This document shows, piece by piece, positions 1 through 34,267 of a stretch of DNA of 34,267 nt. Source of the stretch: Bacteriovorax sp. BSW11_IV (GTDB lineage: Bacteria; Bdellovibrionota; Bacteriovoracia; Bacteriovoracales; Bacteriovoracaceae); contig NZ_AUNE01000014.1 of NCBI RefSeq assembly GCF_000447755.1, positions 1-34,267 of the forward strand. Reading direction: 5' to 3'. The notes under the pieces are model-generated. The model was not told where the DNA came from and did not search any database. It saw only the letters and a list, made by a program, of their open reading frames with translations. The position numbers were made by a program, and so were the translations under genes. Numbering within the stretch: the first letter of the stretch is position 1; the number at the start of each line of letters is the position of its first letter.

Positions 1-1
1 A

Positions 2-118
2 AGCAAAGCATCAATTGAACGAATCAGTAAATGCCAGAATAAATATAAAGATAAACAATATTATGAGAGATTAGAAAAAACACAAAAGTGCATCAAAAGA
101 AAGTTCCTAGCTTTTTAA
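2..118 (+). CDS. C-terminal end of an unknown protein (partial)
   Basis: An open frame enters from the left edge and stops with TAA at 116-118, giving 38 residues rich in Lys, Gln and Tyr with two cysteines and ending in KRKFLAF. A possible terminator hairpin follows at 130-156. The fragment is too short to assign a family. An AT-rich sequence can stay open this long by chance, so the call is tentative. Confidence 0.4.
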   Translation, partial: SKASIERISKCQNKYKDKQYYERLEKTQKCIKRKFLAF

Positions 119-129
119 TTTTATTAAAT

Positions 130-163
130 GGTTCTAGCTCGACGTTTGTTAGAACCTTTGTTT
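130..163 (+). terminator. Possible terminator after the left-edge gene
   Basis: A 7-bp stem, GGTTCTA (130-136) with TAGAACC (150-156), is followed by a T-rich but interrupted tail. It sits 12 nt after the stop at 118. The rest of 119-283 shows nothing else I can name except the ribosome site of the next gene. Confidence 0.4.
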
Positions 164-283
164 GCGTTTGTGGTCAGATGGAATTTAAAACAGAAATCAT
201 CTCATTTTAGGATGCATTATTAGACTTGGAAAGGTAATAAGAATTTACTAAAATAAGGTCATATCTTAGTTTAAGGAACCTAA

Positions 284-2119
284 ATGAACACAAAAGCAAT
301 TGAAGCAATTTTAAATAATATGCCCGCTGATTGGTTGAAATTAACAACTCACAGATTGGATATTTATAACGAGTCTAAAGCAAAATTTGAGTTCTTGGAA
401 CATTTTGAAAATGTTCTAGGCTCAAATTCTGCTTCGTTAAAAGAAGCTTTTTCAAATCTTCCTACGGCCTATGATTATATTCGCTTGGGTCACCCTCTAT
501 CATGTGTGCTTGAGTGGGTGATTGCAGATGAGAAAAAAATTAAAGTTGAAGATGTCATATCATTTTCTTCGACGACGATGCCAATTCTTGCAGTTCTTCG
601 TTCGAATCATTTGAAGAAAATTAAAACGCAAATCGTGTTCACAAGTGAGATGCCTAAGAACTTTGATCAAAAAGTAATTCATACTGTTTATGGTTATGAG
701 TTTGAATTAATTCAAAATGCGAAAATTTCAGATTTAGAGAGTTTCAATGGCACTCGCATTGTAGTGACATCACTTTCTCAAATGATGACAGAGGTCCTGC
801 CATCAAATGCCGATTTCATCGTTGGTTTCGATTCTCACCTTGGCAGCATTATTCTTGTTAATGGTGATAAAAATAAATCATATGTCTCAGATATTCAGCA
901 CGTGAGAAGACGTGAATCTATTGCGATGACTCCTCACGATTGTATGAATGTTCTTGAAACTTTTGCAGGAAAACCTCTTTCAAGTGTTGAGACAAAACAA
1001 GCTGAGATTAACCGTGAATTTGCTCTCAAAACAATTAGAGATATTACCCACACAAAGGGGAATGCATCTCTTGGTTCAAGTGGACTCTCTGTTCAATATG
1101 CTATTATGATGGGGCTCATTGATTATGCTCTTCAAAATCATAAGGGAAAGAGTATAAAATTTGTCGTTCCTCCTAATTGCTATGGTGGAACAAATGATCA
1201 GGCAAGAAGAGTGGCCGCAAGCACTGCCAATGTCGAAATATTAGATCTTCACGTTGACGGTGGTAAAGATATGGTAACAAGTCTAGAGGGAATCTTAGAT
1301 CGAGTTGCGAATGATGATGCCATTGCATTTATCATTGCTGAAATTCCAACAAATCCAAGAGTCGAAGTTCCTGATCTTGAGAAACTGAAATTAGCTCTTG
1401 GTCGTGAGAGAAAAACAAAAGATGGAAAGATTGCAACTCTTCCTGTTTTTATTCTCGATCAAACATTTTGCCCGAACGTAAAGTTCCTGGGAGCAGGTGA
1501 CTTTTTATCTAGTGTTAAAACGATTTCATACGTGAGTGGTTCTAAATTTCCATCAGGTGGCTTATGCACTGCTGGTTATTGTGTGGCCAATGATATGGCC
1601 CTTGAACTCATGACTTTTGTGGACACTCATTTAAAACTTTGTGCTAATGAAGCAAATGACTTTCAAATTGAAGTTCTTGCAAAACAACTTCCTACTATGA
1701 ATGAGAGAATTCATCTTGCTTATAAAAATACACGTGCCTTTGTAAATCATATTCACGCTATGATGCCTGATGCGAAGATTAATTTTGTGTCAGAAGAACT
1801 TGCTGATGCTGGTTTTACGCCTTCAGTTTTCTCTCTTGATTTACCTACAAGAGGAAACACTCCTGAGGAGCGAGAAGCGTTCAAGCGTAAAATGAATTTG
1901 AAGCTGATCAATCTTATGATTCAAGAAATACCAAATGAAAGTAAGCATTGCGTGAGTTATGGGCAATTGAAGGGCTGTTATTGGACTATCCCAGCAACAT
2001 CTACTCAAGGAACGACGAAGGAAGGGGACAAGGATTACATCGTTCGTGTGGCCGTTTCTCCTGATTTCGATTTGGATCATCATAAAAACGTCTTTTCAAA
2101 ATTTTGTTCTGAATATTAA
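284..2119 (+). CDS. PLP-dependent transferase, cystathionine gamma-synthase-like, long form
   Basis: This 611-residue protein resembles the Cys/Met-metabolism PLP enzymes (fold type I) in its second part: a cofactor-phosphate-type loop SLGSSGLSVQYA near residue 265, an FILDQTF strand near 395, and SGSKFPSGG with the probable PLP-binding Lys421. That family normally runs to about 400 residues, so roughly the first 215 residues here are an extra region with no motif I recognise. The ATG is preceded by AAGGA with 6 nt spacing. A strong terminator follows, so it is probably monocistronic. The substrate cannot be told; cystathionine, methionine or homocysteine chemistry is inferred from family only. 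Confidence 0.75.
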   Translation: MNTKAIEAILNNMPADWLKLTTHRLDIYNESKAKFEFLEHFENVLGSNSASLKEAFSNLPTAYDYIRLGHPLSCVLEWVIADEKKIKVEDVISFSSTTMPILAVLRSNHLKKIKTQIVFTSEMPKNFDQKVIHTVYGYEFELIQNAKISDLESFNGTRIVVTSLSQMMTEVLPSNADFIVGFDSHLGSIILVNGDKNKSYVSDIQHVRRRESIAMTPHDCMNVLETFAGKPLSSVETKQAEINREFALKTIRDITHTKGNASLGSSGLSVQYAIMMGLIDYALQNHKGKSIKFVVPPNCYGGTNDQARRVAASTANVEILDLHVDGGKDMVTSLEGILDRVANDDAIAFIIAEIPTNPRVEVPDLEKLKLALGRERKTKDGKIATLPVFILDQTFCPNVKFLGAGDFLSSVKTISYVSGSKFPSGGLCTAGYCVANDMALELMTFVDTHLKLCANEANDFQIEVLAKQLPTMNERIHLAYKNTRAFVNHIHAMMPDAKINFVSEELADAGFTPSVFSLDLPTRGNTPEEREAFKRKMNLKLINLMIQEIPNESKHCVSYGQLKGCYWTIPATSTQGTTKEGDKDYIVRVAVSPDFDLDHHKNVFSKFCSEY

Positions 2120-2130
2120 GAACTATCTCA

Positions 2131-2166
2131 AGCAGTGACATCATTTTATTGTCACTGCTTTGTTTT
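2131..2166 (+). terminator. Strong intrinsic terminator
   Basis: A perfect 10-bp stem, AGCAGTGACA (2131-2140) with TGTCACTGCT (2150-2159), is followed by TTGTTTT. It closes the PLP enzyme gene. Confidence 0.9.
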
Positions 2167-2321
2167 AAAATCTTTAAGTACAGACCTAGTTGTCTTTAAT
2201 AATTACAGTAGTATAGGGCCGTTTATTATTTTGACACGGCGGTAGTTATTTCACTCAACCTTTATTCTCCCGCTCATAATCCCTATATTTATTTAGTACA
2301 TATAAAAATACGGAGTAGGGT

Positions 2322-3002
2322 ATGAAAGCAATTGTTCTCATTTTAATGATGTCTTTTTTTGGCCATGCAATGGCCAGCGATATTACTGTCCTCGAAGGAT
2401 CGGAAAAGAATATTGAACTTATTAAGAGAAGAATTCGCATTCATGAAGCGCAAATCCAAGGGCGCGAAAATCAAATTGAAGATTTAAAAGATATTCTCTT
2501 TGATGCAAAAAGAGATGCCTATATTGCTTCAACTTTAGGGACGACTGGTATTGCTGCTTCCTTAGGAATTGGGCTTGGTGCAATTAGTATGGGTGCGATG
2601 GGTGGTTCAACTATCATCAATTCCCTTACATCGAGTGTCGTCGTATCAGATCTTTCAGTGATTGCTAATCTTGGGGCCATCTTCGCCGTTCCTGCTACAG
2701 GAATTACCCTGGCCATAAAAGAAACTTCAAACTCGCAAGAATTAACAGAAGAAGATGAATATCAATTAAAGGCCCTATACTCTCTTTCTGAATTAGCAAA
2801 AAAGCACAAAGAGATTGATGAAAATTTTAGAGCTGAAAACGACAGCAAGTGGCACAAGCTCAAAGATATGCTTACTTTTGGTTGGCATGATGTGAATTAT
2901 GTCGAAAACACAATCAAGTTGGCCCATGCTCATATCATCTTACATAACGCTGAAGCGGCCATTTTATCTGAACTTGAAAATCATTTAGAAACGCAAAAAT
3001 AG
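2322..3002 (+). CDS. Exported protein with coiled coil and glycine-rich hydrophobic core, unknown function
   Basis: A 226-residue protein. Residues 1-18 form a signal peptide ending at AMA-SD. Residues 25-65 are heptad-like and charged (a coiled coil is likely). Residues 66-130 are a Gly/Ala/Ser-rich hydrophobic stretch long enough for two membrane passes, and the C-terminal 90 residues are charged and helical. The pattern recalls membrane-inserting or pore-forming helical proteins, but there is no motif to name a family. The ATG has GGAG 6 nt upstream. The gene stands alone between a terminator and a convergent neighbour. Confidence 0.7.
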   Translation: MKAIVLILMMSFFGHAMASDITVLEGSEKNIELIKRRIRIHEAQIQGRENQIEDLKDILFDAKRDAYIASTLGTTGIAASLGIGLGAISMGAMGGSTIINSLTSSVVVSDLSVIANLGAIFAVPATGITLAIKETSNSQELTEEDEYQLKALYSLSELAKKHKEIDENFRAENDSKWHKLKDMLTFGWHDVNYVENTIKLAHAHIILHNAEAAILSELENHLETQK

Positions 3003-3013
3003 AGGGATTCTAT

Positions 3014-3053
3014 ACTATGACCTTATTTCTTATTTTGAGTTAAGGTCATAGTA
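3014..3053. terminator. Bidirectional terminator hairpin between convergent genes
   Basis: ACTATGACCTTA (3014-3025) pairs perfectly with TAAGGTCATAGT (3041-3052). An outer T-A pair extends the stem to 13 bp. It lies between the stops at 3002 and 3066 and probably serves both strands, although neither side has a clean T run. Confidence 0.7.
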
Positions 3054-3065
3054 AGATATTAATTT

Positions 3066-3665
3066 TTAGCGATTATATTCAGGAATAAAGTAGTAACATC
3101 TAAGTGTTACATGAAATTTATTCTTTATCGCTTGTTGAGAGTCATCTAAAACAGGTGCTATGATTTCTTCTATAAGATACTTTCCAGAACTTTTCATTAC
3201 AGAAATGACATCGTATCCAAAATCAAGAACGATTCCATCTTGAATATCAACAATAGAGTTGAATGAAATTTTGATATTTGGATCAGCGTCAATATCTTCA
3301 ATTGACTTATGGTCAAAATAGCTCGGTCGTTCTCCCTTTTTTTGATATGAAGCTGCTTCATATGAAACGATGTTATTTCCAATGGGACCGACGTCCTTTG
3401 CTTTCGCTTCTCTTAAGTAGTAACCAGCGTTTGTTGGTTCATTCGGTTCGTCTTTGCTAAAGCATCGCCCCGCCCATGCTACATATATTACTTGTGATAT
3501 TTTTGGTGTCGAACCATTGCGGGCCATTTCTCCTAGAGTATCAAAGTAAGTCTGGTCTTCAATAGCGTTGCTTTTTAGTAAATCATTTTCAATTTCATTA
3601 TTTGAGTTTGCAAATGTTGAAAGAGTCCCCAGCATAATTAAAGAACTTAAAAATAATTTCTTCAT
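3066..3665 (-). CDS. Small exported protein, unknown
   Basis: A 199-residue protein. The start is placed at the ATG at 3665, which has GGGAG about 7 nt upstream and begins a good signal peptide (MKKLFLSSLIMLGTLSTFA). A longer frame upstream lacks a ribosome site. The mature part has two cysteines (GRCFSK and LRCYYF) that could form one disulphide, and ends YFIPEYNR. No family is recognised. The SD lies partly in a short hairpin (TCCCG/CGGGA, about 3674-3698). The gene is divergent from the HAD phosphatase. Confidence 0.65.
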   Translation of the reverse strand: MKKLFLSSLIMLGTLSTFANSNNEIENDLLKSNAIEDQTYFDTLGEMARNGSTPKISQVIYVAWAGRCFSKDEPNEPTNAGYYLREAKAKDVGPIGNNIVSYEAASYQKKGERPSYFDHKSIEDIDADPNIKISFNSIVDIQDGIVLDFGYDVISVMKSSGKYLIEEIIAPVLDDSQQAIKNKFHVTLRCYYFIPEYNR

Positions 3666-3806
3666 AATTAATCTCCCGTGCTTGTTGTGTTGGCGGGACA
3701 ATATATAAATTATTTACGTATTCAATTTTAATGTAATTTTTTTCATTTCGAAGTTGTGGCAAATTTGCGGCTTTTTTAATAAGTTACCGAAATTTCAACG
3801 GCAGGC

Positions 3807-3841
3807 TTTACTCCTAATAAGTCTAAAAATATAATGGGTGA
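3807..3841 (+). promoter_or_regulatory. Sigma70-type promoter for the HAD gene, likely leaderless
   Basis: TTTACT (3807-3812), a 17-bp spacer, then a perfect TATAAT (3830-3835). The expected transcription start is 5-9 nt after the -10 box, which puts it at or next to the ATG at 3842, so the mRNA would have almost no leader. Confidence 0.7.
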
Positions 3842-4540
3842 ATGAAAAATTATAGAACATATCTCTTTGATCTTGATGATACTCTTTTAAATTTTAGAGA
3901 AACGGAAAAACTTTCGTTCAAAATGACAATTGATCACATGAAAATCACCCACGATGTTAATGAGCTTTTCACATATTATAAAAGTGAAAATGAGAAATTA
4001 TGGAGTGCATTTGAGCAAGGTCTTGTCAGTAAGGATGATCTCAAAGTTCGCCGTTTTATTTTACTCTCAGAGCATTTTGGACTTAATATCGATGCAAAAA
4101 AGATGAGTGACTATTATGTTGATACCTTTCCCAACGCTGTTGTTCTTCTTGATGGAGCACTAGATGTATTAGAAGCGGCAAAGCAGCGGGGCCAAGTTGG
4201 AATCATTACAAATGGAATTGAGTATATTCAGCACAAGAGAATTGAAATTTCAGGAATCAAACAATTTGTAGATTTTGTATGTGTTTCAGAAAAATGCGGA
4301 TATCCAAAGCCTGATGAGCGTTTTTTTCAGTATACGGCAAATCACGCAAAAGATTTTTCCAAAGAGCATACTATCATCATTGGTGATCGATACGAAGCAG
4401 ATATTTTTGGTGGCCATAACTTTGGAATTGATACGTGTTGGTATAATCATGAAGGGGTAGGTGTTGAGAGACCTATTCACACTTATGAAATTCGCACACT
4501 CAGTGAACTTCACAAGATGATTCTTAAAGGGTCTAAGTAA
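3842..4540 (+). CDS. HAD-superfamily hydrolase, YjjG/YfnB-like (nucleotidase type)
   Basis: A 232-residue cytosolic phosphatase. Motif I is DLDDT with nucleophile Asp10 and acid Asp12. Motif II is ITNG near residue 128, motif III is the Lys in YPKP, and motif IV is GDRYEADI. The helical cap inserted after motif I and the overall length fit the YjjG/YfnB group, which dephosphorylates pyrimidine nucleotides or related small phosphates. The exact substrate is not readable from sequence. There is no good SD; a near-perfect promoter ends 6 nt before the ATG. The stop codon lies in the loop of its own terminator. Confidence 0.85.
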   Translation: MKNYRTYLFDLDDTLLNFRETEKLSFKMTIDHMKITHDVNELFTYYKSENEKLWSAFEQGLVSKDDLKVRRFILLSEHFGLNIDAKKMSDYYVDTFPNAVVLLDGALDVLEAAKQRGQVGIITNGIEYIQHKRIEISGIKQFVDFVCVSEKCGYPKPDERFFQYTANHAKDFSKEHTIIIGDRYEADIFGGHNFGIDTCWYNHEGVGVERPIHTYEIRTLSELHKMILKGSK

Positions 4541-4549
4541 AGACCCTTT
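4526..4549. terminator. Terminator hairpin containing the stop codon
   Basis: AAAGGGTCT (4526-4534) pairs with AGACCCTTT (4541-4549). The 6-nt loop carries the TAA of the HAD gene. slyX ends convergently at 4556, so both strands may use it. Confidence 0.75.
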
Positions 4550-4555
4550 GGACCA

Positions 4556-4762
4556 TTAATAATGAGGCGGTTTATCATCAGCGAGGGTCCTGCCTTCTTG
4601 CGCACCACCTGTAGATTGCTCTGAAAGCTCGCGTATAATATTTTTCATATGATCAATCACCATTTGTTGCTCGGCAATGACCATACTCATTTCCGAAAGC
4701 ATCTCATCTTGAAATGAAAACTTGATTTCGAGGTCACTTAATCTTTTTTCTAATTCTTCCAT
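4556..4762 (-). CDS. slyX: SlyX family protein
   Basis: A 68-residue, mostly helical protein that matches SlyX along its whole length: a start of the MEELEKRLSDLEIK type, a central heptad coiled coil with FQDEMLSEMS and IAEQQ, and the typical proline/His/Tyr end DDKPPHY. SlyX is a small cytosolic coiled-coil protein of unclear role, named for its neighbourhood with slyD in enterobacteria. No slyD is present here. The start ATG has GAGAG upstream. Confidence 0.9.
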   Translation of the reverse strand: MEELEKRLSDLEIKFSFQDEMLSEMSMVIAEQQMVIDHMKNIIRELSEQSTGGAQEGRTLADDKPPHY

Positions 4763-4901
4763 ACATATCTCTCATCTATGATCTTAGAGGTTTCTTTATC
4801 TCATGATCTTCTTTGGATGTCTTTTATAATTCTTTGATATTCCCATTGTTTCAATGTTGATTTGAGACAGGGAACTAAGAGGTCAATTTTTTTAGTATTT
4901 C

Positions 4902-4930
4902 TTGAGTTTAATTTTGTTAAAATATATTAA
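4902..4930 (+). promoter_or_regulatory. Candidate promoter for the hybrid kinase
   Basis: TTGAGT (4902-4907), 17 bp, TATTAA (4925-4930). Transcription would start near 4937. The rest of 4763-4955 is AT-rich with no other feature seen. Confidence 0.5.
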
Positions 4931-4994
4931 ATATGGGCCTTTTTAATTAAAAAAAGTGACTTTTTTACACATAGAAGGAGCGTTCAGCATTAGA

Positions 4995-7814
4995 ATGAAA
5001 TCAGCGTTGATAAAGGGGAATAAGGCCATGTTCACCAATGGTGAGGTTCGATCTGGAGGGCAGAGGTTTATCGGTAGAGTATTCTTACTGGCCATGCTTT
5101 ATTTTATATTTGGTAAGCTTGCTCTTTTGCTGGCCATCCCGCCTGGCTATGCTACCGCTGTTTGGCCGGCCGCAGGCGTAGCACTTGTCTTTGCTATGAT
5201 CTATGGCCCAATGGTTGCTATTGGTGCATCAATTGGTTCATTTCTTATAAATTTCACTGTTCCAGATTCTTCATTTAATCATCTTACTTATATAGAAATT
5301 TTGACGCCATTGATGATTTCTCTGGGCGCTGCAGGTCATGCCGTTGTTGGTAGTAAGCTTGTTTCAAAATTCACAACATATCCTAATGCAGTCGAGGCAC
5401 CAAAAGATATTGTGAAATTTTTATTCTTTGGAGGAATTCTCAGCTGTCTCATTAGTTCTGTGTGGGGGGTTTTTACTCTATATATTTTTAATTTGGTTCC
5501 TTTTAACAATTTGTTGATTAACTGGTTTACTTGGTGGGTAGGGGATACTATTGGCGTTTTACTAATGGCGCCACTTCTATTGATGTTTATTAAAAAACAT
5601 CGTGCTTTCACTTGGGTTGCAATTCCTTCTCTGGCCATTATGACTGCAACAATAATGTTGTTTTTCTTTGTCAGTAGCGTTGAACAAAGCAAACTTGATC
5701 GCAGCTTTAATAGGACTGTTTCAAAAATCTCAGATTCAGTTCAAAACTCCTTTGTAAGCTATGTGAGTGTTTTAAACTATATTAGATTATTTTTTGAAAA
5801 TTCAAGTGATGTCACTCGTGATGATTTCTCTAATTTTACAAAGAGTATTTTAAAAGATGTAAAAGGCATACAGGCCCTCGAATGGATTCCTGTTGTTAAA
5901 GGTGAAGACAAAGAAAAATTTGAAAATAAAGTAAGGGTCACTGGGTATAAAGATTTTAAAATTGTCGAGCGCAATGAACTCGGAGATGTTGTTCCCGCCA
6001 CCTACAGACATGTCTACTATCCCGTTGAGTATGTGGAGCCTATTGAAAATAATCGCAAGGCCTTTGGTTATGATCTAGGGTCAAATCTTGAAAGACTTAA
6101 AACTATATTGTTTGCATTTGAATCTAAAGAGCTAACATCGACAAACCCTGTTTCGTTATTGCAGATGAAAAGTAACGGAACAGGACTTATTATGTTCAAC
6201 CCTGTGTTCGATGATCATTCACAGAGAAAAGGGCTTGTTGCAGGTGTTTTTGATATTAGAGATATTGTAAGTACAAATCTTAAGGAATCAGACTTTTCAG
6301 ATTTGCAGTTTTTTCTCTACGAGAATGCTCTTGAAAATCCTGATAATAAAAAACTAATTTACGCCAGTAATAGCGAGTCAAACGAAACTGCGCAAGAGAG
6401 TTGGAATAGTGCCAAGGAGAATTTAAAAGGTGAGAGCTCTTTTAATTTGGCCAATAAAAGATGGACAATCAGAGTTGTGAAATCGGCCCAAAGTGTTCTT
6501 GCTAATAAGTCATGGAGTACATGGTTCTTCTTGGCCGGTGGATTAATGTTCACAGTTCTTATACAGATTGTTCTTCTGACAACGACTGGACGTGAAAATC
6601 AAATTGCAAGAGTCGTTAAAGAAAAAACCAGAGAGCTCATTCATGCAAACGAAGAAATCGGGCGTATGTCTAAAGTGAAATCGCAGTTTTTTGCAAATAT
6701 GAGTCATGAGATTAGAACACCGCTAAACGGTATTATCGGTATGACTGAGCTTATGATTCAATCTAAGAATCTCGACTATGAAAATATGCGTTTTGCAAAT
6801 ATTATCAAAGACTGTTCTCATGGGCTTCTTACAATTATTAATGATATCCTCGATTTTTCAAAAATAAGTTCAGGTAAATTGAAACTAGAAAAAAGAAGTT
6901 TCTCTCTAGAAAGTATGATTGATGGGGTTCTCAGTTTATTTGAAGGCCAAGCGAAAATGAGAAACGTTCAAATTAGCTATTATATTAATAAGGATGTTCC
7001 CCATTTTATTATTACTGATGAGATTAGACTACGCCAAATCTTAACCAATTTAGTAGGTAACGCAGTAAAGTTTACGAGTGAAGGCGAGGTGAAAATTGAA
7101 GTCTCTGCAATGAAAAAAGATATGAAAGATATTGAATTGAACTTTCACGTTAGAGATTCAGGGATTGGTATTTCAAAAAATGTATTATCGAATATATTTG
7201 ACTCGTTTACTCAGGCCGATGCCTCTACAACAAGAAGATTTGGAGGAACTGGTCTGGGGCTTTCAATTTCTAAGAATCTAGTAGAACTTCTGGGTGGGAA
7301 AATTGGTGTTGAAAGTCAGATCGGGCAAGGGAGTCATTTTTATTTTTCTATCATAGCGCATGAAGGTGAAAATGGCGCGAAGACAGTTGAAGATGCTGTT
7401 GTAGAACTCTCGACGACATTTTCTTCTAAGTACCCATTGCGCATATTAGTTGTTGAAGACAATCCTATAAATCAGAAATTGGCGCTGATTATTTTGGAGA
7501 AATTTGGATATAAAGTTGATCTTGCTAATAATGGGCAAGAGTCCATAGAGGCCGCTGCCTATAAAGATTTCGATCTTATTCTCATGGATATGCAGATGCC
7601 CATTGTTGATGGGGTAGAGGCCACAAAAATTATTCGTAGCAGATTCCCTGAAAAAAATATGCAGATCTATGCCATGACGGCCAACGCTTTCCCAGAAGAT
7701 AAGCAAAAATGTTTTGATGCGGGGATGGATGGTTTTGTGGCAAAACCTATTACTATCAAGGAAATACAGAATATTCTGATTTCAGTATATGAAAAAAAAG
7801 AACCTAATGCGTGA
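4995..7814 (+). CDS. Hybrid sensor histidine kinase (MASE1-CHASE-HisKA-HATPase-REC)
   Basis: About 939 residues. An N-terminal MASE1-type integral-membrane sensor (many hydrophobic segments, with PPGYATAVWPAAGVAL) is followed by a periplasmic CHASE domain (ALEWIPVV, GYDLGSN) and a further membrane span. Then come HisKA with H-box NMSHEIRTPLNG (His571), HATPase_c with N, G1 (DSGIGI) and G2 (GGTGLGLS) boxes, and a C-terminal receiver with Asp865 in LILMDMQMP. All phosphorelay residues are present. Start choice: the ATG at 4995 follows GAAGGAG at a long 14 nt; the ATG at 5028 follows AGGGG at 9 nt and is equally possible; a GTG at 4956 lacks a ribosome site. The relay partner is not in the window. 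Confidence 0.9.
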   Translation: MKSALIKGNKAMFTNGEVRSGGQRFIGRVFLLAMLYFIFGKLALLLAIPPGYATAVWPAAGVALVFAMIYGPMVAIGASIGSFLINFTVPDSSFNHLTYIEILTPLMISLGAAGHAVVGSKLVSKFTTYPNAVEAPKDIVKFLFFGGILSCLISSVWGVFTLYIFNLVPFNNLLINWFTWWVGDTIGVLLMAPLLLMFIKKHRAFTWVAIPSLAIMTATIMLFFFVSSVEQSKLDRSFNRTVSKISDSVQNSFVSYVSVLNYIRLFFENSSDVTRDDFSNFTKSILKDVKGIQALEWIPVVKGEDKEKFENKVRVTGYKDFKIVERNELGDVVPATYRHVYYPVEYVEPIENNRKAFGYDLGSNLERLKTILFAFESKELTSTNPVSLLQMKSNGTGLIMFNPVFDDHSQRKGLVAGVFDIRDIVSTNLKESDFSDLQFFLYENALENPDNKKLIYASNSESNETAQESWNSAKENLKGESSFNLANKRWTIRVVKSAQSVLANKSWSTWFFLAGGLMFTVLIQIVLLTTTGRENQIARVVKEKTRELIHANEEIGRMSKVKSQFFANMSHEIRTPLNGIIGMTELMIQSKNLDYENMRFANIIKDCSHGLLTIINDILDFSKISSGKLKLEKRSFSLESMIDGVLSLFEGQAKMRNVQISYYINKDVPHFIITDEIRLRQILTNLVGNAVKFTSEGEVKIEVSAMKKDMKDIELNFHVRDSGIGISKNVLSNIFDSFTQADASTTRRFGGTGLGLSISKNLVELLGGKIGVESQIGQGSHFYFSIIAHEGENGAKTVEDAVVELSTTFSSKYPLRILVVEDNPINQKLALIILEKFGYKVDLANNGQESIEAAAYKDFDLILMDMQMPIVDGVEATKIIRSRFPEKNMQIYAMTANAFPEDKQKCFDAGMDGFVAKPITIKEIQNILISVYEKKEPNA

Positions 7815-7882
7815 AGTCTAAATAAAGGATCATTTTTTTTCACGAATCCTTACAAAGAAATCACAAGATGCCGCTAGCAAGG

Positions 7883-7931
7883 CCTCACTTTTTCGTTTAT
7901 ATTTTACTTCAGTATAAAATAAAAAGTGAGG
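7883..7931 (+). promoter_or_regulatory. Inverted repeat whose 3' arm holds the SD of the DegT gene
   Basis: CCTCACTTTTT (7883-7893) is a perfect reverse complement of AAAAAGTGAGG (7921-7931); 27 nt lie between. The 3' arm contains the GTGAGG ribosome site. The spacer holds a -10-like TATAAA (7913-7918) and a second nested pair, ATTTTA/TAAAAT. It may be an RNA hairpin that hides the SD in transcripts coming from upstream, or a DNA operator around a local promoter. Confidence 0.6.
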
Positions 7932-7937
7932 ACATAT

Positions 7938-9062
7938 ATGTCAGTAGAACAAGTTCCTTTTATTACACTTAACCGTTTTGAAGATGGCTTTAGAGATACA
8001 TTCCTTGAAGGCGTTGCAAAACTTTTTGATAATACTCAATTTGTAGGTGGTCCAGTTGTTGGTGAGGTTGAGCAAAAACTTTCTAAGCAAACTGGTGCAA
8101 AATATGTTGTTGGTTGTGCAAACGGTACAGATGCAATTCAAATTGCTCTAAGAGCTGTTGGTGTAGATAAGAACGATGTTGTTTTAGTTCCTGATATGAC
8201 TTTTTGGGCAACATTTGAGGCGGTGGTAAACGTAGGGGCAAACCCTGCAACAGTAGACGTTAATCGTGAAACTCTTCACTGGGATGTTGAAACTTTTACA
8301 TCGGCCATCGAAAAATTTAAGCCAAAGGCCGCTATCATGGTTCACCTTTATGGGTGGGGTTGTCCTGATACAATGCTTATTAGAAAGGCCGCTAAAGATG
8401 CTGGAGTTATTCTTATCGAAGACGGTGCCCAGTGCTACGGTACAAAAGTAGATGGTGAGTCGATCTTAGGATCTGCCTATATTTCAACGACAAGCTTTTA
8501 CCCTGCAAAAGTACTTGGGGCCTCTGGTGATGCTGGTGCGATTTTCACAAATGATGAAAAACTAAGCGTTGTTTGTCGTCAACTTGTGAACCACGGTAGA
8601 ACTGATCACTATTCTCATGGTCTTATTGGTTGGAACTCGAGAATTGGTGCTTATGAATCACTATTTTTAAATCTATCACTAGATCATATCGACGCAAGAC
8701 TAGAAAGCAGACGCAAGGCCGTTGATTATTACGTAAAGCATCTAGAAGGTCTTCCTTTAAAAATTGTTACTTCTAAAGATCATGTTCATGAAAATGGATA
8801 CTGTTCTGTAGGTTTAATTGATCCAGCATTAAGACCTGCTCTAATTGAATCTTTAAAGGCCGCTAAGGTTGGGTACGGGACAATTTATCCAGGCGCAATG
8901 AGTTTACAAAGCGGAGCTAAAGATCATCTTGTAGGAAAAATTGATTTTGGAAATGCTCACTACATTTCACAAGCAGTTCTTAATCTTCCATGTTTTGCTT
9001 ATATTACAGAAGAAGAATTAAAATACGTTGTTGATGTTGTAAAAAAACACTTTCAAAAATAA
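7938..9062 (+). CDS. DegT/DnrJ/EryC1/StrS family aminotransferase
   Basis: A 374-residue PLP enzyme of the sugar-aminotransferase family, which aminates keto-sugars (often nucleotide-linked) for surface glycans or other products. Visible features are the FVGGPVVGEVEQ start, GCANGTDAIQIAL (cofactor phosphate contact), IEDGAQCYG (Asp stacking on PLP), and SFYPAKVLGASGDAG with PLP Lys191 and the family's gly-rich loop. Length is normal. The ATG at 7938 has GTGAGG 6 nt upstream; a GTG 12 nt earlier overlaps that SD and is unlikely. It has its own terminator and no sugar-pathway neighbours, so the substrate is unknown. Confidence 0.9.
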   Translation: MSVEQVPFITLNRFEDGFRDTFLEGVAKLFDNTQFVGGPVVGEVEQKLSKQTGAKYVVGCANGTDAIQIALRAVGVDKNDVVLVPDMTFWATFEAVVNVGANPATVDVNRETLHWDVETFTSAIEKFKPKAAIMVHLYGWGCPDTMLIRKAAKDAGVILIEDGAQCYGTKVDGESILGSAYISTTSFYPAKVLGASGDAGAIFTNDEKLSVVCRQLVNHGRTDHYSHGLIGWNSRIGAYESLFLNLSLDHIDARLESRRKAVDYYVKHLEGLPLKIVTSKDHVHENGYCSVGLIDPALRPALIESLKAAKVGYGTIYPGAMSLQSGAKDHLVGKIDFGNAHYISQAVLNLPCFAYITEEELKYVVDVVKKHFQK

Positions 9063-9064
9063 TT

Positions 9065-9091
9065 AAAGGGACCACAAAGGTCCCTTTTTTT
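9065..9091. terminator. Strong intrinsic terminator
   Basis: AAAGGGACC (9065-9073) pairs with GGTCCCTTT (9079-9087) and runs into a T stretch. It closes the DegT gene, and the T-rich complement suggests use by the convergent flavoprotein gene too. Confidence 0.9.
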
Positions 9092-10079
9092 ATAGGTCAC
9101 AATCAAGATATAAAGAACAGGCCTTACCGATGGCCTTGACTCCGCTATTGAAAGCAAAATTGATAGAGCCACCACGCTTTCCTGAAGCAAGATCTCCCAC
9201 AAAAAAGAGGCCTTCCATTTTGGATTCAGAAAAAATATCTTCACCTTCAATAATAGTTTCTATGCCAATGGCCGATAGATATTTAGTTGGTCTCTCGGTT
9301 CCTAGCGCCGTTACAATGGCGTGAAATGGTCTTGGTTTATAGTCACCTTCAGCAAAAGAAACAAGGGGAAGTCCTTTCGTATTTTGAATTTCTTTAATAT
9401 GTGATGATGGAAGAAAGATAATTTTTTCTTCTTTGATAAGTTTAAGGGTGTTGTCGCGATTTTGATCAATCATTCGATTAAATTCACCACCACGGTAGGA
9501 TAATGTCACTTTATGCCCACGCTCACAAAGAATTTTTGCATATTCTCCTGCCGAATCTCCGCCACCAACAACTAGAACATCGGCCATTTCTTTAGAGATA
9601 TCTTGAATATCGTAAAAGATTTTTGAGGCGACTTCTTCTGCAACAGGAACTCCCAAAGTTCTTGGTGATGCCATATTTCCAATGGCCACAAAAACAGCAT
9701 CACAAAGATAATGTTCATTATTTGTGATTACGTTGAACTGACCATTTTTCAATTTAATTATTTTTTCTACTTGCTCGTGGAATTTAACGTTGAGCTCTCT
9801 TTCTTTGATGGTCGTACTAAGATAATCCATAAAATCAGACTTGGTCATATCTGTAATGCACATATCACCAATACACTCGGCCATTCTCTCTTTATAATTT
9901 GCAAGTACCGGCTTTTCATTAGGGTACTTACTTTGAATCATATGACCGACTTCTCCAGATTTTTCTAAAAGAACGATCTCACTATTTTTATATCCTCTAT
10001 TCATCGCCTCAACGGCCGTGGCAATACCCGCAGGACCTGCTCCAATGATAACAATAGGGGTTATAGGGGAATGGGACAT
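9090..10079 (-). CDS. NAD(P)/FAD-dependent oxidoreductase, thioredoxin-reductase/YpdA-like
   Basis: A 329-residue two-dinucleotide-binding-domain flavoprotein. The FAD-binding Rossmann motif is IIGAGPAG near residue 10; the NADPH-type motif VVGGGDSAGE is in the middle; GLFFVGDLASG near the end contacts FAD. No CxxC is present, so it is not a classical thioredoxin reductase. The layout matches YpdA-like disulphide reductases (bacillithiol-type in Firmicutes) or ferredoxin-NADP reductases of the TrxR fold. The ATG at 10079 has AAAGGAG 5-6 nt upstream; an in-frame GTG 6 nt earlier overlaps the SD. A 16-bp inverted repeat flanks its -10 region and SD. Confidence 0.85.
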   Translation of the reverse strand: MSHSPITPIVIIGAGPAGIATAVEAMNRGYKNSEIVLLEKSGEVGHMIQSKYPNEKPVLANYKERMAECIGDMCITDMTKSDFMDYLSTTIKERELNVKFHEQVEKIIKLKNGQFNVITNNEHYLCDAVFVAIGNMASPRTLGVPVAEEVASKIFYDIQDISKEMADVLVVGGGDSAGEYAKILCERGHKVTLSYRGGEFNRMIDQNRDNTLKLIKEEKIIFLPSSHIKEIQNTKGLPLVSFAEGDYKPRPFHAIVTALGTERPTKYLSAIGIETIIEGEDIFSESKMEGLFFVGDLASGKRGGSINFAFNSGVKAIGKACSLYLDCDL

Positions 10080-10081
10080 AA

Positions 10082-10140
10082 ACACTCCTTTAAGTTTTAT
10101 TGTTCTTATTATACAGAAAACAAACTTAAAGGAGTGTCAA
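10082..10140 (-). promoter_or_regulatory. 16-bp inverted repeat with promoter elements and SD
   Basis: ACACTCCTTTAAGTTT and its exact reverse complement occupy 10082-10097 and 10122-10137, separated by 24 nt. Read on the minus strand, the first arm begins inside a perfect TTGACA (10135-10140), the spacer holds TATAAT (10108-10113), and the second arm holds the AAAGGAG SD. The -35/-10 spacing is 21 bp, longer than usual. Either the repeat is an operator or MerR-like distorted promoter, or transcripts reading through from the HNH gene fold it and hide the SD. Confidence 0.6.
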
Positions 10141-10146
10141 TTTTTG

Positions 10147-10686
10147 TTAAGATATTGGTAAAACTTGAGGATAAAAATTATTTCTCATTTCAGCTTTAAA
10201 GCGTTTATTGGCAAGTCTTTGTAATACGTTATAGTTGTACACATACTTACGTCTCAAAAGTTTGTTATTGTTCACTTCTCTAACTAGTGCAATAAGATGA
10301 TCTGATTTTCTATAATCAGTTTCTCTTGTATAAGACTTTGCTCTATTGCAATCAGGGCAAAGCACTTGCAAGTTATCAATCATGTATTGCAAATGTGGAT
10401 AACGAGATTTGGGTTTTATGTGGTCGATGTGCATTTCATCTTCTCGTTTACCACAGCAAAGACAGCGATCGCCTTGTAGCTCGAGCACTTTCGCTCTCAA
10501 GTATTTCCAATTCGAACTATCACCATAAGAAATGTTGCCTTCTGCTCCAAATGATTTAATGGTGTCCGCATAATAACTTGTTGCGGGAATTTTTACGGGT
10601 AAGACAACAAACAGCAGAAGATAAAGAACAGTTGATAATATACCGAGGTAGCAAGTCACGGATAAAATGATACCTTGTTGATTCAT
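10147..10686 (-). CDS. Membrane-anchored HNH endonuclease-like protein
   Basis: A 179-residue protein. The start is set at the ATG at 10686 (AAGGAG just upstream); longer frames start with TTG and lack a ribosome site. Residues 7-32 are strongly hydrophobic, one membrane span. The cytosolic or periplasmic part holds an HNH domain: CLCCGK, then MHIDHIKPKSRYP, then LQVLCPDCNRAKS, the zinc-ribbon HNH arrangement with two CxxC knuckles around the catalytic DH and Asn. The C-terminal 60 residues are basic. HNH proteins cut DNA, but a membrane-tethered form is unusual. The spacing to the next gene downstream on the same strand is 67 nt. Confidence 0.8.
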   Translation of the reverse strand: MNQQGIILSVTCYLGILSTVLYLLLFVVLPVKIPATSYYADTIKSFGAEGNISYGDSSNWKYLRAKVLELQGDRCLCCGKREDEMHIDHIKPKSRYPHLQYMIDNLQVLCPDCNRAKSYTRETDYRKSDHLIALVREVNNNKLLRRKYVYNYNVLQRLANKRFKAEMRNNFYPQVLPIS

Positions 10687-10851
10687 GTTCTCTCCTTGGT
10701 CGTGTGTGTAGGTTAAGTTTTTATTCCTTAAAAACTTAATGCAAAAAATATTTCTCCTTTTAGGTTCACTGCAATGAACCCAGTTGTTTACTAAGTAAAC
10801 AGCAAGAAATATGCCAAGAATTTTCAATTTATAGAATTAAAACGCTATTAA

Positions 10852-10880
10852 ATCAGGGGATAAATGTCCCTGATCTTTTT
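10852..10880. terminator. Hairpin with T run, possible terminator
   Basis: ATCAGGG (10852-10858) pairs with CCCTGAT (10868-10874), followed on the plus strand by CTTTTT. The nearby genes run on the minus strand, where the tail is weaker, so its role for the gene ending at 10914 is uncertain. The rest of 10687-10913 shows nothing else I can name. Confidence 0.45.
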
Positions 10881-10913
10881 ACTCGGAATCATTGCGACGC
10901 CACTTTGCAATTA

Positions 10914-11354
10914 TTAATAAGTACAATCAGGTTTTTTTGCTGAAGTCTCGAAGCGCCAATTAAATTTTTCATTTGGTAGTTCTTTGTAATAAAGATCGAA
11001 AACGATAAATTTCCAATGGGTCGCACTTGCATTGAGTGAGCTCAGTGATTTTGTTTGTTGTTCACTGATTTTCATACTCACAGGGATATCGTGTTTTGTA
11101 CCTTTGCAAAAAGTTATATGGGCATCTTGCTGGCACGTTAGATTTTCAAAAGAAAATTCTCTATTTATCGGCTTAGAACCAAATCCAGCTGTGGCAAATT
11201 TGACATAAAGATTGAAGCTATTTTTAGAATTATTCACAAGATTGAACTCATTTAGGTTCCCATCTGTTGGTCTTCTGTCTCTTGAGCATTTTACATCTAA
11301 GGCCAACGTATTGATGTTCAATGAAAGCAGTGATGCGAAGAGTAAAATTTTCAT
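10914..11354 (-). CDS. Small exported protein, unknown
   Basis: A 146-residue protein with a clear signal peptide (MKILLFASLLSLNINTLA) from the ATG at 11354, which has GAGGA about 7 nt upstream. An upstream extension has no ribosome site and would bury the signal peptide. The mature part has four cysteines (VKCSRD, LTCQQD, TFCKGT and a terminal DCTY), consistent with two disulphides, and mixed beta-rich composition. No family is recognised. It is divergent from the papain-like protease gene. Confidence 0.6.
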   Translation of the reverse strand: MKILLFASLLSLNINTLALDVKCSRDRRPTDGNLNEFNLVNNSKNSFNLYVKFATAGFGSKPINREFSFENLTCQQDAHITFCKGTKHDIPVSMKISEQQTKSLSSLNASATHWKFIVFDLYYKELPNEKFNWRFETSAKKPDCTY

Positions 11355-11448
11355 GTACAAATCCTCAAAACAGACCCTTTCTATGGGGGCCGTTGTGTTT
11401 TTATGTCTTCTTAGATAGTTAACTTCATAACAACAGGATGACAATATT

Positions 11449-12282
11449 ATGAAGCAAATTATTTTTCTATTTCTCGTTGCATTATCAAATGCCGCTCTCG
11501 CTGAAGTCGTTGACCTTCAAAAATTTCAAACAGAAGTTAAAGACCAAAAAGACCGCAACACTTGTGCTTATTTTGCCGTAACCGCTTTAATGGAGTCTTC
11601 CATCAAGGCACAATTTGGACTTGATCTTGATCTCTCAGAGCAATTTCAGATTTCACATGGCAAAGAACACTATAAGCAATACTCAAATAAAGAGTACGGA
11701 AGCACTTATGAAATTTTGCTAAATTTTAGAAATCAAGGATTCTTGATAACTGAAGACCACGTACCTTATCAATTGTCATATTTTGAAAAAGGCAGACCAT
11801 GTGAGCAGTACGATCCTTTTGATGAGTCTGCGCCCGTGTTTTGTTTTTCTCATGGGCCTATTGCTTGGCAGGAGCTACCGCGCTACAGAACTGGTGGAAT
11901 CAATATCGATCATATGACAGGCCTATGGAGTCCAGGTAAAAATAGAGTGAATCTCATCGAAGATGCTCTAAGAAAAAATAGGGCGGTCGTCATCACTTTA
12001 AAAGTTTACGCGCCCCTTTGGGATTACTCTCATGTCACTTACCCAAAGGAAATTGATGAGCAATGTGCAAATGGTGAGCTCGAGTGTTATGGACACGCAA
12101 TTTTACTTACTGGCTTTGATAGTGATAAGAAGACTTTTAAATTTAAAAATAGTTGGGGGACTTCTTGGGGGGACCAAGGATATGGGACTATCGACTATGA
12201 TTATGTTTTAAACTATTCAGATATGCCTCTTTCGATCTTTTGGGATCGTATGTTAGGCGAGGTGGTTGAGAGGAAACTGTGA
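11449..12282 (+). CDS. Exported papain-family (C1) cysteine protease
   Basis: A 277-residue protein. The signal peptide ends near residue 18 (SNAALA-EVV). There is no long propeptide: the catalytic block starts at once with VKDQKDRNTCAYFAVTA, giving oxyanion Gln33 and nucleophile Cys39. YGHAILLTGFD supplies His216, and FKNSWGTSWGDQGYG supplies Asn234 and the papain C-terminal signature. All three catalytic residues are present, so it should be an active periplasmic or secreted endopeptidase. The SD AGGAT lies upstream of the ATG. The next gene, another protease-like protein, overlaps its stop by 4 nt, so the two are co-translated. Confidence 0.85.
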   Translation: MKQIIFLFLVALSNAALAEVVDLQKFQTEVKDQKDRNTCAYFAVTALMESSIKAQFGLDLDLSEQFQISHGKEHYKQYSNKEYGSTYEILLNFRNQGFLITEDHVPYQLSYFEKGRPCEQYDPFDESAPVFCFSHGPIAWQELPRYRTGGINIDHMTGLWSPGKNRVNLIEDALRKNRAVVITLKVYAPLWDYSHVTYPKEIDEQCANGELECYGHAILLTGFDSDKKTFKFKNSWGTSWGDQGYGTIDYDYVLNYSDMPLSIFWDRMLGEVVERKL

Positions 12283-13001
12283 GATATTTTTTACTTCTAT
12301 TGATCTGTACAAACACAATGGCCGCAGTCTCTTACGAGGAATATCGTTTCCTAGAGACTGTCATGCAAAAAGCTTTTTTAGAGCTTAGACCATCTGAGGA
12401 TCATTTTTTAGAAGTAAATAAACCGCCAGCGCCATCAATGAAAGACTATTGGTGGAATATAGATAATGTTCATGCTTCGTACTCTGGATACGAAGATGAA
12501 GGAAAGCGTTTTCATCATATTTTTCTTTTTGGCGGCTTCGTTCGCATGCCAGATATGACTCTAGATTCGCTGGCCATTACTGCTTGCCATGAATTGGGTC
12601 ACGGAATCGGTGGAGCACCCTTTAAGCAAAGTGGATCTTCTATGGAAGGTCAGTCAGACTACTATGCGACTAAAGAGTGTTTAAAAGTTGTGTACAAATA
12701 TATTCCACAAAAGTTTTCAATAGAAGAAATGGCCCTTGTTATTGATCCCGCAGCGAAAGAGCTATGTGACAATCAAAGCGATGATTTAAATCACTGCTAT
12801 AGAGCGATGATTGCCTTAGAGAGCGATATCTCTTTTTATCGTTATCTAGGCGAAGAAGTCTCTTTCTCACAAAGAGCGCAAGAGGTTGCTACTGAGCTTA
12901 ATGATGAAAATACTTTCTATCCAAGTGCTCAATGCCGTTTTGATACTTCAATTAATGGATTGTTAGAAAAAGAAAGACCTGCTTGTTGGTATATCAAGTA
13001 G
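12279..13001 (+). CDS. Exported HExxH zinc metalloprotease-like protein
   Basis: A 240-residue protein starting with GTG in a GTGA overlap with the upstream stop, with GAGAGGA as SD. A short signal peptide ends near residue 15 (TMAAVS). ACHELGHGIGG gives zinc ligands His104 and His108 with Glu105 as base; SMEGQSDYYATKECL offers Glu123 and Asp127, a gluzincin-like third-ligand arrangement. Cysteines in the C-terminal half could form disulphides. It is not a standard named family to me, but the pairing of both motifs supports a metallopeptidase. Joint production with the papain-like protease suggests a shared digestive role, for instance on prey or environmental protein. Confidence 0.7.
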   Translation: MRYFLLLLICTNTMAAVSYEEYRFLETVMQKAFLELRPSEDHFLEVNKPPAPSMKDYWWNIDNVHASYSGYEDEGKRFHHIFLFGGFVRMPDMTLDSLAITACHELGHGIGGAPFKQSGSSMEGQSDYYATKECLKVVYKYIPQKFSIEEMALVIDPAAKELCDNQSDDLNHCYRAMIALESDISFYRYLGEEVSFSQRAQEVATELNDENTFYPSAQCRFDTSINGLLEKERPACWYIK

Positions 13002-13007
13002 GTCTTT
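12973..13007. terminator. Terminator hairpin spanning the stop codon
   Basis: AAAGACCTGCTTG (12973-12985) pairs with CAAGTAGGTCTTT (12995-13007): 13 bp with one G-T pair and a 9-nt loop. The stop TAG is inside the 3' arm. The T-rich complement on the minus strand makes it a good terminator for the convergent gene as well. Confidence 0.8.
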
Positions 13008-13015
13008 GAATTATC

Positions 13016-13972
13016 TTATCGACATTCTGGGTGGAGAATTTCGTTTGCGTAAGGACCGTATTTTTCACTTAGACCTTCACACTTGCTTTTCTTAACAGGG
13101 CAGAAGTCAAAGTTTCTTGTAAAGATACTTTTAAACCAAAAACTATCTTTGATTTTTTCAGTCACATGTTCTTCGATTTTTGGAGTGTCATAGTAATTGC
13201 AATTAATTCCTTCATCAAAAGCAGCATCCACATATTCTTCGATATCGAATTTCTTTGCTTGCTTCCAACTACCGTTTGTACACTTTAAGTAGGGTTCAGG
13301 TTTTTTCTTTGTTAAGACATCGGGAGAAAGTGCCAGCAGGGCATTCCAAAATCTCATACCGTTAAAGTTTGCGACAAGATCGGCATTTGAATACACCCCA
13401 GTAGTGAGCATTCCAAAATATGTTCTCTCTGTTTTTTGACCCCATTGAATGGCCTTCATGATGTCGACTTTTTCACTATCAAGATAGGCCGTCTCAAAGA
13501 ATTCCCAACCTTCTACAAAAAAGTGGCCTAACTTATCAACGCCAACAATATTGCCATCAATTTTCATCGTAGAAAGGATTCCTTTCAACTTTAGTGAAAC
13601 ACCTTGCCATAAAGTCGTGTCTCTATAGATCGATTCTTCCCATGCCGTGAAAATTTTATTTTTTGAAGGCAGATTGTCCTCAAAATCAACGGCAATAGCA
13701 TGCCCAATGAAAGGAGAGCTAATGTGATCTTTTACGATATCGTAAACATCCTCGGCCTCTTCGTAATTTGTAGGACAGGCCACAGAATTAATATCAAGCT
13801 CTACAGCTGCGTGATAAAGTCTATCGTTGAATTTTTGATTGATGAATTTTGAGGCGTCAAAAACAAAGAGCTTATCTCTATGAGTAAATGAGTCAATCTC
13901 TGCTGCATTGATTGGCATCATAGATGATGAGAGGATGGCCATGGTGGCCAGTGTAAATAATCTTTTTTTCAT
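13016..13972 (-). CDS. Exported protein with DKLGHF motif, unknown
   Basis: A 318-residue protein with a signal peptide ending near MPINAAE. Motifs worth noting are VDKLGHFFVEGWEFF near residue 140 and TTGVYSNADLVANFNGMRFWN near 200, the sort of conserved His/Asp/Asn patch seen in uncharacterised membrane-associated families with DKxGH signatures. The C-terminal third has six cysteines. No enzyme family can be named. The ATG has AAGGG upstream. It follows the TolC-like gene on the same strand after 88 nt that contain a hairpin at 14001-14026, so co-transcription is uncertain. Confidence 0.6.
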   Translation of the reverse strand: MKKRLFTLATMAILSSSMMPINAAEIDSFTHRDKLFVFDASKFINQKFNDRLYHAAVELDINSVACPTNYEEAEDVYDIVKDHISSPFIGHAIAVDFEDNLPSKNKIFTAWEESIYRDTTLWQGVSLKLKGILSTMKIDGNIVGVDKLGHFFVEGWEFFETAYLDSEKVDIMKAIQWGQKTERTYFGMLTTGVYSNADLVANFNGMRFWNALLALSPDVLTKKKPEPYLKCTNGSWKQAKKFDIEEYVDAAFDEGINCNYYDTPKIEEHVTEKIKDSFWFKSIFTRNFDFCPVKKSKCEGLSEKYGPYANEILHPECR

Positions 13973-14000
13973 AACTTACCCTTTAAATTTCCCCCATAAT

Positions 14001-14026
14001 TTGCCCCAAATGAGAGAGAGGGGCAA
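14001..14026. terminator. GC-rich hairpin between the TolC-like gene and the DKLGHF gene
   Basis: TTGCCCC (14001-14007) pairs perfectly with GGGGCAA (14020-14026). No T run follows on the minus strand, so termination is uncertain; it may be a processing or attenuation structure. Confidence 0.4.
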
Positions 14027-14060
14027 CTTTTATGTAAGTCCTTCACAGGGTGTCAGCTTT

Positions 14061-15413
14061 TTAGTCAATCAGGCCATCTGTCGCTGCAAGGTACTCAATG
14101 ACAAGCTTGTTGTAGGCCATTTGCTCACTAATATAGGCCTTCTTATAGGTCGCTCTATTATTACGCGATGTAATGAGCTCCTCGAGGTCCATTCGACCAT
14201 TTTCATAGCGCTTTGTATCCTCATTCACAATACTCTCAGACAGTTCAGCTTTTTCTTTAGCGAGTTTAAGCTTTTTTTGTTTGTTAGCAATCTCAAGTTC
14301 GAGGCCTGCAAGTTCCGAGAGCATTTCTGAGATATAGTTTTGTTTTTCTAAACGAGCTTTGATGTAATTATAGTTGGCCTCTTTTTCAAGAGCATTTTGT
14401 GTCGTATCTCCAAAAGGGATATCTACGCGAAGACCAATGAGCATTTCTTCATTTTTCACCGTCGTCGCATATCTTTTTGAGTCATCCATGCTTGCGCCTG
14501 CAATGAGGCTTGCACTGATGCCGCCATTATTCTTTTCGATTTCAAGATTTACTTTGCTATTTTGTAAGCCCGTATCTTTGATTTTAAAAGATCGCAAACC
14601 TTCGAGTTCTTCTCTGGTTCTTGGAGTTTTTTTCATTTTTTTATGAAAATCAAACTCAAACTCAGGAACTTCTTTTGAAATTTCTTGGCCGATATAAGCA
14701 GAGAGGGTTTGAATGGTCTTATGATAAGCAGTCTCGCTCTCAAGAAGCTCATCTTCGCGTACGAGCATTTGCAATTTTGCTCTTTTTAAATCCGTATCCG
14801 TTGCGACACTTTTTTTCCTTTTCGCAAGGACTTGGCCATAAAGTTTTTTTGCTTCTTCAAAGATCTCTTTTGAACTTCTAAGCTCCGTGAAAAGTCTCCC
14901 TAAATCAAAATAGGCCTCAAGTCTTTCTTTTACGTAATCCTCATAACTTTCTTTGATCTGTAGGTCCATGACTTGGACTTCACTCTCTAGTAGGGACTTT
15001 TTCATTCTTGTATTTGAGCCAAGCCCGTCATTGAAAATTTTTTGCTCAAGTTCCACTTTGGTGATGGTTTCTTCTCGATCAGATAAATTATTTTGTGAGC
15101 GCGATAGGGATAGTGAAGTTCCCGATTCAATGAAGTCCTTTGAAAGACTCACAGTAGTTTGGTTTGTATTTGCGCTATCATCAAGGGCAAAACCATATTC
15201 CGTTGTTGCAGATAAGAGAAGCTCTCTTGAAGGAAGGCCCTTGTCTACATGATAATCTTTTTTAAGATTGTCATTGATGATCATTTCAAATTGCGGATCA
15301 TTCTTTTTTAAAAGATCAATATACTTAGAAATAGTTAATGTCGGTTTTTGAGCATAAACACTATTGCTAATGATTAGAAGTAAGAGTGTTTTTGTAATTA
15401 TGCTTTTTTCCAT
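14061..15413 (-). CDS. TolC-family outer membrane efflux protein
   Basis: A 450-residue protein with an N-terminal signal peptide (ending SVYAQ) and the long alternating coiled-coil helices and Leu/Ala/Glu-rich repeats of the OEP family, in two halves (about residues 130-240 and 320-440), with VSLSKDFIESGTSLSLS as likely barrel strands. The ATG at 15413 has GAGGAC upstream and overlaps the end of the RND gene by 16 nt, so the two are coupled. It should form the outer membrane exit duct for the pump. Confidence 0.85.
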   Translation of the reverse strand: MEKSIITKTLLLLIISNSVYAQKPTLTISKYIDLLKKNDPQFEMIINDNLKKDYHVDKGLPSRELLLSATTEYGFALDDSANTNQTTVSLSKDFIESGTSLSLSRSQNNLSDREETITKVELEQKIFNDGLGSNTRMKKSLLESEVQVMDLQIKESYEDYVKERLEAYFDLGRLFTELRSSKEIFEEAKKLYGQVLAKRKKSVATDTDLKRAKLQMLVREDELLESETAYHKTIQTLSAYIGQEISKEVPEFEFDFHKKMKKTPRTREELEGLRSFKIKDTGLQNSKVNLEIEKNNGGISASLIAGASMDDSKRYATTVKNEEMLIGLRVDIPFGDTTQNALEKEANYNYIKARLEKQNYISEMLSELAGLELEIANKQKKLKLAKEKAELSESIVNEDTKRYENGRMDLEELITSRNNRATYKKAYISEQMAYNKLVIEYLAATDGLID

Positions 15414-18400
15414 AAAGTCCTCAATTGTACAAAATAAGAATATAGGCATGGCACTAAAAGTAAGGTGATGAACATGGCAAATAAAAGCCCCCACGCCATA
15501 GCGAGCATCATCTCGGCAAGCATGGAATCATAGCCACCAACCCCATAGGCCGTTGGGAAAAGTCCTGTTACGGTGGTTAATGTCGTTACAACAACCGCCC
15601 TAAGTCTCGTCGCAGAAATTTTTGCAACTTGAGCAAATAGGTTTTTCTTATCACTTGTTTCTTTATAGTCTTCTTCAAGTTTATCGAGAAGAACAATAGA
15701 GTCGTTGATAACAATACCAATCATTCCGAGTGTCCCTACGACTGCAAAGAAGCCAAATTGCATCATGCCATGGGCATAAAAGCTGAAGATAACGCCCACA
15801 ATCCCAAAAGGAATAATCGTACCTATTAATAAGGGAGTAACCATAGAATTGAAAAGAAAAATAAGAAGAAAATAAATTAACCCTAGAACGAGAACAATGG
15901 AGATTCCAAAGTCTGATTGAGCCTCGCGAGAATCTTGGATTTCTCCACGGAAATTTAGGTTTGTAGACGGGGAGTGTTGAAGTATTTCTGGAAAAACTTC
16001 ATTCTCCAAAAGTTCGGCCACTTCAAGGGGAGTGATTTTTGCTCCTTCTTTAATATCTGCATAGATAAAATTGGCGCGCTTGAAATTTGTTCTTTGAATA
16101 TTTGAAGGTTTTTTCCCCTTCACGGCGTCTACGAGTTCACGCAGAGGAACAAGGTAATTACCGCTATTAGAAATATTTAAATCTAATATCGTTTCGATTT
16201 CTTTTTTGTTTTCTTCTAATGTCGTAAGTTTTACGTCAATTTCTTCATCACCTTTTCTAAGGGTATAAAGAACTGAACCCTGTATATAGGCCCTCAGTGA
16301 ACTTGAGAGTTTTGAAAAGTCTACATTCAGTCTTGTGATCTCATCTTTTTTCGGCACCATGAGGTATTCATCTTTAAGAAGTGGTTTTTCTATTTCGACG
16401 TTACTTAGGAGCTCTATTTTATCCATCTTCTCTTTGAGTTTGTTGAGAACTTCATTGCGAGTCTCATCATTATTTTCTTGAACTTCAATCGCAATAGGAC
16501 TGCCACTGCTAGAACCAAATCTACTTTTTAGAAAGCGAACTTCTGAAAAACCTGCGAGTGCCTTTGTTTGGGTCTCTAGCTCCTTGAGGTACTTATTTAG
16601 AGAAATTTTTCTTTCAGATGGGGGAGTTACTTCAACTCTAAGAGTTGCCTCATTTTCTTTAACTTCGCCACCACGTCTACTTTGTCCAATACTTGTTCTG
16701 ATTGATGTAACAATAGCGTGAGGATCTTTTAAAATAATACTCTCTACTTCAGAAACTTTCTTTGCCATCTCTAGTCTTTTTAGATTTTCTGTGGCCACGA
16801 CTTTGAGAGTGAAGTCTCTAGCTTCTTCTCTTGGAAACATGACATAACGAAGTTTTTCTTTGTAAATATACCCTGATGCCGCAAGCATAACTGCGAAGAA
16901 GATAAAAATAATACCTCTTAAGGGCAAAAGTTTAAGAAGTAATCTTTCAAACTTTACTTCCAAAACATGAATATATTTCTCTCTGAAAAGAGAAATGTAG
17001 TTCTTCTTGAAGAATTTTTTGTAGAGATCTTCTCCGGGTAATTTATGAATCATGTGAGAAGGAAGAATAAATGTTGATTCTATCAAACTTGCAAATAGCA
17101 TTAAAAAGATAACTGCGGGAATGAACTTTACGAATAAACTAAATCGCCCTGAAAAAAAGTATAGAGGGATAAAGGCCGCACAAGTTGTAAGCATACTGGC
17201 AATAATTGGTAAAATAACTCGACTCGTGCCTTCAACAGCAGACTTAGTTGGAGAGTTTCCATGGTGTTCTTCTCTTGAAATATTTTCTGCCACAATAATG
17301 GCATCGTCTACTACGATTCCAAGAACAATAATAATTGCAGCAAGGGTCATATTATTGATGGTGTAGCCCATTAGGTAACAGCCTATAAGTGTGAAGGCCA
17401 ATGAAAAAGGAATCCCCATACCAACCCAAACACCTGATCTGAAATCTAAGAAAATAAAGAGAATAGCAACAATTAGAATGAATCCGATAAGTCCGTTGGC
17501 CCCAATTAGTTCAAGTCTATTTCTCACGTCATAGGACTCGTCATCAATGAGAACCATTCCAACAGGAGAGTTGGGATTATTTTTTTGATAGCTTTCTAGA
17601 AATTTAACAATTGATTTTTGTGCGGAAATAATATCTGCAGCATTATTTTTTTTGATATTGAGAAGAATACCTTCGCGCCCTTGAATTTTTGTAATGGAAT
17701 TAGATTTTGCAAAACCTTTTTCGATAATGGCCACATCTTTCAAGTAGATTTTCTTGGCACTAAAGCTATTGCTGACAATGACTTTTTCGAGAGCTTCAAC
17801 TGTGTCTAGCTCTGATTGCAAAGTAATCTCAGTTTCGGCCTTGTCTTCCATGCTTCCAATAGGTGATCGGATATGTTGCTTTTGGATTTGATCTTTAACT
17901 TCAGCAAGAGATATTTCAAATTGCTTTAATTTCTCTGGTAGAATTTTAATATGAATTTCTGGCAAGCGGTATCCACTTTCATCAACATTACTGATCTCTT
18001 TTAAGTTGATCAGCCTATTTTTTATGGCCAGAGCATGTTTTTGAAGTAGTTCCCTAGATTTGACGGTATGTATTTCTGTATCTTTTAAATAAAGACCAAT
18101 ATCAATGATGGCCTTCTCTGAACTTTTGAATTGTCTATAGACTGGTCTTTCCACATCCATTGGAAGGTCAACCTTATCAACCGCATCTTTTACTTCTTGT
18201 ATTTTCTCAGAAAGGTTCTCAACTGTTGGCTCAAAGACCACAGAGAAGCTTGCTGAGCCAAACGAAGCACTAGCAGTCACTTCATCGAGTCCACTTAGGC
18301 CTTTAAGTTCTTCTTCAACCGGTCTTATCATAAAATGCTCAACATCTTCTGCCGCAGCTCCAGGATATGAAATGGAGATACGAACTGAGTTAAAAGAAAA

Positions 18401-18520
18401 CTCTGGCATTTCTTCTTTTCCGATGCGAAACCAGAAAAAAATTGATGCGAGAACGAGTCCGAACATGATGATATTTGCGTAGAGTGGTCTATGGGAAAAA
18501 AATGAGATGAGTCTTTTCAT
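15398..18520 (-). CDS. RND-family efflux permease (AcrB/MdtB-like)
   Basis: About 1040 residues, the normal size. It begins MKRLISFFSHRPLYAN with TM1, followed by the porter loop EEMPEFSFNSVRISISYPGAAAEDVE. The proton-relay Asp pair is in GIVVDDAIIVAENIS (TM4); the second half carries MIGIVINDSIVLLDKLEED. The architecture of two repeats of a large periplasmic loop plus six TM segments fits the HAE/RND efflux group, which pumps drugs, lipids or metals using proton flow. The start ATG at 18520 has AAGG upstream; longer frames have no support. The TolC partner follows directly, but no HlyD-type adaptor gene is in the operon. Confidence 0.92.
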   Translation of the reverse strand: MKRLISFFSHRPLYANIIMFGLVLASIFFWFRIGKEEMPEFSFNSVRISISYPGAAAEDVEHFMIRPVEEELKGLSGLDEVTASASFGSASFSVVFEPTVENLSEKIQEVKDAVDKVDLPMDVERPVYRQFKSSEKAIIDIGLYLKDTEIHTVKSRELLQKHALAIKNRLINLKEISNVDESGYRLPEIHIKILPEKLKQFEISLAEVKDQIQKQHIRSPIGSMEDKAETEITLQSELDTVEALEKVIVSNSFSAKKIYLKDVAIIEKGFAKSNSITKIQGREGILLNIKKNNAADIISAQKSIVKFLESYQKNNPNSPVGMVLIDDESYDVRNRLELIGANGLIGFILIVAILFIFLDFRSGVWVGMGIPFSLAFTLIGCYLMGYTINNMTLAAIIIVLGIVVDDAIIVAENISREEHHGNSPTKSAVEGTSRVILPIIASMLTTCAAFIPLYFFSGRFSLFVKFIPAVIFLMLFASLIESTFILPSHMIHKLPGEDLYKKFFKKNYISLFREKYIHVLEVKFERLLLKLLPLRGIIFIFFAVMLAASGYIYKEKLRYVMFPREEARDFTLKVVATENLKRLEMAKKVSEVESIILKDPHAIVTSIRTSIGQSRRGGEVKENEATLRVEVTPPSERKISLNKYLKELETQTKALAGFSEVRFLKSRFGSSSGSPIAIEVQENNDETRNEVLNKLKEKMDKIELLSNVEIEKPLLKDEYLMVPKKDEITRLNVDFSKLSSSLRAYIQGSVLYTLRKGDEEIDVKLTTLEENKKEIETILDLNISNSGNYLVPLRELVDAVKGKKPSNIQRTNFKRANFIYADIKEGAKITPLEVAELLENEVFPEILQHSPSTNLNFRGEIQDSREAQSDFGISIVLVLGLIYFLLIFLFNSMVTPLLIGTIIPFGIVGVIFSFYAHGMMQFGFFAVVGTLGMIGIVINDSIVLLDKLEEDYKETSDKKNLFAQVAKISATRLRAVVVTTLTTVTGLFPTAYGVGGYDSMLAEMMLAMAWGLLFAMFITLLLVPCLYSYFVQLRTLWKKA

Positions 18521-18572
18521 TGAAAGAAACCTTGTGAGGTTATTAACTCTGTTAGTATGACATAGAGTGAAG

Positions 18573-18626
18573 GTGTAAGGGCACATAATTACACAATTCT
18601 TACAAAAAGATACAAATTGTTACAAT
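18573..18626. promoter_or_regulatory. Putative operator: dyad plus 10-11 bp phased TTACA repeats
   Basis: GTGTAA/TTACAC (18573-18578 and 18589-18594) form a dyad. TTACAC (18589), TTACAA (18600), ATACAA (18610) and TTACAA (18620) are direct repeats at 11, 10 and 10 bp. TACAAATTGTTACA (18611-18624) differs at one fixed position from the RstA box TACATNTNGTTACA as I know it. It lies upstream of the RND gene, in the divergent region with the small exported gene at 18736. Confidence 0.45.
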
Positions 18627-18677
18627 TGCGCTTTTAACTCTTAGAACTTTGGTAAAGCGGTATATTAAACCCTAGCA

Positions 18678-18705
18678 TTGTGGCCTTTTATTTTTTCAGT
18701 AGAAT
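18678..18705 (+). promoter_or_regulatory. Candidate promoter for the small exported protein
   Basis: TTGTGG (18678-18683), 16 bp, TAGAAT (18700-18705), giving a leader of about 25 nt before the ATG at 18736. Confidence 0.4.
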
Positions 18706-18735
18706 AGATTTAATACTAAGAAATGGAGTTTTTAG

Positions 18736-19122
18736 ATGAGAAAATTAATTTTCGTTTCATGCCTATTGATGAGCTATTTCTCAAATGCACAGATGAAACC
18801 TAAAAGAGTTGCACTCTTTGATTGTGCCCATATGAAAGACGGAACTAATGTTGAGAGAATTATTGTTCATCAATCAAAACTTGGTAAGAGAGAATTTTAT
18901 GAGGCCGAGACAGTGCTACTTGAATATGGTCACTATAGAAATGAGTTTAAAAAGGTTAACAAAGTTTCCAAATTCGATGAGCGAGTTCTTGAATTTTCAA
19001 ACAGCTCATTACTTCTCAAAATAAATAAAGTTCGTGAAAAAGAAGGCAAGTATTGGGCAGCAGCGCGCCTGTCCAATTATGATATTCATTCAGTAGATTG
19101 GACTTGCAAAGATGCCCTATAG
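18736..19122 (+). CDS. Small exported protein, unknown
   Basis: A 128-residue protein with a signal peptide (MRKLIFVSCLLMSYFSNA) and GGAG 9 nt before the ATG. The mature part is short and basic with two cysteines (LFDCAHM and WTCKDA) that probably pair across the domain; strong alternating hydrophobic segments suggest a small beta fold. No family is recognised. It sits directly upstream of the Mn riboswitch with no visible terminator between, so some riboswitch transcripts could begin here. Confidence 0.65.
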   Translation: MRKLIFVSCLLMSYFSNAQMKPKRVALFDCAHMKDGTNVERIIVHQSKLGKREFYEAETVLLEYGHYRNEFKKVNKVSKFDERVLEFSNSSLLLKINKVREKEGKYWAAARLSNYDIHSVDWTCKDAL

Positions 19123-19130
19123 CATTTAGT

Positions 19131-19320
19131 ATGAAGGGGTTAGGGAGTAGCCCCCTCATCCAAAAAAATTGTTGTAATTGGTCGACATACTGGTGTTATC
19201 ACCCGGTCAATTAGCAGATTCACTCTGTGGGCGAGACTAGCATGGAATAATTATTAATTATTGCCGTGCTGTTGTGTTTCCTAATGAATCATACTCACGG
19301 CATGTAAACTGTGAGGTCCT
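19131..19320 (+). ncRNA. yybP-ykoY manganese riboswitch with translational expression platform
   Basis: The aptamer core spans about 19139-19241: P1 GTTAG (19139-19143) with CTAGC (19237-19241), the conserved GGGAGTAGCC loop (19143-19152), GTCGACAT (19181-19188), and GGCGAGAC (19230-19237). Downstream are mutually exclusive pairings. GCATGG...CCGTGC (19240-19268) competes with P1. TGCCGTG (19262-19268) can pair perfectly with CACGGCA (19296-19302). CTCACGG (19294-19300) can pair with CTGTGAG (19309-19315), which hides the GTGAGG ribosome site. A Mn-bound aptamer would free the SD, an ON switch in front of a Mn-type exporter. The mechanism is inferred from these pairings and known family behaviour. 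Confidence 0.85.
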
Positions 19321-19875
19321 GTGGAAGCTATCATCAATTCATTCTTTCTCGTTTCTATCGCCGAAATTGGTGACAAAACTCAATTGCTCTCTTTTATTTT
19401 AGCGAGTCGCTTTAAGAAACCTTTGCCTATTATTGCAGGTATTTTTGTCGCCACAATATTTAATCATTGGCTGGCCGCAATCTTTGGTGAGTTTGCTGGA
19501 GACTTTATCAATCCTGAGTATCAACGATGGATCCTCGCAGGAATATTCTTTGTTTTTGGTTTGTGGATTTTGATCCCTGATAAAGATGATGGCCTTAACA
19601 CTAAAAGCTCATTTGGGGCCTTTGTAACGACGTTTATTAGCTTTTTTATTGCAGAGATGGGAGATAAGACTCAGCTTGCGACCGTGGCACTAGGGGCCCA
19701 ATACAAAGCTAGTATTGATGTCACTATAGGGACAACTCTTGGAATGCTAGCGGCCAATGTTCCGGCCGTTTTACTAGGGGAGAAAATTTTGAAGAAGCTT
19801 CCTCTAAAATATATCCGCTACACAGCTTGCGCACTTTTTATGGCCTTTGCCATTTACATTGCATTCTTCTCATAA
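19321..19875 (+). CDS. TMEM165/GDT1 (UPF0016) family Mn2+ exporter
   Basis: A 184-residue inner membrane protein with about six TM segments and the duplicated family signature: SIAEIGDKTQLL near residue 14 and FIAEMGDKTQLA near residue 110. The acidic and Asp residues of these motifs carry the metal. Bacterial members export Mn2+ (and Ca2+ in eukaryotes). It starts with GTG at 19321, 4 nt after GTGAGG; that SD is inside the riboswitch hairpin. The family is a classic target of yybP-ykoY riboswitches, which supports both calls. Confidence 0.93.
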   Translation: MEAIINSFFLVSIAEIGDKTQLLSFILASRFKKPLPIIAGIFVATIFNHWLAAIFGEFAGDFINPEYQRWILAGIFFVFGLWILIPDKDDGLNTKSSFGAFVTTFISFFIAEMGDKTQLATVALGAQYKASIDVTIGTTLGMLAANVPAVLLGEKILKKLPLKYIRYTACALFMAFAIYIAFFS

Positions 19876-19904
19876 AAAAAAAGGCCAAGCATATGCTTGG
19901 CCTT
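19873..19904. terminator. Bidirectional terminator, perfect 24-nt palindrome
   Basis: A perfect palindrome from 19881 to 19904 (half-site AAGGCCAAGCAT) lies between convergent stops. An A run (19873-19880) gives the T tail for the minus-strand RRM gene, and a T-rich stretch follows on the plus side. Confidence 0.9.
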
Positions 19905-19926
19905 CTCTTTCAATTTTTTTTGAAAA

Positions 19927-20238
19927 TTAGAAACGGTTTCCGCCTCTTGGACCACCACGGTGACCGCCACCTCTGTTGTTGTCTCTAGGAGCTTGTGGCT
20001 TAGCTTCGTTAACTGTAAGGTTTCTACCGTTGAAGTCTTTACCGTTAAGAGCTTCGATAGCACTTGCAGCTTCATCGTCAGATGACATTTCTACGAAACC
20101 AAAACCTTTGCTTCTTCCAGTGTCACGATCAGTGATGATTTTTGCTGATTCTACGTTTCCGAAGTCAGCAAAAGCGCTAGCTAGATCGTCGTTAGAGATT
20201 GTGTAAGGTAGGTTACCTACGTAAATTTTCTTTCCCAT
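19927..20238 (-). CDS. Single-RRM RNA-binding protein, cold-shock type
   Basis: A 103-residue protein with one RNA recognition motif: RNP2 IYVGNL (5-10) and RNP1 KGFGFVEM (44-51), both with the aromatic residues that stack on RNA. The tail (about residue 80 on) is rich in Gly, Arg and Asn (RGGGHRGGPRGG). It matches the bacterial Rbp group, often cold-induced and acting as RNA chaperones or mRNA-stability factors. The ATG has AGAGGAAT as SD, locked in a perfect 9-bp inverted repeat, and the leader is about 110 nt, both typical of post-transcriptional or thermal control. Confidence 0.93.
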   Translation of the reverse strand: MGKKIYVGNLPYTISNDDLASAFADFGNVESAKIITDRDTGRSKGFGFVEMSSDDEAASAIEALNGKDFNGRNLTVNEAKPQAPRDNNRGGGHRGGPRGGNRF

Positions 20239-20240
20239 AA

Positions 20241-20283
20241 TATTCCTCTCTGGATGGGTTAAGGACCGGCTAGAAGAGGAATA
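20241..20283 (-). promoter_or_regulatory. SD-sequestering inverted repeat in the RRM leader
   Basis: TATTCCTCT (20241-20249) is the exact reverse complement of AGAGGAATA (20275-20283), with 25 nt between. In the minus-strand mRNA the SD is in the arm next to the ATG. The promoter lies farther upstream, so the hairpin is certain to be in the transcript. Confidence 0.65.
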
Positions 20284-20358
20284 CTGTCAAGAAACAAATA
20301 TACTCAAACAAGGACGGTGCGTTAATCAAACTCGAAAACTTATTCTCGAGATAATTTT

Positions 20359-20387
20359 TTTATATAACTGAATAGAATTTGAGTCAA
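20359..20387 (-). promoter_or_regulatory. Strong sigma70 promoter for the RRM gene
   Basis: On the minus strand: TTGACT (20382-20387), exactly 17 bp, TATAAA (20359-20364). Transcription would start near 20352, leaving a leader of about 110 nt. A small hairpin (CTCGA/TCGAG, about 20331-20350) lies near its 5' end. Confidence 0.75.
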
Positions 20388-20437
20388 GCACCTGTTATTT
20401 CGGAATTCAATCTTAAGAAAAATTTTTAAAAAACGAA

Positions 20438-20467
20438 TTGATGTTTTAACTCTGTTTGTGCTATCAA
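20438..20467 (+). promoter_or_regulatory. Candidate promoter for the imelysin operon
   Basis: TTGATG (20438-20443), 18 bp, TATCAA (20462-20467). No clear Fur box was found in 20388-20513, so iron control could not be confirmed. Confidence 0.4.
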
Positions 20468-20513
20468 ACAAATGTTAAGAAAAGCGTCCGACTGTTTACC
20501 AAAGGAGACAGAT

Positions 20514-21623
20514 TTGAAGAATATAATTATTAATTCATTGATTTTATTAGGATTAGTATCAAGTTCGTTTGCATCTTCAACAAGTGAAGAGGCCTTAAAA
20601 ACAAGTATAAAGGGATATAGCGATCATGTTTACGGTCAATATGTCGAAAGTTTAGACAGAGCGAAAGTTCTACGCGATAGCTTAAAATTATTTACTGATG
20701 CCCCAAGTGTAATGACTCAAGAAATGGCCAAAAAGGCCTGGATTAGTGCCCGTGAAGTTTATGGTCAAACTGAAGTATTTAGGTTTTACGGCGGACCAAT
20801 TGACAATGATGAAGGTCCAGAGGGTCTTTTAAATGCATGGCCTCTAGATGAAGCCTATATTGATTACGTTGAAGGTGCACCAAACGCTGGAATTATCAAT
20901 AATGTTTCAGATTTTCCGGAAATTACAAAAGAACTATTAACTTCATTAAATGAGCTTGATGGTGAAAAAAATGTTTCAACAGGCTACCACGCAATTGAAT
21001 TTCTTCTATGGGGCCAAGATATGTACGCTGATGGTGCTGGAAGAAGAAGCTATGAAGACTATATCGAGGCCTATGCTCCAAATGCAAAAAGAAGATCACA
21101 GTATTTGAATATTGCCGCCGATCTTCTTGTTGAGCATCTCTCTTCTCTTGTTGAGCAGTGGAGTGATAATAAAAATAATTACAGAACAACGTTTGAATCA
21201 GATAACAAAAAAGAAACTCTTAAAAAAATTCTGTCTGGCCTTATCTTCATGGCCGGTGATGAACTTTCTGGTGAGAGAATGTATGTTGCCTATGAAACTA
21301 TGGGACAAGAGGATGAGCACTCATGCTTCTCTGACATGACTCATATGGATATCATTTGGAATTACCTTGGGCTTGAGAATGTAATTACGGCCACAGGTGT
21401 TCTTGAACTTCCAGAATTAAAAGGAAGTGCACTTGTTTCACAAGTTAAAGAAAGAATGGCCACAGTAAATAAACTACTTCATTCAATTCCTGCTCCTTTT
21501 GATCAAGCTATTTTAAGTGAAGAGGGAAGAGCAATTATTCTTTCTTCTGTTGAGGAGCTTGAGCTCCTGGCAGCAGAGCTAGTAAAGGTTTCAGAAGTAC
21601 TTGGTGCAAAAGTAGATTTCTAA
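20514..21623 (+). CDS. Imelysin family protein (M75 / EfeO-like), exported
   Basis: The protein has 369 residues when started at the TTG at 20514. That TTG has a perfect AAAGGAG 6 nt upstream and opens a clean signal peptide (KNIIINSLILLGLVSSSFAS), whereas the ATG 42 nt earlier has neither. The imelysin signature GYHAIEFLLWGQD gives GxHxxE with His159 and Glu162. Two helical repeats make up the fold. Family members bind iron at the cell surface or in the periplasm and were once annotated as M75 peptidases. It is translated just upstream of a di-haem oxidoreductase (10 nt gap), the usual partner in iron-related operons. Confidence 0.88.
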   Translation: MKNIIINSLILLGLVSSSFASSTSEEALKTSIKGYSDHVYGQYVESLDRAKVLRDSLKLFTDAPSVMTQEMAKKAWISAREVYGQTEVFRFYGGPIDNDEGPEGLLNAWPLDEAYIDYVEGAPNAGIINNVSDFPEITKELLTSLNELDGEKNVSTGYHAIEFLLWGQDMYADGAGRRSYEDYIEAYAPNAKRRSQYLNIAADLLVEHLSSLVEQWSDNKNNYRTTFESDNKKETLKKILSGLIFMAGDELSGERMYVAYETMGQEDEHSCFSDMTHMDIIWNYLGLENVITATGVLELPELKGSALVSQVKERMATVNKLLHSIPAPFDQAILSEEGRAIILSSVEELELLAAELVKVSEVLGAKVDF

Positions 21624-21633
21624 GGAAATTAAA

Positions 21634-23022
21634 ATGACTAAATCATTCATTCTAGGTTCACTTCTTCTAACGACTTTAAACGTGAGCGCAGGAGATATTC
21701 CTGCGCTTTCTCATTTAGAAGAATTCCCAGGTGGAAGTGGAACAACATCTGATCTATCTGTGCAGGCCTTTAGTCATCCTCTAAGTGGCACGCGTGGAAA
21801 AGATCGTCGTGAGTTTGTTGTTGGAAATAGTTTTTTTCAATCTGTCTGGGTTATGAGTCCTGCATCGACTCTTTTAAGAGATGGTCTTGGTCCTCAGTAT
21901 AATGCTGTATCCTGTTCGGCATGTCACTTCAAAGATGGAAGAGGAAGAGGGCTTCCTGATTCAGATGGACTCGTTGATATCTCTCTACTTTTTAGATTGA
22001 GAGTGAAAAATGCCGATGGCTCTGTTTCTGAACATCCTCATTATGGTGGACAATTTCAACCACAAGGCATTGATGGTGTACAAGGTGAAGGGCAAGTGTA
22101 TGTGAACTTTGAAGATATCAAAGGTCAGTATGCCGATGGGTCTTCCTATACTTTGAAAAAACCTAATTATACGTTTATGCAACTTCACTATGGAAAACTT
22201 GGAGATGATGTCATTGCATCACCTCGAGTTGGGCCACAGATGATTGGTCTTGGTCTGATTGAATCGATTAGAGCTGAAGATATATTAATGAAAGTTGATG
22301 AAGATGATAGGGATGGTGACGGAATTTCTGGCCGTGCCAATTGGGTTCACTCAGTTGTTGAAAATAAAAAAGTTCTTGGTCGTTTTGGATGGAAGGCCGG
22401 AAAGCCAAGTCTATTAGAACAAAACGCTGCTGCTTTTAATGGAGATATTGGAATTACAAGTCCACTTTTTCCAAATGAAGAATGCACGATCGTTCAAAGA
22501 GACTGCCAAAATAATATGACAAGTGATGATATCTCAATGGAGCTTCTTGAAAAAGTGACTTCGTACACACAGCTTTTGTCCGTGCCTAAAAGAAGACATT
22601 TTAATTCATCGGCCGTCGTGGCAGGAAGAAAAGTTTTTCATCAAATTAGTTGTCAAAGTTGTCATACTCCAAGTTATAAAACTTCGAGCGATGCTCCTTT
22701 CGATGTTTTGCGCGATCAAATGATTTATCCATACTCTGACTTTCTTCTCCATGATATGGGTGATCTTCTTGCTGATGATAAAGGTCAGTATAAGAATGAA
22801 GAAGAGGCCATGGCACGAGAATGGAGAACTCCTCCTCTATGGGGAATCGGCATGATTGAAACAGTAAACGGTCATACTCGCTTACTTCATGATGGCCGTG
22901 CTCGCTCAATAGAAGAGGCGATCTTATGGCACGATGGAGAAGCAAAGGGATCGAAAGATAAGTTTCTAAAGTTGAGTAAGGTTGATAGAGAAAATTTAAT
23001 CGAATTTCTCAAAAGTCTATAA
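21634..23022 (+). CDS. Di-haem oxidoreductase (DUF1111 / 'thiol oxidoreductase' family)
   Basis: A 462-residue exported c-type cytochrome: signal peptide ending NVSAGD, haem motif CSACH at 94-98 and a second, CQSCH, at 340-344. The body carries the family blocks SPRVGPQMIGLGLIE, DGDGISGRANW, FGWKAGKPSL and WRTPPLWGIG, which are also seen in di-haem peroxidase relatives. It acts in the periplasm as an electron-transfer or peroxidase-like enzyme; its true substrate is unknown. The SD is AAGGAA. It is co-transcribed with the imelysin gene, which suggests joint work on iron or haem. Confidence 0.9.
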   Translation: MTKSFILGSLLLTTLNVSAGDIPALSHLEEFPGGSGTTSDLSVQAFSHPLSGTRGKDRREFVVGNSFFQSVWVMSPASTLLRDGLGPQYNAVSCSACHFKDGRGRGLPDSDGLVDISLLFRLRVKNADGSVSEHPHYGGQFQPQGIDGVQGEGQVYVNFEDIKGQYADGSSYTLKKPNYTFMQLHYGKLGDDVIASPRVGPQMIGLGLIESIRAEDILMKVDEDDRDGDGISGRANWVHSVVENKKVLGRFGWKAGKPSLLEQNAAAFNGDIGITSPLFPNEECTIVQRDCQNNMTSDDISMELLEKVTSYTQLLSVPKRRHFNSSAVVAGRKVFHQISCQSCHTPSYKTSSDAPFDVLRDQMIYPYSDFLLHDMGDLLADDKGQYKNEEEAMAREWRTPPLWGIGMIETVNGHTRLLHDGRARSIEEAILWHDGEAKGSKDKFLKLSKVDRENLIEFLKSL

Positions 23023-23055
23023 ACTGCTCCCTTTAGATAGGGGGCAGTTTTTAAT
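23021..23055. terminator. Terminator between convergent genes
   Basis: AAACTGCTCCC (23021-23031) pairs with GGGGGCAGTTT (23040-23050), 11 bp with one T-G pair. The stem begins inside the stop codon of the cytochrome gene and the convergent protease gene ends at 23051. Confidence 0.8.
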
Positions 23056-24190
23056 AGTCGTAATCGAAACAGATTAATTTTTGAGAATAAATCAACATTT
23101 CCTCTAGGCCCATTCCTTCCACATATTCAATACTAGATTCGTTATAAGGCGTCTTTATTAAGGCGCTTGATTTCTCTCGGTCGATTTTAATAAGTGAACA
23201 TTGATTGCTTGCTACATTTATTGAAAAACCTTCTCTGCAAAACGTAAATGTTTTCAAGTACCCTTGAAATAAAGAAATATCGCCAGGGCCTCTTGCTAAG
23301 AGATATTTTTTGCCGTTACTTTCAAAATAAATTTCTTTGCTTGTACTTGAGTCTAGTAGATTTTCAATTCCAGAGTCCGCAATATGACAACCGTTATGTG
23401 TATTGTGACTATAGATTGCTTGCGTGAGCCACTGCTTTCTTTCTTTTTCTTCTTGGATGCTAAGTTCCTCAATATCACTGAGCGTGAGAGGTATTTCCTT
23501 TGGATAAAGTGAAGAAGCAAAAGATTTGTCCTTAAAAGAAAGCATTCTTGCTTTTGCCCATTCTTCTGGAGATTTAAATTCACGAGCATCTGCAAATTGT
23601 CTGTAGTGCATTACTGACGTGGGATCATATTTTGAAAGCTTAAAATCTGATCTTTTAGTGAAGACCTGATTATTGTAATCAGAGTCAAAACCTTCTGGAT
23701 TATTGAAGCTTACGCGTTCACTTTCTTTGATAAAGTTAACTGAATCTGGATGACTATGCTCATGGGCCAGTCCTATGGCATGTCCTAATTCATGGAGGGC
23801 AAGACTTAAAAAGTTTTCAATTGGTCCTGCTGAACCAATTTCTGTATCTTGCTTTCCTAGACCAAAAAAGCCATTTATATCCGTTCCTGCAAGAGAATTT
23901 CCAACGGTTGATTCATTATTGAATTTAATAATGATGGTATTTTTTTTAAGGGTCTTTGGAATATCTTTTCCTAGTGTTATCTTATAGATTTTAAACTTTA
24001 AGTTTACATACTTCTGCCATGTCTGGGCCGCATGTATGACAGTATTTTTCTCAAAATCTGAACCATTTCTGAAAGCAATATTTAGCGTCTGGCCATTTTT
24101 CCATAACTTCTTTTTAAATGCGATTCCAGCATGTGAAGAGTTCACAAACGTGATGAATAAGAGAAACGAAAGGGCTTTGATTTTCTTCAT
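23051..24190 (-). CDS. Exported astacin-like zinc metalloprotease (M12A type)
   Basis: A 379-residue protein. Signal peptide: MKKIKALSFLLFITFVNSSHA. The metzincin motif ALHELGHAIGLAHEHSHPD (zinc His133, His137, His143; Glu134 base) has the extra Glu typical of astacins, and SVMHY near residue 195 is the Met-turn with the family Tyr. A C-terminal region of about 150 residues with cysteines is an extra domain of unknown type. The start ATG at 24190 has AGGTG upstream; a GTG 12 nt earlier overlaps that SD. It should be a secreted endopeptidase. Confidence 0.87.
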   Translation of the reverse strand: MKKIKALSFLLFITFVNSSHAGIAFKKKLWKNGQTLNIAFRNGSDFEKNTVIHAAQTWQKYVNLKFKIYKITLGKDIPKTLKKNTIIIKFNNESTVGNSLAGTDINGFFGLGKQDTEIGSAGPIENFLSLALHELGHAIGLAHEHSHPDSVNFIKESERVSFNNPEGFDSDYNNQVFTKRSDFKLSKYDPTSVMHYRQFADAREFKSPEEWAKARMLSFKDKSFASSLYPKEIPLTLSDIEELSIQEEKERKQWLTQAIYSHNTHNGCHIADSGIENLLDSSTSKEIYFESNGKKYLLARGPGDISLFQGYLKTFTFCREGFSINVASNQCSLIKIDREKSSALIKTPYNESSIEYVEGMGLEEMLIYSQKLICFDYDY

Positions 24191-24332
24191 TAAATTAATC
24201 ACCTGATGCTAAAGTAAGGTCTTTATTTAAAAAAAAGAGCAAATACTATGCCATGAATGGATCGAAATTTCAGCTATGTAGGGGGTTGTGTTTGAAGGGT
24301 TACTGATACTTGTATAGATTTTGACTGTTCAT

Positions 24333-24359
24333 AAAAAAGGGCATCGATGATGCCCTTTT
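24333..24359 (-). terminator. Intrinsic terminator for the gene at 24370
   Basis: AAAAGGGCATC (24335-24345) pairs with GATGCCCTTTT (24349-24359). On the minus strand it ends in a T run. The rest of 24191-24369 has no other feature that I can name. Confidence 0.85.
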
Positions 24360-24369
24360 CTTATTATAT

Positions 24370-24873
24370 TTATCTTCTATCAAATACTGTTCTTACTGTA
24401 TTAGACTCGCAAAGCTCATTTTGTGCATCTTCAACAATATGAAGTGCAACGAAACGATAACCTCTTTTTGAAGCCTCGTATTTAACTGAAGAAAGCTTAT
24501 TATCAAGCCACATTTGACCGTCTAAGCAGTTTTCCATGTCACCATCAGTAACAACTTCAGACGATGAGAGATTAATTCTAACTGTTGTTCTGTCTCTATC
24601 ATAGAAACCACCGTAGATACATTTTTCTCCGTTTGTGCCTTCGTAATTTGCTTCAACAAGAAATGTATTAAGGTGTTTATCTGCAGAAAGTTGAACGAAT
24701 TCAATTTTTCTTTCTAGATATTCTTTTGGTGCTCCGAGATATTCGCTAGTGAACTCGCCACAATCGTAACCAACACTTTTTGCGCGAAACGTTGTTCCAG
24801 CAGGCAATTTGAATGTTTCAGCTAGAGTAGTGCTTCCAATCATAAGAGAAGCTAAAAATATTAAACCTTTCAT
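24370..24873 (-). CDS. Small exported protein, unknown
   Basis: A 167-residue protein with a clear signal peptide (MKGLIFLASLMIGSTTLA) and AAGGAG 6 nt before the ATG. Four cysteines (GYDCGE, EKCIYG, MENCLD, NELCES) suggest two disulphides in a mostly beta mature domain. No family is recognised. Downstream on the strand is a strong terminator, so it is monocistronic. Confidence 0.7.
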   Translation of the reverse strand: MKGLIFLASLMIGSTTLAETFKLPAGTTFRAKSVGYDCGEFTSEYLGAPKEYLERKIEFVQLSADKHLNTFLVEANYEGTNGEKCIYGGFYDRDRTTVRINLSSSEVVTDGDMENCLDGQMWLDNKLSSVKYEASKRGYRFVALHIVEDAQNELCESNTVRTVFDRR

Positions 24874-24914
24874 GTGAACTCCTTATTTTAATAAGTAATA
24901 CATATGATAAATTT

Positions 24915-24930
24915 GTTTGAGTTGTCAAAC
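24915..24930. repeat. Short operator-like dyad
   Basis: GTTTGA (24915-24920) and TCAAAC (24925-24930) form a perfect 6-bp dyad with 4 nt between, in the divergent region between the genes starting at 24873 and 25055. It could be chance in such AT-rich DNA. Confidence 0.25.
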
Positions 24931-25054
24931 TTTGTCGTGGTGTCATCTTGATTCCAAATTTGAAGAAAATCTAACTAATTCCCACATTGATTGTAATCAC
25001 AAAGTTTAATTGCTATTTCTAGATTTAGAGAGAACATTCGAAAAGGAGAAGGGA

Positions 25055-25639
25055 ATGAAGACTTTAATCACAATCGCGCTCGGGTTATCGATTGGAACAA
25101 GTGTATTTGCTGCTAATGTTGATAGAGTAGTTAGAAGAGCTAACAACGTTGTAACACTTCTAGAAAGAAGAGCAGATGATTTGTCTCAAAGAGAAGTTGA
25201 TTTGATTGCTCAAAAGTTGGAAGAAATAACTCAAATTATTTCAGGAAGAACTCCGAACCCTACACCTAGACCTCCGACTTACGGCCAAGTTATTCATCAA
25301 GCTGAATGTTGGATTGATGATGATCCTGACTTTGACTTCGGTCAACGCTCTGCTGGAGTTGTTAAAGGAACAATTATGCAAATTGTTTCAGAATGTGAAT
25401 TTAGAGGACACTCAACTTATCCAAATGGATCTGCTGGGTTAAAAGATCTTGCCGCAATTGATGATACGACTGGATACGACAAATATGAATGTCATGTTGA
25501 TGACGATCTTGATTTCGATTTTGGTCAAGATGTTATTGGTAATATTTATGGAAATAGTTCTAGAGATGCTACTGAGGCCTGTGCAGCTATTGCGCGTATG
25601 ATGTATGGTGATAAAGGTTCTTCAGGAATTAGATATTAG
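25055..25639 (+). CDS. Exported protein with duplicated acidic DDD-x-DFDFGQ motif
   Basis: The protein has 194 residues from the ATG at 25055 (AAGGAG just upstream; an earlier TTG frame lacks one). A signal peptide ends near SVFAAN. Residues 20-70 form a charged helix, followed by a proline-rich linker (PNPTPRPPTYGQ). Two matching blocks, C-W-I-DDDPDFDFGQ and C-H-V-DDDLDFDFGQ, lie about 65 residues apart, each with a following Cys (SECEF and EACAA). The acidic blocks resemble calcium-binding loops, but this is only a suggestion. No named family. Confidence 0.7.
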   Translation: MKTLITIALGLSIGTSVFAANVDRVVRRANNVVTLLERRADDLSQREVDLIAQKLEEITQIISGRTPNPTPRPPTYGQVIHQAECWIDDDPDFDFGQRSAGVVKGTIMQIVSECEFRGHSTYPNGSAGLKDLAAIDDTTGYDKYECHVDDDLDFDFGQDVIGNIYGNSSRDATEACAAIARMMYGDKGSSGIRY

Positions 25640-25644
25640 ATAAT

Positions 25645-25678
25645 AAAAAGGCCAGTATTGAACTGGCCTTTTTTATTT
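25645..25678. terminator. Bidirectional terminator
   Basis: AAAAGGCCAGT (25646-25656) pairs perfectly with ACTGGCCTTTT (25662-25672), flanked by A and T runs. It lies between convergent stops at 25639 and 25678. Confidence 0.92.
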
Positions 25679-26601
25679 TAGAAAAAATTAAAAGATACTT
25701 TTTTGAAACAAGTCGTGATGGAATGACCTTTGATATAGCTCTTGGCCTTTAACCAATAAATTCTTGCTTGAGATTTTTCTAAACTTAAGTACTCCACAGT
25801 TTTTCTTACAAAATTTTCTCTCCAAGCTGTTCTTGTTTGCCCTTCTTTAAACTCTGGCATTTCCATATTGGGAAGATCAAATTGCACTCTATAATCTTGC
25901 CAATCTTTTTCATAAAGAACTTCGTTAAAGGCCCTTTGTTCAGGAGAGTCTTTATACCATTCGTTTTTCTTAATAACGTCGGCAACAGCAACTGGCAGTG
26001 GCCCTAGAGGGTAGTTGCCTTTAGCAATTTCTTTTCTAATAAAGCTAGAAGAAGTTCCATCTTCCATACCTTTTGGTGTCATGATGAGAATATTATCTCT
26101 TTGAGGAAAATCAACTTCACCTAATTCAGGTCTTGGCATGATAATCCACTTTCTAACAGTATCGTCTTTTGCTGATTGCGGAAGTAATTCCCAACCATCA
26201 CCACCAGTAACTCCATAAAGAAGTTTACCGATCTTTTTTTGAATTCTAAATTTCAGAGGCTCTTTTCCATCAACTGGCTCAAGAACAAATTCAACGCTCT
26301 TCATTTGCTCTTCTGTAAGAAGATCCGAAAGACCTGCTTTCATCATGGCAAGTCTTTCATCCATTGAGGCCATATAGTTTTTAGGTCCACGCGTATTGAG
26401 AACGACATAAACTTTGGCAAAATCATATTCAGTAATCAAAGAAACAACAGTTGCAAGGTGAGAACGAGTCGGGGGATCAAAACTTCCTGGATAAAAGGCG
26501 GCCTTGTCCGCTTCTTCGCTGTAGGGTGTATTTAAATTACTCCACTCAGCAAAAACTGGGGCACAAAGTGACAGTAAAACCGAGAGAATTAAAATTCTCA
26601 T
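25678..26601 (-). CDS. Nucleotidylyltransferase (NadD/CoaD-like) with an N-terminal signal peptide
   Basis: A 307-residue protein. Residues 1-18 are a typical cleavable signal peptide (ending APVFA-EW). Directly after it the nucleotidylyltransferase fold starts with FYPGSFDPPTRSH, where Thr45 and His48 take the place of the usual (T/H)xGH. The second signature, GTSSSFIRKEI near residue 188, corresponds to the (I)SSTxIR block of NadD enzymes. About 80 extra residues follow. These enzymes need cytosolic ATP or NTP, so export is odd; the protein may bind nucleotides without catalysis or work outside the cell. The AAGGAG SD supports this start. Confidence 0.8.
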   Translation of the reverse strand: MRILILSVLLSLCAPVFAEWSNLNTPYSEEADKAAFYPGSFDPPTRSHLATVVSLITEYDFAKVYVVLNTRGPKNYMASMDERLAMMKAGLSDLLTEEQMKSVEFVLEPVDGKEPLKFRIQKKIGKLLYGVTGGDGWELLPQSAKDDTVRKWIIMPRPELGEVDFPQRDNILIMTPKGMEDGTSSSFIRKEIAKGNYPLGPLPVAVADVIKKNEWYKDSPEQRAFNEVLYEKDWQDYRVQFDLPNMEMPEFKEGQTRTAWRENFVRKTVEYLSLEKSQARIYWLKAKSYIKGHSITTCFKKVSFNFF

Positions 26602-26744
26602 AGATTCGTTCTCCTTTTTTTAGGTAAATTTTCAATTGTCTAATGTGATACTGAGATTTTCTAAATACGCTACGCGTTATTATGTGAAATTATTATAGGT
26701 TAGGATCTTTTTGCGTATATTCATGAACTTATCTCGCTCTTTTT

Positions 26745-26820
26745 ATAAGTTTTATTAGACTTATTTAAAGTACAATTAAATGAAGTTTTTTTGTCACAAA
26801 CGGATTTTGTTCGCCACAAA
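26745..26820 (+). promoter_or_regulatory. Operator-like elements upstream of the bufferin operon
   Basis: ATAAGT/ACTTAT (26745-26750, 26759-26764) form a dyad. TTTGTCACAAA (26790-26800) is an exact palindrome with one central base. CACAAA recurs at 26795 and 26815, exactly 20 bp apart. A -10-like TACAAT lies at 26771-26776 without a good -35. The region 26602-26846 has nothing else that I can name. Confidence 0.35.
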
Positions 26821-26846
26821 GGTTTAACATTAACTTGGAGGATTCT

Positions 26847-27131
26847 ATGAACGATCACAAAAAACTATTATTGGCCGCAGCGACTGTAGGATTAATGGGG
26901 GCTGCCCCAATGACGATGGCCGCTGAAAAAGGTTCGGAAAAGGTTATGTGCTACGGTGTAAATGGTTGCAAAGGACAAGGTGTTTGCCACGGTAAAGTGG
27001 ATGCTTGTAGCGGGAAAGAAGGTTGTCAGGCCAGCGTTTCTTGTAAAGGATCAAACAGCTGTAAAGGGAAAGGCTTTGTAAAACTTTCTAAAAAAGAATG
27101 TACTGATAAGGGTGGAAAGGTTGGAATGTAA
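26847..27131 (+). CDS. bufA2: BufA2-like bufferin precursor peptide (Cys-rich, exported)
   Basis: A 94-residue precursor. GGAGG sits before the ATG. A signal peptide (LLLAAATVGLMGAAPMTMAA) is followed by a core with eight cysteines, most in C-x-G steps: MCYGVNGCKGQGVCHG, DACSGKEGC, VSCKGSNSCKGKGF, and a final KECTDKGG. This is the BufA2-type bufferin pattern, and the next two genes are its MNIO enzyme and partner. In known bufferins the enzyme converts Cys in the core to thiooxazole-type rings that chelate copper. The identity of the metal here is not shown. Confidence 0.85.
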   Translation: MNDHKKLLLAAATVGLMGAAPMTMAAEKGSEKVMCYGVNGCKGQGVCHGKVDACSGKEGCQASVSCKGSNSCKGKGFVKLSKKECTDKGGKVGM

Positions 27132-27948
27132 TCAATCTTATCCGATTGGGGTGGGGCTTCGCCACACCCATTTTCCCGAATTGGAAGAAAGTTTTTCGAA
27201 AGGGGAAAAGATTGGAGTAAATTTTTTCGAAGCTCTTTCTGAAAACTATCTTTCAACTCGTGGCCGTCCTTTCTCAATGTTGATGAAAGTGAGAGAGCAT
27301 TATCCCATTGCTCTTCACGGTGTCTCAATGTCTATTGCAAGTGAAGAAGAGATAGACTTTGATTATCTTAAAAAATTGAAAGAGCTTTATCGCTTAATTG
27401 AACCAGTGATTACTTCGGATCATATGTGCTTTACAGGTATGGCCCATAGTAATCTTCATAATCTCCTACCATTCGCCTATACAGAAGAGAATTTAGAACG
27501 AATTGGCGAGCGAGTTCGTATTGTTCAGGACTTTCTTGAGAGACAAATGATTTTTGAAAACTTGTCCGCTTACTTTTCTCTTAAGTCATCTACTATGAGT
27601 GAAGCGCAGTTTTTAACACGTCTTTGCGATAATACAGGAGCGGGACTTTTACTTGACGTGAATAATATTTATGTCAATTCATTCAATCAAAAATTTAATG
27701 CTGAGACCTATTTAGAACAAACCAATTTTTCTCATGTCAAACAAATGCATTTGGCCGGTTATTCTGATATGACAACGCATTTATTTGATACTCATTCAAG
27801 AGAAGTTCAACCTCCGGTGTGGGAGCTTTTTTCAAAGGCCATCGCAAAAACAAAAGTTCCAGTTCTTGTAGAGTGGGACGAAGAAATTCCACAGCTTGCT
27901 AAAGTCGTTGAACAGGCACAATTAAGTTATAAATTTGAAGGAAGATAA
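27112..27948 (+). CDS. bufB: MNIO / DUF692 family multinuclear iron oxidase (BufB)
   Basis: A 278-residue TIM-barrel enzyme of the DUF692 (HvfB/BufB/MbnB/TglH) group, which installs oxidised rings on Cys residues of RiPP precursors. Likely metal ligands lie in GVGLRHTHF, FEALSENY, IALHGVSM, SDHMCF, FENLSAYF, LLDVNNIYVN, QMHLAGYS and LVEWDEE. The frame begins inside the end of bufA2: the GTG at 27112 overlaps it, and a TTG at 27121 is also possible, so translation is coupled. The next gene, the DUF2063 partner, starts 1 nt after its stop. Together they define the modification pair of a bufferin pathway. Confidence 0.9.
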   Translation: MERLECNQSYPIGVGLRHTHFPELEESFSKGEKIGVNFFEALSENYLSTRGRPFSMLMKVREHYPIALHGVSMSIASEEEIDFDYLKKLKELYRLIEPVITSDHMCFTGMAHSNLHNLLPFAYTEENLERIGERVRIVQDFLERQMIFENLSAYFSLKSSTMSEAQFLTRLCDNTGAGLLLDVNNIYVNSFNQKFNAETYLEQTNFSHVKQMHLAGYSDMTTHLFDTHSREVQPPVWELFSKAIAKTKVPVLVEWDEEIPQLAKVVEQAQLSYKFEGR

Positions 27949-27949
27949 G

Positions 27950-28705
27950 ATGAAGCAATCTGATTTTGTGGCCTCAGTTTTAAAAGGGGAATTTGTTCGA
28001 TCTGATATGAGTGAACAAATGATTCCAATTGGCGATCTTACGGCCCAAGATGTCCTTGATATTTACTACAGTGATTATAGTGCGCGTATGAAAGAGGCCA
28101 TTGGTGAATTTTATGAAACGGTATGGTTTCTTCTTGGAGATGAAGACTTTTTTTCTCTATGTGAAGAGTATATTGATAAGAATCCATCACAGCTTCGCGA
28201 CTTAAATCAGTATGGTGATGAATTCCCGGCGTTTCTCAAAGCACATGAGCTTTCAATTGATATTCCTTACCTTTTTGAAGTTGCAGAATTTGAAAAGAAT
28301 TTTTGGAAGCTTTTTCATGCTGATGTTGAAGTTTCGGAGCAAGTTTTTCCACAGAATTTAGAAAATGCTCAATGTCGTTTTTCAAATGGTCTTGTGTTGC
28401 TTTCTTTTGATTATAATATTTTGGCATTATGGGATTTAAGAAAAGGCAATATCTCTGAAGAACAGTGGGAGCATGATGTTGATATCAATATCTCTCAGTA
28501 TATTGTTCTTCGCCGTGAAAAAGATCAAGTCTTCATTCATAGTATTTCTAAAGCTGAACACTCGCTTCTTGTAGAATTGCAAAAAGGAATAAGTGTTGGA
28601 GAGGCCCTGAGCTCAGTCGATATTACCAGTGAAGGTGTTTCAAACGTTTTTGCTTTTATTGCAGGACCTCTTAAAGAACATATTAGCTTTGAAAGTAAAT
28701 CTTAA
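27950..28705 (+). CDS. bufC: BufC / DUF2063 family partner of the MNIO enzyme
   Basis: The protein has 251 residues from the ATG at 27950 with GAAGGA upstream (an earlier in-frame TTG overlaps bufB). The N-terminal part (SDFVASVLKGEF, LDIYYSDYSARMKEAIGEFYETVWFLLGDE) matches the DUF2063 helical domain of HvfC/BufC proteins, which deliver the precursor to the MNIO enzyme. The C-terminal half is a mixed alpha/beta region (FSNGLVLLSFDYNI) as in this family. It directly follows bufB; no DoxX-type HvfD/BufD gene follows. Its end overlaps the convergent MAPEG gene by 23 nt. Confidence 0.85.
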   Translation: MKQSDFVASVLKGEFVRSDMSEQMIPIGDLTAQDVLDIYYSDYSARMKEAIGEFYETVWFLLGDEDFFSLCEEYIDKNPSQLRDLNQYGDEFPAFLKAHELSIDIPYLFEVAEFEKNFWKLFHADVEVSEQVFPQNLENAQCRFSNGLVLLSFDYNILALWDLRKGNISEEQWEHDVDINISQYIVLRREKDQVFIHSISKAEHSLLVELQKGISVGEALSSVDITSEGVSNVFAFIAGPLKEHISFESKS

Positions 28706-29093
28706 AAGGTAAGATCAAACAAATAAGGGCCTCACTAGTTAAGATGATAAAAGTTAGGCCCATCGCTTTTACACGCCAGCTAAAATTAGGTTTGCTGGCC
28801 GTCTCCTTTACCATCAATGCGTAAGCATGAAGAAGTCTTGAAATAACAATCGCCAATCCTAGTGTTAATGTAAAGGCCATGGGAATTACAATTAAAGTTT
28901 CAATTACGTATAAAGCAATAACCATGAGTGGAGCATAGGTAATGAAATTGTTATGGGCACTGGTATAGGCCATGAGCGTTCTATTATTATCATGTCCGTA
29001 GGGAATCCTAAGCTTTGAGCGCATTTGTATAGTCTTTATTGCAATGGCCATTGAAATAAAAATTAAGAGAGCAATTGTGATTGATGTGATCAT
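28683..29093 (-). CDS. MAPEG family membrane protein
   Basis: A 136-residue protein with about four TM helices. Family hallmarks are RMRSKLRIPYGHDNN-type loop 1 text (QMRSKLRIPYGHD), AHNNFITYAPL in TM2, and SRLLHAYAL in TM3. MAPEG proteins act on glutathione and lipid peroxides or eicosanoids in eukaryotes; bacterial members are poorly known. The ATG has AGGA upstream. Its 3' end overlaps bufC in antisense by 23 nt. The gene is divergent from the Bcr/CflA transporter. Confidence 0.85.
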   Translation of the reverse strand: MITSITIALLIFISMAIAIKTIQMRSKLRIPYGHDNNRTLMAYTSAHNNFITYAPLMVIALYVIETLIVIPMAFTLTLGLAIVISRLLHAYALMVKETASKPNFSWRVKAMGLTFIILTSEALICLILPFKIYFQS

Positions 29094-29112
29094 TTTCTTT
29101 CCTGAAAAGTGG

Positions 29113-29219
29113 TTAACAGACTTAATTGAATGTTAATTAATTTTCATTTAAAAATCAAAAAAATACAGAAATTAGGTTGACCGTAAGTGATAATAGGAAC
29201 AACGTGTAGAAATATACGT
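29113..29219. promoter_or_regulatory. TTAA repeats and GNRA-loop hairpin upstream of the exporter
   Basis: TTAACA (29113), TTAATT (29122) and TTAATT (29133) are near-helical repeats and could be chance in AT-rich DNA. ACGTGTA (29202-29208), GAAA loop, TATACGT (29213-29219) form a 7-bp stem with one G-T pair and a GNRA tetraloop that abuts and partly includes the GTGAGG SD of the gene at 29230. Confidence 0.4.
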
Positions 29220-29229
29220 GAGGTTATAA

Positions 29230-30438
29230 ATGACATTAAAGTCTGGACAAAATTTGGTTATTCTTCTTCTAGGGCTACTAACAGCTTTTGGCCCTTTAAG
29301 TATCGATATGTATCTTCCTGCATTCCCAAAATTAGCAAGTGATCTTGGAGTTGAAATATCTCTTGTTCAATTCTCTCTTGGAGCTTACATCATTGGGATG
29401 TCTCTTGGTCAAGTGTTCTATGGCCCACTATCTGACAAGCATGGTCGCAAAAGATCTTTAGTTATTGGTCTTGTGATTTATATTCTCGCCAGCCTTGGAT
29501 GTCTGTGGGTTGAGTCCATAACAGGGTTGATTGTTCTGAGATTTATTCAAGGGCTTGGGGGCTGTGCAGGTACAGTTATGAGTCGTGCAGTGGTGCGCGA
29601 TCTTTTTGACGGTGAACAGGCCGCGAAAGTATTTTCATTATTGATGCTCATTATGGGCCTTGCGCCAATTTTAGCGCCAAGCCTGGGTGGCCTTCTTTTA
29701 AAAGTGTCTTCATGGAGAATGATTTTTGCCGTGCTATCTACTGTAGGAATCATTGCATTTATTCTCGTCGTAAAACTCTTGCCAGAGACTGTCAGTGAAG
29801 AGAATCGAAATCCTCTGGCGTTGAAAGAGGCCTTTGGTAATTATAAAAACATTGTTAAAGATAAAGAATTTGTTGGTTTTCTTTTTGCGGGAGGAATGAT
29901 TCAAGCTGGTCTTTTCGCTTATATTACAGGTTCGGCCTTTGTCTTTATGAAGATTTTTGGTCTCAATGAATCTCAATACGGAATTGTTTTCGGTATGAAT
30001 GCTTTCGGTCTTATTTTTTTCTCACAAGTAAATCGCTATTTATTAAATCACTATACAATTAAAGAGATATTAAGAGTGGTTATTGCTGTTAATGCAATTT
30101 GTGCTGTTGCTCTTTTTCTTTGTGGTGTGTTTGAAATAGGTGGACTAGTAGGGGTGATGATTCCTCTTTTTATGTGTATGTCTACACTTGGAATGATTTT
30201 TCCAAATGCAACGGCCGGTGCTCTTGTTAATCATGCAAAATCTGCAGGAAGTGCTTCGGCCTTACTTGGGACACTGATGATGGCCTTTGGTGCAATTTCA
30301 GCATTATGTGTAAGTGCATTTGCTAACGGAACAATCATTCCTATGGTTTCAATTATCATGGTTTGTTCATTAATAAGCTTTAGTGTTTTCTTCTTATTTG
30401 TAAAAACTCCTGTTTCAAGAGCGGAACTTATCAATTAA
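29230..30438 (+). CDS. Bcr/CflA family multidrug efflux MFS transporter
   Basis: A 402-residue protein with 12 TM segments. It has the Bcr/CflA start (FGPLSIDMYLPAFPKL), MFS motif A YGPLSDKHGRKRSL after TM2, and RFIQGLGGCAGTVMSRAVVRDLF in TM4. The drug:proton antiport family includes bicyclomycin, chloramphenicol and related exporters; substrate unknown here. The ATG has GTGAGG 6 nt upstream, partly in a tetraloop hairpin. The 3' end overlaps the convergent kinase gene by 24 nt. Confidence 0.92.
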   Translation: MTLKSGQNLVILLLGLLTAFGPLSIDMYLPAFPKLASDLGVEISLVQFSLGAYIIGMSLGQVFYGPLSDKHGRKRSLVIGLVIYILASLGCLWVESITGLIVLRFIQGLGGCAGTVMSRAVVRDLFDGEQAAKVFSLLMLIMGLAPILAPSLGGLLLKVSSWRMIFAVLSTVGIIAFILVVKLLPETVSEENRNPLALKEAFGNYKNIVKDKEFVGFLFAGGMIQAGLFAYITGSAFVFMKIFGLNESQYGIVFGMNAFGLIFFSQVNRYLLNHYTIKEILRVVIAVNAICAVALFLCGVFEIGGLVGVMIPLFMCMSTLGMIFPNATAGALVNHAKSAGSASALLGTLMMAFGAISALCVSAFANGTIIPMVSIIMVCSLISFSVFFLFVKTPVSRAELIN

Positions 30439-32106
30439 GAGAGTCAAGTGAACACTTGATACAGGTTTTTCTAGAACATCGTTCATTCCATGTTCTAGAA
30501 ACTCGTTTTTCATCTCCACAGATACATTTGTGGTGATGGCCACTATAGGACAGTCGATCTTAAGATCTTTTCTTAAAATTTTTGTAGCATCAAGTCCGTT
30601 AATCCCAGGTAATTGAATATCCATCAAAATAAGATCATAGGCCGTTGTCTTGCAAAGATCGATGGCCTCTTGTCCATCTATGGCCAAGTCAAAATCAATA
30701 TTTAGATTTTTAATTTGTGTAGCTAAAACTTTTTGATTGATTTCATTATCTTCAACGATAAGAACTCTATTTATTTTTCTCTTTATTCCAGGTGTTTTCA
30801 AAAATGGGAATTTGAAAATGAATAGGCTGCCTTGTGGTTTGGAAGCATAGAAAAGAGTTCCCCCAATTGATTGGGCATATTCTTTGGCAAGAGCAAGTCC
30901 TAGACCCTGACCAGGAATATTTAAGGCGATGGCCTTGTCTGTGCGATAGAGTCTTTCAAAAATTTTATCTTTCTCATTCTCTCGGATTCCCATTCCTGAG
31001 TCTGAGACAGAAATGATGATGGATGTATCATCACTTGAGATCGCCATATTGATAAGACCTTTTTCAGTGAATTTATTTGCGTTTGTTAGAAGTTCATTAA
31101 GAACGAATTCAACTTTATTTTTATCTTGAAGAATATTCTTTGGAACATTTGGAGATATTGAATAGATCATTTCATTTTTACTTGTCTTATGTTGGGTCAC
31201 GATATTTTTAATAAGATAGTGGATATCAATATTATTTTGATTAAATTGAATATGGCCTTCATCAATTTCAAAGAGCTGAGAAACTCGATTAAATGTCTGA
31301 TTGATTTTATCCATGGAACTTTTTAGATCAAGTAGATCTTCATGATGCAGTCTCTGAGAGATGGCAGATAATGGTGCTTTTAGTTCATTAACCATATTAT
31401 TTATAAATGAGGACTTCTCACTATTTAATTTTTCTAAGGTTTTAAGCTTTCTTTCGATATAGATGATTTGAACTTTTAATTCTTTAGATAAGGGAAGAAA
31501 AATAAAAAAGACTTCCAAGAGAACTACAATGATAAGAAGAACAAAACCTATTTTTTGAACAAGATGGATTGAATTATTTAATTTGTTAAGATCTTCCTCT
31601 AGAGTAAAAACTACCTTATCTAAATTTTCTTCTAAATACTTATGAGCATTATCAATCAATTCATTTATTTCATCCTTTTCGATTAGGTTACTGGTAAGAT
31701 ACTTTCTAAGGATTGAAATATGCTCAGACAAGTGAGGCGAAATCTCATTTTTCATGAGGTTCACAGTTTCTTTTTCTTTGATGGTATCTAGAAGGTAGTA
31801 GTGTGAAGCCTCATAGAGTTCAATCGTTTCACTAAGAGATCTTTTTATATTGTCGCGACTCTTCTCTTCTGTAGTTTTTTGTAATTTAAGAGTGAGCAGG
31901 CAAGACTTTTGAGTGAGCATTCTTTGACGACCACTAATGTTAATAAGATGGGCGTAGTCTTTTTCTTTGTTTGCCAAAAAATCAGTAATAATAAAAACAA
32001 CACTTAGAATTAGGCCAATTATGGCCATGGCCACTAGCGTGTGACGCTTAAACTTCAGATCAAAGTTTCGTAGGCTCATTCTATGCATCAAAGACAATCT
32101 TATCAT
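30415..32106 (-). CDS. PilJ-N sensor with HATPase and receiver; H-box His replaced by Asn
   Basis: A 563-residue protein. It has a TM near residue 25, then a periplasmic PilJ-N-type region opening with HLINISGRQRMLTQKSCLL, then a second TM near residue 200. The dimerisation helix reads FINNMVNELKAPLSAIS, so the expected His is Asn240 (codon AAT where CAT is expected). HATPase boxes NELLTNANKF, DSGMGI and GQGLGLALA look intact. The receiver has Asp496 in LILMDIQLP, with the Lys in LEKP. It may bind ATP without autophosphorylating in the normal way. The SD is poor; the ATG at 32088 is an alternative start. Confidence 0.85.
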   Translation of the reverse strand: MIRLSLMHRMSLRNFDLKFKRHTLVAMAIIGLILSVVFIITDFLANKEKDYAHLINISGRQRMLTQKSCLLTLKLQKTTEEKSRDNIKRSLSETIELYEASHYYLLDTIKEKETVNLMKNEISPHLSEHISILRKYLTSNLIEKDEINELIDNAHKYLEENLDKVVFTLEEDLNKLNNSIHLVQKIGFVLLIIVVLLEVFFIFLPLSKELKVQIIYIERKLKTLEKLNSEKSSFINNMVNELKAPLSAISQRLHHEDLLDLKSSMDKINQTFNRVSQLFEIDEGHIQFNQNNIDIHYLIKNIVTQHKTSKNEMIYSISPNVPKNILQDKNKVEFVLNELLTNANKFTEKGLINMAISSDDTSIIISVSDSGMGIRENEKDKIFERLYRTDKAIALNIPGQGLGLALAKEYAQSIGGTLFYASKPQGSLFIFKFPFLKTPGIKRKINRVLIVEDNEINQKVLATQIKNLNIDFDLAIDGQEAIDLCKTTAYDLILMDIQLPGINGLDATKILRKDLKIDCPIVAITTNVSVEMKNEFLEHGMNDVLEKPVSSVHLTLLIDKFRS

Positions 32107-32128
32107 ATAAAATTTATTGTCTACCTTA

Positions 32129-32148
32129 AGCTTAGAATTAGATAAGCT
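32129..32148. repeat. Short dyad upstream of the kinase-like gene
   Basis: AGCTTA (32129-32134) and TAAGCT (32143-32148) flank 8 nt, just upstream of the start at 32106. It may be a leader hairpin or operator of that gene. Confidence 0.3.
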
Positions 32149-32293
32149 ATGCTTGTGAGAATATGAAATATTTTGTTTTTAAAATAAATGGAATTTGTTT
32201 CCTTTTTGAAGTCTAGGGCCTTGCACGTTAAGGTATGAATATTCTTGAATTGTGGCCATTTTGATCTTTTATCAGCATGAATTCACTAAGGAG

Positions 32294-32330
32294 TTAATTT
32301 TTCTTAACCGATAGTTAACTAAACTTAACC
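32294..32330 (+). promoter_or_regulatory. Four helically phased TTAA[C/T] repeats upstream of the surface-fibre operon
   Basis: TTAATT (32294), TTAACC (32304), TTAACT (32315) and TTAACC (32325) are spaced 10, 11 and 10 bp. They lie 36-72 bp before the ATG at 32366. This spacing is typical of OmpR/PhoB-type response regulators (for example TTAACA PhoP boxes in Bacillus). No regulator gene is identified here. Confidence 0.5.
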
Positions 32331-32365
32331 ATTGCCTAGACGGACTTATGTAAAGGAGATTAGAC

Positions 32366-32848
32366 ATGAAAAAAATGATTTTAGGGGCATCTTTATTTGG
32401 TGTAGCAACACTTGGACTTATGACAATTGATACGGCAAAGGCCGCTTCAACTACTGCTCAGGCCCTAGCTGTTGTAACGGCCGCAATTAACATCACTCAA
32501 GTAGCAGACCTTGATTTTGGAAGTTCTGTTCAAGGTGACGTTGCAAAAACAGTAGCGCCAGCTGATGCAACTGCTGCTGAATTTACTGTTAGTGGTCAAC
32601 CATCGACGGCCTACACGATTACTCTTCCTGCTGATGGAACTATCACAATGATTACGGGTGGTGGTGCAACTGCTGATGAGCAGATTGCTGTTGATACTTT
32701 TGCTTCTTCTCCAGCCGCTGGTGCTAACGGTATGTTAGATGGTACAGGATCAGAAACTTTGAAAGTAGGTGCTACTCGTGCGGCCCTTTCTGGGACACAA
32801 GTTGCTGGTAACTATGCTGCAACTTTCACAGTAGACGTAGTTTACTAA
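32366..32848 (+). CDS. DUF4402 surface protein, likely major fibre subunit
   Basis: A 160-residue exported protein with signal peptide MKKMILGASLFGVATLGLM...AKA. The mature part is Ala/Thr/Gly-rich and beta-strand-like, with INITQVADLDFGSSVQGD and a final GNYAATFTVDVVY, the DUF4402 signature and C-terminal strand. DUF4402 proteins are pilin-like surface subunits carried by chaperone-usher-type systems, which fits the chaperone and usher candidate downstream. AAAGGAG is the SD. A terminator-like hairpin separates it from the chaperone gene, typical of a highly expressed subunit. Confidence 0.8.
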   Translation: MKKMILGASLFGVATLGLMTIDTAKAASTTAQALAVVTAAINITQVADLDFGSSVQGDVAKTVAPADATAAEFTVSGQPSTAYTITLPADGTITMITGGGATADEQIAVDTFASSPAAGANGMLDGTGSETLKVGATRAALSGTQVAGNYAATFTVDVVY

Positions 32849-32863
32849 TTTCCTTCGCTATAG

Positions 32864-32897
32864 AGGATTGGTCCGCTCTGGGCCAATCTTTCTCTCT
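32864..32897 (+). terminator. Intercistronic hairpin, probable partial terminator
   Basis: GATTGGTCC (32866-32874) pairs with GGGCCAATC (32880-32888), 9 bp with one T-G pair, a 5-nt loop and a T/C-rich tail. Between the subunit and chaperone genes it would reduce but not abolish downstream transcription. Confidence 0.7.
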
Positions 32898-32963
32898 ATA
32901 ATATTCCTGAAAATTTGAGACAATAGGTTTATGTTTAAATACCTGAATATATAGGGGTTGTTA

Positions 32964-33749
32964 ATGAAATTTTACCTGCTCATGGCCCTTTGTTTTTGGC
33001 CTACTTTAGCCTTTTCTAATCTTCAAGTGTTTCCCACAAAAATTGAATTGAGTTCGCGTGAGAAGTCCTCATCTGTCACGCTTCGAAATCGCAGTGACAA
33101 AGTGACGACATATCAAATCAGTGCCGTCTATTACCGCCAAGACATTGAAGGGCGAATGACAAGAGTGACTGATTTGAAAGAGGATGATTTTTCAATAATC
33201 GATTTTCTGCGCTTTTCTCCTAGAAGAGTTGTTTTAAAACCTAATCAAGAACAAGTTGTTCGCTTTATGGTGAGAAATACTTCTAAACTCGATGTGGGTG
33301 ATTATCGGGCCCATATTCGTTTCGAACCAATAGAAGAAGATATTACTAAAGATGGCGGTAGAGACAATTATGTCATGATGAAAATTGATGCAAAAGTGGC
33401 CATCAATGTTCCTGTTATTTTTCATCAAGGACGTGCGAAAGGTGAGATAACTCTTGAGAGTTTTTCTATTGTTGAAGATAAAGCAAGTGGACCTTATTTT
33501 TTTGTTACGATGAAAAGAAAGGGGCGTATCTTCCCTTACGGAACTTTTAAAATCTTTTATCAAAAAGATAATGAAGAAGAATTAGTTTCGTTAGTTAACG
33601 GTGTGAGCTCTTACTTAGATGAAAGGAGATTTCGATTTAACATAGAAGATTTTAGTAAAAAGACAGGGAAGTATATTTTGAAATTTTACCCTGATGAATA
33701 TTCAAAAATGCCATTGGCCCAAACCGAATATCAATGGAAAAAAGACTAG
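32964..33749 (+). CDS. PapD-like periplasmic pilus chaperone
   Basis: A 261-residue protein. Signal peptide: MKFYLLMALCFWPTLAFS. The first immunoglobulin-like domain shows LQVFPTKIELSSREKSSSVTLRN and the G1-type strand region FLRFSPRRVVLKPNQEQVVRF, as in usher-system chaperones; the second domain is beta-rich. The ATG at 32964 has AGGGG at about 7 nt; an earlier TTG overlaps that SD. It should hold subunits in the periplasm and pass them to the usher. Its stop overlaps the next gene's start by 16 nt, which indicates tight coupling. Confidence 0.85.
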   Translation: MKFYLLMALCFWPTLAFSNLQVFPTKIELSSREKSSSVTLRNRSDKVTTYQISAVYYRQDIEGRMTRVTDLKEDDFSIIDFLRFSPRRVVLKPNQEQVVRFMVRNTSKLDVGDYRAHIRFEPIEEDITKDGGRDNYVMMKIDAKVAINVPVIFHQGRAKGEITLESFSIVEDKASGPYFFVTMKRKGRIFPYGTFKIFYQKDNEEELVSLVNGVSSYLDERRFRFNIEDFSKKTGKYILKFYPDEYSKMPLAQTEYQWKKD

Positions 33750-34267
33750 CTCTTTTACTATTCATTTTTCTTAATCTCACGAGCACATTTGCTCAGAGTA
33801 TTTCTTATTCTTCTGAAGAGATGGAGAGAATTTTACAGGTTAAAACCGTTGGGGGAATAATCTTATTAGAATCACTCTTTGCCATTGAAAAAAATGGAAA
33901 ACTTTTTTTTCCTCTCAATGATTTTTTTGAAAGTACGGGACTATCAATTAATCTCTCCAGTGAAAAATTGATGGGAGAAGGTTATGTTGTGCATGAGGAT
34001 AATCCTATTCGTATAAATTTCAATGAATGTCATTTTGAGTATAAGGGCAAAGTACAGTCATTTGATTGTGGACACTATTTCGAAAGCGCTGAGGGTCTTT
34101 TTGCCAGCACTGAGCTTTTAGAGCAAATGCTTCCGATGAAAATCAATATCGACTTACTTGCATCTCTGGTTTTTATTGAATCCGAAGTTACTCTTCCTCC
34201 TGTTGCAAAACTAATGAGGGATAAAAGAAAGATTTTTAATTATGTTGAAGATGAAGGTGAAAAAGAA
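33734..34267 (+). CDS. Exported protein, candidate outer membrane usher (partial, N-terminus)
   Basis: The frame is open from the ATG at 33734 to the right edge (178 codons, no stop) and begins inside the end of the chaperone gene. A signal peptide (MEKRLALLLFIFLNLTSTFAQ) is followed by a region with GKLFFPLNDFFESTGLSIN, which resembles the N-terminal periplasmic domain of non-classical fimbrial ushers, and a pair of cysteines (NECHFEY and FDCGHYF). The barrel lies outside the window, so the usher assignment rests mainly on gene order. Confidence 0.6.
   Translation, partial: MEKRLALLLFIFLNLTSTFAQSISYSSEEMERILQVKTVGGIILLESLFAIEKNGKLFFPLNDFFESTGLSINLSSEKLMGEGYVVHEDNPIRINFNECHFEYKGKVQSFDCGHYFESAEGLFASTELLEQMLPMKINIDLLASLVFIESEVTLPPVAKLMRDKRKIFNYVEDEGEKE

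Follow-up and report, generated by a model that had tools for sequence, protein, structure and literature searches.

A probable bufferin-2 operon encoding an enlarged, eight-cysteine precursor in Bacteriovorax sp. BSW11_IV

The closest described systems to the locus studied here are the bufferin-2 (Buf2) operons, bufA2-bufB2-bufC2, whose precursors have been described with six Cys residues (90%) or with twelve (PMC12452194). DoxX is counted as a core gene of bufferin clusters, and in the published survey of Antoine et al. sigma factor and NrsF genes were reported in Buf1, not Buf2, clusters (PMC12452194). The Buf1 peptide has its central Cys modified and its two outermost Cys joined by a disulfide; for Buf2 itself, characterisation of the modification is still preliminary (PMC12452194). 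In Caulobacter, the copper-induced and SigF-controlled cluster CCNA_02999-03001 lacks DoxX and encodes a protein resembling a precursor, a DUF692 enzyme and a protein with a DNA-binding domain (DUF2063) (PMC8224329, PMC3511200), and the SigF consensus is GTAACC-N16-CGAA (PMC3511200). The residue after the proposed catalytic base is Asp in Cys-Lys enzymes such as BufB2 and Phe in the Lys-Cys enzymes, with FonB as the example (PMC13097082).

The DNA analysed here (the window) is an entire contig of 34,267 bp from the 3.65 Mb genome of Bacteriovorax sp. BSW11_IV. An initial annotation of its sequence had described a compact three-gene MNIO RiPP operon, and this was borne out, as the BufA2, PF05114 and DUF2063 models all match the genes concerned, which are laid out as follows:

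26792-26817, forward strand: candidate promoter of the ECF type, TGTCACA-N16-CAC, its first base 55 nt ahead of bufA
26835-26846, forward strand: ribosome-binding site GGAGG upstream of the bufA ATG, read from the sequence
26847-27131, forward strand: bufA (bufA2), 94-aa precursor with a Sec signal peptide at about residues 1-25 and an eight-Cys core (NF050166)
26999-27043, forward strand: extra two-Cys module in the bufA core, position approximate, from alignments and from the BufA2 model match, which splits there
27112-27948, forward strand: bufB, MNIO maturase, its start overlapping the end of bufA (PF05114, 298 bits)
27950-28705, forward strand: bufC, DUF2063 partner protein of PME type 1 (PF09836, and aligned with the BufC of relatives)

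The gene order, precursor-MNIO-DUF2063, matches that of Buf2. The annotation had also seen a complete A-B-C set with bufB overlapping bufA and a DUF2063 partner, which is what we find, the overlap being up to 20 nt (bufB starts at GTG 27112 or at TTG 27121 and the bufA stop codon ends at 27131). By similarity to BufB, this is the single MNIO gene in the genome. Downstream of bufC lie a MAPEG gene on the opposite strand, a Bcr/CflA-type MFS gene and a histidine kinase gene, and no copper genes were found adjoining the operon. In a genome of the same genus (G001) the MFS neighbour is present without bufABC; the other flank is unmatched and little synteny is left. Elsewhere in the window, an imelysin (M75) gene and the di-haem oxidoreductase (DHOR) gene that comes after it, at 20472-23022, resemble an iron-uptake pair, the exported product of 25010-25639 repeats a segment of the ECxxDDDxDFDFGQ type, and the cytidylyltransferase-like product of 25678-26601 seems to carry a signal peptide and is unmatched in seven relatives.

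The likeness of BufA to BufA2 and its count of eight Cys (C35, C41, C47, C54, C60, C66, C72 and C85), both given in the initial annotation, were confirmed, the match to the NCBIfam model NF050166 being 68.8 bits against a cut-off of 60. There was no Pfam match to BufA, including to PF10048, the four-Cys DUF2282 precursor of Buf1, and no EGKCG repeats were found in it. NF050166 matches BufA twice, over model positions 4-60 and 36-78, and the overlap between the two matches is a sign of an internal partial repeat. All six canonical BufA2 Cys align and are kept, with two extra inserted to give eight, so that the Cys spacing is 5,5,6,5,[5,5],12 compared to 5,5,6,5,12 in six-Cys BufA2; the insert is exactly 12 residues with two Cys (C-x5-C-x5) and is missing from the six-Cys proteins. 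The C-x-G steps reported earlier are present at most of the Cys but not at C60 (CQA) or C85 (CTD), and the inserted C60 lacks a following x-Gly in 11 of 11 aligned eight-Cys sequences. Judged by eye, the signal is of the Sec type (MNDHKKLLLAAATVGLMGAAPMTMA-A) without a lipobox Cys, and 9 of the 12 eight-Cys precursors, the window's BufA not among them, have the look of lipoproteins. Between relatives, NG86 dN/dS for the BufA core was 0.04-0.23 in pairs with computable dS (many pairs being saturated); bufA is under purifying selection, and the large excess of synonymous over non-synonymous change indicates a real gene. The core of an AlphaFold model of BufA had a pLDDT of 46-48, too uncertain for placing the Cys.

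BufB matches PF05114 at 298 bits (cut-off 25) and falls slightly under the cut-off of 310 for the NF050167 MNIO_BufB equivalog (302.2 bits), and BufC matches PF09836 (DUF2063) at 54.4 bits (cut-off 27.2). The BufB profile matches the structures 3BWW (6e-56), TglH and MbnB, and in alignment with these the conserved His and acidic metal-site motifs are kept, with HG(69), SDH(102-104), EN(149-150), D182, H213, DTH(226-228), E254 and D256 aligning with 3BWW; for BufC a sequence profile gave no solved-structure match. D256, aligned to Asp249 of FonB, is the proposed catalytic base, and the next residue, E257, is acidic, suggesting that BufB fits the Buf2 side. Relatives of BufB were found using an alignment as the query, as a contig scan with the lone BufB sequence matched none, and no phage relative was found.

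Eight Cys of the window type were found in 12 genes from 11 genomes, all in the window's GTDB family (129 family and 369 phylum genomes were searched), the gene of one genome, G045, having an altered spacing of 5,5,6,5,6,5,12. These homologues scored 115-141 bits with their own profile and all other matches 67.6 bits or less, although, as 11 of the 12 genes went into that profile, their high scores are to some extent built in; those lower-scoring matches whose loci were read and show the core motif have six Cys. The window-type spacing occurred in none of 80 named loci of many phyla, although these include other modular expansions, for instance the ten Cys of Methylotenera and the long repeats of some Planctomycetota and Acidobacteriota loci. 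A quick ML tree places BufB with the other eight-Cys BufBs within a Bdellovibrionota grade; a 21-row set containing all eight eight-Cys rows had an SH-aLRT of 96, and the eight-Cys label requires four changes on this tree, which is compatible with one origin or with several. Eight-Cys BufA2 of the window type is apparently an undescribed, conserved version of Buf2, limited to this bacterial family in the loci read, and formed by the entry of one two-Cys module into a six-Cys core. By implication, a Buf2 core may be extended by a single two-Cys module as well as by duplication of whole domains.

Precursors of other forms were also seen. The one in Methylotenera (L123) has expanded in parallel, its core holding ten Cys in repeated Cx5Cx6 modules. 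At L051:5356-5691 there is a further BufA2 with eight Cys, in which two Cys belong to a distinct extension at the N-terminus and the MNIO gene precedes the precursor gene instead of following it. BufA2 precursors without an adjoining MNIO gene occur at L173, L174, L176 and L178 (genus g14, with conserved flanks) and at L172 and L167, and at L070 a 941-residue open frame upstream of bufB, which may be spurious, has about 74 periodic Cys (6,5,6,9/11).

The initial annotation had remarked on the lack of an obvious ECF sigma or anti-sigma gene near the operon, but this absence is ordinary, since the survey places sigma/NrsF genes in Buf1 and not Buf2 clusters (PMC12452194). There was no NrsF match anywhere in the window genome, and of its two distantly similar ECF sigma matches one has an internal stop. 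Upstream of four eight-Cys bufA genes in three genomes, starting 71-80 nt before the ATG, is GTAACA-N16-CGAA, one change from the Caulobacter SigF consensus, for which shuffled upstream regions gave a mean count of 0.0005. All three genomes (G005, G012 and G114) carry an ECF sigma gene close to bufA, and the partner gene of the sigma scored above the NrsF cut-off in G114 (43.7), just under it in G012 (24.3 vs 26.8) and, in G005, matched nothing in Pfam. The broader pattern TGT[AC]ACA-N16-C[AG][AC] precedes 8 of 12 eight-Cys genes, the window's included, and 0 of 9 six-Cys genes (shuffle mean 0.0075), this pattern having been composed after inspecting those same upstream sequences. The window's CAC variant matched at 23 places in the genome against 7 for a reversed control and is not specific genome-wide. 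Because of this post hoc origin and the abundance of the CAC variant, the window site is treated as a candidate, and the operon is possibly transcribed from an ECF-type promoter.

Among other Bdellovibrionota, ECF sigma genes lie beside bufA2 at L052:4091-5249, L053:6528-7645, L166:3650-4827, L039:1860-3065 and L040:5516-6735, with NrsF beside them passing the Pfam cut-off in L166, L039 and L040 and narrowly missing it in L052, and several sigma-carrying loci have SigF-like promoter sites ahead of bufA or of YceI/sigma genes. ECF sigma/NrsF genes do therefore adjoin Buf2 operons in this phylum, though the survey reports them for Buf1 only. A Novosphingobium plasmid shows a sigma-DUF1109-BufA2-like-DUF692 arrangement. 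YceI-family periplasmic genes also adjoin bufA2 (L040:4726-5370, L044:5681-6271, L053:5558-6154, L042:4336-4944 and L141:6821-7438), Pfam-confirmed in four loci and recognised by look in others.

That no DoxX gene lies nearby, as first described, proved correct: the MAPEG, MFS and histidine kinase genes stand just outside the operon instead, and a genome search located two DoxX genes, one each on contigs C10 and C25, and bufferin genes surround neither of them. DoxX was beside bufA2 in 0 of 21 BufA2-carrying genomes of the lineage and phylum, the window genome included, although some of their contigs are short and an edge could hide a neighbour; the nearest DoxX to bufA2 on one contig was about 190 kb off. 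A home-made DoxX profile, which may miss members, matched within the fetched flanks of only 7 of 108 bufB-bearing loci. The idea that DoxX is a hidden partner of the operon was rejected, as the window genome's DoxX genes are unlinked and none of the 21 genomes has one beside bufA2. The further suggestion that the missing DoxX is notable, and marks a distinct, divergent pathway, could appeal to its listing as a core bufferin gene (PMC12452194), but it is very improbable when all 21 genomes lack DoxX beside bufA2, the annotated plasmid Buf2-type loci of Pseudomonas and Thiothrix are three-gene units, and the copper-induced Caulobacter cluster CCNA_02999-03001 also has three genes (PMC8224329). 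The absence is thus ordinary, and we have adjusted our expectation in that Buf2 can do without an adjoining DoxX.

Taken with these comparisons, the operon most likely encodes a bufferin-2 RiPP in which the enzyme pair would turn inner Cys into thiooxazoles and the peptide would buffer copper in the periplasm, the chemistry being read across from Buf1 and related captophorins. BufC would present the BufA precursor to, or recruit it for, BufB, a predicted multinuclear non-haem iron oxidase, which would oxidise inner Cys, probably to 5-thiooxazole with a loss of four H per Cys; the Sec signal would then take the modified peptide to the periplasm, where it may bind excess copper. A similar peptide could instead serve another soft metal, or sulfur or oxidative stress, and related operons do respond to Cr, Cd, Au and Ag (PMC3511200, PMC8224329), MerC-Buf fusions exist (PMC12452194) and bufA2 in Bdellovibrionota often follows a YceI gene rather than a copper gene. 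We consider this improbable, as Caulobacter without sigF is impaired in growth on Cu, which is not the case on Cr or Cd (PMC8224329), and two plasmid homologues adjoin copper or heavy-metal genes (a heavy-metal P-type ATPase with a MerR regulator in one case, a copper multicopper oxidase in the other).

Within the bufferin-2 reading, the unusual number of rings raised in the initial annotation is possible. The two-Cys module gained by the precursor might add as many as two rings, and by analogy up to six of the eight Cys in the window's BufA, or just the three Cys-Lys sites (C41, C66 and C72), could be modified. In the latter case most other Cys would stay as thiols or disulfides in a thiol-rich peptide, which would accord with the naming of the precursor group as Cys-Lys, with the proposal that the acidic residue of its enzymes contacts the substrate Lys (PMC13097082) and with the invariable lack of x-Gly after C60 of the inserted module; neighbouring CxG sites, however, are conserved to an equal degree. 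We give this smaller number of rings rather less than an even chance, as a sub-hypothesis of the bufferin-2 reading whose likelihood is not to be added to it. G006 and G045 each carry one six-Cys plus one eight-Cys gene, and such peptides, sometimes in one genome, make a natural pair for studying the choice of Cys by MNIO enzymes and ring number against copper capacity. More tentatively still, and on balance unlikely, the eight-Cys operons may form a distinct bufferin subclass in which the module insertion was co-inherited with its own MNIO branch, giving more thiooxazole rings (six at most if the outer two Cys pair up as they do in Buf1), more metal capacity and control by a SigF-like ECF promoter; were this so, SigF-type control of bufferins would extend to Bdellovibrionota.

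Amongst known systems, methanobactin (MbnABC) shares with the window operon an enzyme of the MNIO superfamily, but differs in its partner protein, in an MbnA without a signal peptide, in its oxazolone-thioamide chemistry and in its role in copper uptake. The fontiphorin and oxazolin (EGKCG) captophorins share an MNIO with a PME1 partner and a Cys-rich precursor with repeated motifs and, in most, a Sec signal, but the window's BufA lacks their repeats and its BufB has Glu after the catalytic Asp where Lys-Cys enzymes have Phe. The Caulobacter SigF regulon clusters CCNA_03363-03366 and CCNA_02999-03001 have the same precursor-MNIO-DUF2063 arrangement, the latter sharing the lack of DoxX and the former differing in its DUF2282 precursor and DoxX; the precursor of CCNA_02999-03001 is annotated as DUF2282 in one paper and may not be Buf2-type, and the BufA2 model had no match in 14 control genomes including Caulobacter vibrioides. 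The Caulobacter SigF promoter resembles the sites ahead of eight-Cys bufA genes, but the window genome has no NrsF match and its own site reads TGTCACA-N16-CAC. The nearest likeness is to Buf2 itself, in the A-B-C order, the Sec-exported Cys-rich precursor with CxGxNxCKG units and the six canonical Cys, and the MNIO and DUF2063 pair, from which the window operon differs in a precursor of eight Cys rather than six or twelve, in the two-Cys insert of 12 aa, and in belonging to a version confined to one Bdellovibrionota family in the set searched.
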